From Chloracidobacterium validum (lineage in GTDB: Bacteria; Acidobacteriota; Blastocatellia; Chloracidobacteriales; Chloracidobacteriaceae): DNA of 64,000 nucleotides. The position numbers were made by a program, and so were the translations under genes. Of the stretch, positions 1 through 64,000 are shown one piece after another. The DNA lies in the NCBI RefSeq assembly GCF_018304825.1, contig NZ_CP072648.1, forward strand, positions 2,153,501 to 2,217,500. The letters run 5' to 3'. The notes under the pieces were generated by a model. It saw only the letters and a program-made list of their open reading frames with translations. It was not told where the DNA came from and made no database searches. Numbering within the stretch: position 1 is the stretch's first letter; each line of letters begins with the position of its first letter.

Positions 1-196
1 GAATGGTGATGTTATCAATGTCGTGAATATCAACCGCGCGCCGAGTACCTTGCGCATCTGGTGGACACAAGAAGTCATGAAACTGTTCCAAATCCCCAAG
101 GTAGCACCGCAAGGTGTGCGCCGAGGCGTTCCGCTCGTACATCAGAAATTTTTTGAAGTCCTCGATGTAGTCGGCCAACGTTGGCACATCCGGCAT
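1..196 (-). CDS. Tyrosine recombinase XerC/XerD family, N-terminal part (runs off the window)
   Basis: The minus strand is open from an ATG at 196 to the window edge, giving 65 residues. They resemble the N-terminal SAM-like DNA-binding domain of XerC/XerD: an [11 protein letters not shown] helix, then [20 protein letters not shown], the usual 'ERN-S-HT--Y--DL--F' pattern, then [18 protein letters not shown] ribosome-binding site lies about a dozen bases upstream. The catalytic domain (RHRRY residues) lies outside the window, so XerC, XerD or a phage-type integrase cannot be separated. In the family these enzymes resolve chromosome dimers at dif. The gene is divergent from bioF. Confidence 0.8.
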
Positions 197-314
197 CCGG
201 CTTTCAGCTCCTCCCTATCCATTTTCCCAAGTCGTTTTGCTATTGTGCGTGACTGATGGCGTGCTCGGCAATGGCGACTGCCTTGCCCTGCTACCCAGAT
301 GGCTATCATGCATC

Positions 315-1493
315 ATGTCCCTGCTTGCGCTTCAAACTGAACTTGCAGATGAACTGGAAACCATCCGGGCGTCTGGCCGCTGGCGTGAGTTGAGGGCAGC
401 TCAGTCGCCACCAACGGTAACCTTTGTGCGCGAGGATCGGACGTGGCTCAACTTTTCCAGCAACGACTATCTCGGTTTAGCGACCCATCCGCGTCTCATT
501 GCTGCGGCACAGACCGCTACAGCCGCCTGGGGGGTTGGGGCGACGGCCAGCCGCCTGATTTGCGGCACACTGACCCTGCACAGTGCGTTGGAAACTGCCC
601 TGGTGGATTTCAAGGTCGGTGGTCAGCCGGGCTACCGGGCGCTGCTGTTCAACAGCGGCTATCACGCTAACCTAGCATTGTTGGCCACTTTAGCTGGTGC
701 CGGGGATGTGATTTTTTCCGACGCGCTCAATCATGCCAGCTTGATCGATGGCTGCCGCTTGAGCCGTGCTACCGTCGTCGTCTATCGGCACAACGATGTG
801 GATGACCTGCGCGCCAAACTTGCCGAGCATCCACGAGCACGCCGTAAGCTCATTGTCACCGAAGCCGTGTTTTCAATGGACGGTGACGTTGCGCCACTCG
901 ATGAGTTGCTTGCGCTGGCAGAAGCCTTTGGGGCCTGGGTGGTGCTTGACGAAGCCCATGCCACGGGCGTACTAGGCCCGCATGGGCGCGGTCTGGCGGC
1001 TACGGTTGCATCAGCCGATCATCCACTCATCACCATGGGAACACTAAGCAAGGCGCTTGGAAGCTTTGGCGCGTTTGTCGTCGCGCCCGAAGTGGTTATT
1101 GAGCTACTCACGAATCGGGCGCGGCCGTTTATCTTCACCACGGCCCTCCCCCCAGCCCCAGTTGCCGCCGCGCTGGAAGCCGTCTGCTTGCTACAGGAAA
1201 GCGATCAGTTGGTCCGTATGCTGCGCGCCAATATCGTTGAGATGGCGACAGCGCTTGGTCTCCCGCCGACGTGGCCGACGCCGATCTTCCCGGTTGTGCT
1301 GGGCAGCGAACAAGCCGTGATGTACGCCATGCAAACACTCCAGGACGCGGGTTTCTATGTGGTTGGCATCCGTCCGCCAACCGTCCCGCCCGGCGCTTCC
1401 CGCCTGCGGTTAACGGTTACGGCTGCCCATACCGAAGCCCAAATTGGGGCTGTGGCCAAGGCCATCCGCGCTATTTGCCGACCGCCAGCGTGA
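315..1493 (+). CDS. bioF: 8-amino-7-oxononanoate synthase (BioF)
   Basis: This is a 392-residue PLP enzyme of the alpha-oxoamine synthase family. It would condense pimeloyl-ACP/CoA with alanine in biotin synthesis. Visible motifs are SNDYLGL (49-55), the [12 protein letters not shown] loop (135-146), [15 protein letters not shown] (212-226) and the PLP lysine in TLSKALGS (Lys246). The frame is open further upstream, but [15 protein letters not shown] matches the family N-terminus, so the ATG at 315 is chosen. No other biotin genes are adjacent. The related glycine C-acetyltransferase (KBL) is the main alternative; length and motifs favour BioF. Confidence 0.83.
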
Positions 1494-1575
1494 AGTCACC
1501 AGCCTGAACCCAGTCCACTCGCTTGCCGCTTGGTTCCATTCTTAGCCTCCGCCAGAGCAGCACCGGTTCCGTGGG

Positions 1576-2829
1576 TCACTCATAGCGGAGGGCTTCAGCC
1601 GGATCGAGGTAAGCCGCTTTGATGGCCGGAATGAGTCCAGAGATGAGGCCGATGCTGACCGAGATAACAAATCCCACCATAACCCAGAACATTGAAACGC
1701 TGGACGGTAGGACTGGAACCGTGGCATTGAGAAGTGCACTGATGGTGATGCCGGCCACAATACCAATACAACCACCGAGTCCCGTGAGTGACATGGCTTC
1801 AATGAGAAACTGCATGATGATGTCACGTCGGCGCGCACCCAGAGCACGGCGCGTACCGATTTCTTTCGTCCGCTCCGTAACGGAGACCAGCATGATGTTC
1901 AAGACACCAATGCCCCCAACGAGGAGGGCCATGCCGGAGATTGGGACGACAATGGCGGCCAGCACGAGCGTAATTTTCCCAAAACCTTCTTTCTCAGCCG
2001 TTGGGGTTGAAAGATGAAAGTCATCGGCCTTGTAAAATGGAACGTTACGTCGCTTGCGTAACAGCCGCGTGATGTCATCCACCATGCGGTCAAGCTGTCC
2101 ATCCTTGGCCTTGGCGACAATAATGTAGTTCTTGTTCCGCGGATAAAGTCGCCGAAAGGTCGCATGTGGAATGATGGCGCAGTTGTCTTCCCAGTTTGCG
2201 CCGGGAAACATGCCGCGCGCCGGACTTTTTTCAAGAACGCCAACCACCCGGAAGATTTGCCCGTTGATGGTTAACTCTTTTCCAACGGCTTCCGTCGTCC
2301 CGAAGAGTGTCTCCGCCGTGTCGTAGCCGATGACGGCGACCGGCACGCCATGTCGGCTCTCAACATCAGTGTAGTAGCGCCCGGTGAGCATCTGCATGTT
2401 GCGGGCTTCGAGAAATGCCGGGTCTCCGCCGCGCAGAACGGGACTATTCGCCTGGCGGTCACGGTATTTCAAAATAGGTGGATCAGGACCACCAGGCCAC
2501 TTACCCAGCGAGGCGGTGGCGGCCGCCACGCTTGGCAACTCGGCAATTGCGAGCCCATCTTCATACGTCAAGTCTTTCCGTTGACGTTCTTCAAAGGTGG
2601 GGTCGCGTGGGCCGCCAAAGTCAAACTTGGAGACAAAAACGGTGTTTGTCCCGAAGCGTTCAACCATGGCGGCAAAGCTTGCTTCAAGTCCGGTGACCAC
2701 CGACGACACCAAAATGACGGAGGTCGTTCCGATGATGACCCCTAGGATCGTCAGAAGTGACCGAAACTTGCGGGCTGCAATCGTCGCAAAGGCCTGCCCA
2801 ATACTTTCTCGAACACTGTAAAACCACAT
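1576..2829 (-). CDS. MacB-like ABC transporter permease (FtsX family)
   Basis: This 417-residue inner-membrane protein has the MacB layout. It has an N-terminal TM helix (SLLTILGVIIGTTSVILVSSV, about 24-44), a long periplasmic core (about 50-280) and three C-terminal TM helices of the FtsX domain. The conserved VTERTKEIGTRRALGARRRDI segment lies before the second FtsX helix. The protein ends in DPAEALRYE, typical of the family. Homologues export peptides or lipids, or act as mechanotransmitters with a separate ATPase. It follows a paralogous permease with a 52-base gap, probably in one transcript. No ATPase or membrane-fusion gene lies next to it here. Substrate unknown. Confidence 0.85.
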   Translation of the reverse strand: MWFYSVRESIGQAFATIAARKFRSLLTILGVIIGTTSVILVSSVVTGLEASFAAMVERFGTNTVFVSKFDFGGPRDPTFEERQRKDLTYEDGLAIAELPSVAAATASLGKWPGGPDPPILKYRDRQANSPVLRGGDPAFLEARNMQMLTGRYYTDVESRHGVPVAVIGYDTAETLFGTTEAVGKELTINGQIFRVVGVLEKSPARGMFPGANWEDNCAIIPHATFRRLYPRNKNYIIVAKAKDGQLDRMVDDITRLLRKRRNVPFYKADDFHLSTPTAEKEGFGKITLVLAAIVVPISGMALLVGGIGVLNIMLVSVTERTKEIGTRRALGARRRDIIMQFLIEAMSLTGLGGCIGIVAGITISALLNATVPVLPSSVSMFWVMVGFVISVSIGLISGLIPAIKAAYLDPAEALRYE

Positions 2830-2881
2830 GGTGAATGTTCTTCCTTACCGGGAAGTTGGCTTAGGGTTGGGGCAGATTGCT

Positions 2882-4123
2882 TTACTCGTTACGCAGGGCA
2901 ACGATCGGGTCCAGGTTGGCGGCCCGGTAGGCCGGGTAGATACCGAAAATCAGCCCAACCCCAGTTGAAACGACCAGTGCCAGAACAACTGCCCAGATGG
3001 GCATGGCAAATGGCAGCCCAAACTGCCCGGCAATAACCAGTCCAACCCAGGCAATCGCCAATCCCAAGACGCCGCCTGTGCCGGACAAAAGTGAGGATTC
3101 AACCAGAAACTGCGACAGAATATCCCATCGCCGAGCGCCCAAGCTTTTGCGGATGCCGATTTCACGGGTTCGCTCAGTGACGGCCACCATCATGATGTTC
3201 ATGATGACGATGCCGCCCACCACCAGCGAAATGGAGACGACGCCGAGTGCCACAACGGCAATCATTCCAGTCAGGTTGCGCCACAGGTCCTTGAGCGCAT
3301 CCGCACCAATGAAGGCAAAGTCATCCCGCTGCTCCGGTCGCAAGTGATGGCGTGCGCGCATAATGCCGCGGACTTGATCTTCAAGGGCCTCAAGCGTAAC
3401 GCCTGGCTTAGGTTGTAGGACAATAGCCAGTGATTGGCGGGGCCCAAACATCCGCAAGTGGACTGATGGTGGCACAACGATGAAGGTGTCACGGTCATTT
3501 CCTAAAAATGAACCGAGTTCCTTCGAGACCCCAATGATACGGAACGGCTCGCCCAGAATGCGTATTTCACGTCCAACCGGGTTGGCGCCGCCAAAGAGTT
3601 TCTCACGGATTTTGTAGCCGACGAAAACGACGTTGGCACGGTTTTCGTCGTCGCTTTCAACAATGAACCGTCCATCTTCGACCGAGATGTTACCTGCTCC
3701 CATCGCCGGGATGGTTGGCGAATAACCAATGACCGAAACATTGGTCAGTTCTGTCCCGCCCTGCCGCAGGTAGGGGATAGACTGGTCCAGCCGGATGCCC
3801 ATTTCCTGGGCCAGATTCGCTCGTTCGCGCAAGTCACGGTAGTCGTCTAGCGTGATGATTTTGTTTTTCTGGACGCGGAGCCATTCATCGAGCCCAAGGA
3901 CGATGCCATACCGGTCGAGAATGATCGTATTGGCACCGAATTCGTCCTCCATGGTCTGGGCGACATAGATGTTCATCCCTTCAATCACGGCGGCCACTGC
4001 CACGACCGTCATGACGCCAAAAACGACGCCGAGAAGCGTCAAAAAACTTCGTAACTTGTGGGCACGCAAGGCTTCGACGGCCAGCCGAACCGCCTCACGA
4101 AAGGGCATCGCGCCAGTGGACAT
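2882..4123 (-). CDS. MacB-like ABC transporter permease (FtsX family), upstream paralogue
   Basis: A 413-residue paralogue of the next permease. An N-terminal TM helix (LRSFLTLLGVVFGVMTVVAV) is followed by a periplasmic MacB core and three C-terminal TM helices. It carries the VTERTREIGIRKSLGARRWDI signature and ends DPIVALRNE. The frame stays open to 4633, but the ATG at 4123 is preferred: MSTGAMPFREAVRLAVEALRAHK matches the family start, and a GAGG site sits 6 bases upstream. The pair may form a heterodimeric permease. The region upstream of 4123 overlaps the opposite-strand lipoprotein gene only if the longer start were used, another reason to reject it. Confidence 0.85.
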   Translation of the reverse strand: MSTGAMPFREAVRLAVEALRAHKLRSFLTLLGVVFGVMTVVAVAAVIEGMNIYVAQTMEDEFGANTIILDRYGIVLGLDEWLRVQKNKIITLDDYRDLRERANLAQEMGIRLDQSIPYLRQGGTELTNVSVIGYSPTIPAMGAGNISVEDGRFIVESDDENRANVVFVGYKIREKLFGGANPVGREIRILGEPFRIIGVSKELGSFLGNDRDTFIVVPPSVHLRMFGPRQSLAIVLQPKPGVTLEALEDQVRGIMRARHHLRPEQRDDFAFIGADALKDLWRNLTGMIAVVALGVVSISLVVGGIVIMNIMMVAVTERTREIGIRKSLGARRWDILSQFLVESSLLSGTGGVLGLAIAWVGLVIAGQFGLPFAMPIWAVVLALVVSTGVGLIFGIYPAYRAANLDPIVALRNE

Positions 4124-4319
4124 CAGAAACCTCGGTGCGCTAGGAGATGAGCCATGCGTATCGCCAATGCGAAACGTTGGCGAAGGGCGGTGAGTTCCGG
4201 CAAATATTTGGGCAAGGCAGATTCCTGCCAGGCGTTGCGCATCGTCTGTGATTCGGCGTACAAGCAAAGAATCAGTAACCCAGGTTTCCAGCCTGGCTTG
4301 TGGCGAGGAACAGCTCGGC

Positions 4320-4937
4320 ATGGTCATCCGTTCGCATCGGCGACTGTTGGTAGTGTGGCTGGCCTGGTTCAGCCTTGGGTTTTGCAATGGCTGCCAACCG
4401 GCATCGCCCCCAGCGCCAACGATTGATCTATTTAGTCTGATGGAGCGGTTTTGGCCCCAGTTCGATGGTTCACGCGAACGGGCCGGACAGCCGCCACTCA
4501 CGCGGCAAGATGCCGAGCGACTGCTGTCCGACGCGCGCGTCGAGCGCCGTTGGCAAGTCGAAGGCGAGCAAGAGGTTCTGACCGCCGTCCTGCCGGTCAC
4601 CTTTGGGAAAGGCAGCGGCCGCTGCCGGGTCACGGTGACGTCTCGGCTCGGGCAGTCAACCGTTCACAGTGTGATATTTCAGTTGTCAGACCTTACCGAC
4701 CCGAACCTCGCCGATGACGAAAACCACGTGATTGACGCTTTTGTGAAACAGTACGGCGACCCGGCCGACGTGGATGCCACGGACATTGACCTTGTGTGGC
4801 GGTTATCCCAAGGGGCGCTGGTGTTGCTGGCCGCTGAAGCTGATGACCCGACCACAACCTTTGCGTTGCGCCCCCTCACCGACCTCCCGACCGACGACCC
4901 GCTAGGCAATGGTGGTGAACTGCGAGATCACGACTAA
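4320..4937 (+). CDS. Putative lipoprotein of unknown function
   Basis: A 205-residue protein that I do not recognise. From the ATG at 4320 (GAGGAA about 10 bases upstream) it begins MVIRSHRRLLVVWLAWFSLG, a basic start plus a hydrophobic stretch, then CNGC, compatible with a lipobox cysteine. The mature part is acidic and globular. It has an ERLLSDARVERRWQVEGEQ segment and an alternating strand pattern (CRVTVTSRLGQSTVHSVIF). It is divergent from the permease pair and is followed immediately by a strong hairpin. A role in the envelope is an inference from the signal peptide only. Confidence 0.6.
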   Translation: MVIRSHRRLLVVWLAWFSLGFCNGCQPASPPAPTIDLFSLMERFWPQFDGSRERAGQPPLTRQDAERLLSDARVERRWQVEGEQEVLTAVLPVTFGKGSGRCRVTVTSRLGQSTVHSVIFQLSDLTDPNLADDENHVIDAFVKQYGDPADVDATDIDLVWRLSQGALVLLAAEADDPTTTFALRPLTDLPTDDPLGNGGELRDHD

Positions 4938-4976
4938 GACAAAACACGGCAGGGTAGCACCTGCCGTGTTTTGTCT
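4937..4976. terminator. Long perfect hairpin, bidirectional terminator
   Basis: A perfect 17-bp stem (4937-4953 with 4960-4976) encloses a six-base loop. The arms carry AAAA/TTTT tracts, so it can act on both strands. It separates the lipoprotein gene (its stop codon overlaps the left arm) from tRNA-Lys arriving on the other strand. Confidence 0.85.
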
Positions 4977-4986
4977 CCGAAAAGAA

Positions 4987-5061
<75 letters not shown>

Positions 5062-5081
5062 GCGCAACAATGCAAGCGGCT

Positions 5082-5110
5082 AAGGTACGGAAATGTCGCC
5101 GCACTGTCAA
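5082..5110 (-). promoter_or_regulatory. Sigma-70-type promoter of tRNA-Lys
   Basis: On the minus strand a consensus -35 TTGACA (5105-5110) is separated by 17 bases from a -10 like TACCTT (5082-5087). Predicted start is near 5075, about 16 bases before the mature tRNA 5' end. Spacing and position fit; the -10 is weak (3 of 6). Confidence 0.65.
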
Positions 5111-5211
5111 TGCGGGCTTGCCTGAGCGCATTGCTCAATGAGCAGACGTTCCGCATAATGCGCGAACGCTCGAATACGTTTTCATGTTTGCTCGATGCCC
5201 ATAGCTTGCCG

Positions 5212-8061
5212 ATGACTTTTGATCTCAAAAAGACCGTCAACTTACCTTCCAAAGACTTGCCCATGAAGGGCAATCTGGCCCAAACCGAACCCCAGCGGCT
5301 CAAACGCTGGCTTGAAGCTGACGTGTACGGGAAGCTGCGTCAGGCGCGGGCTGGTCGTCCGGTCTTCCGCTTGCACGATGGTCCACCCTATGCCAATGGA
5401 CGCATCCACATGGGGACGGCCTTCAACAAGATTCTCAAGGACTTCATTGTGAAGTCGCGCGCCATGATGGGTTTCGATACGGCATACATCCCCGGCTATG
5501 ACTGTCACGGACTGCCGATTGAAACCAAGGTTGTCAAAGAACTTGAAGGTAAGTTGGCCGCCAAGGGAGTTGCCCTGACGCCGCTCATCATCCGGCGTGA
5601 GGCTCGGTCCTTCGCTGAGCACCACATCAACCAGATGAATCGTGATTTTCAGCGCCTGGGTATCCTGGGCGACTGGAACAACGCCTACCGCACGATGAGT
5701 TACGACTATGAAGCCGACATCCTGCGAACCTTGGCGGCTTTTGTGCGGCAGGGCAGTGTCTATCGCGGTTTACGTCCGGTGCACTGGTCGCTTGGCGCGC
5801 AGTCGGCGCTGGCCGAGGCCGAACTCGAATATAAGGATGTCGTTGACCCTTCGATCTACGTCGCTTTTCCGCTCGTAACCGATCCGGCGGCAATCGCGCC
5901 TGAACTGGCCGGACGTGACGCCGCCGTTGTCATCTGGACGACCACGCCGTGGACACTCCCGGCCAACCTTGGGATCAGTTTCGGCCCGGATTTCGACTAC
6001 GTGGCGGTGGAAATTCCGACGGCGGCCGACGGCGACGAAACCAGCCGCGCCAAGACCTATATCGTTGCCGCCAAGCTTTTGCCCGACTTGGCGCAGAAGT
6101 TTGGGTGGACACACCTGCGGACACTGGCGACCTTCAAGGGCGCGGCGCTGGACGGCAAGTCTGCCCGCCATCCCTGGCTGGACCGGGAATCCAGACTCAT
6201 GGTGGGCGAACACGTCACGCTCGAAGCCGGAACCGGAGCCGTCCACACTGCCCCAGGTCACGGCATGGAGGATTTCGTCATCGGCAAGCGTTATGGCCTG
6301 GAGCCATACTGTCCGGTGGATCAGCGCGGCGTGTACACCGATGAGGTGGCGCATTTCGCCGGACAACAGGTCTTTGACGCCAACCCAGGCATTATCGAGC
6401 TGCTCCGCCAGCGCGGCAAACTGGTTTTTGTCGAGGATTATCCCCACAGTTACCCGCACTGCTGGCGTACCAAAACACCGACGATCTTCCGCGCAACACC
6501 CCAGTGGTTCATCTCGATGGATGCCGCCAACCTGCGCCACCGTGCCATTACCGAAATTGCCCGGGTGCAGTGGCTTCCGCCCTGGGGCGAGGAACGCATG
6601 CGCAACATGTTCATCAACCGCGGCGACTGGTGCATTTCACGCCAACGTGCCTGGGGCGTGCCAATTGCTGCCTTGCGTTGTCAGTCCTGTGGAACGGTTC
6701 ACGCCACGGCGGACTTCATGGAGCGCGTGGCGGAGGTCTTTGCTCAGGAAGGCGCGGATGCCTGGTACGTGCGGCCGGCGACGGATTTCATCCCACCTGG
6801 TTTTGCCTGTGAACACTGCGGCGCCACTGACTTTGAAAAAGAGATGGATATTCTCGACGTGTGGCTGGATTCGGGCGTGAGTTGGCAGACCATGGAACGC
6901 GCCGGACTGGCAACACCCGATGAGCCGGCCGCGGATGTGTACATCGAGGGTTCGGATCAGTATCGCGGCTGGTTTAATTCTTCGCTTGTCGTCAGTTTGG
7001 GGTTGCGCGGTCATGCGCCTTACCGTGCTGTCATTACCCACGGCTACGTTCTCGACAAGGACCGCGAGAAAATGTCGAAAAGCCAGGGCAATGTCATCGA
7101 GCCGCAGTCGCTCATCGAAACCGGTGGCGCTGACCTGTTGCGCCTATGGACGGCGAGCGTGGATTACACGGACGACGCGCCCATTTCGGAAGAGATTTTG
7201 GCCCGGATTGGCGACGCTTACCGCAAGCTGCGCAACACGCTCTGCTACCTCGTCAATAACCTTTCGGACTTCGATCCCAAAACCGACGCCGTTCCGTTTG
7301 CCGAGCTGTTTGAGATCGACCGCTGGGCGCTGGTTGAAACCAACGAACTCACGCGGCGCGTCCGCACCGCTTATGAGCAATATGCCTTTCAGGCAGCTTA
7401 CACGGCGCTTCTGAACTTTTGCACGACCCAGCTCTCAAGCATTTACTTCGATGTTCTCAAGGATCGGCTCTACACCTACGCTCCCAAGTCCTATGAGCGG
7501 CGCGCAGCACAGACGGCGCTTCACGACATTGCCAGTTCGCTCATTCGATTGCTCGCGCCAATGCTGGCGTTCACGGCCGACGAAGCCTGGGAGAAGCTGA
7601 CGCGCAACCAAGTCGGCTCGGTTCACTTGGCCGAGTTCCCGGCTTACGATCCAGAGCGTGCGCAGCCGGAACTCCGGGCGCGCTGGGAAACCTTGCTGGG
7701 CGTGCGCTCGGCGGCGCTCAAGGAACTCGAACAGGCGCGGGCCGCTGGCGACCTAGGGTCTTCGCTTGAAGCCCAGGTGAACTTGCGGGCCGGTGGCCGC
7801 CTGTACGAGGTCTTGGCGGACTACGGCGCGGAAGCCCTCTCATTGTTGTTGATTGTGTCGCGGGTCACGCTGGAACAAATGGATGCCGATGGCTTGTCAG
7901 TTCAGGTACGGCCCGCGCCCGGTGTCAAATGCGAGCGGTGCTGGCATTACGAAACCACGGTTGGCGAGGACCCAGCCTTTCCAACCATCTGCCATCGGTG
8001 CGTCCGTAACGTGCGTGCGGGCTGGTATCCGTCTGGTCGTTCCGACGGCACGACCGCCTAG
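5212..8061 (+). CDS. ileS: Isoleucyl-tRNA synthetase
   Basis: A 949-residue class I aminoacyl-tRNA synthetase charging tRNA-Ile in the cytoplasm. It shows the [12 protein letters not shown] signature (HMGT in place of HIGH), the editing-domain [11 protein letters not shown] motif, [10 protein letters not shown], and KMSKS (in [11 protein letters not shown]). A C-terminal zinc site follows with cysteines in [10 protein letters not shown] and CHRC. The frame extends upstream, but [22 protein letters not shown] matches the family N-terminus, so the ATG at 5212 is chosen. No clear Shine-Dalgarno sequence precedes it. The C-terminal zinc knuckle indicates the common bacterial (IleS1-like) type. 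Confidence 0.97.
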
Positions 8062-8102
8062 CCCCCGCGACGGCATCTTCGCGCCCGAGCCAGTGCGGCA
8101 CA

Positions 8103-8125
8103 GAGGATGGCGCGCGGCCATCCTC
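8103..8125. terminator. Hairpin between convergent ileS and fumC
   Basis: GAGGATGGC (8103-8111) pairs perfectly with GCCATCCTC (8117-8125) around a five-base loop. There is no long U tract, only AATCGTTTCC after it, so termination efficiency is uncertain. Its position between two converging genes supports the call. Confidence 0.5.
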
Positions 8126-8199
8126 AATCGTTTCCTTCCCTTTAGCCGGTAGCTCAGAAAGTGGCGTTTGCCAAGACCACCAGAGACAAGAGGCCGCCG

Positions 8200-9588
8200 C
8201 TACTGCCGGATGCCGCCTTCGGTCAGCGCCCGTGGGTCGAGCAAGCGGTCCAGTTCTTCCGGGGCAAGGTCGGTCATTTCCGCCGCAACATCCTTGACCG
8301 TGCGATCTTCGGCATAGGCACGTTTGGCAATTTTGGCGCCGAGTTCGTAACCGATCACCGGGTTGAGCGCCGTGACCAGGATGGGGTTGCGTCCAACTTG
8401 GGCGGCCAGTCGTTCCTCATTGACGGTGAAGTTGGCAATGGCCTTGTCGGCCAACAAACGCGCCGCATTGGCTAATAAGGTCAAGCTTTGCAGGATGTTG
8501 TAGGCAATGACCGGCAGCATGACATTGAGTTGAAAGTTGCCTGACTGTCCGGCGATGGTGATGGTGGTGTCATTGCCGATAACCTGGGCGCACACCATGG
8601 CCATGGCTTCGGGGATAACCGGGTTGACTTTTCCCGGCATGATGCTTGAGCCGGGTTGAAGGTCCTGGAGCCGAATTTCGGCAAGTCCGGCTTGGGGCCC
8701 GCTATTCATCCAGCGCAAATCGTTGGCGATTTTCATCAAACTGACGGCCACGGTCTTGACCTGGCCGCTGAGTTCGACGATGGCATCCTGGGAACTCAGG
8801 GATTCAAAAAAGCTGTCATTGGGGCGGAAGGGCAGACCCGTTCGCTCGGAAAGCCGTGCCGCGAAGCGGGCGGCAAACTCCGGGTGGGCGTTGATGCCCG
8901 TGCCCACGGCCGTACCGCCTTGCGCCAGTTTGGCCAGCCGGGGCAGAGCGCATTCGATGCGCTCAATCCCGTGGGCGATCTGCCAGGCCCAGCCGGTGAG
9001 TTCCTGGGCCAAGGTGATGGGCATGGCATCCATCAGGTGGGTGCGCCCGGTTTTGACGACGTGAGAGACGGTTTCGGCCTTGGCAACAAGTGCGGCGTGC
9101 AGGTGGCGCAGCGCGGGAAGCAAATCATGCGTGGCCGCCAAGTATGCGCTGACGTGGATAGCGGTTGGGATGGCGTCGTTACTGCTCTGTCCCATGTTGA
9201 CGTGATCATTGGGATGGACGCGCCCGCCAAGGCGCTCACCGGCAAGCGAGGCAATGACCTCGTTGGCGTTCATGTTGGTGCTTGTCCCGGAGCCGGTTTG
9301 AAAAATGTCGAGTGGAAAATGCTCGTCGTGGTGGCCACCGGCGACTTCGAGCGCGGCACTGGCAATTGCTTCTGCCAGCGCCGGGGCAAGCAACCCCAAG
9401 TCTTGATTGGCGCTGGCGGCAGCCCATTTCACGAGCGCCAACGCTTCGATGAAGCGCCGTGGAAAGCGAATCCCGCTGATGGGAAAGTTTTCGACAGCGC
9501 GCTGTGTCTGGGCGCTGTAACGGGCGGTTGCCGGAACCCGAACCTCGCCCATGCTGTCACGTTCAATCCGAAATTGCTCGTCGGTCAC
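8200..9588 (-). CDS. fumC: Class II fumarate hydratase
   Basis: A 462-residue, cofactor-free fumarase that interconverts fumarate and malate in the TCA cycle. It shows GSGTSTNMNANEVIA, the GRTHLMDAMPITLAQE histidine loop, and the superfamily signature GSSIMPGKVNP with its catalytic serine. The start is a GTG at 9588: VTDEQFRIERDSMGEVRVP matches the family start, and AAGGAGT sits 7 bases upstream. An ATG further upstream is in frame but lacks this support. The close relative aspartase is less likely given the GSGTSTNMN and NDSFFESLSSQDA segments. Confidence 0.93.
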   Translation of the reverse strand: MTDEQFRIERDSMGEVRVPATARYSAQTQRAVENFPISGIRFPRRFIEALALVKWAAASANQDLGLLAPALAEAIASAALEVAGGHHDEHFPLDIFQTGSGTSTNMNANEVIASLAGERLGGRVHPNDHVNMGQSSNDAIPTAIHVSAYLAATHDLLPALRHLHAALVAKAETVSHVVKTGRTHLMDAMPITLAQELTGWAWQIAHGIERIECALPRLAKLAQGGTAVGTGINAHPEFAARFAARLSERTGLPFRPNDSFFESLSSQDAIVELSGQVKTVAVSLMKIANDLRWMNSGPQAGLAEIRLQDLQPGSSIMPGKVNPVIPEAMAMVCAQVIGNDTTITIAGQSGNFQLNVMLPVIAYNILQSLTLLANAARLLADKAIANFTVNEERLAAQVGRNPILVTALNPVIGYELGAKIAKRAYAEDRTVKDVAAEMTDLAPEELDRLLDPRALTEGGIRQ

Positions 9589-9841
9589 GATAGGACTCCT
9601 TATGCTAGAAGGTGACTTTTCGTACATTGCCGCCTAAGTATGCGCGTTGCCAGCCGCAGCTTTCAATGTCCGTCGCGGTAGGGCTAAACGTGGGCGAGAA
9701 CTTGGTTCACGCTTCGTCTTTGGCATCAGTTGACCGACGCAGGGTGTCTTCTGTCTTGCTTGATGGGGTCGTGCGCGACATCATGAGTGCTCACGATGGG
9801 CGGACGACTCAAAGGCAAACAGGATCAACGGTTCACTTTTC

Positions 9842-10006
9842 CCATTGCCGGCAGTTCAGGTTGTGTTGGGTGACAGCCGTGAAGTGCTCTGGCAGTTCCC
9901 GGCGGCGAGTGTTTAGTGTTGCATTACCTCGCCACCCTACTGGGGATTGCGCGATGATGATCATCCATCACAAATCGGCGCTGAGGATTCTCCAGAGCCG
10001 TCAGCA
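9842..10006 (+). pseudogene. Decayed fragment of an SPPY-type DNA methyltransferase
   Basis: One reading frame gives AVQVVLGDSREVLWQFPAASV, then a TAG at 9914, then CCITSPPYWGLRDDDHPSQIGAEDSPEP and a second stop. This matches the start of beta-class N4-cytosine/N6-adenine methyltransferases, which typically read 'GDs-evL-q-p--SVD-vitSPPYwglRdy--p-QiG'. The catalytic TSPPY is encoded at 9926-9940. No start codon in context, no SAM-binding C-terminal part and two stops indicate a relic. The rest of the fumC-to-tRNA-Met gap (9589-10086) holds nothing else I can recognise. An open frame spanning it (9612-10130) runs into the tRNA and looks spurious. Confidence 0.7.
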
Positions 10007-10086
10007 TAGGCTACTGACGACATTCAAGCGTGGTATTTCCAAAGAAACGCGCGTTTGGGTATTGGAACGTGATGGACATGCCAGCT

Positions 10087-10163
10087 TGGTAGCGGCGTCC
10101 GGGATCGAACCGGAGACCTACGGGTTATGAATCCGTCGCTCTAACCATCTGAGCTACGCCGCC
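10087..10163 (-). tRNA. tRNA-Met, elongator (anticodon CAU)
   Basis: Minus-strand cloverleaf: acceptor GGCGGCG/CGCCGCT (last pair G-U), D arm AGCTCAGATGGTTAGAGC, anticodon stem ACGGA with CCCGT (one A-C mismatch) around TTCATAA, T arm GGTTCGATCCC, and encoded CCA (10087-10089). The first base pairs normally and the anticodon stem lacks three consecutive G-C pairs, so this is not the initiator. The GTAGCTCAG..GGTTAGAGC layout matches elongator Met rather than Ile2. Confidence 0.9.
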
Positions 10164-10427
10164 ACAAGACTTTCGCAAGTTTAGCCGCTTATACAGCCAA
10201 GTGCTTTTAGAATGCTTCAGAAGCTTGTCCTAGGTAACGATAAATTGCAAGCGTGAAGCGCAAGCCATGCCTTGACAAGTGGTGTGGCTGGTTCCTAGCC
10301 TGTCAGCCAAATCGCCAAGTAGCTTGTCAAGTGCTGGCAAACTCGTTCAGGGATCACTCGCTAGGCGTTTCTACACGGGTGGGAGCGTCGGCCCAAGCGT
10401 ATCAGGTGCCTTCAAAAAGAAAACGCC

Positions 10428-11972
10428 ATGCCCGAACGAATCCTCATCGCGTCAGATGACAACCTGCTTGGTGCGATGGTTGGCGCATTGCTGACGAGCA
10501 GCGGCTATGAAATTGAGTTGGTGAATACCGGTGATGAGGCGCAGCAGCGTTTGGCGGCTTATCCATTCGACGCCCTCATTCTGGATATTGCCCTGCGTCA
10601 TCAGAACTGCCTCGATTTGACGCGGTGGGTACGTGGACAGTCGGCGCTCCGGAACTTGCCGGTGATTGTCCTGAGTCCAATGGCAACCCGCGATGACGAT
10701 GTCCCGTCGGTATTGCACGCCGGCGCCGATGAGGCACTTGCGGTTCCATTCCGTCACCAGGAACTCATTCTCAAGCTCCGGCGTATGCTGGAACGCCAAC
10801 GCTGGGCGATTGAGCGTCAGCAGATGGTGGCCAACCTGTCGGCCGTGGCGGATGGGATTGAACGGTTCATTCGCCCAACTGGCGAGCAATCGCTGCCGGA
10901 GTTCTCAGACCTGGCCGACCTCGAGGAACAAGCCAAGTGGCAGGACGTGATGTCCTCCTTGAGCACTGCCATTCAATCCCTTCAGGACGCCTCCAACAAC
11001 GAGGAAACCCAAATCCTGCGGCGGGCGCTGGAACAAATTTCGCTGGCGCTGAAACGGGCGGGGCGCTACGTCCAGGTACGGACGCAAGCGCAGTCACTGC
11101 GCGACGCCAATGAAAAACTGCGTGAACTGGAGCGGCTGCGGGCTGAGTTCACCAATGCCATTGTCCATGATATTCGCTCTCCGCTGGGAACGATTGTTTC
11201 CACGATGGAGTTAATCGAGCAAGAGTTGAGTGGGCCACGTCCCAAGAAGTCTGACATCCTGCCACTAGTGACCGGCGCGCGCGCAGTTGCCGAGAAGCTG
11301 ATTGCGCTCGTGTCAGAACTCCTGGATTTCTCAAAACTTGAAGCCGGCAAGATGAATCTGGCGCTTGAGCGGCTTGAAGTCGCCAAGGTGATTGAGCAGG
11401 TCGGCGAGGAGTTTGAGCCGGCGATCCGCCGCAAATCCATCAAGTTCAGTTATGGTTGCGAGGATCATCTGCCGGCCATCGTCGGGGATGCCGGTAAGTT
11501 GCATCGGGCACTGTCGAACTTGATGTCCAACGCCGTCAAGTTTACCCCGGATGGCGGGCAAATCTGGCTCGAGGCGCGCCTGATGGAAGGCACGCAGGTG
11601 GACGCTGGCGTCCCCTACATTGTCTTTAGCGTCGTGGATTCGGGTGAGGGCATTCCCGCTCAAGACCTGCCCTACCTCTTTGATGCGTATTATCAAGCGG
11701 CCAGTCGCAGCCGAGACCTCGGAACCGGTCTTGGACTGGCCATCGTCAAACGAATCGCGGCGGCGCATGGCGGCAATGTGTCGGTGCGGAGCCAGGTCGG
11801 CGTCGGGACGGCTTTTTCGATTGTCCTGCCGCTGGCACCGCCGGCGGATGGTCAGCCAGCGACTGCGCCGCCACCGTTACCGGCGGCCGCGCCTGGGGTC
11901 GTCACCGACCTATCGGAAGTGCTGGCAACGCCAGCCAACAACTCACTGCCGACGCTTTCATCCCCAAACTAG
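10428..11972 (+). CDS. Hybrid receiver-histidine kinase
   Basis: A 514-residue cytoplasmic signalling protein with no TM segment. It has an N-terminal receiver (about 4-120), a linker with a coiled coil (about 165-240), a HisKA dimerisation domain with phospho-acceptor His247 in [11 protein letters not shown], and a HATPase domain with N box [18 protein letters not shown] and [12 protein letters not shown] Pro/Ala-rich tail follows. In the receiver Asp53 (LILDI) and DD10-11 are present, but the conserved lysine before PF is Val106 (ALAVPF), so phosphotransfer to it may be impaired. Output partner unknown; no response regulator is adjacent. nadK follows 51 bases downstream. Confidence 0.9.
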
Positions 11973-12023
11973 CTCACCTGTCGCAAGGGCGCGTCACGCT
12001 GTGGATGCCTGGCGCATAGAAAC

Positions 12024-12917
12024 ATGTCTCAAGCCATGGTTGCCTTTGAAACGGTCGGACTGATCGTCAAACCGCATCTGACGGACATCACAGCGTACCT
12101 CACGGCACTAGCCGAGTGGTTTGTCGGGCGTGGGTGTCGGGTCGTTGGGGAGACGCCGTCCGCCCATCTGCTCCCCCCAACCGTGACAGTCCTTCCTTCG
12201 AGTGATTTGGCGGCGCAGGTAGGGCTGGTTGTGGTGATTGGGGGCGATGGCACGATGATCTATGCCGCGCGCTTGCTCGGAGCGCGGGATGTTCCGGTTC
12301 TGGGCGTCAACTATGGCTACCTTGGGTATCTCACGGAATATACGCCGGAGACGGTCTATGAGGCTTTGGAACGTATCTTTGCCGGAGACATCCACACGGA
12401 TGTGCGGATGAAGCTGGAAGCCACCGTTGAACGCCAGGGGGAACCGCGACTCACGGCCCAGGCCGTCAATGATTGCGTGGTCACAAAGAGCATGCTGGCA
12501 CGGCTCGTGCCGATTGAATGTCGCATTGGTGGGCAGTTTGTTTCGATTTTCCACGCCGATGGACTCATCATTGCCACGCCAACCGGCTCGACGGCCTACT
12601 CACTTTCCGCCGGGGGCCCAATCGTGCATCCGACCATGCAGGCGATTGTCATCACGCCGATTTGTCCGCATACGCTGACCAACCGGCCGCTGGTGGTTCC
12701 CGATACCAGTGAAATCGAGCTGCGCCTGACAACGGAGCGCGGGCCGTTCAATGTGGAGGATGTCTTTCTGACTTTCGATGGGCAGACCGGTTGCGCCGTC
12801 GAACCAGAAGACCGTGTTTTGATTCGCAAGAGCGCTTCGGTGTTGAAGCTAATTGAACCGGCCGGCAAGGACTACTTCCGGCTTCTGCGCGATAAACTCA
12901 AGTGGGGCAATGGGTAA
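12024..12917 (+). CDS. nadK: NAD kinase
   Basis: A 297-residue cytoplasmic enzyme that phosphorylates NAD to NADP. It carries the GGDGT motif (VVVIGGDGTMIYA), the NYGYLGYLTEY segment (family: N-G-LGFLTE) and the nucleotide-binding PTGSTAYSLSAGGPIVHP. FETVGLIVKPH is the family start. ATG 12024 is used; an internal ATG four codons later is equally possible, and neither has a strong Shine-Dalgarno sequence. A good terminator follows. Confidence 0.95.
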   Translation: MSQAMVAFETVGLIVKPHLTDITAYLTALAEWFVGRGCRVVGETPSAHLLPPTVTVLPSSDLAAQVGLVVVIGGDGTMIYAARLLGARDVPVLGVNYGYLGYLTEYTPETVYEALERIFAGDIHTDVRMKLEATVERQGEPRLTAQAVNDCVVTKSMLARLVPIECRIGGQFVSIFHADGLIIATPTGSTAYSLSAGGPIVHPTMQAIVITPICPHTLTNRPLVVPDTSEIELRLTTERGPFNVEDVFLTFDGQTGCAVEPEDRVLIRKSASVLKLIEPAGKDYFRLLRDKLKWGNG

Positions 12918-12950
12918 AAGCTGGGCTTCACCAGCCCGCTTGCTTTTTTT
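12918..12950 (+). terminator. Rho-independent terminator after nadK
   Basis: AAGC + GGGCT pair with AGCCC + GCTT (one bulged T) around a five-base loop, followed by a T-rich run (seven T at 12944-12950). It starts directly after the nadK stop codon. Confidence 0.75.
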
Positions 12951-13058
12951 GGCCGCCCGTGGAAACTCAGATGAAGCATCTTTGCTAGGTTGACTTTTTC
13001 CCTTGCGCCGCACCCCTTTGAATTCGCTCTTTTGGATCGGCGCCCGGCTTTTGCGACG

Positions 13059-13841
13059 ATGTCGCTTGTTGATCCACTTCCTCGACCGCCGCTCATCGCT
13101 GACCAGTCGCCTGACGTGTGTCCGGTCTGCCAAGGGACTGGTTTTGAGTATGACCCGGTTGGACGCCGCTCGCGGCGGTGCGTCAAGTGTCGCGTTGGCG
13201 TGGATAACCTCATTGATCGCGCGCGCATTCCCAATCGTTACCGCGAAAGCAGCTTTGACAACTTCCACCTCAACCCAAATGACGAACGGCAGCGGCCGCT
13301 GGTCAATGCGGTACTGGCCTGCCGGCGCTATGTCAAGGATTATCCGGTCGAACGGGGGCTTGGGCTGATGTTCCTTGGTCCGTGCGGTGTTGGGAAAACA
13401 CACCTTGCGGTCGCAACGGCCAACGCGCTGATGAAACAAAAGCGTGTGCCCTGTTTGTTTTATGACTTCCGCGACCTGCTCAAAACAATCCAAGAAACAT
13501 ACAACCCGCAGACGCAAACCACGGAACTGACCGTGCTGCGCCCGGTCTATGATACCGACGTCCTGGTTCTCGATGAGCTAGGGGCGGGCAAAGCGACGGA
13601 GTGGGTACGTGACACCATCACCCACATTCTCAACACCCGCTACAACGAACAGAAAACCACCATTATCACATCCAATTACTTGGATCATCCGACTGAGCGT
13701 TACGAGGAAACCCTCGAAGAACGCATCGGTATTCGGTTGCGTTCCCGGCTCTACGAAATGTGCAAAACAATTCAGATGTCGGGGGATGACTACCGCCAGA
13801 CTTACTTCAGCAAGCGTCTCTGGATGCAGTCCCAGTCCTAG
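13059..13841 (+). CDS. DnaC/IstB-like AAA+ ATPase (putative helicase loader)
   Basis: A 260-residue protein from the ATG at 13059. An N-terminal zinc ribbon (CPVCQGTGF ... CVKC, about 20-42) precedes an AAA+ ATPase domain with Walker A GPCGVGKTH, Walker B VLVLDELG and a sensor-like TSNY. The DnaC/DnaI/IstB family loads replicative helicase or serves transposases. No transposase is adjacent and the zinc ribbon is typical of DnaI/DnaC-like chromosomal proteins, so helicase loading is favoured. The frame is open upstream from a TTG at 12990, but that segment has no family likeness. It converges on the DinG-like helicase. Confidence 0.8.
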   Translation: MSLVDPLPRPPLIADQSPDVCPVCQGTGFEYDPVGRRSRRCVKCRVGVDNLIDRARIPNRYRESSFDNFHLNPNDERQRPLVNAVLACRRYVKDYPVERGLGLMFLGPCGVGKTHLAVATANALMKQKRVPCLFYDFRDLLKTIQETYNPQTQTTELTVLRPVYDTDVLVLDELGAGKATEWVRDTITHILNTRYNEQKTTIITSNYLDHPTERYEETLEERIGIRLRSRLYEMCKTIQMSGDDYRQTYFSKRLWMQSQS

Positions 13842-13874
13842 GCGGACCAAGCGCATTATCTTTTTTTGAGACGC

Positions 13875-15965
13875 CTAAATCTCTGAAACGGCTTCGGTAA
13901 ACCAGCGCGCCAAGGTTTGGCGGTCGTGGATGATGGGGAGCTGGGATGGTAGGCTGCTCAGGATAACTTGTCCGTACCATTTCCGTATCCGCCCGTCGAG
14001 CAAGCAGAGTATGCCCCGGTCGGTGCTGCTCCGAATGAGGCGTCCCAGCCCCTGTTTGAGCGCAAGAATAGCCTGTGGCAGGCTGTAGGTCTGGAAGGCA
14101 TTGCCCCCCTCCGCTTCAATGTGACAACACCGGGCTTCAATGACTGGATCGGAGGGAACTGGAAACGGCAACCGGTCCACAATGACGCAGGAAAGCGCCT
14201 CGCCCACGACATCCACACCCTGCCAAAAGCTGGCAGCTCCAAAGAGAACTGCGCCTGGCGTTCGCCGAAAATGCTCTATCAATGTTGATTTGGGGGCATC
14301 GCCCTGGAGCAGACAGGGAAAGTTCACCTGCGCGCGCGTGCCATCGTAAAGCCGTCGCATGTGGCTCAGGCTCGTGCAGAGCACGAAGGCGCGCCCTTGG
14401 GTAATGGCAAGCAGGGCGATAATTTCAGCCACGGCCGCGTCGGTGAAATCCGGTGCAGTGGGGTCAGGCAAGTCCGGCGGCAAGTAGAGCCTGGCCTGCC
14501 GGCTGTAATCAAACGGAGAGTCAATCAGGAGTTCATCGCTGCGGTCGAGGCCGAGCCGGGACCGAATGAAATCAAACGACCCCTGGCTGGCAAGCGTCGC
14601 GGAAGTCAGGATCACCGATTCGAGCTGGCCAAACAACTGCTCCCGCAGCACACCGGCAACATCAATCGGGGTTGCCTGCAAGAAAAGCCCCCGTCCGCGT
14701 CGTTCCCACCAGTAAACGTAGTTTGGGTTGTCACCGCAGACGATATGCAGCAGTTCGCTCCGAAGTCCCCGCGCGCGCTCCTCCAAGCGACGCAGCGCCG
14801 GGAGGTTATCGGCAGCCAACACCGCTCCGCCGTGGGTGGCCTGGAGCACATCCGCCAAGGCTTCGAGGGCATCCGCCAGTGCCGTCAGGCCCGAAGCTTC
14901 CTGGTGGGCCGTCCCGTCACTATCTCCTTCCAATGACCGGCCAACCACCGGTGAGCAGTCGAACTCATCCACCGGGTCGGTAAAGGCGGTTGGGGAGAGT
15001 CGTCCGCGTCCATCGAAAACACCGTGCCTAGTCCGACAAATGCGCTGGGCGAACTGCCAGAAATGGTCGGCGCTCTGACGTACGGCGCGGCACGTCCGGC
15101 GAATGGCTTCTGCCAGGCCATCGTCAGGAATGAAGGCTTGTTCAACGTCCCGGAGCAAATCCGCAAACCGGTAGTTGCTAATCTGAAGGCTGAAATAGCT
15201 GGCGGCGGTGTCTTCGATCTCGTGGGCTTCGTCAAAAATGACGCGCGTATGGTCGGGTAAAAACGCCCCGTATGAACCATGCCGGGCGGCAAGGTCGGCA
15301 AAAAACAAGTGATGATTGACGATGACGAGGTCGGCTTCGCGGGCGCGTTGGCGGGCGCGGGTAACGAAGCAGTCATCATACTTGGGGCACTTCTGCCCTA
15401 GGCAATTTTCAGTCCGGGCATCGAGTTCGCCCCAGAGTGTCAAGTTTTCCGGCAGTGCCGTTAGCTCGGCCCGGTCGCCCGTCGGCGTGGTTTGAGACCA
15501 TTGCCGGATAGCGTCGAAGTGGTGGATGTCACCCAGCCCGGGCAGGCGGCCGCTGTCTTCAAAATGCTCAAGCCGGTGCAGGCAAAGATAGTTACTCCGC
15601 CCCTTGAGCATCGCTGCACGTATTTGCCGCCCCAGCGCCTGCTCCAGACGCGGAATGTCCTGCTGGAGAATTTGCTCCTGAAGGTTTTTGGTCGCCGTCG
15701 AGATGATCACCAGCTCGTTCTGTAAAATCGCCGGAACGAGATAAGCCAGCGTTTTGCCGGTTCCGGTTCCGGCTTCGACGCACAGGTGTCCGCCCCGGCG
15801 CAGCACGTCGTAAACCGCCCGTGCCATCTCCAACTGTCCGGGACGAAACTCGAAGCTTGGCTGGGTCTGGGCAAAGCGACCGCTGGGGCCAAAGACTTCT
15901 TCAAGCGCCATTTCAGTTCGTGACAGTTCGGCGGGCATCTCATGCTGTTTCATGGCGCATTTCAT
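13875..15965 (-). CDS. DinG/XPD-family ATP-dependent DNA helicase
   Basis: A 696-residue superfamily 2 helicase. It has Walker A GTGTGKT (66-72), DEAH in IFDEAHEIEDTA, and four cysteines (128, 188, 193, 199) spaced as the Fe-S cluster of DinG/YoaA/XPD. The C-terminal motifs are SFWQGVDVVGEAL and QGLGRLIRS. The family unwinds 5'-3' and resolves R-loops, D-loops or forked DNA. No exonuclease domain is fused at the N-terminus, unlike Firmicutes DinG. Start ATG 15965 is used; in-frame ATGs at 15953 and 15938 are alternatives. It is divergent from recG. Confidence 0.9.
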   Translation of the reverse strand: MKCAMKQHEMPAELSRTEMALEEVFGPSGRFAQTQPSFEFRPGQLEMARAVYDVLRRGGHLCVEAGTGTGKTLAYLVPAILQNELVIISTATKNLQEQILQQDIPRLEQALGRQIRAAMLKGRSNYLCLHRLEHFEDSGRLPGLGDIHHFDAIRQWSQTTPTGDRAELTALPENLTLWGELDARTENCLGQKCPKYDDCFVTRARQRAREADLVIVNHHLFFADLAARHGSYGAFLPDHTRVIFDEAHEIEDTAASYFSLQISNYRFADLLRDVEQAFIPDDGLAEAIRRTCRAVRQSADHFWQFAQRICRTRHGVFDGRGRLSPTAFTDPVDEFDCSPVVGRSLEGDSDGTAHQEASGLTALADALEALADVLQATHGGAVLAADNLPALRRLEERARGLRSELLHIVCGDNPNYVYWWERRGRGLFLQATPIDVAGVLREQLFGQLESVILTSATLASQGSFDFIRSRLGLDRSDELLIDSPFDYSRQARLYLPPDLPDPTAPDFTDAAVAEIIALLAITQGRAFVLCTSLSHMRRLYDGTRAQVNFPCLLQGDAPKSTLIEHFRRTPGAVLFGAASFWQGVDVVGEALSCVIVDRLPFPVPSDPVIEARCCHIEAEGGNAFQTYSLPQAILALKQGLGRLIRSSTDRGILCLLDGRIRKWYGQVILSSLPSQLPIIHDRQTLARWFTEAVSEI

Positions 15966-16103
15966 GGCTCACTCGGCTAGAACGACGCGACCGATCACGC
16001 AACACCGGCGGCGTCAACTGAATCGTAAGTGAATCAAATAAGCTAAACTTGCTCACAAGCTTGCGAGGCCGTTAGGGCTTGACCGAGATCGGGAGAACAT
16101 ACC

Positions 16104-18296
16104 ATGTCCGCTCACTTGTCGCTGGCAACGCCGCTGGTTGAGCTTTCGGCCTACTTGCGCGGCATTGGCTCGACGACAGCCGGCAAACTGGCCACCGAAT
16201 TGGCGACCGCACTTGGAAAAGTTTCTCCCACGTCTGTGACGGTTGAGGATTTACTTCTTTATCTGCCTTTTCGATATGAAGACCGCTCGCACTTGCCGCG
16301 GATTCGTGACTTGGTGGACGGTCAGGCCGCTTCGGTCATTGTCGAAGTACGTGCGCCATCGAGTTACCCGATTCGGACGAAAAACGGCAAACGCCTCACC
16401 TTGTTTGAGTTCACAGGAACTGATGAAACCGGACGGATTCGCGCCTACTGGTGGAATCAGCCCTACTTGTGCCAAGTCTTTGCCGCTGAACAACGGGTCA
16501 TCCTGTATGGCGAGTGGAAGTTTTCCAATCGCCAGCAGTGCTACCAAGTTGAAAATCCAGACTACGAAATCTTGAATGAAGAATCTGACGAAGACGTGCC
16601 AGAGATGATTCATGTCGGCCGCTGCGTGCCGATGTACCGCAAGCTTGGCGCGTTTCGGGCGCGGACTCTGCGCCGGCTCATGTTCAGGTTGCTCGGCGCA
16701 CTGGAGGATGTCCCGGATGACAGTCTCCCCGACGAATTGCGCGTCGGGATCGGTTTAGGCGCGCCGCTGCCCTCCAAATTGGAGGCGTTGCGTGAGGTGC
16801 ACTTTCCCAGCGCGGCCAGGCACTTGGGTGCCATCGAAGCCCGCCGGTCGCCGGCCCATGCGCGGTTGGCGCTGGAGGAATTTTTCTATCTGACATTAGC
16901 GCTCGGTGACCGTCGCCAGCGCCGTGAGCAATCGAGCAAGAAGGCGACGATGCAGATCACGAATGCCATTCGGGAGCGCGTCCGCCAAGCCCTGCCATTT
17001 GCCATGACGCAGGCGCAAAAGCGCGTCATTCGAGAAATTGTCACCGATTTGACCGGCGACCGCCCGATGTCCCGTCTATTACAAGGCGATGTCGGATCAG
17101 GTAAAACCATCATTGCCCTTCAGGCGCTCATCATTGCCGTCGAGAATGGTTGGCAGGCGGCGCTCATGGCGCCAACTGAAATTTTGGTGGAACAGCATGC
17201 GCGCTCCCTGACGCGCTGGCTGGCGGGAACGCCCTATCGCGTCGCCGCGCTAACCGGACGCCTGAAGGCCGCCGAAAAGAAGGCGATCCGCCAGGCGCTG
17301 GCCGCGCATGAGCTGGATATCGTCATTGGCACCCAAGCGCTGATCCAGGATGAAACCAGCTTTGCCCGCCTTGGCTTGGTCGTGATTGATGAACAGCATC
17401 GGTTTGGCGTGATGCAGCGTGAAAAGCTGGTCACCCAGGGGGCGGCGTCCGAGGCTATCACCCCGGATGTGCTGGTCATGACGGCAACGCCGATCCCACG
17501 CAGCTTGGCCATGACCATCTATGGTGACCTGGATGTTTCCATCATTGACGAGCTACCTCCGGGCCGAAAGCCGGTTGTAACAGCCATCCGCACCGATGAT
17601 CGGCGTGAGCGCGTCTATGATTTCATTCGTCAGGAGTGCGCCGCTGGACGCCAAGCTTACATCGTTTATCCGCTGGTCGAGGAATCTGAAAAGCTGGACG
17701 TTGCCGCAGCAACGGCGGCGGCTGAGTACCTACAACGCGAAGTCTTCCCTTCACTTGGGGTCGGCTTACTTCATGGCAAGCTCAAATCAGAAGAAAAGGA
17801 AGCCATCATGCAGCGGCTCGTCGCCGGCGATGTGCAGATACTGGTCACGACGACGGTGATTGAAGTTGGGATTGATGTGCCGAATGCGTCGGTCATGGTC
17901 ATCGAGAACCCGGAGCGATTCGGGCTGGCGCAACTGCATCAACTGCGCGGCCGGGTTGGGCGGGGAGCTGCGAAGTCGTACTGTGTTTTGATGGTTTCAA
18001 ACGATCTTGCACTTGACGCGCTGGAGCGGCTGAATTTTTTCGCCCAGACAGCAGACGGCTTTGCCATTGCTGAAAAGGACCTTCTGTGGCGTGGTCCAGG
18101 CGAGATGTTAGGCATCCGTCAGTCCGGCGTGCCGATGTTTCGGGTTGGCGATATTGTCCGTGACGCCGACTGGCTGACAATGGCGCGGCAGGCGGCGCTG
18201 CGCCGGCTACAGGAACAGCCCAAGTCGGCGCAAACCCTGGCCTGGCTGGAACAGGCCCGACGTTGGTTTCCGCTGGCAGCCGGCGGCGTCCACTAG
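16104..18296 (+). CDS. recG: ATP-dependent DNA helicase RecG
   Basis: A 730-residue branch-migration helicase for stalled forks and Holliday junctions. The N-terminal wedge/OB domain contains DLLLYLPFRYEDRS and an FEFTGTDETGRIRAYWWNQPY strand set. The helicase core has Walker A LLQGDVGSGKT, VVIDEQHRFGV (DEQH), MTATPIPRSLAMT, and the C-terminal PERFGLAQLHQLRGRVGRG and LLWRGPGEMLGIRQSG motifs, all diagnostic for RecG. GGGAGA sits about 8 bases before the ATG. dapF follows 14 bases later. Confidence 0.97.
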   Translation: MSAHLSLATPLVELSAYLRGIGSTTAGKLATELATALGKVSPTSVTVEDLLLYLPFRYEDRSHLPRIRDLVDGQAASVIVEVRAPSSYPIRTKNGKRLTLFEFTGTDETGRIRAYWWNQPYLCQVFAAEQRVILYGEWKFSNRQQCYQVENPDYEILNEESDEDVPEMIHVGRCVPMYRKLGAFRARTLRRLMFRLLGALEDVPDDSLPDELRVGIGLGAPLPSKLEALREVHFPSAARHLGAIEARRSPAHARLALEEFFYLTLALGDRRQRREQSSKKATMQITNAIRERVRQALPFAMTQAQKRVIREIVTDLTGDRPMSRLLQGDVGSGKTIIALQALIIAVENGWQAALMAPTEILVEQHARSLTRWLAGTPYRVAALTGRLKAAEKKAIRQALAAHELDIVIGTQALIQDETSFARLGLVVIDEQHRFGVMQREKLVTQGAASEAITPDVLVMTATPIPRSLAMTIYGDLDVSIIDELPPGRKPVVTAIRTDDRRERVYDFIRQECAAGRQAYIVYPLVEESEKLDVAAATAAAEYLQREVFPSLGVGLLHGKLKSEEKEAIMQRLVAGDVQILVTTTVIEVGIDVPNASVMVIENPERFGLAQLHQLRGRVGRGAAKSYCVLMVSNDLALDALERLNFFAQTADGFAIAEKDLLWRGPGEMLGIRQSGVPMFRVGDIVRDADWLTMARQAALRRLQEQPKSAQTLAWLEQARRWFPLAAGGVH

Positions 18297-18310
18297 AAAG
18301 GAGTCCGGCA

Positions 18311-19189
18311 TTGCTTGTCCTGCATAAGCTCCACGGCCTGGGCAATGATTTCCTGATTTTTGACGGACACCAACCAGGCGCGTCAATCATGTTTGACGAC
18401 CCGCAGCGGCACGCGCCGGCGGTTTGTGACCGACACTGCGGCGTCGGAGCCGATGGCGTGATTGCGGTCAAAAAAACTGACGCCGATGCTGCCGATTACA
18501 GCATGACGCTCTGGAATGCCGACGGGTCACGGGCTGAGATGTCCGGTAATGGGTTGCGCTGTGTGGCGGCCTTTGTCCGGCGCGTCATGGGCTGGGAGTC
18601 GGACACCTTGCGCGTCTTGACGGAGGCCGGCATTCGTACCGTGACCTTCCTGGCATCGGCCGGACAAGAAACCACCTGTGCTATCCGTATGGGCAAGCCG
18701 ATCTTTACTCCAGAGCAAATTCCCATGTGCCTGGATGCCCCGCGGCAACCGCCCTTAGTCAATGTTGCGCTGGCGCTTGGTGATGAAGTGGTAACTGCAA
18801 CCGTGCTGTCCATGGGCAATCCACACTGTACGGTTTTTGTCGAAGATGTGCAGGCCGTGCCGCTTGCCCAGCTCGGTCCACGACTTGAACGGCACCCGGC
18901 CTTTCCGCAGCGAACGAACGTTGAGTTTGCTGCGGTTCGGGATCGCCACAACCTGGACGTTGTCTTTTGGGAACGGGGAGTTGGGCGGACGGCGGCGTCT
19001 GGAACCGGGGCGTGTGCAGCAGCGGTGGCGGCGATGCTCAACGGCTTGGTGGAACGAACGGTCACGATCCATGCCGAACGTGGGACGCTCACCGTCACCT
19101 GGGATGCCGTTACCGATGAGGTGATACTTACGGGAAGCGCGCACTATGTTGCCCGCGTGGACTGGACCGGTGGTGAACCTGAAACGTAG
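18311..19189 (+). CDS. dapF: Diaminopimelate epimerase
   Basis: A 292-residue cytoplasmic enzyme converting LL- to meso-diaminopimelate for lysine and peptidoglycan. It has both catalytic cysteine motifs: GNGLRC and SGTGACAAAVAA. The HKLHGLGNDFLIFD start is typical. The start is a TTG at 18311 with AAAGGAG eight bases upstream; the open frame before it belongs to the recG overlap. The gene is probably co-transcribed with recG (14-base gap). Confidence 0.95.
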   Translation: MLVLHKLHGLGNDFLIFDGHQPGASIMFDDPQRHAPAVCDRHCGVGADGVIAVKKTDADAADYSMTLWNADGSRAEMSGNGLRCVAAFVRRVMGWESDTLRVLTEAGIRTVTFLASAGQETTCAIRMGKPIFTPEQIPMCLDAPRQPPLVNVALALGDEVVTATVLSMGNPHCTVFVEDVQAVPLAQLGPRLERHPAFPQRTNVEFAAVRDRHNLDVVFWERGVGRTAASGTGACAAAVAAMLNGLVERTVTIHAERGTLTVTWDAVTDEVILTGSAHYVARVDWTGGEPET

Positions 19190-19303
19190 CCACGGGCGCA
19201 TCACCACCAGAAGGGCTGGCGCTTGCTCAAATTCGTTCCGTAGATTAGTGATAGCGCCAGCACCCCCGCATTGGCGCCTGAATTTTCGTGCCTGAGTTTT
19301 CGC

Positions 19304-20497
19304 ATGCGTTTGAGGGTTGCCATTATTGGTGCCGGCCCGGCCGGATCGGTCCTGTCGGCTAAACTCGCCGTGGCCGGAGCCGACGTACGGTTGTATGACC
19401 TGCACGGCGGCGCGTGGGAAAAACCCTGTGGTGGGGGCGTCACGGCCAAGGCACTCCGCCAGTTTGACTTTCTTCTTGACCAGGGTGAACGTTTCCCACG
19501 CCAGGCGATTCAGGAAATCGAAATCGTCTCATCTGGCGGAAGAAGCGTGACCTTCCCGCTGGACGACGCCCCATTTTGCATTTTCTCACGGCAAAACCTG
19601 AACGGACTGCTGCTTGAACGCGCGACGTCGGCCGGCGCGGATTTCATTCCGCGCCGGGTGACCGGTCTCCGGCGCGAGGTGCACACCTGGCGTGTGGAAG
19701 CCGGTCACGACCGCTGGAATGCTGATTTCGTCGTTGGCGCGGACGGTTGCACCAGCTTTGTGCGGCGGACGCTGGGACGCCGGCTTCCAGATGCCGACCA
19801 GGCGATGTGCTGTGGATATTACGTTCCGGCGGCGGGTGTCCCACGGGCGGTTGTCGCTTTTCCGAAACGTTTTACGGGGTACGTCTGGGCGTTTCCGCGT
19901 CCAGACCATATTTCGTATGGGATTATCAATCAGTGCGGCGAGTATCCGCTACCAAAGCTGTGGGAAGAACTCGATGCGTTTGTGCGTTGGCATCGGCAAG
20001 GTGAACTGCCGCGTGACCGCATCAGGTATGCCGCGCGGGTTCCGATGTTGCGCCGTAGCTCCTGGAAAACAAATCGAGTCGTTGGCACCGGTTGGGCGTT
20101 GATCGGCGATGCCGCCGGTTTTGTGGACCCGATCACGGGCGAAGGCATTTTTTACGCCCTGCACTCGGCAGACTTGTTGGCCCAAGCGCTGGTGGCAGAG
20201 GCTCCGGGGAGTTACGAGTGGCGGTGGCGAAAGGCGTTCGAGGCTGATTTGACCGAGGCATCGCGTCGCCTGCCGAAGTTCTACCGTGGCTCGATGTTTG
20301 GCGCGTCGGTCATTGACCGGGTGCTTCAGCTTTCGACGGTTCACGGCGGCGTAGTCAACATCATGCAGCAGGCCCTAGCAGGTGATGTGGATTATGTGAC
20401 GCTCAAGGGGCGTATCTTGCGGAGTTTTGTCGCGCCATCCGCCTGGCGTGCGCCCAAGCTAACGGCCCGGTCGGTTGGTTATCCGCAAGCGGCTTGA
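19304..20497 (+). CDS. Geranylgeranyl reductase family FAD oxidoreductase
   Basis: A 397-residue flavoprotein. It shows the FAD Rossmann motif IIGAGPAGS (7-15), PCGGGVTAKAL (family 'CGGG'), FVVGADGCTSFVRR and ALIGDAAGFVDPITGEGI. The family saturates geranylgeranyl chains of bacteriochlorophyll (BchP), archaeal-type lipids or quinones, and includes other flavin hydroxylases. The sequence alone does not fix the substrate. In a phototrophic acidobacterium BchP would be plausible, but no bch gene is adjacent. Start: MRLRVAIIGAG at 19304 with GAG about 7 bases upstream; an upstream in-frame start adds 11 residues without family likeness. Confidence 0.75.
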   Translation: MRLRVAIIGAGPAGSVLSAKLAVAGADVRLYDLHGGAWEKPCGGGVTAKALRQFDFLLDQGERFPRQAIQEIEIVSSGGRSVTFPLDDAPFCIFSRQNLNGLLLERATSAGADFIPRRVTGLRREVHTWRVEAGHDRWNADFVVGADGCTSFVRRTLGRRLPDADQAMCCGYYVPAAGVPRAVVAFPKRFTGYVWAFPRPDHISYGIINQCGEYPLPKLWEELDAFVRWHRQGELPRDRIRYAARVPMLRRSSWKTNRVVGTGWALIGDAAGFVDPITGEGIFYALHSADLLAQALVAEAPGSYEWRWRKAFEADLTEASRRLPKFYRGSMFGASVIDRVLQLSTVHGGVVNIMQQALAGDVDYVTLKGRILRSFVAPSAWRAPKLTARSVGYPQAA

Positions 20498-20587
20498 CCT
20501 GAGTCGCTAACTTGGCAGCGCTGCTGCCCTAGTCACGGTTGCCGGCCCGAGGCACAGCGACGATTGGCAGTCCCACCGGTGCCACGT

Positions 20588-20619
20588 AAAAAAATAGGGG
20601 ATGGCTTGCGCCATCCCCT
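20588..20619 (-). terminator. Rho-independent terminator of the Oar-like receptor gene
   Basis: A perfect 9-bp stem (20596-20604 with 20611-20619), loop of six. On the minus strand it is followed by TA and then a run of seven T. It lies 26 bases past the stop of the minus-strand receptor gene. Confidence 0.85.
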
Positions 20620-20645
20620 GAGCATCACCGCCAACGGGCCGCTGG

Positions 20646-23600
20646 TTAGAAGCGGAACCGCCCGCTGAGGGTCAGCGTCCGGCGTCCCCAGTTGTTGAGA
20701 TTACGCCCAAAGTCCGGGCTGTTCATGTTGTTGACCGGGATGCCGTAAAAGTCTTGGTTGAAGACATTGAAGTAGTCAGCGCGCAGCTCGAACGAGTAAC
20801 GCTCGAGCAGCTTGATCCGCTTGAGCAGGCTCAGGTTGGTATTGTTGAAGTCGGTGCCACGGAGTGAGTTGCGGGGTGCCGTGCCGTTGCCAACCGTGTT
20901 GATGAGCGGGAAGCCAGTCGCACCGACGACCGGCACGAAGTATTGACCGGTCGTGCGTGGGTTGCTGAAGGTCCGCATGTTGCGGGTCACCGGATCGAGC
21001 GTGAATGTCCCGTTCGGATTGAAGTTTGGACGATCTCCCGCGACGCCATTACCGTTGGTGTCAACCCCCGTGAGAATGGTAAAGGGCTGCCCAGACTGGC
21101 GCTCAACCACGCCTGAAATCTGCCATCCACCAAAGAGATACTCGGTCCAGCGTGGTGCATTCTTGAGCCACGGAATCTCGTACACGAAGTTGACGGCGAT
21201 GCGGTGCGGGCGGTCAAAGGCTGACACGGAGCGCTCGCCGCGCCGAATGTTCGTGAAATCTTGTGGCACCTGTGGGCTTGGCCCGGCAATGGCCGCCACA
21301 CCAAGCGACTCATCGTTGTCACTGATGAGCTTGCTGAAGGTGTAGGCCAAGCCAAACTGCAAGCCATAGCTGAAGCGCTTGCGCAGGTCAATGTATCCGG
21401 CGTTGTAGGTGGCGCGCGCCGTGGTGGAAATCAGGATGCGTGCGCCCCAAGCCGGATTGAGCCGGCGGGCTTGAACGCCTGGAACCGGACGACCGGCCTG
21501 CGCGTCAGCAATTTGGGCCGGCGTGAGTGTGGCAAAGTTGGTGTGGATCTGATTGATGCCATTAAATGAGCGGCTGCCGCTGTAGCCCACCTCGAGGACG
21601 AAGTCGCGGAAGAACTGCCGCTGGAAATTGAAGCTATAGTACTCGCTCCGCGGGTTCTGCGCATTTTCGGGCGTGTTGACGTAGGTCGCCAGTGGGTTGA
21701 AAACCGGTTGTCCGGTGACCGGCAACAACCGCGGATACTGGTCAAGGATGTTGTTCTGCTGACCAACAACTACCCGCGGGAAGTTGCTTGCGTTGACCGT
21801 GAGGATGTTGAAAAACAGCACGTCGTACGACATCCCATAGCCACCCCGGAAAACCGTCCGATCATTGCCGAGCATGGTGGCAATAAAGCCATCACCTTCG
21901 ACCCGTGGATTCCAGGCAAAGCCAAGCCGGGGCGCGACATTGTTGTTGTCGCGCCGGGTTGGACCTGGCACGCCCACGGACAGACTCTGGGCGTCACGTG
22001 CGCCGAAGAAACCAAACGGCACGTCGTTGGTTTCATAACGGATACCCAGATTGAGCGTGAGCGATGGCGTCACGCGCCAGTCATCCTGAAAGAAGTAAAA
22101 CTGTGACACTTGGCGGGCGTCAAAGCTCGCCGTCTGGAGCGCTTGTTGGAACTGAAACACATTGTTGTTGAGAAAATCGGCCAGGTTGTTGAAGGTGAAG
22201 GTCCCCTTCGAGTCGAAGGCCGCTCGGTTGTCGAGTTGGACATAGCGAATGTCAAAGCCTGCCTTCAGCGTGTGGTTGCCAAGTTGCTTGGTGAGCAGGT
22301 TTTGGAACTGGAAGCTGTTTTGGATTCTTCCCTGCGGGAAGTTGGCAAGTCCGCCAATGGTAAACGCCCCCCCGATGTTCGTGGTCGGGGTCGTAGGATC
22401 GTTTTCTGGGAACTGCAAGTCCCGCCGAATGAACCCAAACCGAAACTCGTTGAGCAGCGTCGGCGAGAAGGTATGAATGTCGCTGACGATAACGTTTTGG
22501 TCACGGATCGACTGCGCACCGGCAAAGCGTGAGCCAAACTGCAAGTTGCTGACGACGTTAGGTTGTTGACTGTCGGTGAAAATGTAGCGTCCGGTCAGCC
22601 GATTGGAGGCGCTAAACTGGTGGTCACCGCGGACAATAAAGTTGTATTCATCCGCCGGCTGCGTGATGGGCAACTGGACAATGCCCGTCTGAATCGGCAC
22701 ACCGTTGATGTTGATGGTCGAGAGATTCGTAAAGCGCGGGTTGAGCGCGTAAACGTCCTGCAGAAACCGGATGGAGTCGAGGATGGATTGGCGACTGGCC
22801 GCGGTCTGGGCCGGTGTCGTCGAGGTTGCGGGACGCAGCGGCACGGTGCTGAGCGCGGCAAAGCCTGTCTGCGTCGGAATGCGGGTCTGCGGTCCGAGCA
22901 ACTGCCCTGTGCGCGTCAAGTTCGCCTGAAAGAAGCCATAAAAAAAGGTCTTGTCGCGGATAATACGTCCACCGAAATCACCGCCGACCTGGTTTGTGTT
23001 GAACCGTGGCTGGCTGGTCAAGCCCCGCTGCTTCTCCAGGTTGTTGAGCGTATTGAGTCCACTGCCGAGGTAGTAGATGAACGCCTGTCCGTGAAACTCG
23101 TTGGTTCCAGACTTGGTGATGACGTTGATCTGTCCACCGCTGTTGCGCCCAAACTCGGCGTTGTATGGGTTGGTTTGAATCTGGTATTCCTGAATGGCTT
23201 CCGGCGCGAGTCCGATGGTTGGAATCGTCACGGAGGCGTCATTGTTGTCCGCACCGTCAATGGTGAAATTGTTGTTGCGGGCGCGCTGTCCATTGACGCT
23301 GATGCCGCTCGACCCTGGCGCCCGGAAGGCATTGGGTGACAACACAGCGAGGTTATTGATGTCGCGTCCGGCGGCGAGCGGGAGTTCAACTGCGCGGCGC
23401 GAGTCGAAGGTGGCGCCAATCGTCGGCGTATTGCGGTTGAGGGCCACGATGCTGTCGGCGCTCACCGTCACGGTATCGGACTGCTCGCCGACCTCAAGGG
23501 TGACATTCAATCCGGTGTCGGTTGCCGAAGACATCCGAATGTCTGTGTATTCAATGGTTTTGAAACCGTCTTTCTCAACGACGACCCGGTAGATGCCGGG

Positions 23601-23855
23601 GTCGAGCGCCGGCACGCGATAGGCCCCGGAATCATTGGTGGTCGTTTCACGGGACTGGTTGGTAGCTTGGTTGGTAACGGTGACCCGCGCACCAACGATG
23701 GATGCGCCGGTTGGGTCGGTAACGGTTCCAGTCATCGCGCTGCGCGTGAGCTGTCCCCAGCTCAACGCGGGTGAACCGACAACCCACAGCAAGCTTAGGC
23801 AAAGCGCTAAACTCACGTGGCGAAAGCGGCTCAATCGTGGCAAAAAATTCGACAT
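20646..23855 (-). CDS. Oar-like TonB-dependent outer-membrane receptor with carboxypeptidase-regulatory-like domain
   Basis: A 1069-residue outer-membrane protein. A signal peptide (about 1-35, ending ALSWGQ) is followed by a carboxypeptidase-regulatory-like Ig domain (about 40-125: GTVTDPTGASIVGARVTVTN). Next comes a TonB plug (FTIDGADNNDASV, NPYNAEFGRNSGGQINVITKSGTNEFHG), then a beta-barrel ending in the aromatic LTLSGRFRF. This architecture is expanded in Acidobacteriota. Substrate is unknown; relatives are linked to oligosaccharide or protein-derived compounds and surface adhesion. AGAGGA lies about 9 bases before the ATG and a terminator follows. It is monocistronic. Confidence 0.88.
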   Translation of the reverse strand: MSNFLPRLSRFRHVSLALCLSLLWVVGSPALSWGQLTRSAMTGTVTDPTGASIVGARVTVTNQATNQSRETTTNDSGAYRVPALDPGIYRVVVEKDGFKTIEYTDIRMSSATDTGLNVTLEVGEQSDTVTVSADSIVALNRNTPTIGATFDSRRAVELPLAAGRDINNLAVLSPNAFRAPGSSGISVNGQRARNNNFTIDGADNNDASVTIPTIGLAPEAIQEYQIQTNPYNAEFGRNSGGQINVITKSGTNEFHGQAFIYYLGSGLNTLNNLEKQRGLTSQPRFNTNQVGGDFGGRIIRDKTFFYGFFQANLTRTGQLLGPQTRIPTQTGFAALSTVPLRPATSTTPAQTAASRQSILDSIRFLQDVYALNPRFTNLSTININGVPIQTGIVQLPITQPADEYNFIVRGDHQFSASNRLTGRYIFTDSQQPNVVSNLQFGSRFAGAQSIRDQNVIVSDIHTFSPTLLNEFRFGFIRRDLQFPENDPTTPTTNIGGAFTIGGLANFPQGRIQNSFQFQNLLTKQLGNHTLKAGFDIRYVQLDNRAAFDSKGTFTFNNLADFLNNNVFQFQQALQTASFDARQVSQFYFFQDDWRVTPSLTLNLGIRYETNDVPFGFFGARDAQSLSVGVPGPTRRDNNNVAPRLGFAWNPRVEGDGFIATMLGNDRTVFRGGYGMSYDVLFFNILTVNASNFPRVVVGQQNNILDQYPRLLPVTGQPVFNPLATYVNTPENAQNPRSEYYSFNFQRQFFRDFVLEVGYSGSRSFNGINQIHTNFATLTPAQIADAQAGRPVPGVQARRLNPAWGARILISTTARATYNAGYIDLRKRFSYGLQFGLAYTFSKLISDNDESLGVAAIAGPSPQVPQDFTNIRRGERSVSAFDRPHRIAVNFVYEIPWLKNAPRWTEYLFGGWQISGVVERQSGQPFTILTGVDTNGNGVAGDRPNFNPNGTFTLDPVTRNMRTFSNPRTTGQYFVPVVGATGFPLINTVGNGTAPRNSLRGTDFNNTNLSLLKRIKLLERYSFELRADYFNVFNQDFYGIPVNNMNSPDFGRNLNNWGRRTLTLSGRFRF

Positions 23856-24407
23856 ACGAACGTTCCTCTAAATTGGATCGAGCTAGCCTCCCAAGGTAAT
23901 TTGCTTGAGAGGGTCTCACCGTGAGGTGGCAAGTTTTATGCCAGACTTCTTGGGGAACTAGGCGCAAAAGCTGGGTAAATACTTGTTTTTTTATATTTGT
24001 GCTGACTATGTCGTTCGCCTTGAAGGGAGCGCAGAAAGGAAATCCAATGCGGTTTTCTAAGGGGAAATCCATTTTCCTGAAGATTTCTAACCAAAAACCT
24101 GGGCAGGTTGTGTTTGGACGGATTAGCCTCCGCATTGTCACCCGGTGCTTGGGGAAGCTTGTGCCGCGTCTGAAACACACAAAGACAAGTGGTCTTCACC
24201 GCTCCCCCAGCGTCGTCACTGAGCGCGTTGAATAGACTCATCTTTGACCGGTCGCGTCGGGTTGATTAGGAAGGCTTAGGTCTATAACTGCTCAAGCTTC
24301 AGGGCAGGCTAGTGCCAAGATGGAGCGCACACCACCTTACCACGCCGTTCTGTTGACTCGGCGGTGTTGTGCCGCATGAGTACAGGGCACAGGAGTCACC
24401 CTGATCG
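23856..24407. other. 552-base gene-free interval
   Basis: This separates the end of the cmr operon (minus strand, stop at 24408) from the Oar-like receptor start. It holds the receptor ribosome-binding site and an AT-rich patch near 23980-24000 that could carry its promoter. I see no repeat array, tRNA, att-like copy of the tRNA-Asn 3' end, or credible coding frame in it. Confidence 0.5.
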
Positions 24408-25595
24408 TCACGCTGGATGACTTGAGTCCATCGAATCAACGGCTGCCTGCCATGCCTCCAACAGCTTCGTGAGTTGATCCTGGAACCAACTTAGGTCTTT
24501 TGGTTGCTTATTGAAACCGGCATGCTGGATGTCATTCCGCATTGCAGTCACGCTACGAGCAAGGGACCTGTTTGACTGCCTCCAGTCACCTTCTTGCTTT
24601 TTCCGTGCTTCTCTATCCAGCTCCGGTCCCGGGTGATCCGCATCATTCGGCGCGTTGAGGGTGATCCAGCCTTCACGGAGGATCGAGATCGCCTCACTGT
24701 AGCGTCCTATCTTCTGATAGAGCCGAGCCAGAGCGAGAAGAGACCGCTGCCCTTGCGCGGAAGACAGCCTGGCGCCACCAGTTCGCAGCGGCTCGACCAT
24801 GGCTTGCACCTGTTCAAGCACCCGCGCCAGTGCCGGTAGATGTTGAGTGACCTCACCCTTCGTTTGCTCGATGACATCGTAGAGATGCTGGGCTGAAGGT
24901 TGTTTCCCAGTCAGCAGCGAGCCGGTTCGGATCGTCGTGAAGTCATCACTGAAGCTCTGGATTGCTTTAGCCAGTTTTGGAAGTTGAGAGAAGCCTAGTT
25001 TTGCTCCCGTGCCGGCCAGCTCTTTGTTGAGAGCCCGACCAAGTTTTTCCGTTTCACTGGCCACCTCGTCCGCTTGCCCGGTCCGTAGAAGCATCATGAG
25101 ACTCCGCGACCACGAGAGCACTTCCAGGAATGGGGTCAGTTCCCAGATCGGGCTTGCTTGTTCAGACCCACGATACTCACCATAGACCACGCGAATCTGT
25201 GGCGGGTTTGGCAGAACGGATTGAACATACTGAATGCAGGCTGCCGCGAAGAACGGCTGCATGCGAAAACCGTGAGTAATATCGAGTAAAACAGAACCAC
25301 TACTGGTACGGATGACCTCGACGATAGCCTCGAACATCTGCCAGAGCTGCTGTGACTCGCCGCCGGTCGGAACATCAACTCTTTGGGGGACAGGCTGTCC
25401 GGCGGCTGAAAGCTCCTGGGTCAGTGTTTTCCCGTGCTGGTTCCAGGCCTCTGTCGTAGCGATCAGGTGAATTTCTTCGGGCTTGGCGAGCGATGCCAAG
25501 GCACAGGCGACATATCGCGTCTGGTGAGATTGGTTCTCGAAGAGATAGGTGGTCTCATTGTAGTTGCCCGTTCCAAGGAAGCTCATCAGCCGCAT
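24408..25595 (-). CDS. CRISPR-associated CARF-HEPN ribonuclease (Csx1/Csx2, TM1812 family)
   Basis: A 395-residue protein at the 3' end of the cmr operon. Its N-terminus MRLMSFLGTGNYNETTYLF is the hallmark of the TM1812/Csx2 family. A CARF-type Rossmann region follows, with LLDITHGFRMQPFFAAA near residue 105. The C-terminal helical part carries the HEPN ribonuclease motif R-x4-H (RNDIQH, Arg353-His358). Such proteins are non-specific RNases activated by cyclic oligoadenylate made by Cas10. The gene starts 9 bases after the cmr6 stop. The preferred ligand (cA4 or cA6) cannot be read from the sequence. Confidence 0.85.
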   Translation of the reverse strand: MRLMSFLGTGNYNETTYLFENQSHQTRYVACALASLAKPEEIHLIATTEAWNQHGKTLTQELSAAGQPVPQRVDVPTGGESQQLWQMFEAIVEVIRTSSGSVLLDITHGFRMQPFFAAACIQYVQSVLPNPPQIRVVYGEYRGSEQASPIWELTPFLEVLSWSRSLMMLLRTGQADEVASETEKLGRALNKELAGTGAKLGFSQLPKLAKAIQSFSDDFTTIRTGSLLTGKQPSAQHLYDVIEQTKGEVTQHLPALARVLEQVQAMVEPLRTGGARLSSAQGQRSLLALARLYQKIGRYSEAISILREGWITLNAPNDADHPGPELDREARKKQEGDWRQSNRSLARSVTAMRNDIQHAGFNKQPKDLSWFQDQLTKLLEAWQAAVDSMDSSHPA

Positions 25596-25604
25596 AAGGG
25601 ATTC

Positions 25605-26687
25605 TCACTTCTTGCTCGGCGTTGGCCACCTGAACCCGACTTGGGTGTCGTCAATGTATGCAATCACGAGTTGAACCAGCTCACCCGGTTGCTTGTCGGC
25701 AGGCACTTGGTCGCTGTTTTGAATCGGGCCCTGCTGCGCGTGGCCTTTGATCCGGGCACGCCAACCGCCTTTTTTCGTTCGTTCTTCTAGCAACTCAGCT
25801 TCAACGACATCGTTTGGCTTGCCCTTGTAAGGCTTAGGAGGGGGCGGAGGGGGCGGAACATCAAGTCGTCCATACCCACTGGTGGTTTTGCCACCGATGC
25901 CCCAGTCAGAGAGTGCGGCGGCCGTCAAGGAAAAGGCTAGCTCCGTCCACTTCTGACCCCGGTCACTGGCCGGTCCACGCCAGCTCACCGCGACCAGAAA
26001 GCGGCCGGCAACCGACAAGAATGGCACCGGAGTCGGGCTGTCAAAATCCGTAGGCGGAACTGTGCCGTCAAGCCACTTCGGATGATGCGGCGTCATCACG
26101 TCAAGTTTGAGAGGCTCTTTGTCAGAATCCGGCACGAACCAAGCATCGTGAAAGATGATGCAGCCACCGTCGTCGGTCGTCCCGAACAGCAGGCGATGAT
26201 AGTTGTCATCAGGCTGGAGGCCTGTGCCATCAAGCCATTTTCGATAGGCCTGGTCTTGCTCTGGCGTCGGCTTCTTGAACTTGGGGTCGGAGGCTCCCAC
26301 CACCTGATCGCAGTAATGCGCGGTCAGTCCCTTGAGAGCCGAACCGGGAATGAGCGGCATCCCATAGGTGTGGTGCAATCGGATGCCCGTTTCGAGGACG
26401 TTTTCCGTTCCCAGCCCGACGATGAGGCGACCAACGGTTTGTAACTCGCGCGCAACGGTCAACGTTGTGGAGAGTAACTGCCGCCAGCGCTCGTAGGCGA
26501 TGGTGTAAAGCGCACGAACTGCCTGGTTACCGGCTGCCTTGATGGCCGCCCGAAGGATGGCCTGTCTTTCCTCCGGTTTGCCACCTTCTCCCGTCGCGTT
26601 CTCACACAGGTAGCGGTGCAACACCAGTCCGGGATGCTCGCCGCGCAATGCTCGAATGTCCTTCAGGTCAAGAATCGGGGCGCGCAT
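25605..26687 (-). CDS. cmr6: Type III-B CRISPR RAMP protein Cmr6
   Basis: A 360-residue Cas7-like backbone subunit capping the target-3' region of the Cmr complex. It has the RAMP core motifs IPGSALKG (113-120) and the glycine-rich GIGGKTTSGYGRL (263-275). After a seven-proline tract (278-284) a further 76 residues follow (VVEAELLEERTKKGGWRARIKG ... GELVQLVIAYIDDTQVGFRW). They look like a small beta-barrel and are longer than the minimal Cmr6. It overlaps cmr5 by one base and so is translationally coupled. Confidence 0.92.
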   Translation of the reverse strand: MRAPILDLKDIRALRGEHPGLVLHRYLCENATGEGGKPEERQAILRAAIKAAGNQAVRALYTIAYERWRQLLSTTLTVARELQTVGRLIVGLGTENVLETGIRLHHTYGMPLIPGSALKGLTAHYCDQVVGASDPKFKKPTPEQDQAYRKWLDGTGLQPDDNYHRLLFGTTDDGGCIIFHDAWFVPDSDKEPLKLDVMTPHHPKWLDGTVPPTDFDSPTPVPFLSVAGRFLVAVSWRGPASDRGQKWTELAFSLTAAALSDWGIGGKTTSGYGRLDVPPPPPPPKPYKGKPNDVVEAELLEERTKKGGWRARIKGHAQQGPIQNSDQVPADKQPGELVQLVIAYIDDTQVGFRWPTPSKK

Positions 26688-27061
26688 TATTCCTCCTCCC
26701 CAACGGCTGCTTCGACGTATCGCTTCAACCAGCTTGCGGCATTGAGCGCATCGCGGCTCAGACGGAGATAGGTACTCAAGGGTTGGGTCCGCGCGGCCTG
26801 ATCGAGCGATTGCGCATCGGTGATGTAGTCATGACCGGCCGCCCTCAAGACAACGGCCAAGTAATCGATGAATTCATCCTCTTTCTTGGCCAAGGCAAAG
26901 GCTACGGCCTGGGCCAGGCCACAGGTATGGATCAGGGCCGGAAACTTCTTGACTGTACTGACAAATTCCTTATTCGGCTTTCGTGCGCCGTCACCCGTGT
27001 GAACCGCAATCTGTGAATAGGCCGCCTGCGCGATTTTCTGGCTTCGGGTGTGAACGTTCAT
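26687..27061 (-). CDS. cmr5: Type III-B CRISPR small subunit Cmr5
   Basis: A 124-residue all-helical protein. It starts NVHTRSQKIAQAAYSQI, typical of Cmr5, and has the KFPALIHTCGLAQAVAFALAK helix. Cmr5 subunits line the target RNA strand within the Cmr complex. It overlaps cmr4 by four bases (ATGA type) and cmr6 by one base. Identity rests on sequence pattern, length and operon position. Confidence 0.9.
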   Translation of the reverse strand: MNVHTRSQKIAQAAYSQIAVHTGDGARKPNKEFVSTVKKFPALIHTCGLAQAVAFALAKKEDEFIDYLAVVLRAAGHDYITDAQSLDQAARTQPLSTYLRLSRDALNAASWLKRYVEAAVGEEE

Positions 27062-27954
27062 CCCTTCATCCCCCCCGTGAACACAACGCGGACTTGCCCC
27101 CGACCAACCGTTGCCTTGCCGCCAATCTGAAGCGTCAGTGGTTCTGTTGCAAAGTCTGCCAGGAGCTGCTCAGGGCTTAGCGAGTCATCTCTGAAGCCGT
27201 TTGACTTGTAAATGCGTTCACACTGGATGAGTCCCATGAGGATGGTCTCGGCCGGCAATGATTCCTCGGTCCAGAGAGCGCCTTTGGCAACTGTTTTGGT
27301 CTCGTCGTCAATTCGTACCCGCGTGTGAACCTCGGTCCCGGTTTCGCACAGGAAGTCGAAGGCAGTATCCGGCAGGACGACGAACCGCTTCTGAAACACT
27401 TCGGCCCACGAATCATGCTTGCCGAAGACCCACTGGCCGATGTTCTCGGCCCACTGCGTCGCCAAGTCGCATGCTTGGGCCGTGAAATCGAGGTCTTCAA
27501 GGTAAATGTTGTTGTCTTCGGGGAGCGCGGAATTTTTCGCGTGATGGGCCCTGTCATCCGGCAGGGACGTAGGAACTTCTGGCAGGTCTTTCACACCTGC
27601 CAAGTCCAATGTCCGCCGTAGCATCTGTAAGCACAGCGGCGATGTAGTCCAGGCCAGCGTGCCACGAAAACTCCGCACCGGCAGGCAGACGAGCTTGGCA
27701 TCGGTTGGAATCAGCGCGCCAGCGTTAGCAGCTTCGCCGTCCTTATCGGCGCGGCCAAAGGCCAGTTCGATGTGCTGTTTCCCTTGTTGAACGGCCCAGT
27801 CGCGCCAAACCCCCTTGAAGCTGGAGCCACGCAGGATCGGCCAGCCGGTGATACCGTCGCGGTCAACTGGTAGATCAATGTAACCGACACCGCGACCGAT
27901 ACCGGCATGGGTTGGGCTGAGTGTGTGGAGCCAATACAGTCGAATGTTGGACAT
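27058..27954 (-). CDS. cmr4: Type III-B CRISPR RAMP nuclease Cmr4
   Basis: A 298-residue Cas7-family backbone subunit. LHTLSPTHAGIGRGVGYIDLPVDRD contains Asp27, equivalent to the target-cleaving aspartate of characterised Cmr4. PILRGSSFKGVWRDWA is the RAMP core. IGGKATVGRGQVRVVF is the C-terminal glycine-rich loop. The open frame extends 43 codons upstream into cmr3, but the ATG at 27954 lies one base after the cmr3 stop and gives the family N-terminus. It cleaves bound RNA at 6-nt intervals in studied systems. Confidence 0.94.
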   Translation of the reverse strand: MSNIRLYWLHTLSPTHAGIGRGVGYIDLPVDRDGITGWPILRGSSFKGVWRDWAVQQGKQHIELAFGRADKDGEAANAGALIPTDAKLVCLPVRSFRGTLAWTTSPLCLQMLRRTLDLAGVKDLPEVPTSLPDDRAHHAKNSALPEDNNIYLEDLDFTAQACDLATQWAENIGQWVFGKHDSWAEVFQKRFVVLPDTAFDFLCETGTEVHTRVRIDDETKTVAKGALWTEESLPAETILMGLIQCERIYKSNGFRDDSLSPEQLLADFATEPLTLQIGGKATVGRGQVRVVFTGGMKG

Positions 27955-27955
27955 G

Positions 27956-29137
27956 TTACCAGGTCCCCCAGAGCGCAAGGCCGAAGCCGTCGCGTTGACC
28001 TTGTGGACTATCACTAACTGGTTGCAGCCAGTGATCGGCGAGCTTGGATGCGGCGCCTCGTTCACAAGTGAAGAAGTAAACACTCCCGGCCGGCACCATG
28101 CGGCGAATCGGCTTCGGGCCGCGCGGTTGATGGTTCACCGTCGCCAGCGACCAGCCGGAGACGGCCTTCCAGCGGCCGGTACTCGCGCCGACAAGCGTGA
28201 GGCCGAAATCCTTCAGCGGCCCACACGCCAGGTCAGGTTTCCAGCCCTGCCTGAAGATTGCCGGAGTCGCCAGGATGAGACGAATCCGCGTCGCAGTCTC
28301 GAGCGCGTTCTGAATCTCGGACGGGCATGTCCACCCCGTGCCAGCCGATTGACAGACCTGCCAGTGTACCAGTCGCCGCTCCCCACCCAGCGGATGCCAG
28401 CATCCGAATGACTGACCGGGCTGCAATGTCGTCTCGGTTTCGGGAATGGTGACGCGAACGGACAGCTCAACGGTTGCGAACCGGTCCCCAAACCGTAGCT
28501 GTTGGCCATCCAACTTGACGCCAAACCTCGGCAAGTGCGTGACATTCAAATTAGCTGTCGCAAAGATTTGCCCTTCGGCGGCGGCTCCCCGTTCGGCATC
28601 AAGGCAGACGTGATCACGGGTATCTTGGAGCGGGCTGCGCAGGAAAGAGGAATCGAAAGCCACATCGTTGCCAAGCAACCACGTGGTGTACGGTCCGATC
28701 GGCCACCAGGCAGGAACTTCGGCCGGCTTGAAGTCTGCCTGCGCTTGCAATGAGGAGAGCATGACCGGCTGCAAGTTGTCCTCGGGCAGGTCGCAGCCAT
28801 CATTGGCGCTCATCGGTTGCGGAATGACCCGGTGCAGTGTCTCGATGCCCCCGCCGTCGGCAGGCTTCGCGAGGGCATCGTTTGGAGCAGGCAAGTACAA
28901 CTGTTCGTTATGAACGGGAAACGCGCCCGCGACCGCGATTTGCATCAAGCGGGGCAGGATGTCGTCGGAGAAATCCTGGCCACAGGCTTTGGCCAACGCC
29001 GTGCGGAACGACCCGGCGACAACCGATGGTAACGGCCAGGGCAGACCACGCATGCGGTTGCCTTGCCCTGCGCCAAATGGCCGCCCATCGCGGGCAATCA
29101 ACGGATCGCGCGGCGTGAGTTGCAAGAAGATATTCAT
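27956..29137 (-). CDS. cmr3: Type III-B CRISPR RAMP protein Cmr3
   Basis: A 393-residue Cas5-like subunit that binds the 5' tag of crRNA and contacts Cas10. It starts FLQLTPRDPLIARDGRPFGAG, the Cmr3 signature, followed by LPWPLPSVVAGSFRTALA. The C-terminal part ends PVSDSPQGQRDGFGLALWGTW. Its ATG overlaps the stop of cmr2 by four bases. Confidence 0.93.
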   Translation of the reverse strand: MNIFLQLTPRDPLIARDGRPFGAGQGNRMRGLPWPLPSVVAGSFRTALAKACGQDFSDDILPRLMQIAVAGAFPVHNEQLYLPAPNDALAKPADGGGIETLHRVIPQPMSANDGCDLPEDNLQPVMLSSLQAQADFKPAEVPAWWPIGPYTTWLLGNDVAFDSSFLRSPLQDTRDHVCLDAERGAAAEGQIFATANLNVTHLPRFGVKLDGQQLRFGDRFATVELSVRVTIPETETTLQPGQSFGCWHPLGGERRLVHWQVCQSAGTGWTCPSEIQNALETATRIRLILATPAIFRQGWKPDLACGPLKDFGLTLVGASTGRWKAVSGWSLATVNHQPRGPKPIRRMVPAGSVYFFTCERGAASKLADHWLQPVSDSPQGQRDGFGLALWGTW

Positions 29138-30834
29138 CGCGCCACCTCCTCGGCCGTGACTGACGGCGCCTCCGCTTGCTCTAACGCCATCGCGATCTGG
29201 TGGGCAATGAGCACTTCCTCCGTGAAGCGGCGCAGACTAGTGGCATCGGTCAGCCGAGTGCGCACAAGTTGTTCAATCTCCTCCAGGTAGTGGCGCCCTG
29301 CTTTCGGCTGTTTATCTCGGATTACACGCAAGACATCGGCGCACAGGGCTTGGGCCAGTGTCTCCTTTGGCCACCCGTCGTACACGTCTGCCAATTTCCG
29401 TAGGTCGTAGGGCAACTTGCTGGGAATCGCTTCCCGGCGGAGCAGTTCCGCGTAACGTTTCAGTCGTTGGTCGGGTTGGTCCTGCCACGGCGAACGAATT
29501 TGGATTGGCGCACCGCCGCGCTTGTGCAGGTGCACGGCCAAACCATCACGGTCTGGCTTTTTGGCGGCTTTCTCGGCCGCGCGGCCATATTCCAGCAAGT
29601 CTTCGAGGTTCTCCATGAAGTGGCCAATGGCAATGCCAACCGAAAGACTCAGGTTGCCATACATCGCCAGGCGTCGGCCGAAATCGTCGTGAAGCTGGCG
29701 GGCGCAATCGAGGCACTTGTCCACGGGCAGAAAGGCCAGCACGTCATCCCCGCCGGCATAGACCAGCACGCCACGGTTGGCATTGACGATCGTGTGGACT
29801 TGTTTTGCGAACCCTGAAAGGTTCTCCGAAAAGTCACGGTGCGCATCGGGCGAAGCCAAGGCCGCGATGGCAGCGCCGACCCTGTCCCCATCAGCGACGA
29901 GGACGGCGAGGTACGGAGAAGGCTCCGACAGCTTGCCTAAAGCATCCTGAATCTGCCCGATGCTCGTCGGCCAATCTTCCTCGTCAATTTCGGACCTCCA
30001 CTCATGATGACGACTCTTGAAAACGACCGTGCCTTCGTAAGGGAAATCCTGGAACTGCGGGAAATGCTCTTCGTCGAGGTGATGTAAGACGTGTTTGGGA
30101 AGCGCTTTGCAAGCCTCTACCAAGTCTCCAAAGCTCGGTTTTTGTTTGTTGCCACGAATCCATGGGTCGGCCGCAACACGAGAAACGGAAGGGTACGGTC
30201 GCTTCCCCCCGGCAACGCGCTTGACCAAGCCAACGACATCGAGTTGTTCCCCCTTGCGAATCCGAAGCTGCGTACGTAATCGCTCAGGCCATGGCTCGCG
30301 TGCGGGGTCTTTGAGTACTGACTCTCGCTGTCCGTCCAGGGATGACTTGGGCACGCCGGCCCGTCCCTTCGCCGGCGCAAAGTCTCGGCAGTTCTTGCGC
30401 CCGGCCAGCAGCCGCATCAGTCGCGCGCGGTCGGACTGGTACGGCGACGGGTCGGTACGCGCAACCCAAGCCGCGTAGAACTCGATGACGTCGTCAACTT
30501 GGTCGCCCCAGATGTCCTGGCGGATGGCGCCGGCGGCTTCCTCGTAGGCCTCATTGGCGAACGCAAGCCATGTCTGATGGGCTTCGTGCTTTGCTTGAGC
30601 TGCCACATGTTTTGGCTCCCCTGAGGGCAACTCCGCCAGGATGACGTTGGCAACGTTATCCACGTTGGAAGAGGCCGGGAAAATAAGCTTTCCGCCGTTG
30701 GCTTCAACCGATTTGGCCGCTGCCCGACTCATCTCGGACAGCAAATATGAACCAAACCACAGATCGCGGGTTCGCCGCGCGGCTGCGATGAACTCCTGCA
30801 CCGGCCCAATAGAGATGACAAGTAGGTAGCTCAT
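29134..30834 (-). CDS. cmr2: Type III-B Cas10 subunit Cmr2, without HD domain
   Basis: A 566-residue large subunit. It begins directly with the Palm1-type segment SYLLVISIGPVQEFIAAARRTRDLW, so the N-terminal HD nuclease domain found in many Cas10 proteins is absent. The Palm2 domain retains ADGDRVG (314-320) and the cyclase motif GGDD (361-364, in VLVYAGGDDVLAF). It should therefore make cyclic oligoadenylate on target binding. The C-terminal part is helical (domain D4-like). It overlaps cmr1 and cmr3 by four bases each. Shorter than HD-containing Cmr2 proteins. Confidence 0.93.
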   Translation of the reverse strand: MSYLLVISIGPVQEFIAAARRTRDLWFGSYLLSEMSRAAAKSVEANGGKLIFPASSNVDNVANVILAELPSGEPKHVAAQAKHEAHQTWLAFANEAYEEAAGAIRQDIWGDQVDDVIEFYAAWVARTDPSPYQSDRARLMRLLAGRKNCRDFAPAKGRAGVPKSSLDGQRESVLKDPAREPWPERLRTQLRIRKGEQLDVVGLVKRVAGGKRPYPSVSRVAADPWIRGNKQKPSFGDLVEACKALPKHVLHHLDEEHFPQFQDFPYEGTVVFKSRHHEWRSEIDEEDWPTSIGQIQDALGKLSEPSPYLAVLVADGDRVGAAIAALASPDAHRDFSENLSGFAKQVHTIVNANRGVLVYAGGDDVLAFLPVDKCLDCARQLHDDFGRRLAMYGNLSLSVGIAIGHFMENLEDLLEYGRAAEKAAKKPDRDGLAVHLHKRGGAPIQIRSPWQDQPDQRLKRYAELLRREAIPSKLPYDLRKLADVYDGWPKETLAQALCADVLRVIRDKQPKAGRHYLEEIEQLVRTRLTDATSLRRFTEEVLIAHQIAMALEQAEAPSVTAEEVAR

Positions 30835-32156
30835 CGCGTCACCTCCGTGAAGCCTTTGGACTTGGCATAGGCGAGGAAGGCCTCAATCGCCGAGCCGTTC
30901 GGTGACCCTGCTAGGGGTGAGTTTGGGTACGTTGCAAGGTCTGGGTGGCGGATTCTAAGCGGCCCTACCTGCTGGACCTGCTGGTGGAGGGCAACTCCCG
31001 TCAAGGTGGGCGTCTTCAGCCTGACAATGAGCGGCACGAAGTTGCCGTCTTGTAGTGCCACTGGCTTGAGAATCAGCGGACTGGCCATTCGTTCACGCTC
31101 GTTGCCTTGTGGGTCGTCGTCTGGGTACAGAACCGTGTCAGGCGGCTCACCATTTTTTTGGTCTTGAAAGTGGAAGACGATGGGCAACCCTAGTTCTGCT
31201 CTGGGAAAGGCATCGTCGGGAATATGGTTGAGCCGAGCATGGCGGGGGCTCCGATGACCGGTTATGCGGCGAATGGTTTCGGGTTCCGGGTAGCGTGAGC
31301 GCCCGGGCCGATTGGCTCCCGGTTGCCCCGGGTTGCGCCCCACGCCTTCACCTTGACGGAAATGCCGGAAATGATGGATGGCATCACTCCAGGCATCCGA
31401 TGCAGTGCCGAACGCTTTGCCGACCAAAAAGGCTTGTGCCAAAACAGGCCAGCCTTTTGGCTGGTCTGCCGTGAGGTAAGCCCTGGCTTTTGAAATGAGG
31501 TCAGCGAGGTGCTCTGGGATCAGTGAAGGACACCTTATCGCTCCGCAACCGCGCCGGGTTCGACTGCCAAGCCCGCCGAAGTTGACCCAGGCCCAGAGCG
31601 CCGGCTCAACCTGTTGCTCGAAGTCGATGGACTTGTGGCAGAGCACGGTCAGCCGAAAGCTGGCCGAGTGGATGCACGACGCTGGCTCCGTCTCGATTGT
31701 TTTCCGACCGCTCTCGAGCTTGCCCTGAAACGGAAACAGTACGTAAGACAAGTCCGGTTTGTTGAACGGCTCTTTCCAGGTCGGTATCGAACGATAGCGA
31801 CTATTGTCATGTCTGTCCCGATCATATTGCGCACAAGGGGTGGGTGCGCTGAACACTAACTTGTCTACCCGCACTTGCACGCGGCTTGCTTGCGTGGTGT
31901 CGCCCCAGACGGCAGACTGCGCGCTCCGCAACTCTTCCGGCTTTGCGTACTGGGCTCCCACCGTCGCCCGCCACCAGAACTGCAACTGGCCCCGGATCGC
32001 AGTCGGGCGGATCGGAAAGCTTGGGTCGTTGGTCTGGGTGGAGACCCCGCCGCCGAACATCGGTGTAATCAGTTCGATGTCGTAGGCCCGGACCGTTGAC
32101 GTGAGGTTTACGTGGGGCAGTGGGGGACAATCGGGAAGCTGACCGAACCGTGGCAT
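30831..32156 (-). CDS. cmr1: Type III-B CRISPR RAMP protein Cmr1
   Basis: A 441-residue Cas7-like subunit and first gene of the operon. It shows VRAYDIELITPMFGGGVS, IRPTAIRGQLQFWWRATVG (the Cmr1 RAMP core) and the glycine-rich FGGLGSRTRRGCGAI. Cmr1 sits near the crRNA 3' end and target 5' side. ATG 32156 is chosen because MPRFGQLPDCPPLPHVNL leads directly to the conserved strand. A GTG-initiated extension to 32234 has no family likeness. The promoter should lie in 32157-32430, but I cannot point to convincing boxes there. Confidence 0.92.
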   Translation of the reverse strand: MPRFGQLPDCPPLPHVNLTSTVRAYDIELITPMFGGGVSTQTNDPSFPIRPTAIRGQLQFWWRATVGAQYAKPEELRSAQSAVWGDTTQASRVQVRVDKLVFSAPTPCAQYDRDRHDNSRYRSIPTWKEPFNKPDLSYVLFPFQGKLESGRKTIETEPASCIHSASFRLTVLCHKSIDFEQQVEPALWAWVNFGGLGSRTRRGCGAIRCPSLIPEHLADLISKARAYLTADQPKGWPVLAQAFLVGKAFGTASDAWSDAIHHFRHFRQGEGVGRNPGQPGANRPGRSRYPEPETIRRITGHRSPRHARLNHIPDDAFPRAELGLPIVFHFQDQKNGEPPDTVLYPDDDPQGNERERMASPLILKPVALQDGNFVPLIVRLKTPTLTGVALHQQVQQVGPLRIRHPDLATYPNSPLAGSPNGSAIEAFLAYAKSKGFTEVTR

Positions 32157-32430
32157 GGGTTTCGTTTCGCAAGCAACAGATAAAAATGCAAGAAAACTAC
32201 CCGCGGCTGTGGGGGCCGAGTTGACCCGAACCATTCGATGCCGGGTGACTTGCCTTGGCTTACCTAGGCCGTCTGGATTGGATGTTTCTAACCCAGCCTT
32301 CAGGCTGTTCGCGCGTTCAATCGAGACCCGCCGATGAGCCGAAATCCGGGATGTTGACGTTAGGTTCGCTGGTATATCCGGTTCAGCGCATGAACGGTGT
32401 CGTTCTGAATGATTTGGGCCAAAAACAAAA

Positions 32431-32503
<73 letters not shown>

Positions 32504-32516
32504 ATGAGGAATCGTC

Positions 32517-32545
32517 TTTGTACCGACCTCGGCGCGGCTTGTCAA
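32517..32545 (-). promoter_or_regulatory. Sigma-70-type promoter of tRNA-Asn
   Basis: Minus strand: perfect -35 TTGACA (32540-32545), 17-base spacer, -10 TACAAA (32517-32522). The predicted start is just before the tRNA 5' end. It lies in the short gap after the ruvB stop, so the tRNA can be transcribed independently of ruvB. Confidence 0.7.
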
Positions 32546-32555
32546 TGGCTTTTGT

Positions 32556-33614
32556 TTAGGATTCGCCAAAGAGCGGGGATTGGACGGTCTCAAGCCGTCG
32601 CCGTGGCTCAACCCCAAGGTGGGCGTAGGCCGCGCTTGTGACGATGCGCCCGCGCGGCGTCCGGTTGAGAAACCCTATCTGGATCAAGTAAGGCTCGTAA
32701 ATTTCTTCAATGGCGTCTTTTTCTTCGTTGATTGCGGCTGAAATCGTCCCCAGTCCGACCGGGCCACCATCAAACTTCTCGATAATCGTCAATAACAGCT
32801 TGCGATCCACTTCATCGAGGCCGAACTTGTCCACTTCCAGCCGGTCGAGCGCCTCACTGGCGACTGTGGCCGTGATCCGTCCGTCGTAAATGACCTCGGC
32901 AATATCGCGCACCCGCCGCAGCAGGCGGTTGGCAATCCGGGGCGTCCCACGCGCCCGCCGGGCAATTTCTGCCGCGCCGGCGCTGTCAATGGGTGTATCG
33001 AGAATGCGCGCCGAACGCCGCACAATCTCCTGCAAGTGTTCCGGTGTGTAAAAGTCGAGGTGCAGATTGATACCAAAGCGTCCCCGCAGCGGGGCCGTAA
33101 TCAGCCCGGCGCGGGTCGTTGCCCCAATCAGCGTAAAGCGCGGCAAGTCAAGCTTGATGGACCGCGCTGAAGGCCCCTGTCCAATGACGATGTCGAGCTG
33201 AAAGTCTTCCATGGCCGGGTAGAGAATTTCCTCAATCGCCGGCGATAGACGATGAATTTCGTCAATGAACAAAACGTCCCGCTCTTGAAGGTTGGTGAGA
33301 ATGGCCGCCAAGTCGCCGGACTTCTCGATGACCGGGCCGGCCGTGGACTTGATGTCAACCCCCATCTCGTTGGCGACGACCATCGCCAGCGTCGTTTTGC
33401 CCAATCCTGGAGGTCCGCACAGCAAAAGGTGATCGAGCGGCTCGCCGCGGCGGCGGGCCGCCTGCATAAAAACCCCGAGGTTGTCCGTGGCACGGGTCTG
33501 ACCAATGTACTCACGCAGGAAACGCGGACGGAGCGACGACTCGACACCGTGGTCGTCACTATCCGTTTCACCGGCGACAAGTCGCCGCGCCCTGGTCTGA
33601 TCGGTATCCTGCAT
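32556..33614 (-). CDS. ruvB: Holliday junction branch-migration ATPase RuvB
   Basis: A 352-residue AAA+ motor. It has the family N-terminus [12 protein letters not shown], Walker [11 protein letters not shown], Walker [22 protein letters not shown], and the C-terminal winged-helix segment [14 protein letters not shown] 33614 is used; a GTG at 33632 would add six residues. It is downstream of the processing-protease gene (24-base gap). ruvA and ruvC are not in the window. Works with RuvA on recombination intermediates. Confidence 0.96.
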
Positions 33615-33638
33615 GCCCAGGCCGTCCAGCACGTGTGG

Positions 33639-35369
33639 CTAGTTTTTGAAGCCCTCCACCGAACGCGCCGGGGATGCCGTCAGCCGGCGCACATTTTCCG
33701 CCAGGGCGCGTGCCTGTGGAACTTCAGTGATGGCGCGCTTGACGACGGCTTCTTCTCGAATGATGACTTCCTGCGCAGTATCAAAGCCGTAGGCCGCCGT
33801 TAAGATCTCACGCCGAAGTTGCTGCCGCAAAAACCCATCATTGCCAGATAAAATGCTCGGTGACAGGCCAAGCTCTTGCAAGCGTCCCTGCGCAAACGTC
33901 TTGAACGCGGCAAGCAACTTGTCCGTCACCGGATAGTCGCTTTCCTGAAGCAAATGGTTGAAATTCACATCGCTTGGCACACGGTAGTCAGCAAAGCCTT
34001 CGACTTGCCCATTGGCTAGCAAGCGCCCAAACAAGAACGTCAGGCTCGTGAGCTGCCCCTGCGCCACAGTGTAGGTCTCGCCCTTGACCTCGACATCCGG
34101 TGTAATCCCCAAGCCTCCATAAACCGTTCGCTTACCGTCGGTAAGGTATTTTGTCAGCCCATCTTTGCCGGTTGCTTCGGTCTGCGAGCGGCGACGCTGA
34201 TAGTCATAGAGCGAAACATTGTCATAGCGACGCTGAATGAGTCGTCCGGTCGGTGTGTAGTACTTTGCCGAAGTCAGGGTCAGCCCATAGCCGTCCGGCA
34301 GTCGGTAAGGCGTCTGTACCAAACCCTTGCCAAAGGTCGTTTCTCCAACCAGCAGGGCGCGGTCATGATCCTGGAGCGCGCCGGCGAGAATCTCCGCAGC
34401 GCTGGCGCTGCCGCCGTTGATGAGCACCACCAGCGGAATATCCTCCGGGCTAGGGTTGTTGGCCGTCAGGGCATTTTCATACGTCATACCCCGTGGCGTC
34501 CGGCCGCGGATACTCACAATCTTCTGTCCCCGTTGGAGAAAGAGTTCGGCAATCGCGCGCGCAGCATCCACCAGTCCACCGGGATTGTCGCGCTGGTCAA
34601 GCACTACGGCCTTGGCGCCCCGCCCGCGCAACTGACGGATGGCCGCCGCGACCTCCTCGCCACTCGCCTGAGCGAAACCACGCCGAAACGCCAAGTAGCC
34701 AATTTCCGGTGTCAGCAGGAACACATTCGACACCGACGGCTGCCCAACCGAGTCGCGGACAATCCGCACCGTGATGGGCGCTGACTCGCCGGGACGGTTG
34801 ACCGTGACCGTCACCGCCGTACTCCGCAGCCCGCGTAGGTGCGAACGCACTTTCGACACATCCCAGCCTTCAGTTGATTCGCCATCCACGGCCACGATCT
34901 CATCGCCATAGCGCAGCCCTGCGCGATAGGCGGGCGTGTCCGCAATCGGCGACCAAATGTAAACCTTGTTGCCATGCTGCGTGATAAGTGAACCAATGCC
35001 GGAGTAGTTGGCTTGCTGCTGGCTGCGAAACTCGTTGAACTCCTCGCGGGTGAAGAAGTTCGAGTGCGGATCAAGGGTACGCAGCATGCCGGTTGCCGCT
35101 GCATCACAGATGCGCTCATGGTCGAGCGGTCCGGCGTAGTGCTCTTCGACGAGCGTGAGCGCCTCGACGTAAGAGGTGGTTACGGCTTTGCCTTTCCAAA
35201 CATCGCCCCCGGCGGCTTCAGGGCCGAGTCCGAAATCAACTTCCTGGGCGTGGACGTGTCCGCGTCCCGTATGGCTCAACAACACTGGAAACCCGGTCAA
35301 CCAGGCAGTGCAAACCAAACTGACGACGCCGGCGGTGAACCGCGATGGGGTTCGAGTAAAAGACTTCAT
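33639..35369 (-). CDS. C-terminal processing peptidase, S41 family
   Basis: A 576-residue periplasmic protease. N-terminal signal segment (about 1-42), then a PDZ domain (about 115-205; SGIGSLI, AGLRYGDEIVAVDG), then the S41 catalytic domain. The Ser/Lys dyad is Ser323 in NGGSASAAE and Lys348 in TTFGKG, with the usual 25-residue spacing. LDQRDNPGG is also conserved. The family trims C-termini of periplasmic or membrane proteins (CtpA/Prc). A 180-residue tail follows the core. The gene is divergent from miaB. Confidence 0.9.
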   Translation of the reverse strand: MKSFTRTPSRFTAGVVSLVCTAWLTGFPVLLSHTGRGHVHAQEVDFGLGPEAAGGDVWKGKAVTTSYVEALTLVEEHYAGPLDHERICDAAATGMLRTLDPHSNFFTREEFNEFRSQQQANYSGIGSLITQHGNKVYIWSPIADTPAYRAGLRYGDEIVAVDGESTEGWDVSKVRSHLRGLRSTAVTVTVNRPGESAPITVRIVRDSVGQPSVSNVFLLTPEIGYLAFRRGFAQASGEEVAAAIRQLRGRGAKAVVLDQRDNPGGLVDAARAIAELFLQRGQKIVSIRGRTPRGMTYENALTANNPSPEDIPLVVLINGGSASAAEILAGALQDHDRALLVGETTFGKGLVQTPYRLPDGYGLTLTSAKYYTPTGRLIQRRYDNVSLYDYQRRRSQTEATGKDGLTKYLTDGKRTVYGGLGITPDVEVKGETYTVAQGQLTSLTFLFGRLLANGQVEGFADYRVPSDVNFNHLLQESDYPVTDKLLAAFKTFAQGRLQELGLSPSILSGNDGFLRQQLRREILTAAYGFDTAQEVIIREEAVVKRAITEVPQARALAENVRRLTASPARSVEGFKN

Positions 35370-35512
35370 AGGCAGGTCAACGTAGGGGAATGCAGGGTTG
35401 AGGAGCGCAGCTCAGATGCATCTCAAACGAGCCGCGAGGTCACAAGCTCACCTATTGTTGGATGTTACTGGCAGCCGGTCAAGCCCTGGCCGACGCCTGT
35501 GCCACTGGATGA

Positions 35513-35540
35513 TTGAAAAGCCGTTCCTACGCGCTATAGT
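35513..35540 (+). promoter_or_regulatory. Sigma-70-type promoter of miaB
   Basis: -35 TTGAAA (35513-35518), 16-base spacer, -10 TATAGT (35535-35540); five of six matches in each box. The predicted start is about 35 bases before the miaB ATG. Confidence 0.6.
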
Positions 35541-35581
35541 CAGCCCTTATCTGCGTTGCCGAGGAAGATGGAGTTCAACTT

Positions 35582-36925
35582 ATGCAGGCCTGTGTTATCA
35601 CGCTTGGTTGTCAAATGAATGAATACGACACCCACGCTATCCAGTCTCAGTTGGCCAGCATCGGCTACTCGTTCGTGGATGATATTCACGATGCCGATTT
35701 GGTCTTGGTCAACACCTGTGCCGTGCGCGGAAAGCCCGTTGAGAAAGCACGCTCCATTCTGGGCGCGTTGCGCAAGGAGAAAAAGCGACGGACTGTGACG
35801 ATTGGGCTGATGGGATGCCTTGCCCAGTTGCCCGAAGGTCAGGCCATGGGCGCTAAGTTTGGGGTGGACATCATGCTTGGACCCGGCGCACTGACCGATC
35901 TCATTCCAGCCCTCCGCCAGGGCAAGTTTCAAAACTTTGCCTTCAAGGATGAACTGCGCGATTACGCGCCACCGCCGCCAAACGGTGCGCTCTCAGCGCA
36001 TGTAGCCATTACGCGCGGCTGTAACCACAAGTGCACGTACTGCATCGTTCCGACGACCCGCGGCCCAGAAGTCTCGCGTCCGGCGGCCGATATTTTACGT
36101 GAAGTCGAAGCCCTCCGTGACGCCGGGGTGGTCGAGGTGAGCTTGCTCGGCCAGAACGTCAACAGCTACGGCCTGGAACCAGGCCTTGGACCGCATCGGA
36201 AGCCACTACCGGGCTTCCCTTCCTTTGCCGAACTTCTACGCATGGTGGGGCAAGTTGGCCTGCCACGGGTTCGTTTCATCACCAGCCACCCGATCAACTT
36301 CACCGACGATATTATCGCGGCGATTGCCGAAACGCCGGCCGTATGCCAGTACATTCACCTGCCGGTACAGGCCGGAGCGAATCGGACGCTGCGTCGCATG
36401 GCGCGTGAATACACCCGCGAATACTACCTTGACCGGGTCGCCGCCATCCGGTCTCAACTACCCGACGCGACGCTCTCCACCGACATCATCTGCGGCTTTC
36501 CGGGTGAAACCGAAGAAGACTTTGAAGAAACACTGACACTCTATGACGCCGTGCAGTTCGACATGGCGTTTATGTTCATTTACTCCGAACGGGAAGGCAC
36601 GCCGGCGGCGGCGCACTTTGATGACATCCCCCATCCGGTGAAGGTGGCGCGCCTGATGCGCCTCATCGAACGCCAAAAACACTGGAGCTGGCTCAACTAT
36701 CGGCGATGGGTTGGACGGATGGTTGAAGTGCTCGTCAAAGGCCCGGCGCATGAAGGCGACTTGATGCAGGGCCACACGCGGGGCAACCACACGGTCGTCC
36801 TGCCGCGCGCCGTTGCGCCTAAGCCGGGGCTTTACGCCGTGCGCATTGCCCATGCGACGCCGCATATGCTCTATGCCGAAGGCGTAGCCATCCCGGAAGG
36901 GCGGCCGGCGGCCACAGCCGCCTGA
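35582..36925 (+). CDS. miaB: tRNA-2-methylthio-N6-dimethylallyladenosine synthase
   Basis: A 447-residue radical-SAM methylthiotransferase acting on A37 of tRNAs that read UNN codons. The N-terminal UPF0004 domain has cysteines in [20 protein letters not shown] and LMGCLAQ for one Fe-S cluster. The radical-SAM domain has CNHKCTYC with [14 protein letters not shown]-terminal TRAM domain (about 375-437) binds tRNA. The SRP-like 'EREGTPAA' segment is the MiaB form. The main alternatives in the family are MtaB and RimO; the N-terminus favours MiaB. Confidence 0.92.
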
Positions 36926-36968
36926 AGCCACGTTGAACCTTTGCTCAGCAGCCGGTGCAACCACAGCC

Positions 36969-37487
36969 ATGACCGAAGCCGAACGCATGAGGCTATATGC
37001 GAAAGTCATCGGGACACTTGGTGACCGCGCACTGCCAAGGCTGTATGAAACGCTTGTCTTGAGTCAGCGCACGCGGCGCTTCGCGCTATTTCCTGCGCCT
37101 TGCCTCCGTCGCCCGGTCGTCCAGATTCAGTACACATTACTCGGTATCGAGTTGAAAGTTGGGCGACGGCGGTTGAGCTGCCCGGACATGGCAACCGCGC
37201 GCTACCTTGCCGTGTTTGCCCAGTTAGGCGTCTCTGCGGTTGCCGTGCCCTACGATATTTCCCAGCTTCCGAGGGTTGCCGATGCGTTTGAAACCGCTTG
37301 GCAGCAGTTTTTGCTCGCGACTGAACATCAGGTACAAGCCTTGTCCCCGCGCCTGAGAAATCGCGCGCGAAGCCATTTGCTCGATACCACGCGGGAAGCC
37401 ATCGAAGCCCTTGGCGCTGGTGCCGCGAGGCCAGTCTTTGTTCAAACCACACGCCAGCGGCCGCGCTCGGAACCGTCGCGCGCCTGA
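36969..37487 (+). CDS. Unknown protein downstream of miaB
   Basis: 172 residues, not recognised. From ATG 36969 it begins with a helical EAERMRLYAKVIGTLGDRALPRLYETLV. A strand-rich middle follows (RRPVVQIQYTLLGIELKVGRRRLSCPDMATARYLAVFAQLG), then a long helix and a basic tail. No signal peptide or TM segment. The Ala-Arg-Tyr-Leu-Ala-Val-Phe stretch might form a small domain like those binding tRNA or nucleotides, but this is not supported further. It sits 43 bases after miaB and 10 bases before the TMTC-like pair, so it is probably co-transcribed with one of them. Coding is supported by composition and packing between genes. Confidence 0.65.
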   Translation: MTEAERMRLYAKVIGTLGDRALPRLYETLVLSQRTRRFALFPAPCLRRPVVQIQYTLLGIELKVGRRRLSCPDMATARYLAVFAQLGVSAVAVPYDISQLPRVADAFETAWQQFLLATEHQVQALSPRLRNRARSHLLDTTREAIEALGAGAARPVFVQTTRQRPRSEPSRA

Positions 37488-37497
37488 CTGAACACTT

Positions 37498-39459
37498 ATG
37501 ACCGAAGCCCGTAGCTCATTTCGTCACGATGGGTTGGATTGGCAAAGCCTGTCCCCCCGTTCCTTGGCCCTGGTTTTGGCGGGGATTGCCGTCCTGGTGT
37601 ATGCCAATACGCTGGGCCATGACTTTGCCTACGACGATTGGTTGGTCATCGTGGATAACCCAGGTGTTCGGCTCGCTGATTGGCGAGCGCTCTGGTTGCG
37701 TGGTTACTGGGGGCATGTCACCGGCGGCGGCGGCAACTATCGCCCGCTGACCGTAACGACCTTTGCCGTAGAATACTGGCTTTGGGGAGCGCGTCCGGCC
37801 GGATACCACCTAACCAATGTGCTCCTCCACGCCGCCAACGTCATGTGGCTCTTTGCGCTGCTCCGGCGTTATCGGGTTCCAGTTGGTGTTGCGGCCTTGG
37901 CGGCACTCATCTTTGCCGTACATCCAGTGCATACTGAAGCCGTGGCGAATGTCGCCGGACGCTCGGAACTGCTCGGCATGGTTTTTGGCGGGCTGATGTG
38001 GTGGGCATGGCTAGAGGGGCGAATCGGTGGCGTCCCCGGTTGGTTCTGGCGCGGTGGCGCGGCGCTCGCCTATTTGGCGGCTGTCCTTTCAAAAGAAAAT
38101 ATGATTGTGCTTCCGGCGGCGCTGTTCGTGGCTGAGTGGTTGGTCGGGCGTCATCAAACCCAGGCACAACCAAGTGCGCGTTGGTCGTGGCTTGGATGGA
38201 ACTGGCTCCGCCGGGATGGGTGGACATTCGGCGTCTTTTTGTTGGCGCTCGGTCCGTACTTTGGGTTGCGCGCGTTGGCTGGTGAGGGCGTGACGCAGGC
38301 GGTCGCGGTTGGGCATGTTCCACTGGCTGGTTGGACGCTCTGGGAACGCTTGGTCATCATGCTGGGCGTCGGGTTGACATGGTACCGGCTCGTTCTGGTC
38401 GGCTACCCGCTGCAAGTATTTTACAGTGTTCGAGAGTTTGAGCTTACACCAACGCCGCACTGGCGTGTCGTCATCGGAGCGATTATCACGGCCGGGTTGA
38501 TTGGTTTAGCCATGGCTTGTTTTCAGCGCGCACCACTTGTCACGTTTGCCGTGGCGTTCTGGTTCATCACCTTGGCGGTGACGAGCAACGTCTTGCTTTC
38601 GATAGGAGCGCTGCTTGCCGAGCGGTGGCTGTACCTACCTTCAGTCGCGGCAGCATTGCTCTTGGCGGCAGGTGGCGTTCAGGGGTTGCGACGTGGCGGC
38701 CCGGTGCGCGCAACTGCGCTAGCCGGGATCACGGGTCTGCTTGTCTTCTACAGTGTGATCGCGGTGCAGCGAAATCGTGACTGGCAAAACAATGTCACCA
38801 TTTTTGAAAGCCTGATTGCCACCGCCCCACAAAATCCATCTGGTTACATGATGCTCGGGCAGGAGCTGATGCTCACCGACCCGCAGCGCGCGCGGGCGTT
38901 ACAGGAAGCCGCGCTAAGGATTGACCCAGAACTTTTACCCCCGCAGGGAAACCTAGCGGAGCTTGATTTACGCGCCGGTAACCCCACTGCCGCGCGCGAC
39001 CGTTTTGCACGGTTATTGGCTCAAGAACCGGCTCATCTCCCCACGCCGTCGGGTGAGTGGGCTGACTGGCACGCTTTGTACGCTAAGTCGCTCGCGCTGA
39101 CCGGAGACCTGCCGGCGGCAATGGAACAAGCGCAAATTGCATTACGCCAATCCCCGCACTCATTGATCGTTCTCTTTGAAACCAGCCAGGTGTTTCTGCA
39201 AGCGGGTCAAGTTGAGGCGGCGCTGGCTGGGTTTCGACAGCTCACGGTCCACGACCGAGAGCAGGGGCGCGCCTACGGCAACCTAGCAACGGTACTTATC
39301 GAACTCGAACGCTATGCCGAAGCTGAAGATGTTCTCCTGAAAGGACTTCAGCTCGTTCCCGGGGCTGAATCGCTGCAAACCCGATTGGATTTTGTTCGCC
39401 AGAAGCAGGCAGCGGCTACGCCGTCTGCCGGGCGTTCATCGTCCGGTGTATCACCGTGA
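37498..39459 (+). CDS. TMTC-like GT-C membrane protein with TPR repeats (1)
   Basis: A 653-residue polytopic membrane protein. About ten TM helices (30-425) are followed by a TPR region (about 435-640: NPSGYMMLGQELMLTDPQRARALQEAALRI and repeats). Signature segments are VYANTLGHDFAYDDW (acidic pair in the first loop), YRPLTVTTFAVEYWLWG, HLTNVLLHAANV, VHPVHTEAVANVAGRSELLG and SKENMIVLPAALF. These are shared with TMTC/Pmt-type GT-C glycosyltransferases that use polyprenyl-linked sugars. Bacterial substrates are unknown. Stop and the start of its paralogue overlap by four bases. Confidence 0.8.
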   Translation: MTEARSSFRHDGLDWQSLSPRSLALVLAGIAVLVYANTLGHDFAYDDWLVIVDNPGVRLADWRALWLRGYWGHVTGGGGNYRPLTVTTFAVEYWLWGARPAGYHLTNVLLHAANVMWLFALLRRYRVPVGVAALAALIFAVHPVHTEAVANVAGRSELLGMVFGGLMWWAWLEGRIGGVPGWFWRGGAALAYLAAVLSKENMIVLPAALFVAEWLVGRHQTQAQPSARWSWLGWNWLRRDGWTFGVFLLALGPYFGLRALAGEGVTQAVAVGHVPLAGWTLWERLVIMLGVGLTWYRLVLVGYPLQVFYSVREFELTPTPHWRVVIGAIITAGLIGLAMACFQRAPLVTFAVAFWFITLAVTSNVLLSIGALLAERWLYLPSVAAALLLAAGGVQGLRRGGPVRATALAGITGLLVFYSVIAVQRNRDWQNNVTIFESLIATAPQNPSGYMMLGQELMLTDPQRARALQEAALRIDPELLPPQGNLAELDLRAGNPTAARDRFARLLAQEPAHLPTPSGEWADWHALYAKSLALTGDLPAAMEQAQIALRQSPHSLIVLFETSQVFLQAGQVEAALAGFRQLTVHDREQGRAYGNLATVLIELERYAEAEDVLLKGLQLVPGAESLQTRLDFVRQKQAAATPSAGRSSSGVSP

Positions 39460-41411
39460 GCAGGACCTACTCACCACGTCAAATCGCCTTGGGAGTCATT
39501 GCGTTAGCGATTTTGGTGTACGCCAATACGCTAGCAAATGGCTTTGTGTACGACGACATCAGCATTGTGCAGTCCAATCCCTACATCACGGACTGGCGGC
39601 GTATCCCATGGCTTTTCACCAAAGGCTACTGGAGCCATAAAGCCGGCGGCGGCGGCAACTATCGCCCGCTGGCTGTGGTCACCTTTGCGCTGGAGTACGC
39701 GGTCTGGGGTATCGCTCCAATGGGGTATCACCTGACCAACATCTTGCTCCATGCGGCGAATGTAGGGATGGTCTTTCACGTGCTGCGGCTCTACCGTGCT
39801 TCTCTAGGGGTGGCCGGCGTATCGGCCCTGGTCTTTGCCGTGCATCCCGTTCATACCGACGCGGTGGCAAGCGTTGTCGGGCGTGGGGAACTGTTGGGGA
39901 TGTTTTTTGGGGGGCTTATGTGGTGGGCGTGGGTCAACGCCCGTCAAGCGGGCAGGCGATCGCGTGATCGAGCACAGCCTAAGCTCAGAGGGGTATGGCG
40001 TTGGCGCGGCGCAGCCGCGCTTGCTTACCTGGCGGCGCTGCTCTCGAAAGAGAACATGATTACCTTGCCAGCGGCCCTGTGGTTGGCGGAAGTTCTCCAT
40101 GCGCGCCGAGCCTGCTTGGCACATGGGATGTGGACAACACGTTTGAGCTGCCTGTGGCACCTGACACGCCCTTTTTGGGTCTTGGCCGTTCCGCTGGTTC
40201 CGTACTTTTGGTTGCGCTCCCTTGCTGGTGAAGGCGTCTCACAAGTGGCCGGGGTGGGGGCGGTGCCGCTGGCCGGTTACACGCTCTGGCAGCGCGCCGT
40301 CATCATGCTCGAGTCTGGGTTGACGTGGTACCGGCTCCTGTTCGTCGGGTATCCCCTGCGTCCGCACTATGATGGACTAAATGTCACGGTGACGCTGGAT
40401 TGGACGTGGGGCAAGCTGGCTGGTTTACTTCTCAACGGCGGGCTGGTCGTTGCTCTGTGGTTGACTTGGCGGCGCGCGCCACTCGTTGCCTTTGCCATCG
40501 GTTTTTGGTTTATCACGCTTGCCATTGTGAGCAACGTACCCATCCCGCTCGGCGCCTTGTTTGGCGAGCGCTGGCTGTATGTGCCATCGGCAGGCTATGC
40601 CGTGGCCTTCGGCTATGGCGTCTGGCTAGCTTGGGGCAAGGCCGGGCAAGGGAGATGGGTGGCTTCGGCTTGGCAGCTACGCCCTGAGACCATCCAGTTG
40701 TGTCTGCTCCTGATGGCAGGCTGCACGATAGGAAGCTATGTGTACCGCACGACGCACCGAAATCTCGACTGGCGGGATAACTACACCCTGTTTTCCCGAT
40801 TTATTGAAACCGACCCACAGCACCCAACTGGTTATGTCAATATCGGCGACGTGATAATGCGCTCCCAACCCGAGCAAGCGCGGGTCTTTTATGAAAAGGC
40901 GCTCGAACTCGAACCGCGCCAGGCCGTGGCCGGCCTTACGCTGGCAGCGATTGACATCGGAGCCGGAGCTTTTGAACCAGCACGGAAACGCCTGGAACGG
41001 ATGCTTACCAAGGAGCCACCTGATTTACCGCTCCCGTCCAATCACTGGAGCCTCACGCACGCACTCTATGCTCAGTCCCTGGCTGCGCTGGGTGAACGCG
41101 AGCGGGGGCGGCAAGAAGCCCAAACGGCCCTGCGTTACGCGCCGGACGCCCCACAAGCGCTACTCACGGCAGGAGAGGCTTTTGTCTCGGTTGGCGAGCG
41201 TTCCACGGCAATCGAAGTCTATCGGCGCTTGGTAAGCCTGTTGCCGCATGCGGGCGGCCCACGCGCGCGACTCGGTGTCTTGCTGCTCGAAGCCGGCGAT
41301 GCCGCCGCCGCCGAACGGGAGCTAACCATTGCCGCACAACAGTTGCCCGATTCGCCACTGGTCAAAGATTGGCTTGAGCAAGCGCGGCGACAGGCTGCTA
41401 TTCAGCCGTAA
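39456..41411 (+). CDS. TMTC-like GT-C membrane protein with TPR repeats (2)
   Basis: A 651-residue tandem paralogue of the preceding gene with the same landmarks: VYANTLANGFVYDDI, YRPLAVVTFALEYAVWG, HLTNILLHAANVG, VHPVHTDAVASVVGRGELLG and SKENMITLPAALW. It has a C-terminal TPR region (about 440-645). The start is a GTG at 39456 overlapping the upstream TGA, so translation is coupled. The pair probably arose by local duplication and may act as a heterodimer or have split substrate roles. The Arg/Lys-rich loop after the seventh motif differs in length between the two. Confidence 0.8.
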   Translation: MSRTYSPRQIALGVIALAILVYANTLANGFVYDDISIVQSNPYITDWRRIPWLFTKGYWSHKAGGGGNYRPLAVVTFALEYAVWGIAPMGYHLTNILLHAANVGMVFHVLRLYRASLGVAGVSALVFAVHPVHTDAVASVVGRGELLGMFFGGLMWWAWVNARQAGRRSRDRAQPKLRGVWRWRGAAALAYLAALLSKENMITLPAALWLAEVLHARRACLAHGMWTTRLSCLWHLTRPFWVLAVPLVPYFWLRSLAGEGVSQVAGVGAVPLAGYTLWQRAVIMLESGLTWYRLLFVGYPLRPHYDGLNVTVTLDWTWGKLAGLLLNGGLVVALWLTWRRAPLVAFAIGFWFITLAIVSNVPIPLGALFGERWLYVPSAGYAVAFGYGVWLAWGKAGQGRWVASAWQLRPETIQLCLLLMAGCTIGSYVYRTTHRNLDWRDNYTLFSRFIETDPQHPTGYVNIGDVIMRSQPEQARVFYEKALELEPRQAVAGLTLAAIDIGAGAFEPARKRLERMLTKEPPDLPLPSNHWSLTHALYAQSLAALGERERGRQEAQTALRYAPDAPQALLTAGEAFVSVGERSTAIEVYRRLVSLLPHAGGPRARLGVLLLEAGDAAAAERELTIAAQQLPDSPLVKDWLEQARRQAAIQP

Positions 41412-41433
41412 AACCGGATGCCAGAAAAAGCAA

Positions 41434-41457
41434 AAGCCCTGAACTGCTCCAGGGCTT
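41434..41457 (-). terminator. Terminator of tRNA-fMet
   Basis: An 8-bp stem (41434-41441 with 41450-41457) is followed on the minus strand by TTTGCTTTTT. It lies just past the tRNA 3' end and after the convergent TMTC-like gene, which it may also serve. Confidence 0.7.
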
Positions 41458-41462
41458 CAACG

Positions 41463-41539
<77 letters not shown>

Positions 41540-41573
41540 GCAAGGTCGGCTGCCTGTATCAAGGCAGCCATTG

Positions 41574-41604
41574 TTTATAACGGTTACAGGGGCTGTTCTG
41601 TCAA
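41574..41604 (-). promoter_or_regulatory. Probable promoter of tRNA-fMet
   Basis: Minus strand: -35 TTGACA (41599-41604, inside the aroK 3' end) and -10 TATAAA (41574-41579). The boxes are good but the spacer is 19 bases, longer than ideal, so the call is tentative. Confidence 0.45.
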
Positions 41605-42177
41605 GTCATTTAAGTTATTTCGTACATTATTTTGCGATCCCATCCACAGGGCTAGCGCGTGGAGGATGGCCTCCACGGCTTCACCCGGCGGTGATGCCCC
41701 GACAAGCACGCCAATGTCCGCTTGGGCGTAAGCGGCCCGGCGGCTTTCGTAGAGCTTTTGAGCATCAGCGAGCGACTTCCAAAGTGGACGGCTGCCGTCT
41801 CCAGCGATCCGCGTCGCCAGCACTTCAAAGGGCACATCGAGCCAGATGCTACAGCCAATCCGCCGGATGTCAGCGCGGTTCTCAGCTACCGTGAAGGTTC
41901 CGCCCCCCAGCGCCACGATCTGCCATCGGGTTGGGTCTTGGGCAAGTTCGGCGCACACCTGACGGAGGACCGCCTGCTCAACTTGGCGGAACCCAGCTTC
42001 GCCTTCCTGCTGAAAGAGTTCAGGGATGGCACGTCCCGTGGACTGTGTGATGCGCTCGTCAAGGTCAATGAAGCAACCACCAAGGCGCTTGGCAAGGCGT
42101 TGCCCGATGGTTGTCTTACCGCAACCCATGAACCCAACGAGAAAGACGATGCCACTTGTGTTGAGCGCGGTGCGCAT
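41584..42177 (-). CDS. aroK: Shikimate kinase
   Basis: A 197-residue cytoplasmic kinase that phosphorylates shikimate in aromatic amino-acid synthesis. It has Walker A GFMGCGKTT (15-23), the DLDERI shikimate-binding segment, ALGGGTF, and the lid arginine in RPLW. The length includes a short C-terminal extension (NNVRNNLNDLTEQPL) of unknown use. It is divergent from the FHA-like protease gene across a 324-base gap. Confidence 0.94.
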   Translation of the reverse strand: MRTALNTSGIVFLVGFMGCGKTTIGQRLAKRLGGCFIDLDERITQSTGRAIPELFQQEGEAGFRQVEQAVLRQVCAELAQDPTRWQIVALGGGTFTVAENRADIRRIGCSIWLDVPFEVLATRIAGDGSRPLWKSLADAQKLYESRRAAYAQADIGVLVGASPPGEAVEAILHALALWMGSQNNVRNNLNDLTEQPL

Positions 42178-42501
42178 AAGACGAGGCCATTCAGTGCGGG
42201 ATAGTTTGCTCGCAGCCGTCTCGATAACTTTTGGGGCTCAATAACTTTGGGGATGACGGCCCCGCAACTCGGTCGCAACGAGCAGCGAAAAGCGCCAAAG
42301 GAAACTCGATGCGGAAAGTCTTGTCGCTCAGGCTGGTCAACAGTAACATAGTATTTTCGCCGCACGCACAAGGCACGATGAGTCTGCTGCGTAGGAACAC
42401 ATGCCTCGACGTTCACATCCCAGCTCAAACAACAGTGGTTCGATAAACTTTCTCGCGCAAGGCTTGGCCTCTAGTTTTTTGGCGATGGATTCATTTGGCT
42501 A
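42178..42501. other. Intergenic interval between divergent aroK and the FHA-like protease gene
   Basis: 324 bases holding the two divergent 5' regions. I see no RNA gene, repeat or well-matched promoter boxes. Short open frames here are not convincing. Confidence 0.4.
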
Positions 42502-44094
42502 ATGGCGGTGGGCATGAGCAACACGGTGTCCAATCTGCTTGTGGTGTCGCTGACTGGGACCGGACAGGAACGTTCCTTTGTCTTTGACAAGGAAGCCGTC
42601 ACCATTGGGGCTGGGGCTGGCTGCGACGTCGTGCTGGACCTGCCAGGAGCGGCGGTGCCGGGTGCGGTCGCGGCCATCCATCGTCGAGCGCAGCGGTTGG
42701 AGCTGTTCGTCCATGATGCTGATCACTACGCTTTCCGGGTCAATGACGAACTTCATACACCGGCTGATGGAACACCTATTGCGCTTGCCAATGGTGATGT
42801 GGTGGCCGTCGAGCCGCGGAACGTGGACGGGAGTGGCGAACCAGCGAAAGTGTTGGTGCAAGTCGTTGCCAAGCCATCAGCAAGTTCGCTACCGCCGGAA
42901 GGCCTGATGCAGTTCCCGGAGGTGGACGCTGGCGGGCAACTCCATCCAAGAACGGCAACGCGCTTTCTTCGGGAACTCGTCTTTGCCCTGTATGCCGAGA
43001 TGCCGACCTGGGTCCGCGCCGTGGCCCTGCTCCTGACCGTGCTCATTCCCATTTCCGTCATGTCGGCCACGGTGATCGTGTTCGTGTTTCTCTGGAATTA
43101 CGCCAAGCTCACCGAGGACTTGCGCAGCAAAAACCGCAATTCAGGTATTCAAATTGATGCGCTTCTAGAGGAAAACGAAAAACTCAAGAACCGGCTCAAG
43201 GACTACGAGGAAGCCATCAACTTCGCGCCGAAGATTGCGACGAACTATCGGGGCGGGGTCTGCCTCATTGTCGGGTCGTACAGTTATCGGGATGCTCAAC
43301 AACGCCCGCTGCGGTATCTGGACCATAGCTTTGACGACAGCCGGGCGCTTTCTGCCGATGGCAAGCTCAATGTGAGCTTTGAAGGCACCGGCAATGAATT
43401 TATTGAGGAGTTTAGCGGTACGGGATTTGTCGTCGCCGATGGGGTCATTCTGACCAACCGGCATATCGCGCAGCCGTGGTGGACCGATCCCACGGATAAG
43501 CTGATTACGCAGCTCGGCGGCAAACCTTATGTCAAGGAAATTCAAGCCTACTTCCCAGAACACAAGTCACCGTTCGTTCTCAAGCCGGTCGGTTTCTCTC
43601 AGGAAAGCGATGTGGCGATGTGCACCTTCACGCCAGGCGATGCCAAAATACCCAAGCTTCCCATTGAAGGCTTTGGTGACGACGATGGGCGATCACTGCC
43701 GGATATTACCGGACAAGCCATTTTGCTCATGGGATTTCCAAACGGGGTCGAAGTGCTGGTGGCCCAGTTGACCGACGGACAACTCAAGCGTGATCTGGAG
43801 CGTCGCCTCAAAGTTTCTGAAAAAGCCATTTTGCTGGCCCAGCGCGGCGAGCTTGTCCCACTCGTGACCCAAGGCCACGTCACCCGGCTTGTAGCGGGCC
43901 GGATTGTCCACGATGCGGCCACACAGGAAGGTGGCTCCGGCAGTCCAATCTTCAACAGCGCCGGGAAAGTCATCGGTATCAACGCGCAAGTCACCGTGGA
44001 TGAAGGCGGCGGCCAAGTGCCAGGCAACAACTTGGCCGTACCCATTCGGTCGGCCTTCAAGCTTCTGCGAGAGATGGGGAAGCCGCTTGGCTAG
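42502..44094 (+). CDS. FHA-like / single-TM / trypsin-like serine protease fusion
   Basis: A 530-residue protein. Residues 10-125 resemble an FHA domain (FVFDKEAVTIGAGAGCDVVLD ... AIHRRAQRLELFVHD ... RVNDELHTPADG ... LANGDVVAV), although the usual phospho-binding Arg and Ser are not clear. A TM helix spans 171-198, then a coiled coil (202-240). The C-terminal half is a chymotrypsin-fold protease with His321 (LTNRHIAQ), Asp370 (ESDVAMCTF) and Ser479 (EGGSGSP), so it should be active. Topology predicts FHA inside and protease outside. No PDZ domain follows, unlike HtrA. Start ATG 42502; an ATG four codons on is possible. Confidence 0.75.
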   Translation: MAVGMSNTVSNLLVVSLTGTGQERSFVFDKEAVTIGAGAGCDVVLDLPGAAVPGAVAAIHRRAQRLELFVHDADHYAFRVNDELHTPADGTPIALANGDVVAVEPRNVDGSGEPAKVLVQVVAKPSASSLPPEGLMQFPEVDAGGQLHPRTATRFLRELVFALYAEMPTWVRAVALLLTVLIPISVMSATVIVFVFLWNYAKLTEDLRSKNRNSGIQIDALLEENEKLKNRLKDYEEAINFAPKIATNYRGGVCLIVGSYSYRDAQQRPLRYLDHSFDDSRALSADGKLNVSFEGTGNEFIEEFSGTGFVVADGVILTNRHIAQPWWTDPTDKLITQLGGKPYVKEIQAYFPEHKSPFVLKPVGFSQESDVAMCTFTPGDAKIPKLPIEGFGDDDGRSLPDITGQAILLMGFPNGVEVLVAQLTDGQLKRDLERRLKVSEKAILLAQRGELVPLVTQGHVTRLVAGRIVHDAATQEGGSGSPIFNSAGKVIGINAQVTVDEGGGQVPGNNLAVPIRSAFKLLREMGKPLG

Positions 44095-44128
44095 TGCCTC
44101 AGCGAATCATTGCCGCCAAGTGCATCAC

Positions 44129-44830
44129 GTGCGTGCGCTGCTGTTCGACTTGGACGGCACACTGGTAGATTCGCGGCGCGACTTGGCCACGGCACTTGAC
44201 CTGACGCTGGCCGACCTTGGGCTGCCGCTGCTTGGCGTGGAAGTCGTGACCCGCCTGGTTGGGGATGGGGCGCGGCGACTGGTCGAACGTGGGTTGGCAG
44301 CTTCTCGCCCAGAAGCGATATTTTCTGAAACCTTCCTTGCCGATGCGCTTCGGGCGTTCAAGGCGCACTATGCCCAAGTTCTGCTGGCAACGACGCGCCC
44401 ATACCCAAATGTCCACGCCGTCCTCGAACACTTTGCCGGACTTCCCAAGGCCGTTGTCACGAACAAACCGGCTGGGTTCTCGGAAACTATTTTGGTCGGG
44501 CTTGGGTTGCGGGCGTACTTCATCACTGTCATTGGCGGCGATACGCTACCAGAACGCAAGCCGCATCCGGCGCCGGTGCAGGCCGCGCTGTTGGCCTGTG
44601 GCATTGTCAAGCCGGCCGAGGCGGTGATGATTGGCGACAGCCCCAATGACATTCGGGCCGGGCGGGCGGCTGGAACGCTTACTTGTGGCGTGACCTATGG
44701 GTTTCGTCTGGCTGATGAGTTGGCGGAGGCGGATGTCGTGATTGACGACTTGGCTGGCCTCGTTGAATCGTTCCAAGCATTTCATCCTGGAGTACCGCGC
44801 GATGACTCGTTATCGCATGCTGGCGGTTGA
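44129..44830 (+). CDS. HAD phosphatase, phosphoglycolate phosphatase-like
   Basis: A 233-residue HAD hydrolase (subfamily I cap). It has the nucleophile motif LLFDLDGTLVDS, motif II in VVTNKPAG, and MIGDSPNDIRAGRAAG with the Mg-binding aspartates. Best match in layout is Gph, which salvages 2-phosphoglycolate. The start is uncertain: GTG at 44129 gives MRALLFDLDGT, and a GTG at 44120 is also possible. The open frame before that belongs to the protease gene shadow. It overlaps the next gene by 29 bases. Confidence 0.8.
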   Translation: MRALLFDLDGTLVDSRRDLATALDLTLADLGLPLLGVEVVTRLVGDGARRLVERGLAASRPEAIFSETFLADALRAFKAHYAQVLLATTRPYPNVHAVLEHFAGLPKAVVTNKPAGFSETILVGLGLRAYFITVIGGDTLPERKPHPAPVQAALLACGIVKPAEAVMIGDSPNDIRAGRAAGTLTCGVTYGFRLADELAEADVVIDDLAGLVESFQAFHPGVPRDDSLSHAGG

Positions 44831-45659
44831 CCTGGACGGCACGCTGCTTGCGCCAGACAGCCAATTGACCCCGCGCACCCGCGCGGCGATGGAACGTGCC
44901 ATTCGGGAATACCACGTGGCCGTCGTGATTGCCACCGGCCGGCGATTTCATTCAGCCCGTCCGATTGCCCGTGACGCAGGCCTCACGACCCCCCTGGTGA
45001 CGCATAATGGAGCGCTCGTCAAAGATGTCGAGACATCGGCGGTGTATCACTACCAGCCACTCGACTTGGACGTAGCCCGCGAACTACTCAACTTGGGGAA
45101 GGCCTTCGGAGCGGACACCATCGCGCTCGATGACCCAGAGGGCGACGGTCGGATTTTGACCGATGGCGTTTCCGAGCGGAATGCTTCCTTGCGGTACTAT
45201 CTGGAACTCAACCGCCAGTACGTGCACCGCGTGGACAACCTCCCGGCGTCGGTCGCCGCGCCCATAACCCAGGTGATGTTTTGTGGCTCCTGCGCGTCCA
45301 TGCAGGCGCTGGCGGAAGTTCTGGAGCGCGACATGGCCGCTGAAGCGCGGTTGCTCATGACAACCTACCCGCACAATGACATGACGATTCTCGACCTGAT
45401 GCACCCGGAATGCTCAAAAGCCACCGGAATTGCCCACGTCGCTGCCCAGTTTGGGATTGCGCCAGAGGAAATTCTGGCGGTGGGCGACAACTACAACGAT
45501 CTCGACATGCTGCACTACGCCGGACGCGGGATACTGATGGGCAACGCCGAACCCAAACTCAAAGCCATGGGATTTGAGCTAACCGCTCCCAATACCGAGG
45601 ACGGGGTGGCGCAAGTCATCGAGACCTACATTTTTGGATCGTCTGCGTCGCCAGCTTGA
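44802..45659 (+). CDS. HAD phosphatase, Cof/YidA-like subfamily
   Basis: A 285-residue HAD hydrolase of the Cof type (subfamily IIB cap). It has MLAVDLDGTLLAPD, VVIATGRRFHSARP, VTHNGALV, LMHPECSKATGIAHVA (motif III Lys) and VGDNYNDLDMLHYAG. Substrates in the family are sugar phosphates, FMN or PLP; none can be assigned. The ATG at 44802 has GGAG 8 bases upstream, which fixes the start inside the end of the previous gene. The two HAD genes are therefore translationally coupled. Confidence 0.85.
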   Translation: MTRYRMLAVDLDGTLLAPDSQLTPRTRAAMERAIREYHVAVVIATGRRFHSARPIARDAGLTTPLVTHNGALVKDVETSAVYHYQPLDLDVARELLNLGKAFGADTIALDDPEGDGRILTDGVSERNASLRYYLELNRQYVHRVDNLPASVAAPITQVMFCGSCASMQALAEVLERDMAAEARLLMTTYPHNDMTILDLMHPECSKATGIAHVAAQFGIAPEEILAVGDNYNDLDMLHYAGRGILMGNAEPKLKAMGFELTAPNTEDGVAQVIETYIFGSSASPA

Positions 45660-45726
45660 CGCGCAGCACCCAAGCCATGGATGGGTTGGGGTGCGCAGCG
45701 TGACCTCCCTCGCGGCAGATAGGATT

Positions 45727-46239
45727 ATGCGCCTACCGATTCCACCACGTACGCTGGTCGCCTTGGCCGGAGCATCCGGTTCCGGCAAGACAACCTTTGC
45801 GCATCGCCATTTTGCGCCGACCGAAGTGCTCTCATCCGACGCCTTTCGGCGGCTTGTGTCCGACGATGAAAACGACCAGTCAGCCACCGAAGATGCTTTC
45901 GATGCGCTTTATTTCATTGCCGCCCGGCGGCTGGCGCGGGGACGGCTCGTTGTCATAGATGCTACGCATAGCCACGCCACTGCGCGCGCGCGGCTGCGCG
46001 CGTTTGCCACCGCCCAGGGCGTCGAAGTGCTGTTGATCGTCTTTGACTTACCGCTCGAAACTTGCTTGGCTGGCAATGCGGCCCGCATGACGCGCTCCGT
46101 GCCACCATTCGTTATTGAACGACAGCATGCGGCGCTGAGGCAGGCCTGTCCGACACTGGCGGACGAAGGTTTTTCAACCGTCGTCTTGTTGGAGACCTGG
46201 GAAGCCGTGGCGTCGGTGGTTGTCGTCCGCGAACCATAA
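45727..46239 (+). CDS. Small P-loop kinase, polynucleotide-kinase-like
   Basis: A 170-residue AAA_33-type kinase. It has Walker A GASGSGKTT (15-23), a lid-like SSDAFRRLVSDDENDQSATEDAF segment, and VVIDATHSHATARARL, the pattern of the N-terminal kinase domain of bacterial Pnkp and of T4 polynucleotide kinase. The phosphatase and ligase domains of Pnkp are absent. It starts about 67 bases after the Cof-type phosphatase. RNA repair is a possibility only; other small-molecule kinases share this fold. Confidence 0.7.
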   Translation: MRLPIPPRTLVALAGASGSGKTTFAHRHFAPTEVLSSDAFRRLVSDDENDQSATEDAFDALYFIAARRLARGRLVVIDATHSHATARARLRAFATAQGVEVLLIVFDLPLETCLAGNAARMTRSVPPFVIERQHAALRQACPTLADEGFSTVVLLETWEAVASVVVVREP

Positions 46240-46334
46240 CCGACTGGGCAGGTCTGGTGCTGGTTGGTGGTTGCCTTCCAGGGACTGTGCTAGCGTGAAG
46301 AAAAGCCCAATCAGCTACGTTTAGGAGACCGTTT

Positions 46335-46856
46335 ATGAGGGTAGTAACATTTGTACAGACTGCACTTCTCGGGGGATGCTTGTTGACGGCGGCCTGTGGT
46401 GATGCACCGCGCCCAGTTTCCTCGAATGCCCCAGCCCCGGCTGGCGGCTACGGCACAAGCCCACAATCGTCGCCGGCTGCCATGCCCGCCGGGCAGTCCC
46501 CGTCGCCAGCCGGTGAGGCCGCGCCCAAGTATGGCGACCCGGTGACGGATGAAAATTTTGTCAAGCTCCTCAAACCAGAAACTGCCGCAATGGTCGAAAA
46601 AGTCCGCAAGTTGCAGTCTGCCTACGCGGCCGCACCGGGGAATGCTGCCCTGAAACGTGACCTTGTGGCAGCCAAGGTTGAGTATGGCAACGCTTTGCGT
46701 GACCTTGGGCAGGCCGGCCCGCGCATTTACTATCCGGCGGCCCTCCGCATGTATCGCCAAGTGCTGGCACTGGACGCCGACAACAAAGAGGCAACTGAAA
46801 AGAAGAAAGAAATCGAGCTGATCTATCAAAGCATGGGGCGTCCGATCCCAGAGTGA
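46335..46856 (+). CDS. Putative lipoprotein with helical repeat
   Basis: 173 residues. The signal peptide MRVVTFVQTALLGGCLLTAAC has a lipobox LTAAC. A Pro/Ala/Ser-rich linker (24-65) is followed by a helical region with TPR-like spacing (AAALRMYRQVLALDADNKEATEKKKEIE). AGGAG lies about 7 bases before the ATG. Likely anchored in the envelope; function unknown. Confidence 0.7.
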   Translation: MRVVTFVQTALLGGCLLTAACGDAPRPVSSNAPAPAGGYGTSPQSSPAAMPAGQSPSPAGEAAPKYGDPVTDENFVKLLKPETAAMVEKVRKLQSAYAAAPGNAALKRDLVAAKVEYGNALRDLGQAGPRIYYPAALRMYRQVLALDADNKEATEKKKEIELIYQSMGRPIPE

Positions 46857-46869
46857 ACACCCTGTCCCT

Positions 46870-46898
46870 TTGCCGCCTTGCGATAGCTCGGCTATAGT
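46870..46898 (+). promoter_or_regulatory. Sigma-70-type promoter before the mutase gene
   Basis: -35 TTGCCG (46870-46875), 17-base spacer, -10 TATAGT (46893-46898, five of six). The predicted start is near 46905, immediately before an AAGGAG site and a short leader ORF. Confidence 0.6.
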
Positions 46899-46917
46899 CT
46901 CAGGCTGAAGGAGTCGT

Positions 46918-47070
46918 ATGGCGTGGCAGACTGGCCTCCGAAGCTTGCAGGAAAGAAATTTGCAAGAAATATGTAGTTCCTTTGAGCGATATTCGGGAAG
47001 CAACAAGGAAAACGATACCCATGAGCGCAGTCTTTACCAAGCTCGATGCGAGCGCCAAGCCGGACGCTAA
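46918..47070 (+). CDS. Short leader ORF overlapping the mutase start
   Basis: A 50-codon frame (begins [14 protein letters not shown], ends CERQAGR) with an AAGGAG site (46908-46913) four bases before its ATG and a promoter directly upstream. It extends 50 bases into the mutase gene in a different frame (stop at 47068-47070). I see no known leader peptide in it. It could couple or limit translation of the mutase, or be non-functional. Confidence 0.35.
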
Positions 47071-48736
47071 CCCGTCACCGAACGGGTTGCCTGCGGCCGA
47101 ACACCACTGGGAAGCAACCACCCTGGCCCAAACGCTAGCCAAGATGCCAGAACGTCGTTCGGACTTTACGACCGTTTCACTTCGACCCGTGAAACGACTC
47201 TACACCCCGAATGACTTGCCAGACTTTGACTACGAGCGTGACTTGGGGTTTCCAGGGGCGTTTCCGTACACGCGCGGTATCCATGCGACCGGTTATCGGG
47301 GCAAGCCGTGGACGATGCGCCAGTTTGCTGGCTTTGGCTCACCTGAAGACACGAACCGGCGGTTCAAGTACCTGCTGGAGCAAGGTCAAACTGGCCTATC
47401 CGTGGCCTTCGACTTGCCGACCTTGATGGGGTATGACGCGGATAGCCCCTTCTCCCTGGGTGAAGTCGGCAAGTGTGGCGTCGCTGTGTCAAGCCTGGCC
47501 GATATGGAAACGCTATTCGATGGTATTCCATTGGAGCAGGTAACGACCTCGATGACCATCAATGCACCGGCCTCGGTCATTTTCGCCATGTTCATCGTGG
47601 CAGCCGAGAAGCAAGGCGCTGATTTGAGAAAAGTCTCCGGCACGCTCCAAAACGATATTCTCAAGGAATACATTGCCCAGAAGGAATGGATTTATCCACC
47701 GCGTCCGGCCATGCGGTTGGTGACGGATAGTATCGCCTTCTGCGTTGAACGCATGCCCAAGTTCAACCCCGTCTCGATTTCGGGCTACCACATCCGGGAA
47801 GCTGGGGCAACGGCAGCTCAGGAGTTAGCCTTCACGCTGCGCGATGGGATTGAGTATGTCCAGCATTGCGTGGACGCCGGCCTCGACGTAGATGACTTTG
47901 CCCCACGCCTCTCGTTTTTCTTCAATGCCCACAATGACTTTTTCGAGGAAATAGCCAAGTATCGCGCGGCGCGGCGGCTCTGGGCGCGCATCATGCGGGA
48001 TCGCTTTGGGGCGCGGCAGGAACGTTCGTGGATGCTACGGTTTCATGCCCAAACCGCCGGGTGCACACTGACTGCGCAGCAGCCGTACAACAATGTCGTG
48101 CGGGTGGCGATTCAGGCGCTGGCGGCAGTTCTCGGTGGAACACAGTCACTGCACACCAACTCGCTGGATGAAACCCTGGCCCTGCCGTCCGAGCAGGCCG
48201 CAACCATTGCGCTGCGGACACAGCAAATCATCGCCCATGAAACGGGCGTCATCAACACGGTTGATCCACTTGGCGGCAGTTACTTTGTCGAGAAGCTGAC
48301 CAACGATCTCGAAGCCGAAGCTTTTGATTACATCCAGCGAATTGACGCCATGGGGGGCATGGTAGCGGCCATCGAGGCCGGGTTCCCGCAGAAAGAGATT
48401 CAGGAAGCGTCGTATCAGTACCAGAAGGTCGTTGACAGCCGCGACAAGGTCATCGTCGGTGTCAACGGCTTTACCCAATCGGAGAACCAGGAAGTTCCGT
48501 TGCTTTTGATTGATGAAGCGGCCGAACGGGCGCAGCGCGAACGGCTGGCAGCCTTGCGTGCCCGGCGGGACAACGTGGCGGTCGAGCGCGCGTTGCAAGC
48601 GCTGGTTGAAGGCGCGAAAACCAGCGCCAACACAATGCCGCTCATCATCGAAGCGGTTCGGGCCTATGCGACCCTCGGCGAAATTTGCGACTGCTTACGT
48701 CCAGTTTTTGGGGAATATCAAGAGCCTGCATTCTAG
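47021..48736 (+). CDS. Methylmalonyl-CoA mutase, large (catalytic) subunit
   Basis: A 571-residue TIM-barrel subunit. Its segments are typical of mutases: [79 protein letters not shown] and [18 protein letters not shown]. The B12-binding domain is absent, so it needs a separate small subunit, not found in this window. It interconverts methylmalonyl-CoA and succinyl-CoA; isobutyryl-CoA mutase large subunit (IcmA) is an alternative. ATG 47021 has AAGGA about 11 bases upstream; a TTG at 46982 is also open. Confidence 0.88.
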
Positions 48737-48760
48737 CTCAACCTTGAAAAGACTCTGCTT

Positions 48761-49459
48761 ATGGCACGCATTCTCGTAATTGACGATGAGCCAGACGTGC
48801 GTCTGGCAACCGTGATGTCCTTGCAGCGTGGGGGTCATTCGACCACGGAAGCGGATAGTGGTGTTACCGCCATGCGGCTGCTTCAGCAAGCCGGCCCATT
48901 CGACCTTATCGTGTGCGATGTCATGATGCCCGGCATGACTGGCCACGAGGTCTGTCAACTTGTCCGTCTCAACCAGGCAACCAAGGATATTCCGTTCATT
49001 TTCCTGAGCGCGAAACGCGATGTTGAGGAGCGCGCGGAAGGCATTGGGCTTGGCGCAGACGATTATCTAGGCAAGCCGTTTGCCCTGGAGGAGTTACTCA
49101 TTCGGGTCAATAGCGCGCTCGCCAAGCACCAGGCGGTTGTTTTGGGGAAGGCGACACCGGACCCACTCCAGCAAATCACACTCGCACAGTGCATTGATTT
49201 GGTTGTCCGCCACAAGTTGAGCGGTCGGTTGACGACACTCATCAAGGCAGCCCAGGAAGGAGGCGGGCCGATTTCTGGCGCAATCTTCTTTGAAGGGGGA
49301 CATGCCGTTCATGCCAAACTTGAGGACCGGCTGGGCGAAAGCGCAGTTCGGGAAATCTTGGCGTCACCCCTGTTGATGTATTCGTTTGAAGCCTACGAAG
49401 TGACCGATCAGATCACGATGGCGATGGATATTACGCGACTCATCAAGAAGCACGGGTAA
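48761..49459 (+). CDS. Response regulator with C-terminal DUF4388/PATAN-type domain
   Basis: 232 residues. A complete receiver (DD8-9, Asp53 in VCDVMMPG, Lys105 in YLGKPF) is followed by a domain (about 130-230: LQQITLAQCIDLVVRHKLSGRLTTL, ISGAIFFEGGHAVHAKLEDRLGESAVREIL) with the DUF4388 pattern. Such domains occur in regulators of motility, pili and signalling in cyanobacteria and myxobacteria. There is no DNA-binding domain. It starts 24 bases after the mutase, so it may be co-transcribed. Cognate kinase unknown. Confidence 0.85.
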   Translation: MARILVIDDEPDVRLATVMSLQRGGHSTTEADSGVTAMRLLQQAGPFDLIVCDVMMPGMTGHEVCQLVRLNQATKDIPFIFLSAKRDVEERAEGIGLGADDYLGKPFALEELLIRVNSALAKHQAVVLGKATPDPLQQITLAQCIDLVVRHKLSGRLTTLIKAAQEGGGPISGAIFFEGGHAVHAKLEDRLGESAVREILASPLLMYSFEAYEVTDQITMAMDITRLIKKHG

Positions 49460-49576
49460 TCCCCTGCGCTGGTTAGCTTGCCAGTCAGGATTGCATACGA
49501 GGTGGCGGGTGTGGTCGTATAGACAATACCGGCACGGCCTTTCACGCATACCTTTAACCGCCTTTGGTTGTACGCT

Positions 49577-52468
49577 ATGGAGCGCATCGCTTCAACCACA
49601 GCTCCGCCGCCGGCCGCGTCTCGGCGAGCGGTATCGGAAGAGCTGTCACCGGTCACACCTTCGCTGGATGAAATTGAGCGTGAACTCAACGAGCGCTTGC
49701 TCAAGCTTGGTTTACCGGCGTTGGGTTCGGCTGAAGCGACAGCGGCGCGTGAAACGACTCTACTACGGACGGATGTCGGCCGGGCAACCCAAGTTCTGAA
49801 TCTGAGCGAGCTACGGACGGCGCTGCGGCAGCAAGTTCGGATTGCCGAAATCAAAGACCAAATCACAGTCGTCATCACCGACTGGCATCGTGAACAGTTT
49901 CGCACCGGCGAAATCAAAATTGCCGAGTTCGAGGTTCGGGCGGCTGACATTCTGCTGCCTTACTGCCGCGAATTCATTCCAAGCTTTCCTCAGGAGATGC
50001 GTCCGGTTGAGCTGGCGGTTGACCTCAACCTTGAAGCCATCCTTCGGGCGACGTTGCCGCGGGCCGGTGGGCGCGAGTTGACGAGCGAGGAAATTGAGAC
50101 GGCCGCAGTCCAGGTCTTGCAGGCGCTTCTGAAGCATCCGCTCATCCCCCAAGCGCACGCCGATCGGGCGGAAGTCAGCCTCCAGACAACAGTCCTCAAG
50201 GACAAAAACGGCACCGCCGTCTATTCGCCCTCGGATGCTACCTACCTCAAGCGGCTCATCGAAGAACGGAACCTGCTTGACCGGGAAGGCGAGATTGGCC
50301 TGTTGGCCATGCTGATTAGCGCGCGCAAGTGGCAAAAAATCACCGACGATACCCTGTTTGCCGCCGCCGTGGAATACACGCTCGAAGCCCTCGCCAAGCG
50401 GCGCGGCATCCCGAGTATTGTCTTGCGCAATGAAGGGCCAGATCACCCGGTGGCTTATATTCTGGGCGAGTATATTCAACACCACTTGGCTGAGTCGCTG
50501 GAAGGACAGATTGGGTTTGTTGAAGCATTTCTCAGCACAGCCGTGCAGGTGCTGGCCGAAGACGGCCCGCGCTTTGTTGAAGCCGTTCGGCAAACCTATG
50601 TGCCACGGCTTCGGCAGGTTTTCTTTGATCAGTTTCCAGAAGTCTTGCACCGCTTCTTCTATAACTTTGAACGGGAATTCTTGAGTTCTTCCCGCACGCT
50701 GCGGAGCAAGCTGTTTTTGCTCAAACGGATTGGCGACTTCTGCGAACTGGCCTTTTACTGCCATGACGCGGTGCACAAGTTTGCGACCCCAACCGGTGAC
50801 ATCTACGCCATCGAGCGGATCAACGAAGGCACGGCGCACTTTGCGCGCCGCAACGGATTGCCGCTGGCAGATGGCATGGATGTTTTCAATCAGCGCAACA
50901 CCTTGGCAGAGATCCTCATCAGTGCCATCAAGCACCGCCGTTCCCTGCCTTCGCCAGTTGGCAATACCGACGAACTACAGAGACAGTCTGAAAACTTGGC
51001 AACGAGCGACTTGCTCAACTGCCTGAACTACTTGCGACGTGCCTTCGACCACGATTATGCGCGCGCACGAGAGAATAGTTATGAGCAGTACCTTCATTGG
51101 CGCGGCCTCATTCTTGAGTGGAGCCGAACCTATGTCCGGCTCCTGACCGGGCGGACGCCCGACGATGTGGAGCAGTATCATCTGGACGGCATTGCCGCCT
51201 GGCACATTGAACAAGAAATCTCATTTACCAAAGTAAACTTCCCCTCGGTGTACCACCGCGACCAGGCTTCTGGGCTGACCGGCACGCCTACCATGCGCCA
51301 ACCACAGGACATTCTCAAGGAGTCGTTTTTGCGTTTCTGGCGGAATTTCCACGTCAGCATTCTCACGCGGGCACAGGCACGCGCTGAAGCCGAGGAGCGC
51401 ATTTTTTCGGGGGAAAAAAGTGACCGTCACGCCGCGCGGTTGTCAGTAGATGACTTAGGCAAGCGGGCTTTTTTGGCGCGCAGTGACTTGCCTTTGGCGA
51501 CCTACACCTTTGAGCGCCTGGCGCAGCACGTGACGCCACAAACCCACGATGCGACGGTGATAACGCAGTCCCTAGAAATGGTTCTGGAACTTTCGAGCCA
51601 GGCTTACACATCTGAAGAAGTCGCGGCAGCACGCAACTGTTTGCGCCGCGTGCAGCGCCGACTCGATGACCTGCTCGCGCTGAGTGAAAACGAGCGCCTT
51701 GAATATCGTTCTCGGATTCCTGCGATGATCCGCGATCTCGACCGTCGGGAGCCAATCCGGTTGGCATCCTACGTCGTGGCACTGGGCGACCTGGAAACCC
51801 CGGAACTCACGGATGAACGGGTCCTGGTGGAGTGGAAAACGCTAGAGACGACCATTCAGCGTCTCAAACAGATTGCTGCCACACTGACGATGGTGCGGTC
51901 GCGTCCGGCATTGCAGGCACTGGTGCGCACTTTCGGCGAGTGGTATGCGGCGCTCCCGGAATCTACTGATGTCGCTGAACGGCGGACCTATGCGCAACGC
52001 TGGCAAGACATCCAGGAACTGGCTCAGGTGAACATCGTGGTTTGGTGGATTCGACGACTGTTTCTGCGCATGGTTTGGATGCTCCAGTGCGTCGCCTCCG
52101 TCCCAGACTGGAAGCCACCAGAGACCTACGTGCTCGAAGACCTTTTAGGACTGGATACGCCGCCAGTTCGCCTGCGTGATTTGGAAACGGTGTTGGCAGC
52201 CTCCCCCCTGCCCAGCGTTGCGCGCTTGGCTGAACTGCTGCGGAATACGCTCATGGAACGGCTTGACCCGGCCAGCGGCGGTGGCTACTACACCAACGAT
52301 GAGCGTCGCTTGCTGGAGAGTCGGCTGCTGCGAGTCGAACAACTTGCCCGGCGTTCACCGTGGAAAGCGGCCCTGACCCGCTGGACTTATGGCGCATTCC
52401 GGGTCTGCCTCATACCGTTTCGCCGCACGGTAGCCAGTGCGCGAGCCAGCCATCCCCAACGCTCATGA
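49577..52468 (+). CDS. Large unknown protein (963 residues)
   Basis: I do not recognise a family. The protein is soluble-looking and mostly helical, with a disordered Ser/Pro/Ala N-terminus (1-30). Charged helices follow, including an IEDERELN-type start near residue 30. A conserved-looking core contains YCREFIPSFPQEMRPVELAVD, a DFCELAFYCHDAVHKFATPTGD block, and RGLILEWSRTYVRLLTGRTPDD. Near residue 825 a hydrophobic VVWWIRRLFLRMVWML stretch could touch a membrane. It follows the DUF4388 regulator by 117 bases and precedes yraN by 9. Start ATG 49577; a TTG at 49568 is possible. Length and continuous codon use support a real gene. Confidence 0.75.
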   Translation: MERIASTTAPPPAASRRAVSEELSPVTPSLDEIERELNERLLKLGLPALGSAEATAARETTLLRTDVGRATQVLNLSELRTALRQQVRIAEIKDQITVVITDWHREQFRTGEIKIAEFEVRAADILLPYCREFIPSFPQEMRPVELAVDLNLEAILRATLPRAGGRELTSEEIETAAVQVLQALLKHPLIPQAHADRAEVSLQTTVLKDKNGTAVYSPSDATYLKRLIEERNLLDREGEIGLLAMLISARKWQKITDDTLFAAAVEYTLEALAKRRGIPSIVLRNEGPDHPVAYILGEYIQHHLAESLEGQIGFVEAFLSTAVQVLAEDGPRFVEAVRQTYVPRLRQVFFDQFPEVLHRFFYNFEREFLSSSRTLRSKLFLLKRIGDFCELAFYCHDAVHKFATPTGDIYAIERINEGTAHFARRNGLPLADGMDVFNQRNTLAEILISAIKHRRSLPSPVGNTDELQRQSENLATSDLLNCLNYLRRAFDHDYARARENSYEQYLHWRGLILEWSRTYVRLLTGRTPDDVEQYHLDGIAAWHIEQEISFTKVNFPSVYHRDQASGLTGTPTMRQPQDILKESFLRFWRNFHVSILTRAQARAEAEERIFSGEKSDRHAARLSVDDLGKRAFLARSDLPLATYTFERLAQHVTPQTHDATVITQSLEMVLELSSQAYTSEEVAAARNCLRRVQRRLDDLLALSENERLEYRSRIPAMIRDLDRREPIRLASYVVALGDLETPELTDERVLVEWKTLETTIQRLKQIAATLTMVRSRPALQALVRTFGEWYAALPESTDVAERRTYAQRWQDIQELAQVNIVVWWIRRLFLRMVWMLQCVASVPDWKPPETYVLEDLLGLDTPPVRLRDLETVLAASPLPSVARLAELLRNTLMERLDPASGGGYYTNDERRLLESRLLRVEQLARRSPWKAALTRWTYGAFRVCLIPFRRTVASARASHPQRS

Positions 52469-52477
52469 CCAGAACCA

Positions 52478-52903
52478 ATGACGCTCACAAACTCGGCTGA
52501 TGCGGCCGCAGGCAACGGTCCCCGTGACCTTGGCCGGGAGGGTGAAACCCTCGCCGCTCGCTTTCTTATCCAGCGGGGGATGCGCATCGTCGCCTGCAAT
52601 GTGCGGGTTCCGGTCGGGCGGGCGCGCACCGGCGGGCGCGTCCATGGCGAAATTGACATTGTAGCCTTTGATGGACCAACCCTGGTTTTTGTGGAAGTCA
52701 AAACCCGCACCACCGACGCCGTAGCCGCACCGGAACGTGCCGTGACGACCGCGAAGCAGCGGCGCTTGCGCCGTGCTGCCCACCGCTACCGGGCGCTGAT
52801 TGGGCCGGCGGAAGCGCCCTATCGTTTTGACGTGGCGACGGTCGTTTGGCCTCCGGCGGGACCGCCAGCCATCCAGCTTCTCAAGGATTTTTTCCGACCA
52901 TGA
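52478..52903 (+). CDS. yraN: UPF0102 protein, YraN family
   Basis: A 141-residue predicted restriction-endonuclease-fold protein. It has the family pattern: LGREGETLAARFLIQRGM, HGEIDIVAFDGPTLVFVEVKTR (catalytic-type E-D-ExK) and KQRRLRRAAHRYRAL. The biological role is not settled in the family. Its stop overlaps the purN start (ATGA), so the two are coupled. Confidence 0.88.
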   Translation: MTLTNSADAAAGNGPRDLGREGETLAARFLIQRGMRIVACNVRVPVGRARTGGRVHGEIDIVAFDGPTLVFVEVKTRTTDAVAAPERAVTTAKQRRLRRAAHRYRALIGPAEAPYRFDVATVVWPPAGPPAIQLLKDFFRP

Positions 52904-53501
52904 CCACACCTCCCCGCTTGGTTGTCCTCATCTCCGGCCGTGGGTCGAACCTCCGGGCGCTGCTTGAAGCCATTGAGCAGCAGCGGTTACGCGCAACGCT
53001 GGCGGCTGTCATCAGCAATCGCGCCGACGCGGCCGGACTGCGCTTTGCTGAAGCCCAGGGTATCCCAACTCAAGTGGTTTCCCATGTGGGGCTGTCGCGC
53101 ACAGCCCATTCAGAGGCGCTGCGTGACGCCGTGCTGCCCTTTGAGCCACAACTGATTTGCCTTGCCGGTTTTATGCGTTTGCTGGCCCCAGCCTTCACGC
53201 AGGCGTTTCCCTGGCGCATTGTCAATATCCATCCATCGTTGCTCCCGGCCTTCCCTGGACTGGATGCCCAACAGCAGGCATTTGACTACGGGGTAAAGGT
53301 TTCCGGCTGCACCGTTCATCTGGTGGACGACGAACTCGACCACGGTCCGATTGTCATGCAGTCCGCTGTACCAGTTCTTGACGACGACACCCCGGAAACT
53401 CTGGCAGCGCGTATTTTGATGGCTGAACACAAGACCTACCCAGCGGCCGTCGAGCGGTTGCTCCACGAAGCTTGGGAAATTGTTGGGCGGCGGGTGATGT
53501 T

Positions 53502-53523
<22 letters not shown>
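52900..53523 (+). CDS. purN: Phosphoribosylglycinamide formyltransferase
   Basis: A 207-residue enzyme for the third step of purine synthesis, using 10-formyl-THF. It has VLISGRGSNLRALLEA, ICLAGFMRLL, and NIHPSLLPAFPGLDAQ with the catalytic Asn and His, then DELDHGPIVMQ with the catalytic Asp. ATG 52900 overlaps the yraN stop. Its last 22 bases overlap the 3' end of the convergent rhomboid gene. Confidence 0.95.
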
Positions 53524-54227
<704 letters not shown>

Positions 54228-54300
54228 GCGCCGTCTCCTTTACGGTTCGCTCAGGCGTTTTACCCGCCAGACTAGCTAACAACCAGGAATCCGGTAAGCC

Positions 54301-54729
54301 ATGCGCGAAGATACCATTATTGTGACCGACTTTGCCCGTCCGCGGGCGAACTATCCCCACGCCCGACGGGCGGGAGCGTTTCTCTTTGTTTCTGGCTTGT
54401 CGTCCCGCCGGGCGGACGACACGCTTGCCGGCGTGACCCGCACACCCGATGGGCAGGTCATCCGCGACATTGCCGAGCAGACGGAAGCCGTGATTGAAAA
54501 TCTGCGAACTGTTTTGCGGGCGGCCGGCGCCGACCTTGACCATCTGGTGGATGTAACCGTCTTTCTGGTCAATATGGCCGACTACGCAGCCTTCAATGCC
54601 GTCTATGACCGCTATTTCAGCGCAACGACCGGGCCGACCCGGACGACGGTTGCCGTCCGCGAGTTACCACACCCGGACTTGTTGATTGAAATCAAAGCCG
54701 TCGCCCTGGTGGACTCCACCCCGGACTAA
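54301..54729 (+). CDS. RidA/YjgF-family enamine deaminase
   Basis: A 142-residue trimeric-family protein. It has FLFVSGLSSR, the conserved GADLDHLVDVTVFLVNMADYAAFNAVYDRYF, and RTTVAVRELPHPDLLIEIKAVA with the catalytic Arg. Classical RidA hydrolyses 2-aminoacrylate. The extended N-terminus and loop suggest one of the other Rid subgroups, so no specific substrate is given. Converges on the aldo/keto-reductase-like gene with 15 bases between stops. Confidence 0.85.
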   Translation: MREDTIIVTDFARPRANYPHARRAGAFLFVSGLSSRRADDTLAGVTRTPDGQVIRDIAEQTEAVIENLRTVLRAAGADLDHLVDVTVFLVNMADYAAFNAVYDRYFSATTGPTRTTVAVRELPHPDLLIEIKAVALVDSTPD

Positions 54730-54744
54730 AGGGACTGGCATAGC

Positions 54745-55575
54745 TCAGGAAGTCAAATCCGAAACAAACCGCGCCAGCCAAGGTTGCCGGTGATGCTCCC
54801 GGACGGCCGCGCCAACCCGCTTCATCCAGCTTAGTTCCTCGTCTGACATTGGGCCTTGTTCAAGCGCCGTGAAAGCCGCTTCAAGTTCGGCTGCGTCTTT
54901 GGGGCCAGCCAGGCACACATCCACATGTGGGCTCGTAAGCACGAAGCGATAGCAGTCAGCCGCGCTGGGAGTTCGTTCACCTTTTGGCGTCAGCCGCGAG
55001 TCAAGCAGTGATCCCCACCGCGTTGCCGTATAGGCCGTCACGCCGACGCGCCGCTGACGCAGATGTGGGAAAACTTCGGCCTCAGCGCCGGGATGCGCCG
55101 CGTTGTACCGCACCATAATGGCGTCAAACGCCGGGTCGTCAATGAATGACTTGAACATCCGGCGCTCATGGCATGAGATCATGATGGCGCGGGCGCGCCC
55201 GGCGGCTTTGAGGCGCAAGGCCGCGTCGAGGATGCGGCGGGGCGGCACGGCATTCCACCAACCGAGCAGCAAAATGTCCGTGTAGTCGGTGTCGAGTTCC
55301 CGCAGCGCCGACTCCAGTGCCGGCTTCATCAGGAAGCCCACGCGCGTGTACGTCTGGACGACAACGACGAGGTTTTCCCGGTCGCGCGCCGCGAGCCGAC
55401 GAATGGCCTTGCCAAAATCAGGGCGCTGGATGGACCCCCAGTAGAGGTAGTTGATGCCGCGTTCATAAGCGGCTTCAACTTCGCGCGCGCCAATGCCGTA
55501 GCTTGAACCAAGGCCGATCCGGCTCACCCGCAAACCGGTGTCGCCAAACGGCATTTTTTCAAAAGCCGACGCCAT
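54745..55575 (-). CDS. Aldo/keto-reductase-like protein with non-canonical active site
   Basis: A 276-residue TIM-barrel protein. The start FEKMPFGDTGLRVSRIGLGSSYGIG and the overall layout (ILDAALRLKAAGRARAIMISCHE) fit the AKR family. The usual Asp/Tyr of 'NFFDTA--YG' is replaced by NYLYWGSI, the 'TK' lysine by VVQTYTR, and the 'HRPD' histidine by LLLGWWN. NADPH-dependent reduction by the standard tetrad is therefore doubtful. Start ATG 55575 is used over an upstream alternative because it gives the family N-terminus. It may bind a cofactor in another role. Confidence 0.75.
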   Translation of the reverse strand: MASAFEKMPFGDTGLRVSRIGLGSSYGIGAREVEAAYERGINYLYWGSIQRPDFGKAIRRLAARDRENLVVVVQTYTRVGFLMKPALESALRELDTDYTDILLLGWWNAVPPRRILDAALRLKAAGRARAIMISCHERRMFKSFIDDPAFDAIMVRYNAAHPGAEAEVFPHLRQRRVGVTAYTATRWGSLLDSRLTPKGERTPSAADCYRFVLTSPHVDVCLAGPKDAAELEAAFTALEQGPMSDEELSWMKRVGAAVREHHRQPWLARFVSDLTS

Positions 55576-55612
55576 GGCTTGTGTTCGATACTGCAACCGA
55601 CGGTGAGGTGCG

Positions 55613-55688
<76 letters not shown>

Positions 55689-55701
55689 ACGTGGGGAGTG
55701 C

Positions 55702-55730
55702 ATCCTACCCTGTGCCGCACAGTGCGGCAA
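55702..55730 (-). promoter_or_regulatory. Probable promoter of the CAU tRNA
   Basis: Minus strand: -35 TTGCCG (55725-55730), 17-base spacer, -10 TAGGAT (55702-55707). Position just before the tRNA fits. Each box has four matches. Confidence 0.5.
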
Positions 55731-55735
55731 GTCAT

Positions 55736-56536
55736 TCACTTTGCGCCGGTCACAAGGGCAAATATGACCGATCCGATGAGGCCGAGCAGCCACAACCCGG
55801 CCGGGATAATCACCATTTGCCGCGGGGTTTTCTTGTAAGCCACGGCGGCCAACCCAATCGCCATGAGCGCTATGAACCAGAGCGAAAACAAATCCACCCA
55901 GCTTACGGCTGCCAGGCACCAGGCCGGCAACGATTCGGGCAGAAGCGCCGCCGGGTTGCTGATGACGAAACTGCCACGCGCCTTGAGAATTTGCTCCACA
56001 TCCGGTGGGCGGAGAAGCACGATGAGCAAGTTCAGGACATACTTGACGCTATCCGTGGCATAGGTCGCGTAAGCCGTCACCGAAAGCACCTGCACAAAGC
56101 TCGATTGTCCCCGCACCAGCAGCATGCCGAGGTAGTATAACCCGGCTAGCGTCAGCGTCGCCGCCACGCCGGCCACCACACCGACCACCGGAGCAAAGCG
56201 CTGGAGTCCGGCGCTAAAGGCAATGCCTTGCTCGAACTGACGCTGTTCGGCGTCGGACAGGTCGCTCCACCGCTTGCCTTGGTTTTCAAGCTGCCGCTCG
56301 ATGGCGCGGCGGGCGACCTCCCTGGGATCAACCTTGACCCAAAAGGTGAAAAAGACCGAGAAGCCAACCGTCAAGATCGCCATGACCATCATGGGCGCCA
56401 TAAAATCAGGTTTGTGACGCAGTGCTGCGAAGACCGCCCTTGGCGAGAAAAAGACATCGCCCAGGCGTTGCCAAACGGTTGATGACGAAACAGGGGCCGG
56501 GGCTTCGGAAGGCAAGCTTTCGTTGATGTCCTGCAT
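55736..56536 (-). CDS. Yip1-family membrane protein
   Basis: A 266-residue integral membrane protein. A cytoplasmic N-terminus (WQRLGDVFFSPRAVFAALRHKPDFMAPM, a typical Yip1 entry motif) is followed by about five TM helices between residues 45 and 265. A charged periplasmic or cytoplasmic loop (REVARRAIERQLENQGKRWSDLSDAE) lies after the first helix. Function of bacterial Yip1 proteins is unknown. Followed on the same strand by the CAU tRNA. Confidence 0.75.
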   Translation of the reverse strand: MQDINESLPSEAPAPVSSSTVWQRLGDVFFSPRAVFAALRHKPDFMAPMMVMAILTVGFSVFFTFWVKVDPREVARRAIERQLENQGKRWSDLSDAEQRQFEQGIAFSAGLQRFAPVVGVVAGVAATLTLAGLYYLGMLLVRGQSSFVQVLSVTAYATYATDSVKYVLNLLIVLLRPPDVEQILKARGSFVISNPAALLPESLPAWCLAAVSWVDLFSLWFIALMAIGLAAVAYKKTPRQMVIIPAGLWLLGLIGSVIFALVTGAK

Positions 56537-56633
56537 GTGTAAAGACTTACTCCTGACAGGGTTGTGGTTCTCAAATCACGGCGCGGCACGGCAACCTAGG
56601 TCACTGTCGGCCGCCTTGACTTAGCAATCACCT

Positions 56634-58049
56634 ATGACGAAACGCATCATTCATTGGTTTCGACGCGACCTGCGGCTTGACGATAACACGGCTCTGCTCA
56701 CCGCTTACGCAACCGCTGAAGAAGTCGTTCCGGTTTTCATCGTTGATGATGCCATTTTGCGTCGCCCAGACACGGCGTCTAACCGAGTGGCCTTTCTTCT
56801 GGAAAGTCTGCACGACCTAGATGGCAACCTGCGGTCACGTGGGAGCCGGCTTGTCCTACGGCGCGGACAACCAGAGGAAGTGTTGGCCCAACTGGTTGCA
56901 GAAACCGGTGCCGCTGGGGTCTATTTCAACCGCGATGTTGAGCCGTTTGCGCTAGCGCGGGACGCGCGGGTGGCGACCCGCCTGGAAGGACAGTGTGCCG
57001 TCGTTAGTTTTGAGGACGGCGGGTTGACCGCACCGGACAGCGTCAAGACCAAGACCGGCACACCCTACACCGTTTTCACGCCGTACAAAAAAGCTGTCCT
57101 ACCGCAGTCGGTAGCGCACCCACGTCCGGCCCCGACCCAGCTCAGAACACCGGCGGACGTACTTGGTGAGCCGTTGCCGACCCTGGCCGATCTTGGTTTT
57201 GCCACGGCGGCAACGCTCCCACCGGGTGGTGAAACGGCCGCGCAAGCGCGGCTATCTGATTTTATCCGAAACGGTTTGGAGCACTATGCTAGCGCGCGCG
57301 ACCGGTTGGCTGAAGAGGGGACTTCTCGGCTATCGCCATACTTGCGGTTTGGATGTCTGTCCCCACGGCGTGCCTACTGGGCAGCCCGCGAAGCATTCTC
57401 CAACGGTTCGCCAGGCCTGGAGGGCTGGATTTCAGAACTGGTCTGGCGTGATTTTTATCGCCAGATTTTGTTCCACTTTCCCTATGTTGAAGGCGGGGCG
57501 TTCAAGCGTGCCTACGATGAACTGGCGTGGGAAAACCGTCCAGAGTGGTTTGAGTGCTGGTGTGAGGGAAAGACCGGCTTTCCGGTCGTGGATGCAGCCA
57601 TGCGTCAACTGCTGACAACCGGCTGGATGCACAACCGCGCCCGGATGATCGTCGCCTCGTTTTTGACCAAAGACCTCTTGATTGACTGGCGGTGGGGTGA
57701 ACGGCACTTCATGCAGCATCTGGTGGATGGCGATCTGGCAGCCAACAACGGTGGCTGGCAGTGGGCCGCTTCGACCGGAACGGATGCCCAGCCGTACTTC
57801 CGCATTTTCAACCCTATTGCGCAGGGAAAGAAGTTTGACCCGACCGGAGCGTATGTCCGGCGGTACGTCCCAGAACTGAGCGCCGTACCGGATCGGTGGA
57901 TTCACGAGCCATTGCTCATGTCAACCGACCTGCAACGTGCCTTTCGCTGTATCATCGGCGTGGATTACCCATCTCCCGTGGTTGACCACGGTCACCAACG
58001 TATCAAGGCGCTCGCTATGTTTAGCCGCCTAACGACCAATCAACCCTAA
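56634..58049 (+). CDS. phr: Deoxyribodipyrimidine photolyase (class I type)
   Basis: A 471-residue FAD light-driven DNA repair enzyme. The N-terminal photolyase domain starts IIHWFRRDLRLDDN. The FAD-binding domain has LSPYLRFGCLSPR, WRDFYRQILFHFP, TGFPVVDAAMRQL and WMHNRARMIVASFL. The C-terminal signature is NGGWQWAASTGTDAQPYFRIFNP. Cryptochromes share the fold; the conserved NGGWQW block favours CPD photolyase. An antenna chromophore cannot be read from the sequence. Confidence 0.93.
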   Translation: MTKRIIHWFRRDLRLDDNTALLTAYATAEEVVPVFIVDDAILRRPDTASNRVAFLLESLHDLDGNLRSRGSRLVLRRGQPEEVLAQLVAETGAAGVYFNRDVEPFALARDARVATRLEGQCAVVSFEDGGLTAPDSVKTKTGTPYTVFTPYKKAVLPQSVAHPRPAPTQLRTPADVLGEPLPTLADLGFATAATLPPGGETAAQARLSDFIRNGLEHYASARDRLAEEGTSRLSPYLRFGCLSPRRAYWAAREAFSNGSPGLEGWISELVWRDFYRQILFHFPYVEGGAFKRAYDELAWENRPEWFECWCEGKTGFPVVDAAMRQLLTTGWMHNRARMIVASFLTKDLLIDWRWGERHFMQHLVDGDLAANNGGWQWAASTGTDAQPYFRIFNPIAQGKKFDPTGAYVRRYVPELSAVPDRWIHEPLLMSTDLQRAFRCIIGVDYPSPVVDHGHQRIKALAMFSRLTTNQP

Positions 58050-58093
58050 GCTGTCCAACATAGGCTTTCTGATGTGCTTTCTACCTGTCTCAG

Positions 58094-58123
58094 GGCGGCG
58101 AATGCTTGTCGCTATTCACCGCC
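58094..58123 (+). terminator. Possible terminator hairpin after photolyase
   Basis: GGCGGCGAAT (58094-58103) pairs with ATTCACCGCC (58114-58123) with one mismatch around a ten-base loop. No U tract follows, so it could equally be a small repeat element. Confidence 0.3.
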
Positions 58124-58249
58124 GTTCCTACGCATTTGAGTTCTGGCGAAGCCAGTCCCACCCCAAGGTGAAGCATTGTAGTCGCATATACTCTGAATCG
58201 AGTGGTTAAGGTGCTAAGTCATCTTCCTTCTCACTTATACATTTAGGGT

Positions 58250-58741
58250 TTACTCACTCCTTTGGAATTCAATCTTTTTGCCTGATCTCGCTTCAAGAAC
58301 GGGAAGTGTAGTGCGCACAATATCTTTCCCAAGCTCAAACACAGCAACCTGCTCTTTATTTTCGTTATCTTTGTATCCTATTGTTAGGAAATGTTTCTTT
58401 TTCTTTGAAAAGAGTAAGAATAATCCTACCGGACTTATTAGTACTGCGGTTGCAATAGCTGCGCCGACTCTTCGGCCAACTTTTTGTCCATATTCGATAT
58501 CAATTATTTGCTTGTAAGGAATTATGTATTTTCTATCTACATCGTTGAGCTTATATTCAAATATCAGGTTTTCCTCGTCACTTGTGTTTAGTGTTCCTTC
58601 TATGATATCTTTTACCCCAGGAAAATCTTTGTCTCTGGTAGTTCCCCCATGGTAAGCAGCTTTCTTACTACTTATACCGGCTATAGCTGGGATGTTTAGG
58701 ATCAAACAGATCAATAGAGCAATTGAGATTGACTTTCTCAT
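58250..58741 (-). CDS. Unknown exported protein in an AT-rich stretch
   Basis: 163 residues with signal peptide MRKSISIALLICLILNIPAIAG. The mature part contains GRRVGAAIATAVLISPVGLFLLF, a hydrophobic glycine-zipper-like segment that could insert in a membrane. Beta-strand stretches flank it (HFLTIGYKDNENKEQVAVFELGKD). Lysine, isoleucine and asparagine are frequent and the codons are AT-rich, unlike neighbouring genes, suggesting transfer. No family recognised. Confidence 0.6.
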   Translation of the reverse strand: MRKSISIALLICLILNIPAIAGISSKKAAYHGGTTRDKDFPGVKDIIEGTLNTSDEENLIFEYKLNDVDRKYIIPYKQIIDIEYGQKVGRRVGAAIATAVLISPVGLFLLFSKKKKHFLTIGYKDNENKEQVAVFELGKDIVRTTLPVLEARSGKKIEFQRSE

Positions 58742-59482
58742 GTTCCGCCCCCTATCGGAATGTTGAAGGATTGCGATAACTTCTTATAATGGGTGCTTTT
58801 TTTAGCTTACAAGTGTTATTTTCCTGTACTTGGTAATTATTAGCATAGGAAAAATCGCTTCAAATTTGGTTTCAGTGTTTGAGTATCAATCATTTACAAA
58901 CTTACCTAGAAGCTCCTGTAGTATGTCACTTTAGCATTAGTCCTATCTCAAGAATTTTCGCTCAATGCTCGCTGTTTGGGATCCCTTGATTGATTATGAA
59001 TACCTGCTCTGTGGTGTTATTTGCATTGAGCATGCTTTTACATAGAATTTGGTTGCTTGTTTTCTTTTTTCTGAACTCAGGTCATATCCTTCTTGCCCAA
59101 CCCTTGAGTGATTAGAAGCATTGGTGTCACTACCTTCAATCAATGCCTCAATCTCTGTTGCTCTTCTACAAGCCAGCCCCAATCGCGCCCCAAGTCGCGT
59201 TTCGTCTACAGTCGAGGCATGCAAGACAACCCAGAGAGGGACGCCCCCCAGGGGTTGAACCACAGAGGGAGCGCCACCGTTGTCTCATCCTCGGCAAAGC
59301 TGCCCAACTGCTCGGGAAGTCACCTCAGGGCAACAACGGATACATTGAATTTGCAACTGGTACCTACGAACTATACGAGCTATCTCGCTTAGGGTCAAGA
59401 GCCTCAATAGGTAGATGAAGCAAATGATCCTTTGTTCAAGGTGGCAAGGATGACTGCCACCTTCTCACTGCCTTGCTCACAC
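58742..59482. other. Gene-poor interval, left part AT-rich
   Basis: 741 bases upstream of the unknown exported protein and downstream of the TonB receptor. The left half (58742-59120) is clearly AT-richer than the rest of the window. Open frames at 59108-59418 (plus) and 58994-59263 (minus) overlap each other and match nothing I know. No RNA gene or terminal inverted repeat is evident. Could be remnants of a mobile element, but nothing proves it. Confidence 0.4.
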
Positions 59483-61984
59483 TCAAAAATTGAGCCGAAA
59501 TCCGGCCTGCACTAGGCGCGGTGGCCCGGGCAGAATGCCCCGAACCCGGTCGGCAATGTAGAGCCGATCCGTGAGGTTCTTAGCTGTAATGAAAAATGTC
59601 GTCCGCCACTGTTCAACCCGGTAATTGGCCGATGCGTTCCAGATCGTGTAGGCAGGAAGCGTCCCCAACTGCCCGTTGGCAAAAACCGCCGGGTTCACGG
59701 GCGAGTTGGGACGCAGGTTGAGATCGTCCCCAAACTGCTCGCCAACGTGGACGGCCTCTACCTGTACGTCAAAACCGCGCGCATGCGAATAACCAAACGC
59801 ACCGGTAAACAGATGCCTGGGGGTGTAAGGAATCCGGTTGCCAGTCACAAGGACATTCGTGAAACCTGAAACACTGCTGAAGCGCCGTCCCTCGAAGCGC
59901 GCATCGCCGACAAAGGTATAGTTGAAGCGCGCAAAGACGTTGTGCGCTGACTTGAACAACACTCCACTATCCACACGCCCAAAAAGTTCGAGTCCTTGGT
60001 GCAAGGTCTTGCCGCCGTTGGTCAGCGTGGCGCCGACGCCGCCCGCCAGGCTGGCCGGAACGATCTGATTGGAAAAGTTCATGCGGAAGTAGGACGCATC
60101 CAGTCGGATGCCCTGCACCGGGACGCTGCGCACGCCGACCTCAGTGTTCCAGCTCAGTTCTGGGTCGAGGTCCACGACGCCGCCGGTGTTTGAAATGATG
60201 TCCTCGGTTCGCGGCGGAGCGAAGCCCCGGTGGATACCGGCAAACACGGTCGCCCGCTGCTTGATGTTGTAAGAAGCGCCGATGCCCGGCACGACTTGGG
60301 TCAAGACAATCTCCCCGCGTGCGCCAAGACCACCACTGGCCAGACGATTGGCCCGGACAAATGACACCCGCTCGACGCGCACGCCCGGCGTGATGGTCAA
60401 GTCGCCAAGCACAAAGCGATTCTGGATGTAGCCGGAAAAGGCGTCGTTGCCACGGAAGTTATTTTCGACCGTGACCCCGGTCCGCGCCGTCGGCGTGCTG
60501 CCATTGACCTGCCGCCGTTCCTGGTTCTCGCGGTGATAGCGGAATCCAGCGTCAAGCTCATTCCGCAGCCGCCCAAACCCAAAGGTCGCCCGAACCTGGG
60601 GCGTGACGCCAAAGGTGTAGTAGCTCCGCAGGCGACCTTCATTGCCACAGGTCGTCAACAGGTCCACCATCCCACGGCATCCGCCAACGCCGATGCGGTT
60701 CGGACGCTGCGCCGAATTGCTCGATTGCCGCCACCAGTCCCGGTCAAACGTTGCGCCATAGACGCTGGTGGTGAGCAAGACGTTGGAGTTGACCACAAAG
60801 CTATGGACGGCTGCCGCGCCAAAGCGCCTAAAATCGGTTGCGTCATTGCGGAAGGGGTTCTGCCGTGGGTTTGCCGCATATTCATCCGCGCGTAAGCCGG
60901 AATACGTCACCCGCGAGTTTTCATCGTAGTAGTTGGCTTTGAAGGTCAAGACGTGCCGGGTTCCAAAGGTCGAGACCGATTTGAAGTTGAAATCGTACAG
61001 CCCGCTCCGGGTGTTGTCGCGCGCACCCTCGCCTTGCTTGCGCATGAAGTCGAGCAAAAAGCCCGTGTTGCCGAGTTTCCAGCCGTAGGTGAAGATGCCG
61101 TTGAAATAATCTCGATTGCCGCCCACAAGCAGGAGTGAGCCGCTGGGAGTATCCGGTGGATTCGGCGTGATGTAGTTGATGACGCCACCGACTGTCACCG
61201 GGCCGTAGAGAATTTGTCCCGACCCTTTGAGAACCTCGATGCTTTCAAAGCGTTCAATCGGCGGATGGTAGTACGAGGCGTTGTCGCCATAGGGCGCAAA
61301 CGCCAGTGGCAGACCATCCTCCAGTAGGAGCACTTTCGTGGAGCGGGTGGGGTTGAGACCGCGGATGCCAATGTTTGGTCGAAGGCCAAAACCTTCCTCG
61401 TCACGGACATGAACGCCGGGCAGCTTGCGCAGGGCTTCGTTGACGTTGAAGACACGACTGGTTTGAAGCGTCCGGTCATCGAGAATATCAACCGTTCCTG
61501 GCACGCGCGTCAGTGACTCGCTTGTGCCGATGATACTGTTGATGCCAACGATGATGTTTTCCGCCAGGGGTGCAATGTCAAGCAGGATAGTCAGGGGCGC
61601 AACCTCGGAGCCACTGACTTTGAGTGCCTTGGTCACCGTCTGGTACTGGTCGGCCGTGATGGTGATTTCATAGTCGCCTGGCGTCAGTTGTTCAAACTGA
61701 AAGCCGCCATCCGAGTTGGTTTGAACGGACTGGACAACCCCAGCCGTCAACCCACGCAGGCGCACGGTCGCACCGGCAATGGGCGCATCGGTGGTGGTGA
61801 CAACCCGTCCGCTCACCATCGGGGCAGCACTCGTCTGGGCGAAGGCGGCCAGGTTAGCTCCGCCGAGAACAAAGCCAAGAAAAAACACGCCGCAAAGCCA
61901 ACCAAGGCAAGCTGTCAATCGCAAAGAGCCATTGCCGGCTGCGGCAATGAACCGCCACTGGGCAAGGTAAAAACGCGCGTTCAT
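59483..61984 (-). CDS. TonB-dependent receptor, iron-siderophore type
   Basis: An 833-residue outer-membrane receptor. A signal region (about 1-50) and a carboxypeptidase-regulatory-like domain (about 55-140: VSGRVVTTTDAPIAGATVRLRG) precede the plug (NVNEALRKLPGVHVRDEEGFGLRPNIGIRGLNPTRSTKVLLLEDG). The barrel ends RLVQAGFRLNF with terminal Phe. The plug matches the FecA/ferric-citrate and catecholate receptor group. ATG 61984 has AAGGAA 8-9 bases upstream. A promoter with an overlapping Fur-like box lies 90-120 bases upstream, supporting iron-repressed expression. Substrate unknown. Confidence 0.88.
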   Translation of the reverse strand: MNARFYLAQWRFIAAAGNGSLRLTACLGWLCGVFFLGFVLGGANLAAFAQTSAAPMVSGRVVTTTDAPIAGATVRLRGLTAGVVQSVQTNSDGGFQFEQLTPGDYEITITADQYQTVTKALKVSGSEVAPLTILLDIAPLAENIIVGINSIIGTSESLTRVPGTVDILDDRTLQTSRVFNVNEALRKLPGVHVRDEEGFGLRPNIGIRGLNPTRSTKVLLLEDGLPLAFAPYGDNASYYHPPIERFESIEVLKGSGQILYGPVTVGGVINYITPNPPDTPSGSLLLVGGNRDYFNGIFTYGWKLGNTGFLLDFMRKQGEGARDNTRSGLYDFNFKSVSTFGTRHVLTFKANYYDENSRVTYSGLRADEYAANPRQNPFRNDATDFRRFGAAAVHSFVVNSNVLLTTSVYGATFDRDWWRQSSNSAQRPNRIGVGGCRGMVDLLTTCGNEGRLRSYYTFGVTPQVRATFGFGRLRNELDAGFRYHRENQERRQVNGSTPTARTGVTVENNFRGNDAFSGYIQNRFVLGDLTITPGVRVERVSFVRANRLASGGLGARGEIVLTQVVPGIGASYNIKQRATVFAGIHRGFAPPRTEDIISNTGGVVDLDPELSWNTEVGVRSVPVQGIRLDASYFRMNFSNQIVPASLAGGVGATLTNGGKTLHQGLELFGRVDSGVLFKSAHNVFARFNYTFVGDARFEGRRFSSVSGFTNVLVTGNRIPYTPRHLFTGAFGYSHARGFDVQVEAVHVGEQFGDDLNLRPNSPVNPAVFANGQLGTLPAYTIWNASANYRVEQWRTTFFITAKNLTDRLYIADRVRGILPGPPRLVQAGFRLNF

Positions 61985-62076
61985 ACTGGTACATTCCTTA
62001 TTGAAAGCCAAGTTGAGGCATCACGTCTGTGAGCTGCGCCGAGCGCATCCTGGCTTGAGTAACTAGGACTAATCCG

Positions 62077-62105
62077 TCTATATTCAATTTGACAATCATT
62101 TTCAA
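62077..62105 (-). promoter_or_regulatory. Promoter of the iron-type TonB receptor
   Basis: Minus strand: -35 TTGAAA (62100-62105), 17-base spacer, -10 TATAGA (62077-62082). Predicted start near 62070 leaves a leader of about 86 bases. Confidence 0.65.
62090..62104 (-). promoter_or_regulatory. Fur-box-like operator
   Basis: TGAAAATGATTGTCA matches the 7-1-7 Fur consensus TGATAATNATTATCA at 13 of 15 positions. It covers the -35 end and spacer of the receptor promoter, where Fur-Fe(II) would block RNA polymerase. Confidence 0.65.
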
Positions 62106-62115
62106 CAAGGATTTA

Positions 62116-62146
62116 CAAAAAACGCCAGCGCTCAGGCCGCTGGCGT
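62116..62146 (-). terminator. Rho-independent terminator of frr
   Basis: A perfect 9-bp GC-rich stem (62122-62130 with 62138-62146), loop of seven. On the minus strand it runs into TTTTTTGT. Lies about 20 bases past the frr stop. Confidence 0.85.
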
Positions 62147-62165
62147 CTTGCCGCCTGACAACACA

Positions 62166-62726
62166 TCAGACACGCATCAGTTCTTCTTCTTTGGCCTTGG
62201 CGAGATCGTTGAGTTTTTGCGTGAAGGCGTCGGTGTGTTTCTGGATTTGATCAAGCACTGCCTTTTGCTCATCTTCCGAAACGAGCTTTTCTTTGAGTAA
62301 CTTCTTGACATCCTCATTGGCATCACGGCGAATGTTGCGCAATCCCGTGCGATGCTCTTCGGCCGTGTCGCGGACAGTTCGGGCCAACTGCTTCCGCCGC
62401 TCTTCGGTAAGCGGAGGAATGGGAAGGCGGACGATCTTGCCATCATTGGATGGCGTGATGCCAAGGTCTGACGATTGAATCGCCCGTTCAATAGCGCCGA
62501 GCAAGGAAGTGTCCCACGGTTGAACGGTAATGAGCGCCGGTTCAGGAGCGCTGATCGTGGCCAACTGGTTGAGTGGCATCAGCGTGCCATAGGATTCAAC
62601 CTGAATACCGTCCAGCAAGCTAACTGAAGCCCGCCCCGTCCGCAGCGCACTGAATCGGCGACGAGCATCTTCAAGCGTGGCTTCCATACGGTGAACGGTT
62701 TCTTTTAGTATCTCCTGAGTTGTCAT
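62166..62726 (-). CDS. frr: Ribosome recycling factor
   Basis: A 186-residue tRNA-shaped factor that splits post-termination ribosomes with EF-G. It has the RTGRASVSLLDGIQVESYGTLMPLNQLATIS core and IPPLTEERRKQLARTVR. ATG 62726 has GAGG 6 bases upstream and gives the family start TTQEILKETVHRMEATL. Third gene of the tsf-pyrH-frr cluster, 122 bases after pyrH, with a terminator behind it. Confidence 0.96.
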   Translation of the reverse strand: MTTQEILKETVHRMEATLEDARRRFSALRTGRASVSLLDGIQVESYGTLMPLNQLATISAPEPALITVQPWDTSLLGAIERAIQSSDLGITPSNDGKIVRLPIPPLTEERRKQLARTVRDTAEEHRTGLRNIRRDANEDVKKLLKEKLVSEDEQKAVLDQIQKHTDAFTQKLNDLAKAKEEELMRV

Positions 62727-62848
62727 CGGGTTCCTCGTTACAATCACAAGTTGTCGTCAGCTATGGGTTTTATCATGAGTGGCTGCCAGAGAAACCAACG
62801 TGAGGCAGGGCCGGTCAAGTCGGGTGAACACGCACTACCTAGACGCGC

Positions 62849-63634
62849 TCAAGACGCGCAGGCAATTGCCGAAGGCGGAGTGATGCTGACCAGCGTGCCG
62901 ATTGGCTCCCCGGTTACCACGCGGTAGATATTGCCTTTGGTAAGCAGGTCAAAAACAATGATGGGCAGTCCATTGTCTTTGCACAGGGCAATGGCCGAGG
63001 CATCCATGACATTAAGCCCCTGCTCTAAGACCTGCTGATAGGTGACATGGGTATAGCGCCGGGCGCTGGCATCCTTCGTCGGGTCAGCCGTATAAACACC
63101 GTCCACCTTGGTGGCCTTGAGCAACACATCAGCCTTGATTTCGCAGGCGCGGAGCGCGGCCGTGCTGTCAGTGGTGAAAAACGGGCTACCCGTTCCCCCG
63201 GCGAAAATGACGACGCGCCCTTTTTCGAGATGCCGGACGGCGCGACGTGGAATAAACGGCTCGGCAACCTGGCGCATTTCAATAGCCGAGACGACGCGCG
63301 TAGCCAGGCCAAGCTGCTCGAGGGCGTTTTGCAGCGCCAGGCTGTTGATGACCGTCGCCAGCATGCCCATGTAATCAGCCGAGGCCCGATCCATGCCAGC
63401 AGCGCTAGCCTCCGCGCCGCGCACGATATTTCCACCGCCGACCACCAGCGCCAGCTCGATGCCAAGCTGATGCACATCGCGCACTTGTTCGGCAACTTCC
63501 TGCACCGTGACTGGGTCAATACCAAAGTCGCGCTTCCCCTCGAGGAACTCACCACTCAACTTGAGCAGAATACGCTTGTAAGCTGGCAATGGAGGCGTTG
63601 CCAATGGGCGTGGCGAGGCTGGCAAGATATCCAT
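62849..63634 (-). CDS. pyrH: UMP kinase
   Basis: A 261-residue amino-acid-kinase-fold enzyme phosphorylating UMP. It has [44 protein letters not shown] and [13 protein letters not shown]. An N-terminal extension of about 18 residues precedes the family start; no strong ribosome-binding site is seen at 63634. The C-terminal tail SAIACAS is also slightly longer than usual. Between tsf and frr in the usual order. Confidence 0.94.
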
Positions 63635-63742
63635 AAGTGCAACTGCTCCAAAATCCTGGCCGAAGGTCTCGACTTACCGATTGACCAGTTTTCACTGCGA
63701 GACGTTCACGCCGTGGTCCTTGACTCTGCAAACCGACCTTAC

Positions 63743-63772
63743 AAAAAAAACGCCCCATTGGCATGGGGCGTT
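63743..63772 (-). terminator. Rho-independent terminator after tsf
   Basis: A perfect 9-bp stem (63749-63757 with 63764-63772), loop of six. On the minus strand it runs into eight T (arm included), directly after the tsf stop codon. It should end or attenuate the rpsB-tsf transcript before pyrH. Confidence 0.85.
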
Positions 63773-63778
63773 TGGTGT

Positions 63779-64000
63779 TCACTGCTTGGCCGTCATCGCC
63801 GCTACTTCACTGGCGAAATCATCGGTTTTCTTTTCGATGCCCTCGCCCATCTTGAAGCGAACGAACCGGCGAATACGAATGTTTTCACCCGTTTTAGCAA
63901 TCAGTTGCTTGACCAGTTCCGCAATGGTCACGCTCTGATCTTTGACGAATGGCTGTTCGAGCAGGCAGGTCTCCGCGCGAAATTTGCTGATGCGACTCTC
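63779..64000 (-). CDS. tsf: Elongation factor Ts, C-terminal part (runs off the window)
   Basis: The last 73 residues are present: [21 protein letters not shown], then [18 protein letters not shown] and a stop at 63779-63781. This is the conserved C-terminal end of EF-Ts, the nucleotide exchange factor for EF-Tu. The start lies outside the window. The segment was open at the edge. Confidence 0.92.

Follow-up and report, generated by a model that had tools for sequence, protein, structure and literature searches.

The gene at positions 42502 to 44094 of the window (the whole 64-kb stretch of DNA that was analysed) encodes a protein of 530 amino acids, in which an FHA-fold domain devoid of phosphate-binding residues is followed by a predicted single transmembrane (TM) segment, a coiled coil and a trypsin-like protease of HtrA fold, with a conserved catalytic triad and no PDZ domain; this protein is conserved throughout its class, Blastocatellia. 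We hold it evenly balanced whether it acts as a single-pass, DegS-like protease, assembled through its coiled coil, whose activity on the envelope side would be set by a cytoplasmic protein partner.

The open reading frame lies on the forward strand, starts with ATG and is free of internal stops. It is flanked by genes for a shikimate kinase (41584-42177, opposite strand) and a HAD-family hydrolase (same strand), and the host genome consists of two contigs, of 2.66 and 1.00 Mb. The full-length AF2 model, built with 43 aligned orthologues (mean pLDDT 82.3, pTM 0.59), comprises beta-sandwich strands (residues 11-123), a helix (149-166), an unbroken helix (169-252) and the protease fold (253-525). 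The following features were assigned:

42502..44094, + strand: whole gene for the FHA-like/TM/coiled coil/trypsin-like protease, 530 aa (ORF, Pfam, AF2 model)
42532..42870, + strand: FHA-fold domain, residues 11-123, without the phosphate-binding Arg, SRxH or NGT motif (models, Foldseek, profile comparison, alignment)
42871..42945, + strand: linker, residues 124-148, disordered and fast-changing (pLDDT <50 at 123-148; highest dN)
42946..42999, + strand: juxtamembrane helix, residues 149-166, with A152, F155, L163 and E166 invariant in the selected 43 (AF2 model, alignment)
43006..43095, + strand: predicted single TM segment, residues ~169-198 (hydrophobicity, AF2 model)
43099..43257, + strand: coiled coil, residues 200-252, continuing the TM helix and entering the first protease strand (period 3.5, lengths, AF2 helix 169-252)
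43258..44076, + strand: trypsin-like (HtrA-fold) protease, residues 253-525 (Pfam, AF2 model, fold searches)
43462..43464, + strand: codon of catalytic His321 (sequence, alignments)
43609..43611, + strand: codon of catalytic Asp370 (sequence, alignments)
43744..43842, + strand: helical insertion (residues 415-447) that follows the GFPNG loop and precedes the TQG strand (AF2 model, homologue lengths)
43936..43938, + strand: codon of catalytic Ser479, within EGGSGSP (sequence, alignments)

Homologues were counted in two ways. The selected 43 are a chosen full-length set, and counts over 56 aligned rows are given alongside. Left out of the 43 were L001 (the window protein, entered as P0001), the near-duplicates L004 and L006, L044-L047 and L049, whose N-termini diverge, L048 and L051, which have no FHA-like part, and L053-L056, which are short, lie at a contig edge or are dead copies.

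An FHA fold without its phosphate-binding residues

When the window protein alone was submitted to Pfam, neither FHA (PF00498) nor PF16697 appeared among the 9 families at E<=1. Fold searches with the whole model returned the protease alone among the matches listed, and the N-terminus was therefore modelled and searched apart. Residues 1-142 modelled alone took the same fold as in the full model (mean pLDDT 75.7), and a Foldseek search of this model against the PDB placed FHA domains on top, the best being that of Ki67 (E=5.7e-6, probability 1.00). Re-alignment of the Foldseek matches gave a tie at Z 12.8 between EmbR (100 residues, rmsd 2.7) and Ki67 (98 residues, rmsd 2.3), with CdsD (3gqs_A) at Z 11.9 and PscD (6uid) at Z 10.7. 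The comparison of profiles points the same way: hhalign matched the N-terminal profile to 14 ordinary FHA domains of the own genome with a probability of 98.8% (E=4.4e-17). Among the selected orthologues, PF00498 was detected in 11 of 43 at E<=1 (best 7.2e-8) and PF16697 (Yop-YscD_cpl) in 29 of 43 at the same lax threshold (best 7.1e-7), while three of the eight homologues tested from outside Blastocatellia exceeded the Pfam FHA cut-off of 20.7 bits (34.2, 33.1 and 28.3). Taken together, profile, predicted fold and orthologues indicate that the N-terminal FHA domain is real and that single-sequence Pfam misses it here.

In FHA domains, the Arg that follows a Gly and the SRxH and NGT residues bind phosphothreonine. 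Position 37 of our protein, directly after Gly36, was occupied by Thr, Ser, Ala, Pro, Asn or Val and never by Arg (0/43 selected orthologues), and no conserved S, R, H or N-G-T was present at the aligned SRxH and NGT positions of the same set. The framework of the domain was kept, with Gly36, Gly98 and Asp99 present in 43/43, Asp42 in 41, Cys41 in 39 and Asn81 in 34. Four of the 43 N-termini match one of three loose motif patterns elsewhere by chance and, after reading, were not scored as canonical. The ordinary FHA domains of the own genome served as a control and carried GR in 13/14, SRxH in 11/14 and an NGT-like motif in 9/14. For this control 19 stretches were fetched and 14 used; L178 was put aside because its flank contains a stop, and four more (L181, L182, L184 and L187) were left out without a test. 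The three outside-class homologues that exceed the FHA cut-off likewise lack the Arg, as judged by reading.

The preliminary description of this gene had proposed an FHA-like N-terminus lacking clear ligand residues, and called it a phosphopeptide-binding-like module. The FHA fold is borne out by structure prediction, and the lack of ligand residues was rightly noticed and is common to the orthologues; the suggested phosphopeptide binding finds no support, with Arg in 0/43 as compared to GR in 13/14 ordinary FHA domains. We have thus rejected a phosphothreonine reader as the best reading, position 37 being never Arg in 43/43 and the other motifs absent. Since the phosphate-binding residues are gone, a role in docking, by analogy with YscD/PrgH, is the better reading of the domain. 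In the accessible part of the report on PrgH, its FHA domain is described as sitting before the TM segment and as independent of phosphothreonine: mutation of the corresponding FHA residues left secretion unaffected, and deletion of the domain stopped assembly (PMC3635987).

Substitution rates suggest that the FHA part is under constraint. In within-genus comparisons, for which dS was near saturation, dN amounted to 0.12-0.15 in the FHA region, 0.21-0.33 in the linker and 0.04-0.06 in the protease, and the linker (residues 124-148) had the top dN of the four regions in 6/6 comparisons. The dN/dS ratio of the FHA region, a rough measure at such dS values, was 0.04-0.08 in five of six comparisons, one being saturated. 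The FHA part thus appears constrained yet drifting faster than the protease, and its lower identity to relatives agrees with this.

Membrane segment, coiled coil and protease

A single hydrophobic segment was found, with 19-residue windows scoring above 1.9 beginning at residues 169-181, and in the AF2 model the TM helix (~169-198) is continuous with the helix that extends up to residue 252. Hydrophobic residues of the 200-252 region recur with a period of 3.5, the power being 5.3 over 53 homologues as compared to 1.0 in shuffles, which take no account of relatedness. The length of this region is 53 residues in 33 of 56 homologues, 57 in 13, 50 in 3 and other in 7, and coiled coils tolerate length steps of 3, 4 and 7. 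In the helix preceding the TM segment, A152, F155, L163 and E166 are invariant in the selected 43.

The protease domain was recognised by Pfam as Trypsin_2 (PF13365) at residues 306-493, with 57.3 bits over a cut-off of 27.6 (E=3.9e-15). The folds nearest to the model were HhoA, DegS and HtrA1, with Z of 21.5 to 23.4 among the matches listed, and Foldseek E-values of the protease model reached down to 5.7e-12. His321, Asp370 and Ser479 are all kept in 53/56 homologues and in 43/43 of the selected full-length set. No PDZ family was present among the 9 Pfam families found at E<=1 in the window protein, and the chain ends five residues past the last protease helix (515-525 of 530). Curated HtrA/Deg models were left far from their cut-offs: TIGR02037 scored 41.7 of 416.2, DegS 21.2 of 422.95 and HhoA 26.7 of 450 bits. 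Thus, the remaining claims made from the sequence at the outset, namely a TM helix at 171-198, a coiled coil after it, an intact trypsin-like protease with the triad His321/Asp370/Ser479 and the absence of PDZ, agree with the hydrophobic windows, with the period of 3.5 across 53 homologues, with the preserved triads, and with the Pfam result and the position of the chain end, respectively.

The insertion at 415-447 forms three helices in the AF2 model, and 38-40 residues separate columns 416 and 453 in 53/56 homologues. In DegP the same place is presumably taken by the short LD loop. By analogy, the insertion may be considered a candidate regulatory element.

The orientation of the protein in the membrane is a separate problem. 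Among 60 homologues, K+R within 25 residues of the TM segment were in excess N-terminally in 28 and C-terminally in 25, with equal numbers in 7. In the window protein the counts were 3 (N) versus 4 (C) over 25 residues and 1 versus 3 over 15-residue flanks. Charge bias of this kind does not discriminate between the two orientations, and that of the window protein leans against N-in. The TM segment is preceded by 168 residues, and no signal peptide before it was seen by reading. FHA folds are usually cytoplasmic, and HtrA-type folds usually act in the envelope. From the missing signal peptide and these two analogies we infer an N-in/C-out topology. An internal signal that would act on an external protease, as proposed in the preliminary description, remains sensible to infer.

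A disulfide between Cys254 and Cys374 was considered as support for envelope location and dropped, as these two residues do not vary together: one or both are missing in 22/56 homologues, and in many of the 22 just one of them is.

Distribution and gene neighbourhood

Among genomes around the host (own included), a match was found in 58/58 at E<=0.001 and in 55/58 at E<=1e-40, the latter comprising 47/47 of the good-quality genomes; the three genomes without a match at E<=1e-40 are 73-89% complete. In a phylum sample of 247 genomes, matches at E<=1e-25 came from 36, of which 26 belong to the class and 10 do not; seven of these ten hold a homologue aligning from the FHA-like start. The search for the same architecture that had been suggested beforehand thus revealed relatives throughout the class and, in a patchy manner, elsewhere in Acidobacteriota. 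A scan of genome contigs gave 183 relatives, of which the 80 examined were all titled Acidobacteria or its subgroups, and the nearest named relatives among the matches listed were Chloracidobacterium sp. CP2_5A and uncultured Chloracidobacterium, at 86-87% identity.

The possibility of a mobile element or defence system was rejected. Only one of 72,556 plasmid records matched, over 53% of the protein and without the FHA part, and the PADLOC model RT-Protease_XI hits the protease part alone, with 31.6 bits. The plasmid is pTHAF33_a of Ruegeria sp. THAF33, in which L188:923-3319 contains a 379-residue relative with TM, coil and protease; an Hsp20 gene of the same orientation lies ~670 bases upstream of it. 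In the scans for promoters and terminators no signal exceeded chance, and no inverted repeats were found.

Relatives with TM, coil and protease and no FHA-like part were present both in the class (L048 in G028, L051 in G032) and outside it (L161, L162, L164). The FHA domain is therefore not needed for the core, which, as judged from these sequences, would be TM, coil and protease, with the FHA fold as a usual, not universal, partner. One could thus suppose that the FHA-like domain is an assembly or localisation anchor, tethering a constitutively active envelope protease to a membrane complex and carrying no signal. The loss of the domain from relatives that keep the rest would fit this supposition, as would its rate of change, roughly two to three times that of the protease, and the part of YscD/PrgH FHA domains in ring assembly, taken from the accessible part of PMC3635987. 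Against it, the rigid coil, with its steps of 3, 4 and 7, and the invariant juxtamembrane helix suit a transmitted conformation, but would also suit plain oligomerisation. We regard such an anchor as possible, if on the unlikely side.

A deviating case was found in G008, a good-quality genome of the same family and another genus, which holds only FHA-less copies without the triad. Four tandem paralogues lie at L054:154-4351 and a fifth copy elsewhere, at L055:4383-5372; each carries a hydrophobic segment near its N-terminus, lacks the FHA part and has a protease domain in which, as judged by reading, the triad is gone. Next after the array, and in its orientation, comes a kinase-like gene (L054:5463-6707), and the fifth copy is preceded by a subtilisin-like gene. 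These dead copies represent a possible pseudoprotease radiation. Together with L053, in which His and Asp are lost, they could be taken to mean that the protein is mainly a chaperone, scaffold or pseudoprotease with proteolysis as a secondary function. The triads complete in 53/56 homologues argue for catalysis in nearly all of them, and make this explanation very improbable in our opinion.

No conserved partner gene was found among the 30 most recurrent neighbour clusters of 114 loci: the best were a divergent neighbour at 41/114 and a downstream neighbour at 25/114, and, leaving aside the protease, a gene of the window occurs in just one of them, a response-regulator cluster (5 loci). The 114 in-class loci correspond to 102 distinct ones by their last 200 residues. 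Two other observations were made in the window. The adjacent, overlapping genes 37498-39459 and 39456-41411 encode multi-TM proteins that resemble each other and have TPR repeats at the C-terminus, which looks like a tandem duplication, and a 966-residue ORF with no Pfam match at E<=1 (49568-52468) lies downstream of a response regulator.

If the FHA-like domain did bind phosphothreonine through a non-standard pocket, a Ser/Thr kinase could phosphorylate a partner and in this manner control the protease. In favour of this, the own genome has 42 protein kinase matches over cut-off, and 23 FHA matches. Outside the class, kinase-like genes were recognised by motif and reading near L156, L159 and L160, the latter two coming from one genus. 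At L159:3404-7280 (G058) and L160:5479-9323 (G073), the order along one strand is a Ser/Thr kinase-like gene with several TM segments, then a small gene, then the gene for the FHA-like/TM/protease protein, and in the third outside-class genome the kinase-like gene is ~3 kb off on the opposite strand. The kinase-like gene after the G008 array (again by motif and reading) and the three of eight outside-class FHA members over the Pfam cut-off could also be counted in favour. Against this stand the missing Arg after Gly36 (43/43) and the unconserved SRxH and NGT positions, to which those three outside members, read as lacking the Arg, bring no exception. Moreover, none of the 42 kinase and 23 FHA matches lies inside the 64-kb window, and the kinase motif occurred in the flanks of 1/114 in-class loci (916 kb in total), at L054 beside the dead paralogues, as compared to ~10 hits predicted from the kinase density of the own genome, in a rough cross-genome comparison with a strict motif. 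In the family and class of the G058/G073 genus no more kinase-adjacent cases were found, and the protease is present in 2/4 and 4/9 genomes, respectively. The check for nearby Ser/Thr kinases, advised in the preliminary description, thus showed no enrichment in the class, and the evidence (1/114 in class, few cases outside) is too weak for a kinase partnership in the window's own group. We consider a phosphothreonine switch improbable.

Proposed mechanism and known systems

Our favoured model is that of a type II (N-in, C-out) single-pass membrane protease. The coiled coil continuing the TM helix would hold two or more chains together and lead directly to an HtrA/DegS-like trypsin fold in the envelope, entering it at its first strand. 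On the other side, the cytoplasmic FHA fold, without phosphate-binding residues, would dock a protein partner rather than phosphothreonine. Such docking may change how the chains assemble, or shift the juxtamembrane helix, TM and coiled coil in register, and this change would switch or position the protease, so that the protein would resemble a DegS turned round, with the regulatory input inside in place of the missing PDZ. In favour of the model as a whole are the FHA fold and homology, the loss of Arg, the triad kept in 53/56 homologues and the HtrA-type nearest folds, the period of 3.5 and the coil lengths differing by steps of 3, 4 and 7, the invariant juxtamembrane residues before the TM segment, the constraint on the FHA region, the matches in 55/58 genomes and the PrgH precedent. 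The charge-neutral topology signal, the FHA-less relatives, the lack of a conserved partner gene and the dead copies of G008 count against the model. The FHA domain may signal, or may act as an anchor alone. One may also envisage an inside-out signalling protease, a one-protein transmembrane switch, in which FHA docking, constitutive or regulated, sends a conformational signal through the TM segment and rigid coil to the envelope HtrA-type protease, the 415-447 insertion replaces PDZ, and the whole belongs to the core envelope machinery of Blastocatellia; in this complete form we find the scheme unlikely.

In HtrA-type envelope proteases, the usual switch is a PDZ domain acting from the envelope side. 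A conserved relative that is devoid of PDZ and bears an extra domain at the opposite, predicted cytoplasmic end offers a system for asking if, and how, a signal crosses a single TM segment. It is also a concrete target, present in 55/58 genomes around Chloracidobacterium, in a phylum with little signalling worked out.

DegS, which acts as site-1 protease in the response of E. coli to envelope stress, belongs to the HtrA family and has a single N-terminal membrane anchor. It shares its protease fold with the 530-aa protein (Z 21.5 to 22.8 among the matches listed). Our protein departs from DegS by the absence of PDZ, by the coiled coil that separates TM and protease, by the FHA-fold domain on the N-terminal side of the TM segment and by the 33-residue helical insertion 415-447, and it scored far below the NCBIfam DegS cut-off, as given above. 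MarP-type membrane serine proteases are likewise membrane-anchored and trypsin-like, the match being weak (NF033740, 20.8 bits against a cut-off of 250). MarP has several TM helices, whereas the 530-aa protein has one hydrophobic segment.

The cytoplasmic domain of YscD/PrgH/MxiG/CdsD of type III secretion likewise adopts an FHA fold, has a degenerate phosphate site and precedes a single TM segment, and in YscD/PrgH it acts in ring assembly, according to the accessible part of PMC3635987. The far side differs, consisting here of a coiled coil and a protease and not of periplasmic ring-building domains. Next to YscD/PrgH, our protein would be a second example of an FHA fold at the membrane in which the ability to read phosphate is lost.

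We found no study of the FHA/TM/coil/trypsin architecture in the open-licence literature searched. In the accessible part of a 2008 list, the Bacteroides thetaiotaomicron protein NP_811686.1 is given as FHA-FHA-Trypsin (PMC2605481). There too, FHA is N-terminal to a trypsin-family protease; compared by description alone, that protein differs in having two FHA domains and, in the accessible part of the source, no mention of a TM segment or coil (PMC2605481). The fusion of FHA with trypsin as such was therefore already known, to judge from that 2008 listing (PMC2605481), and the architecture described here varies it.
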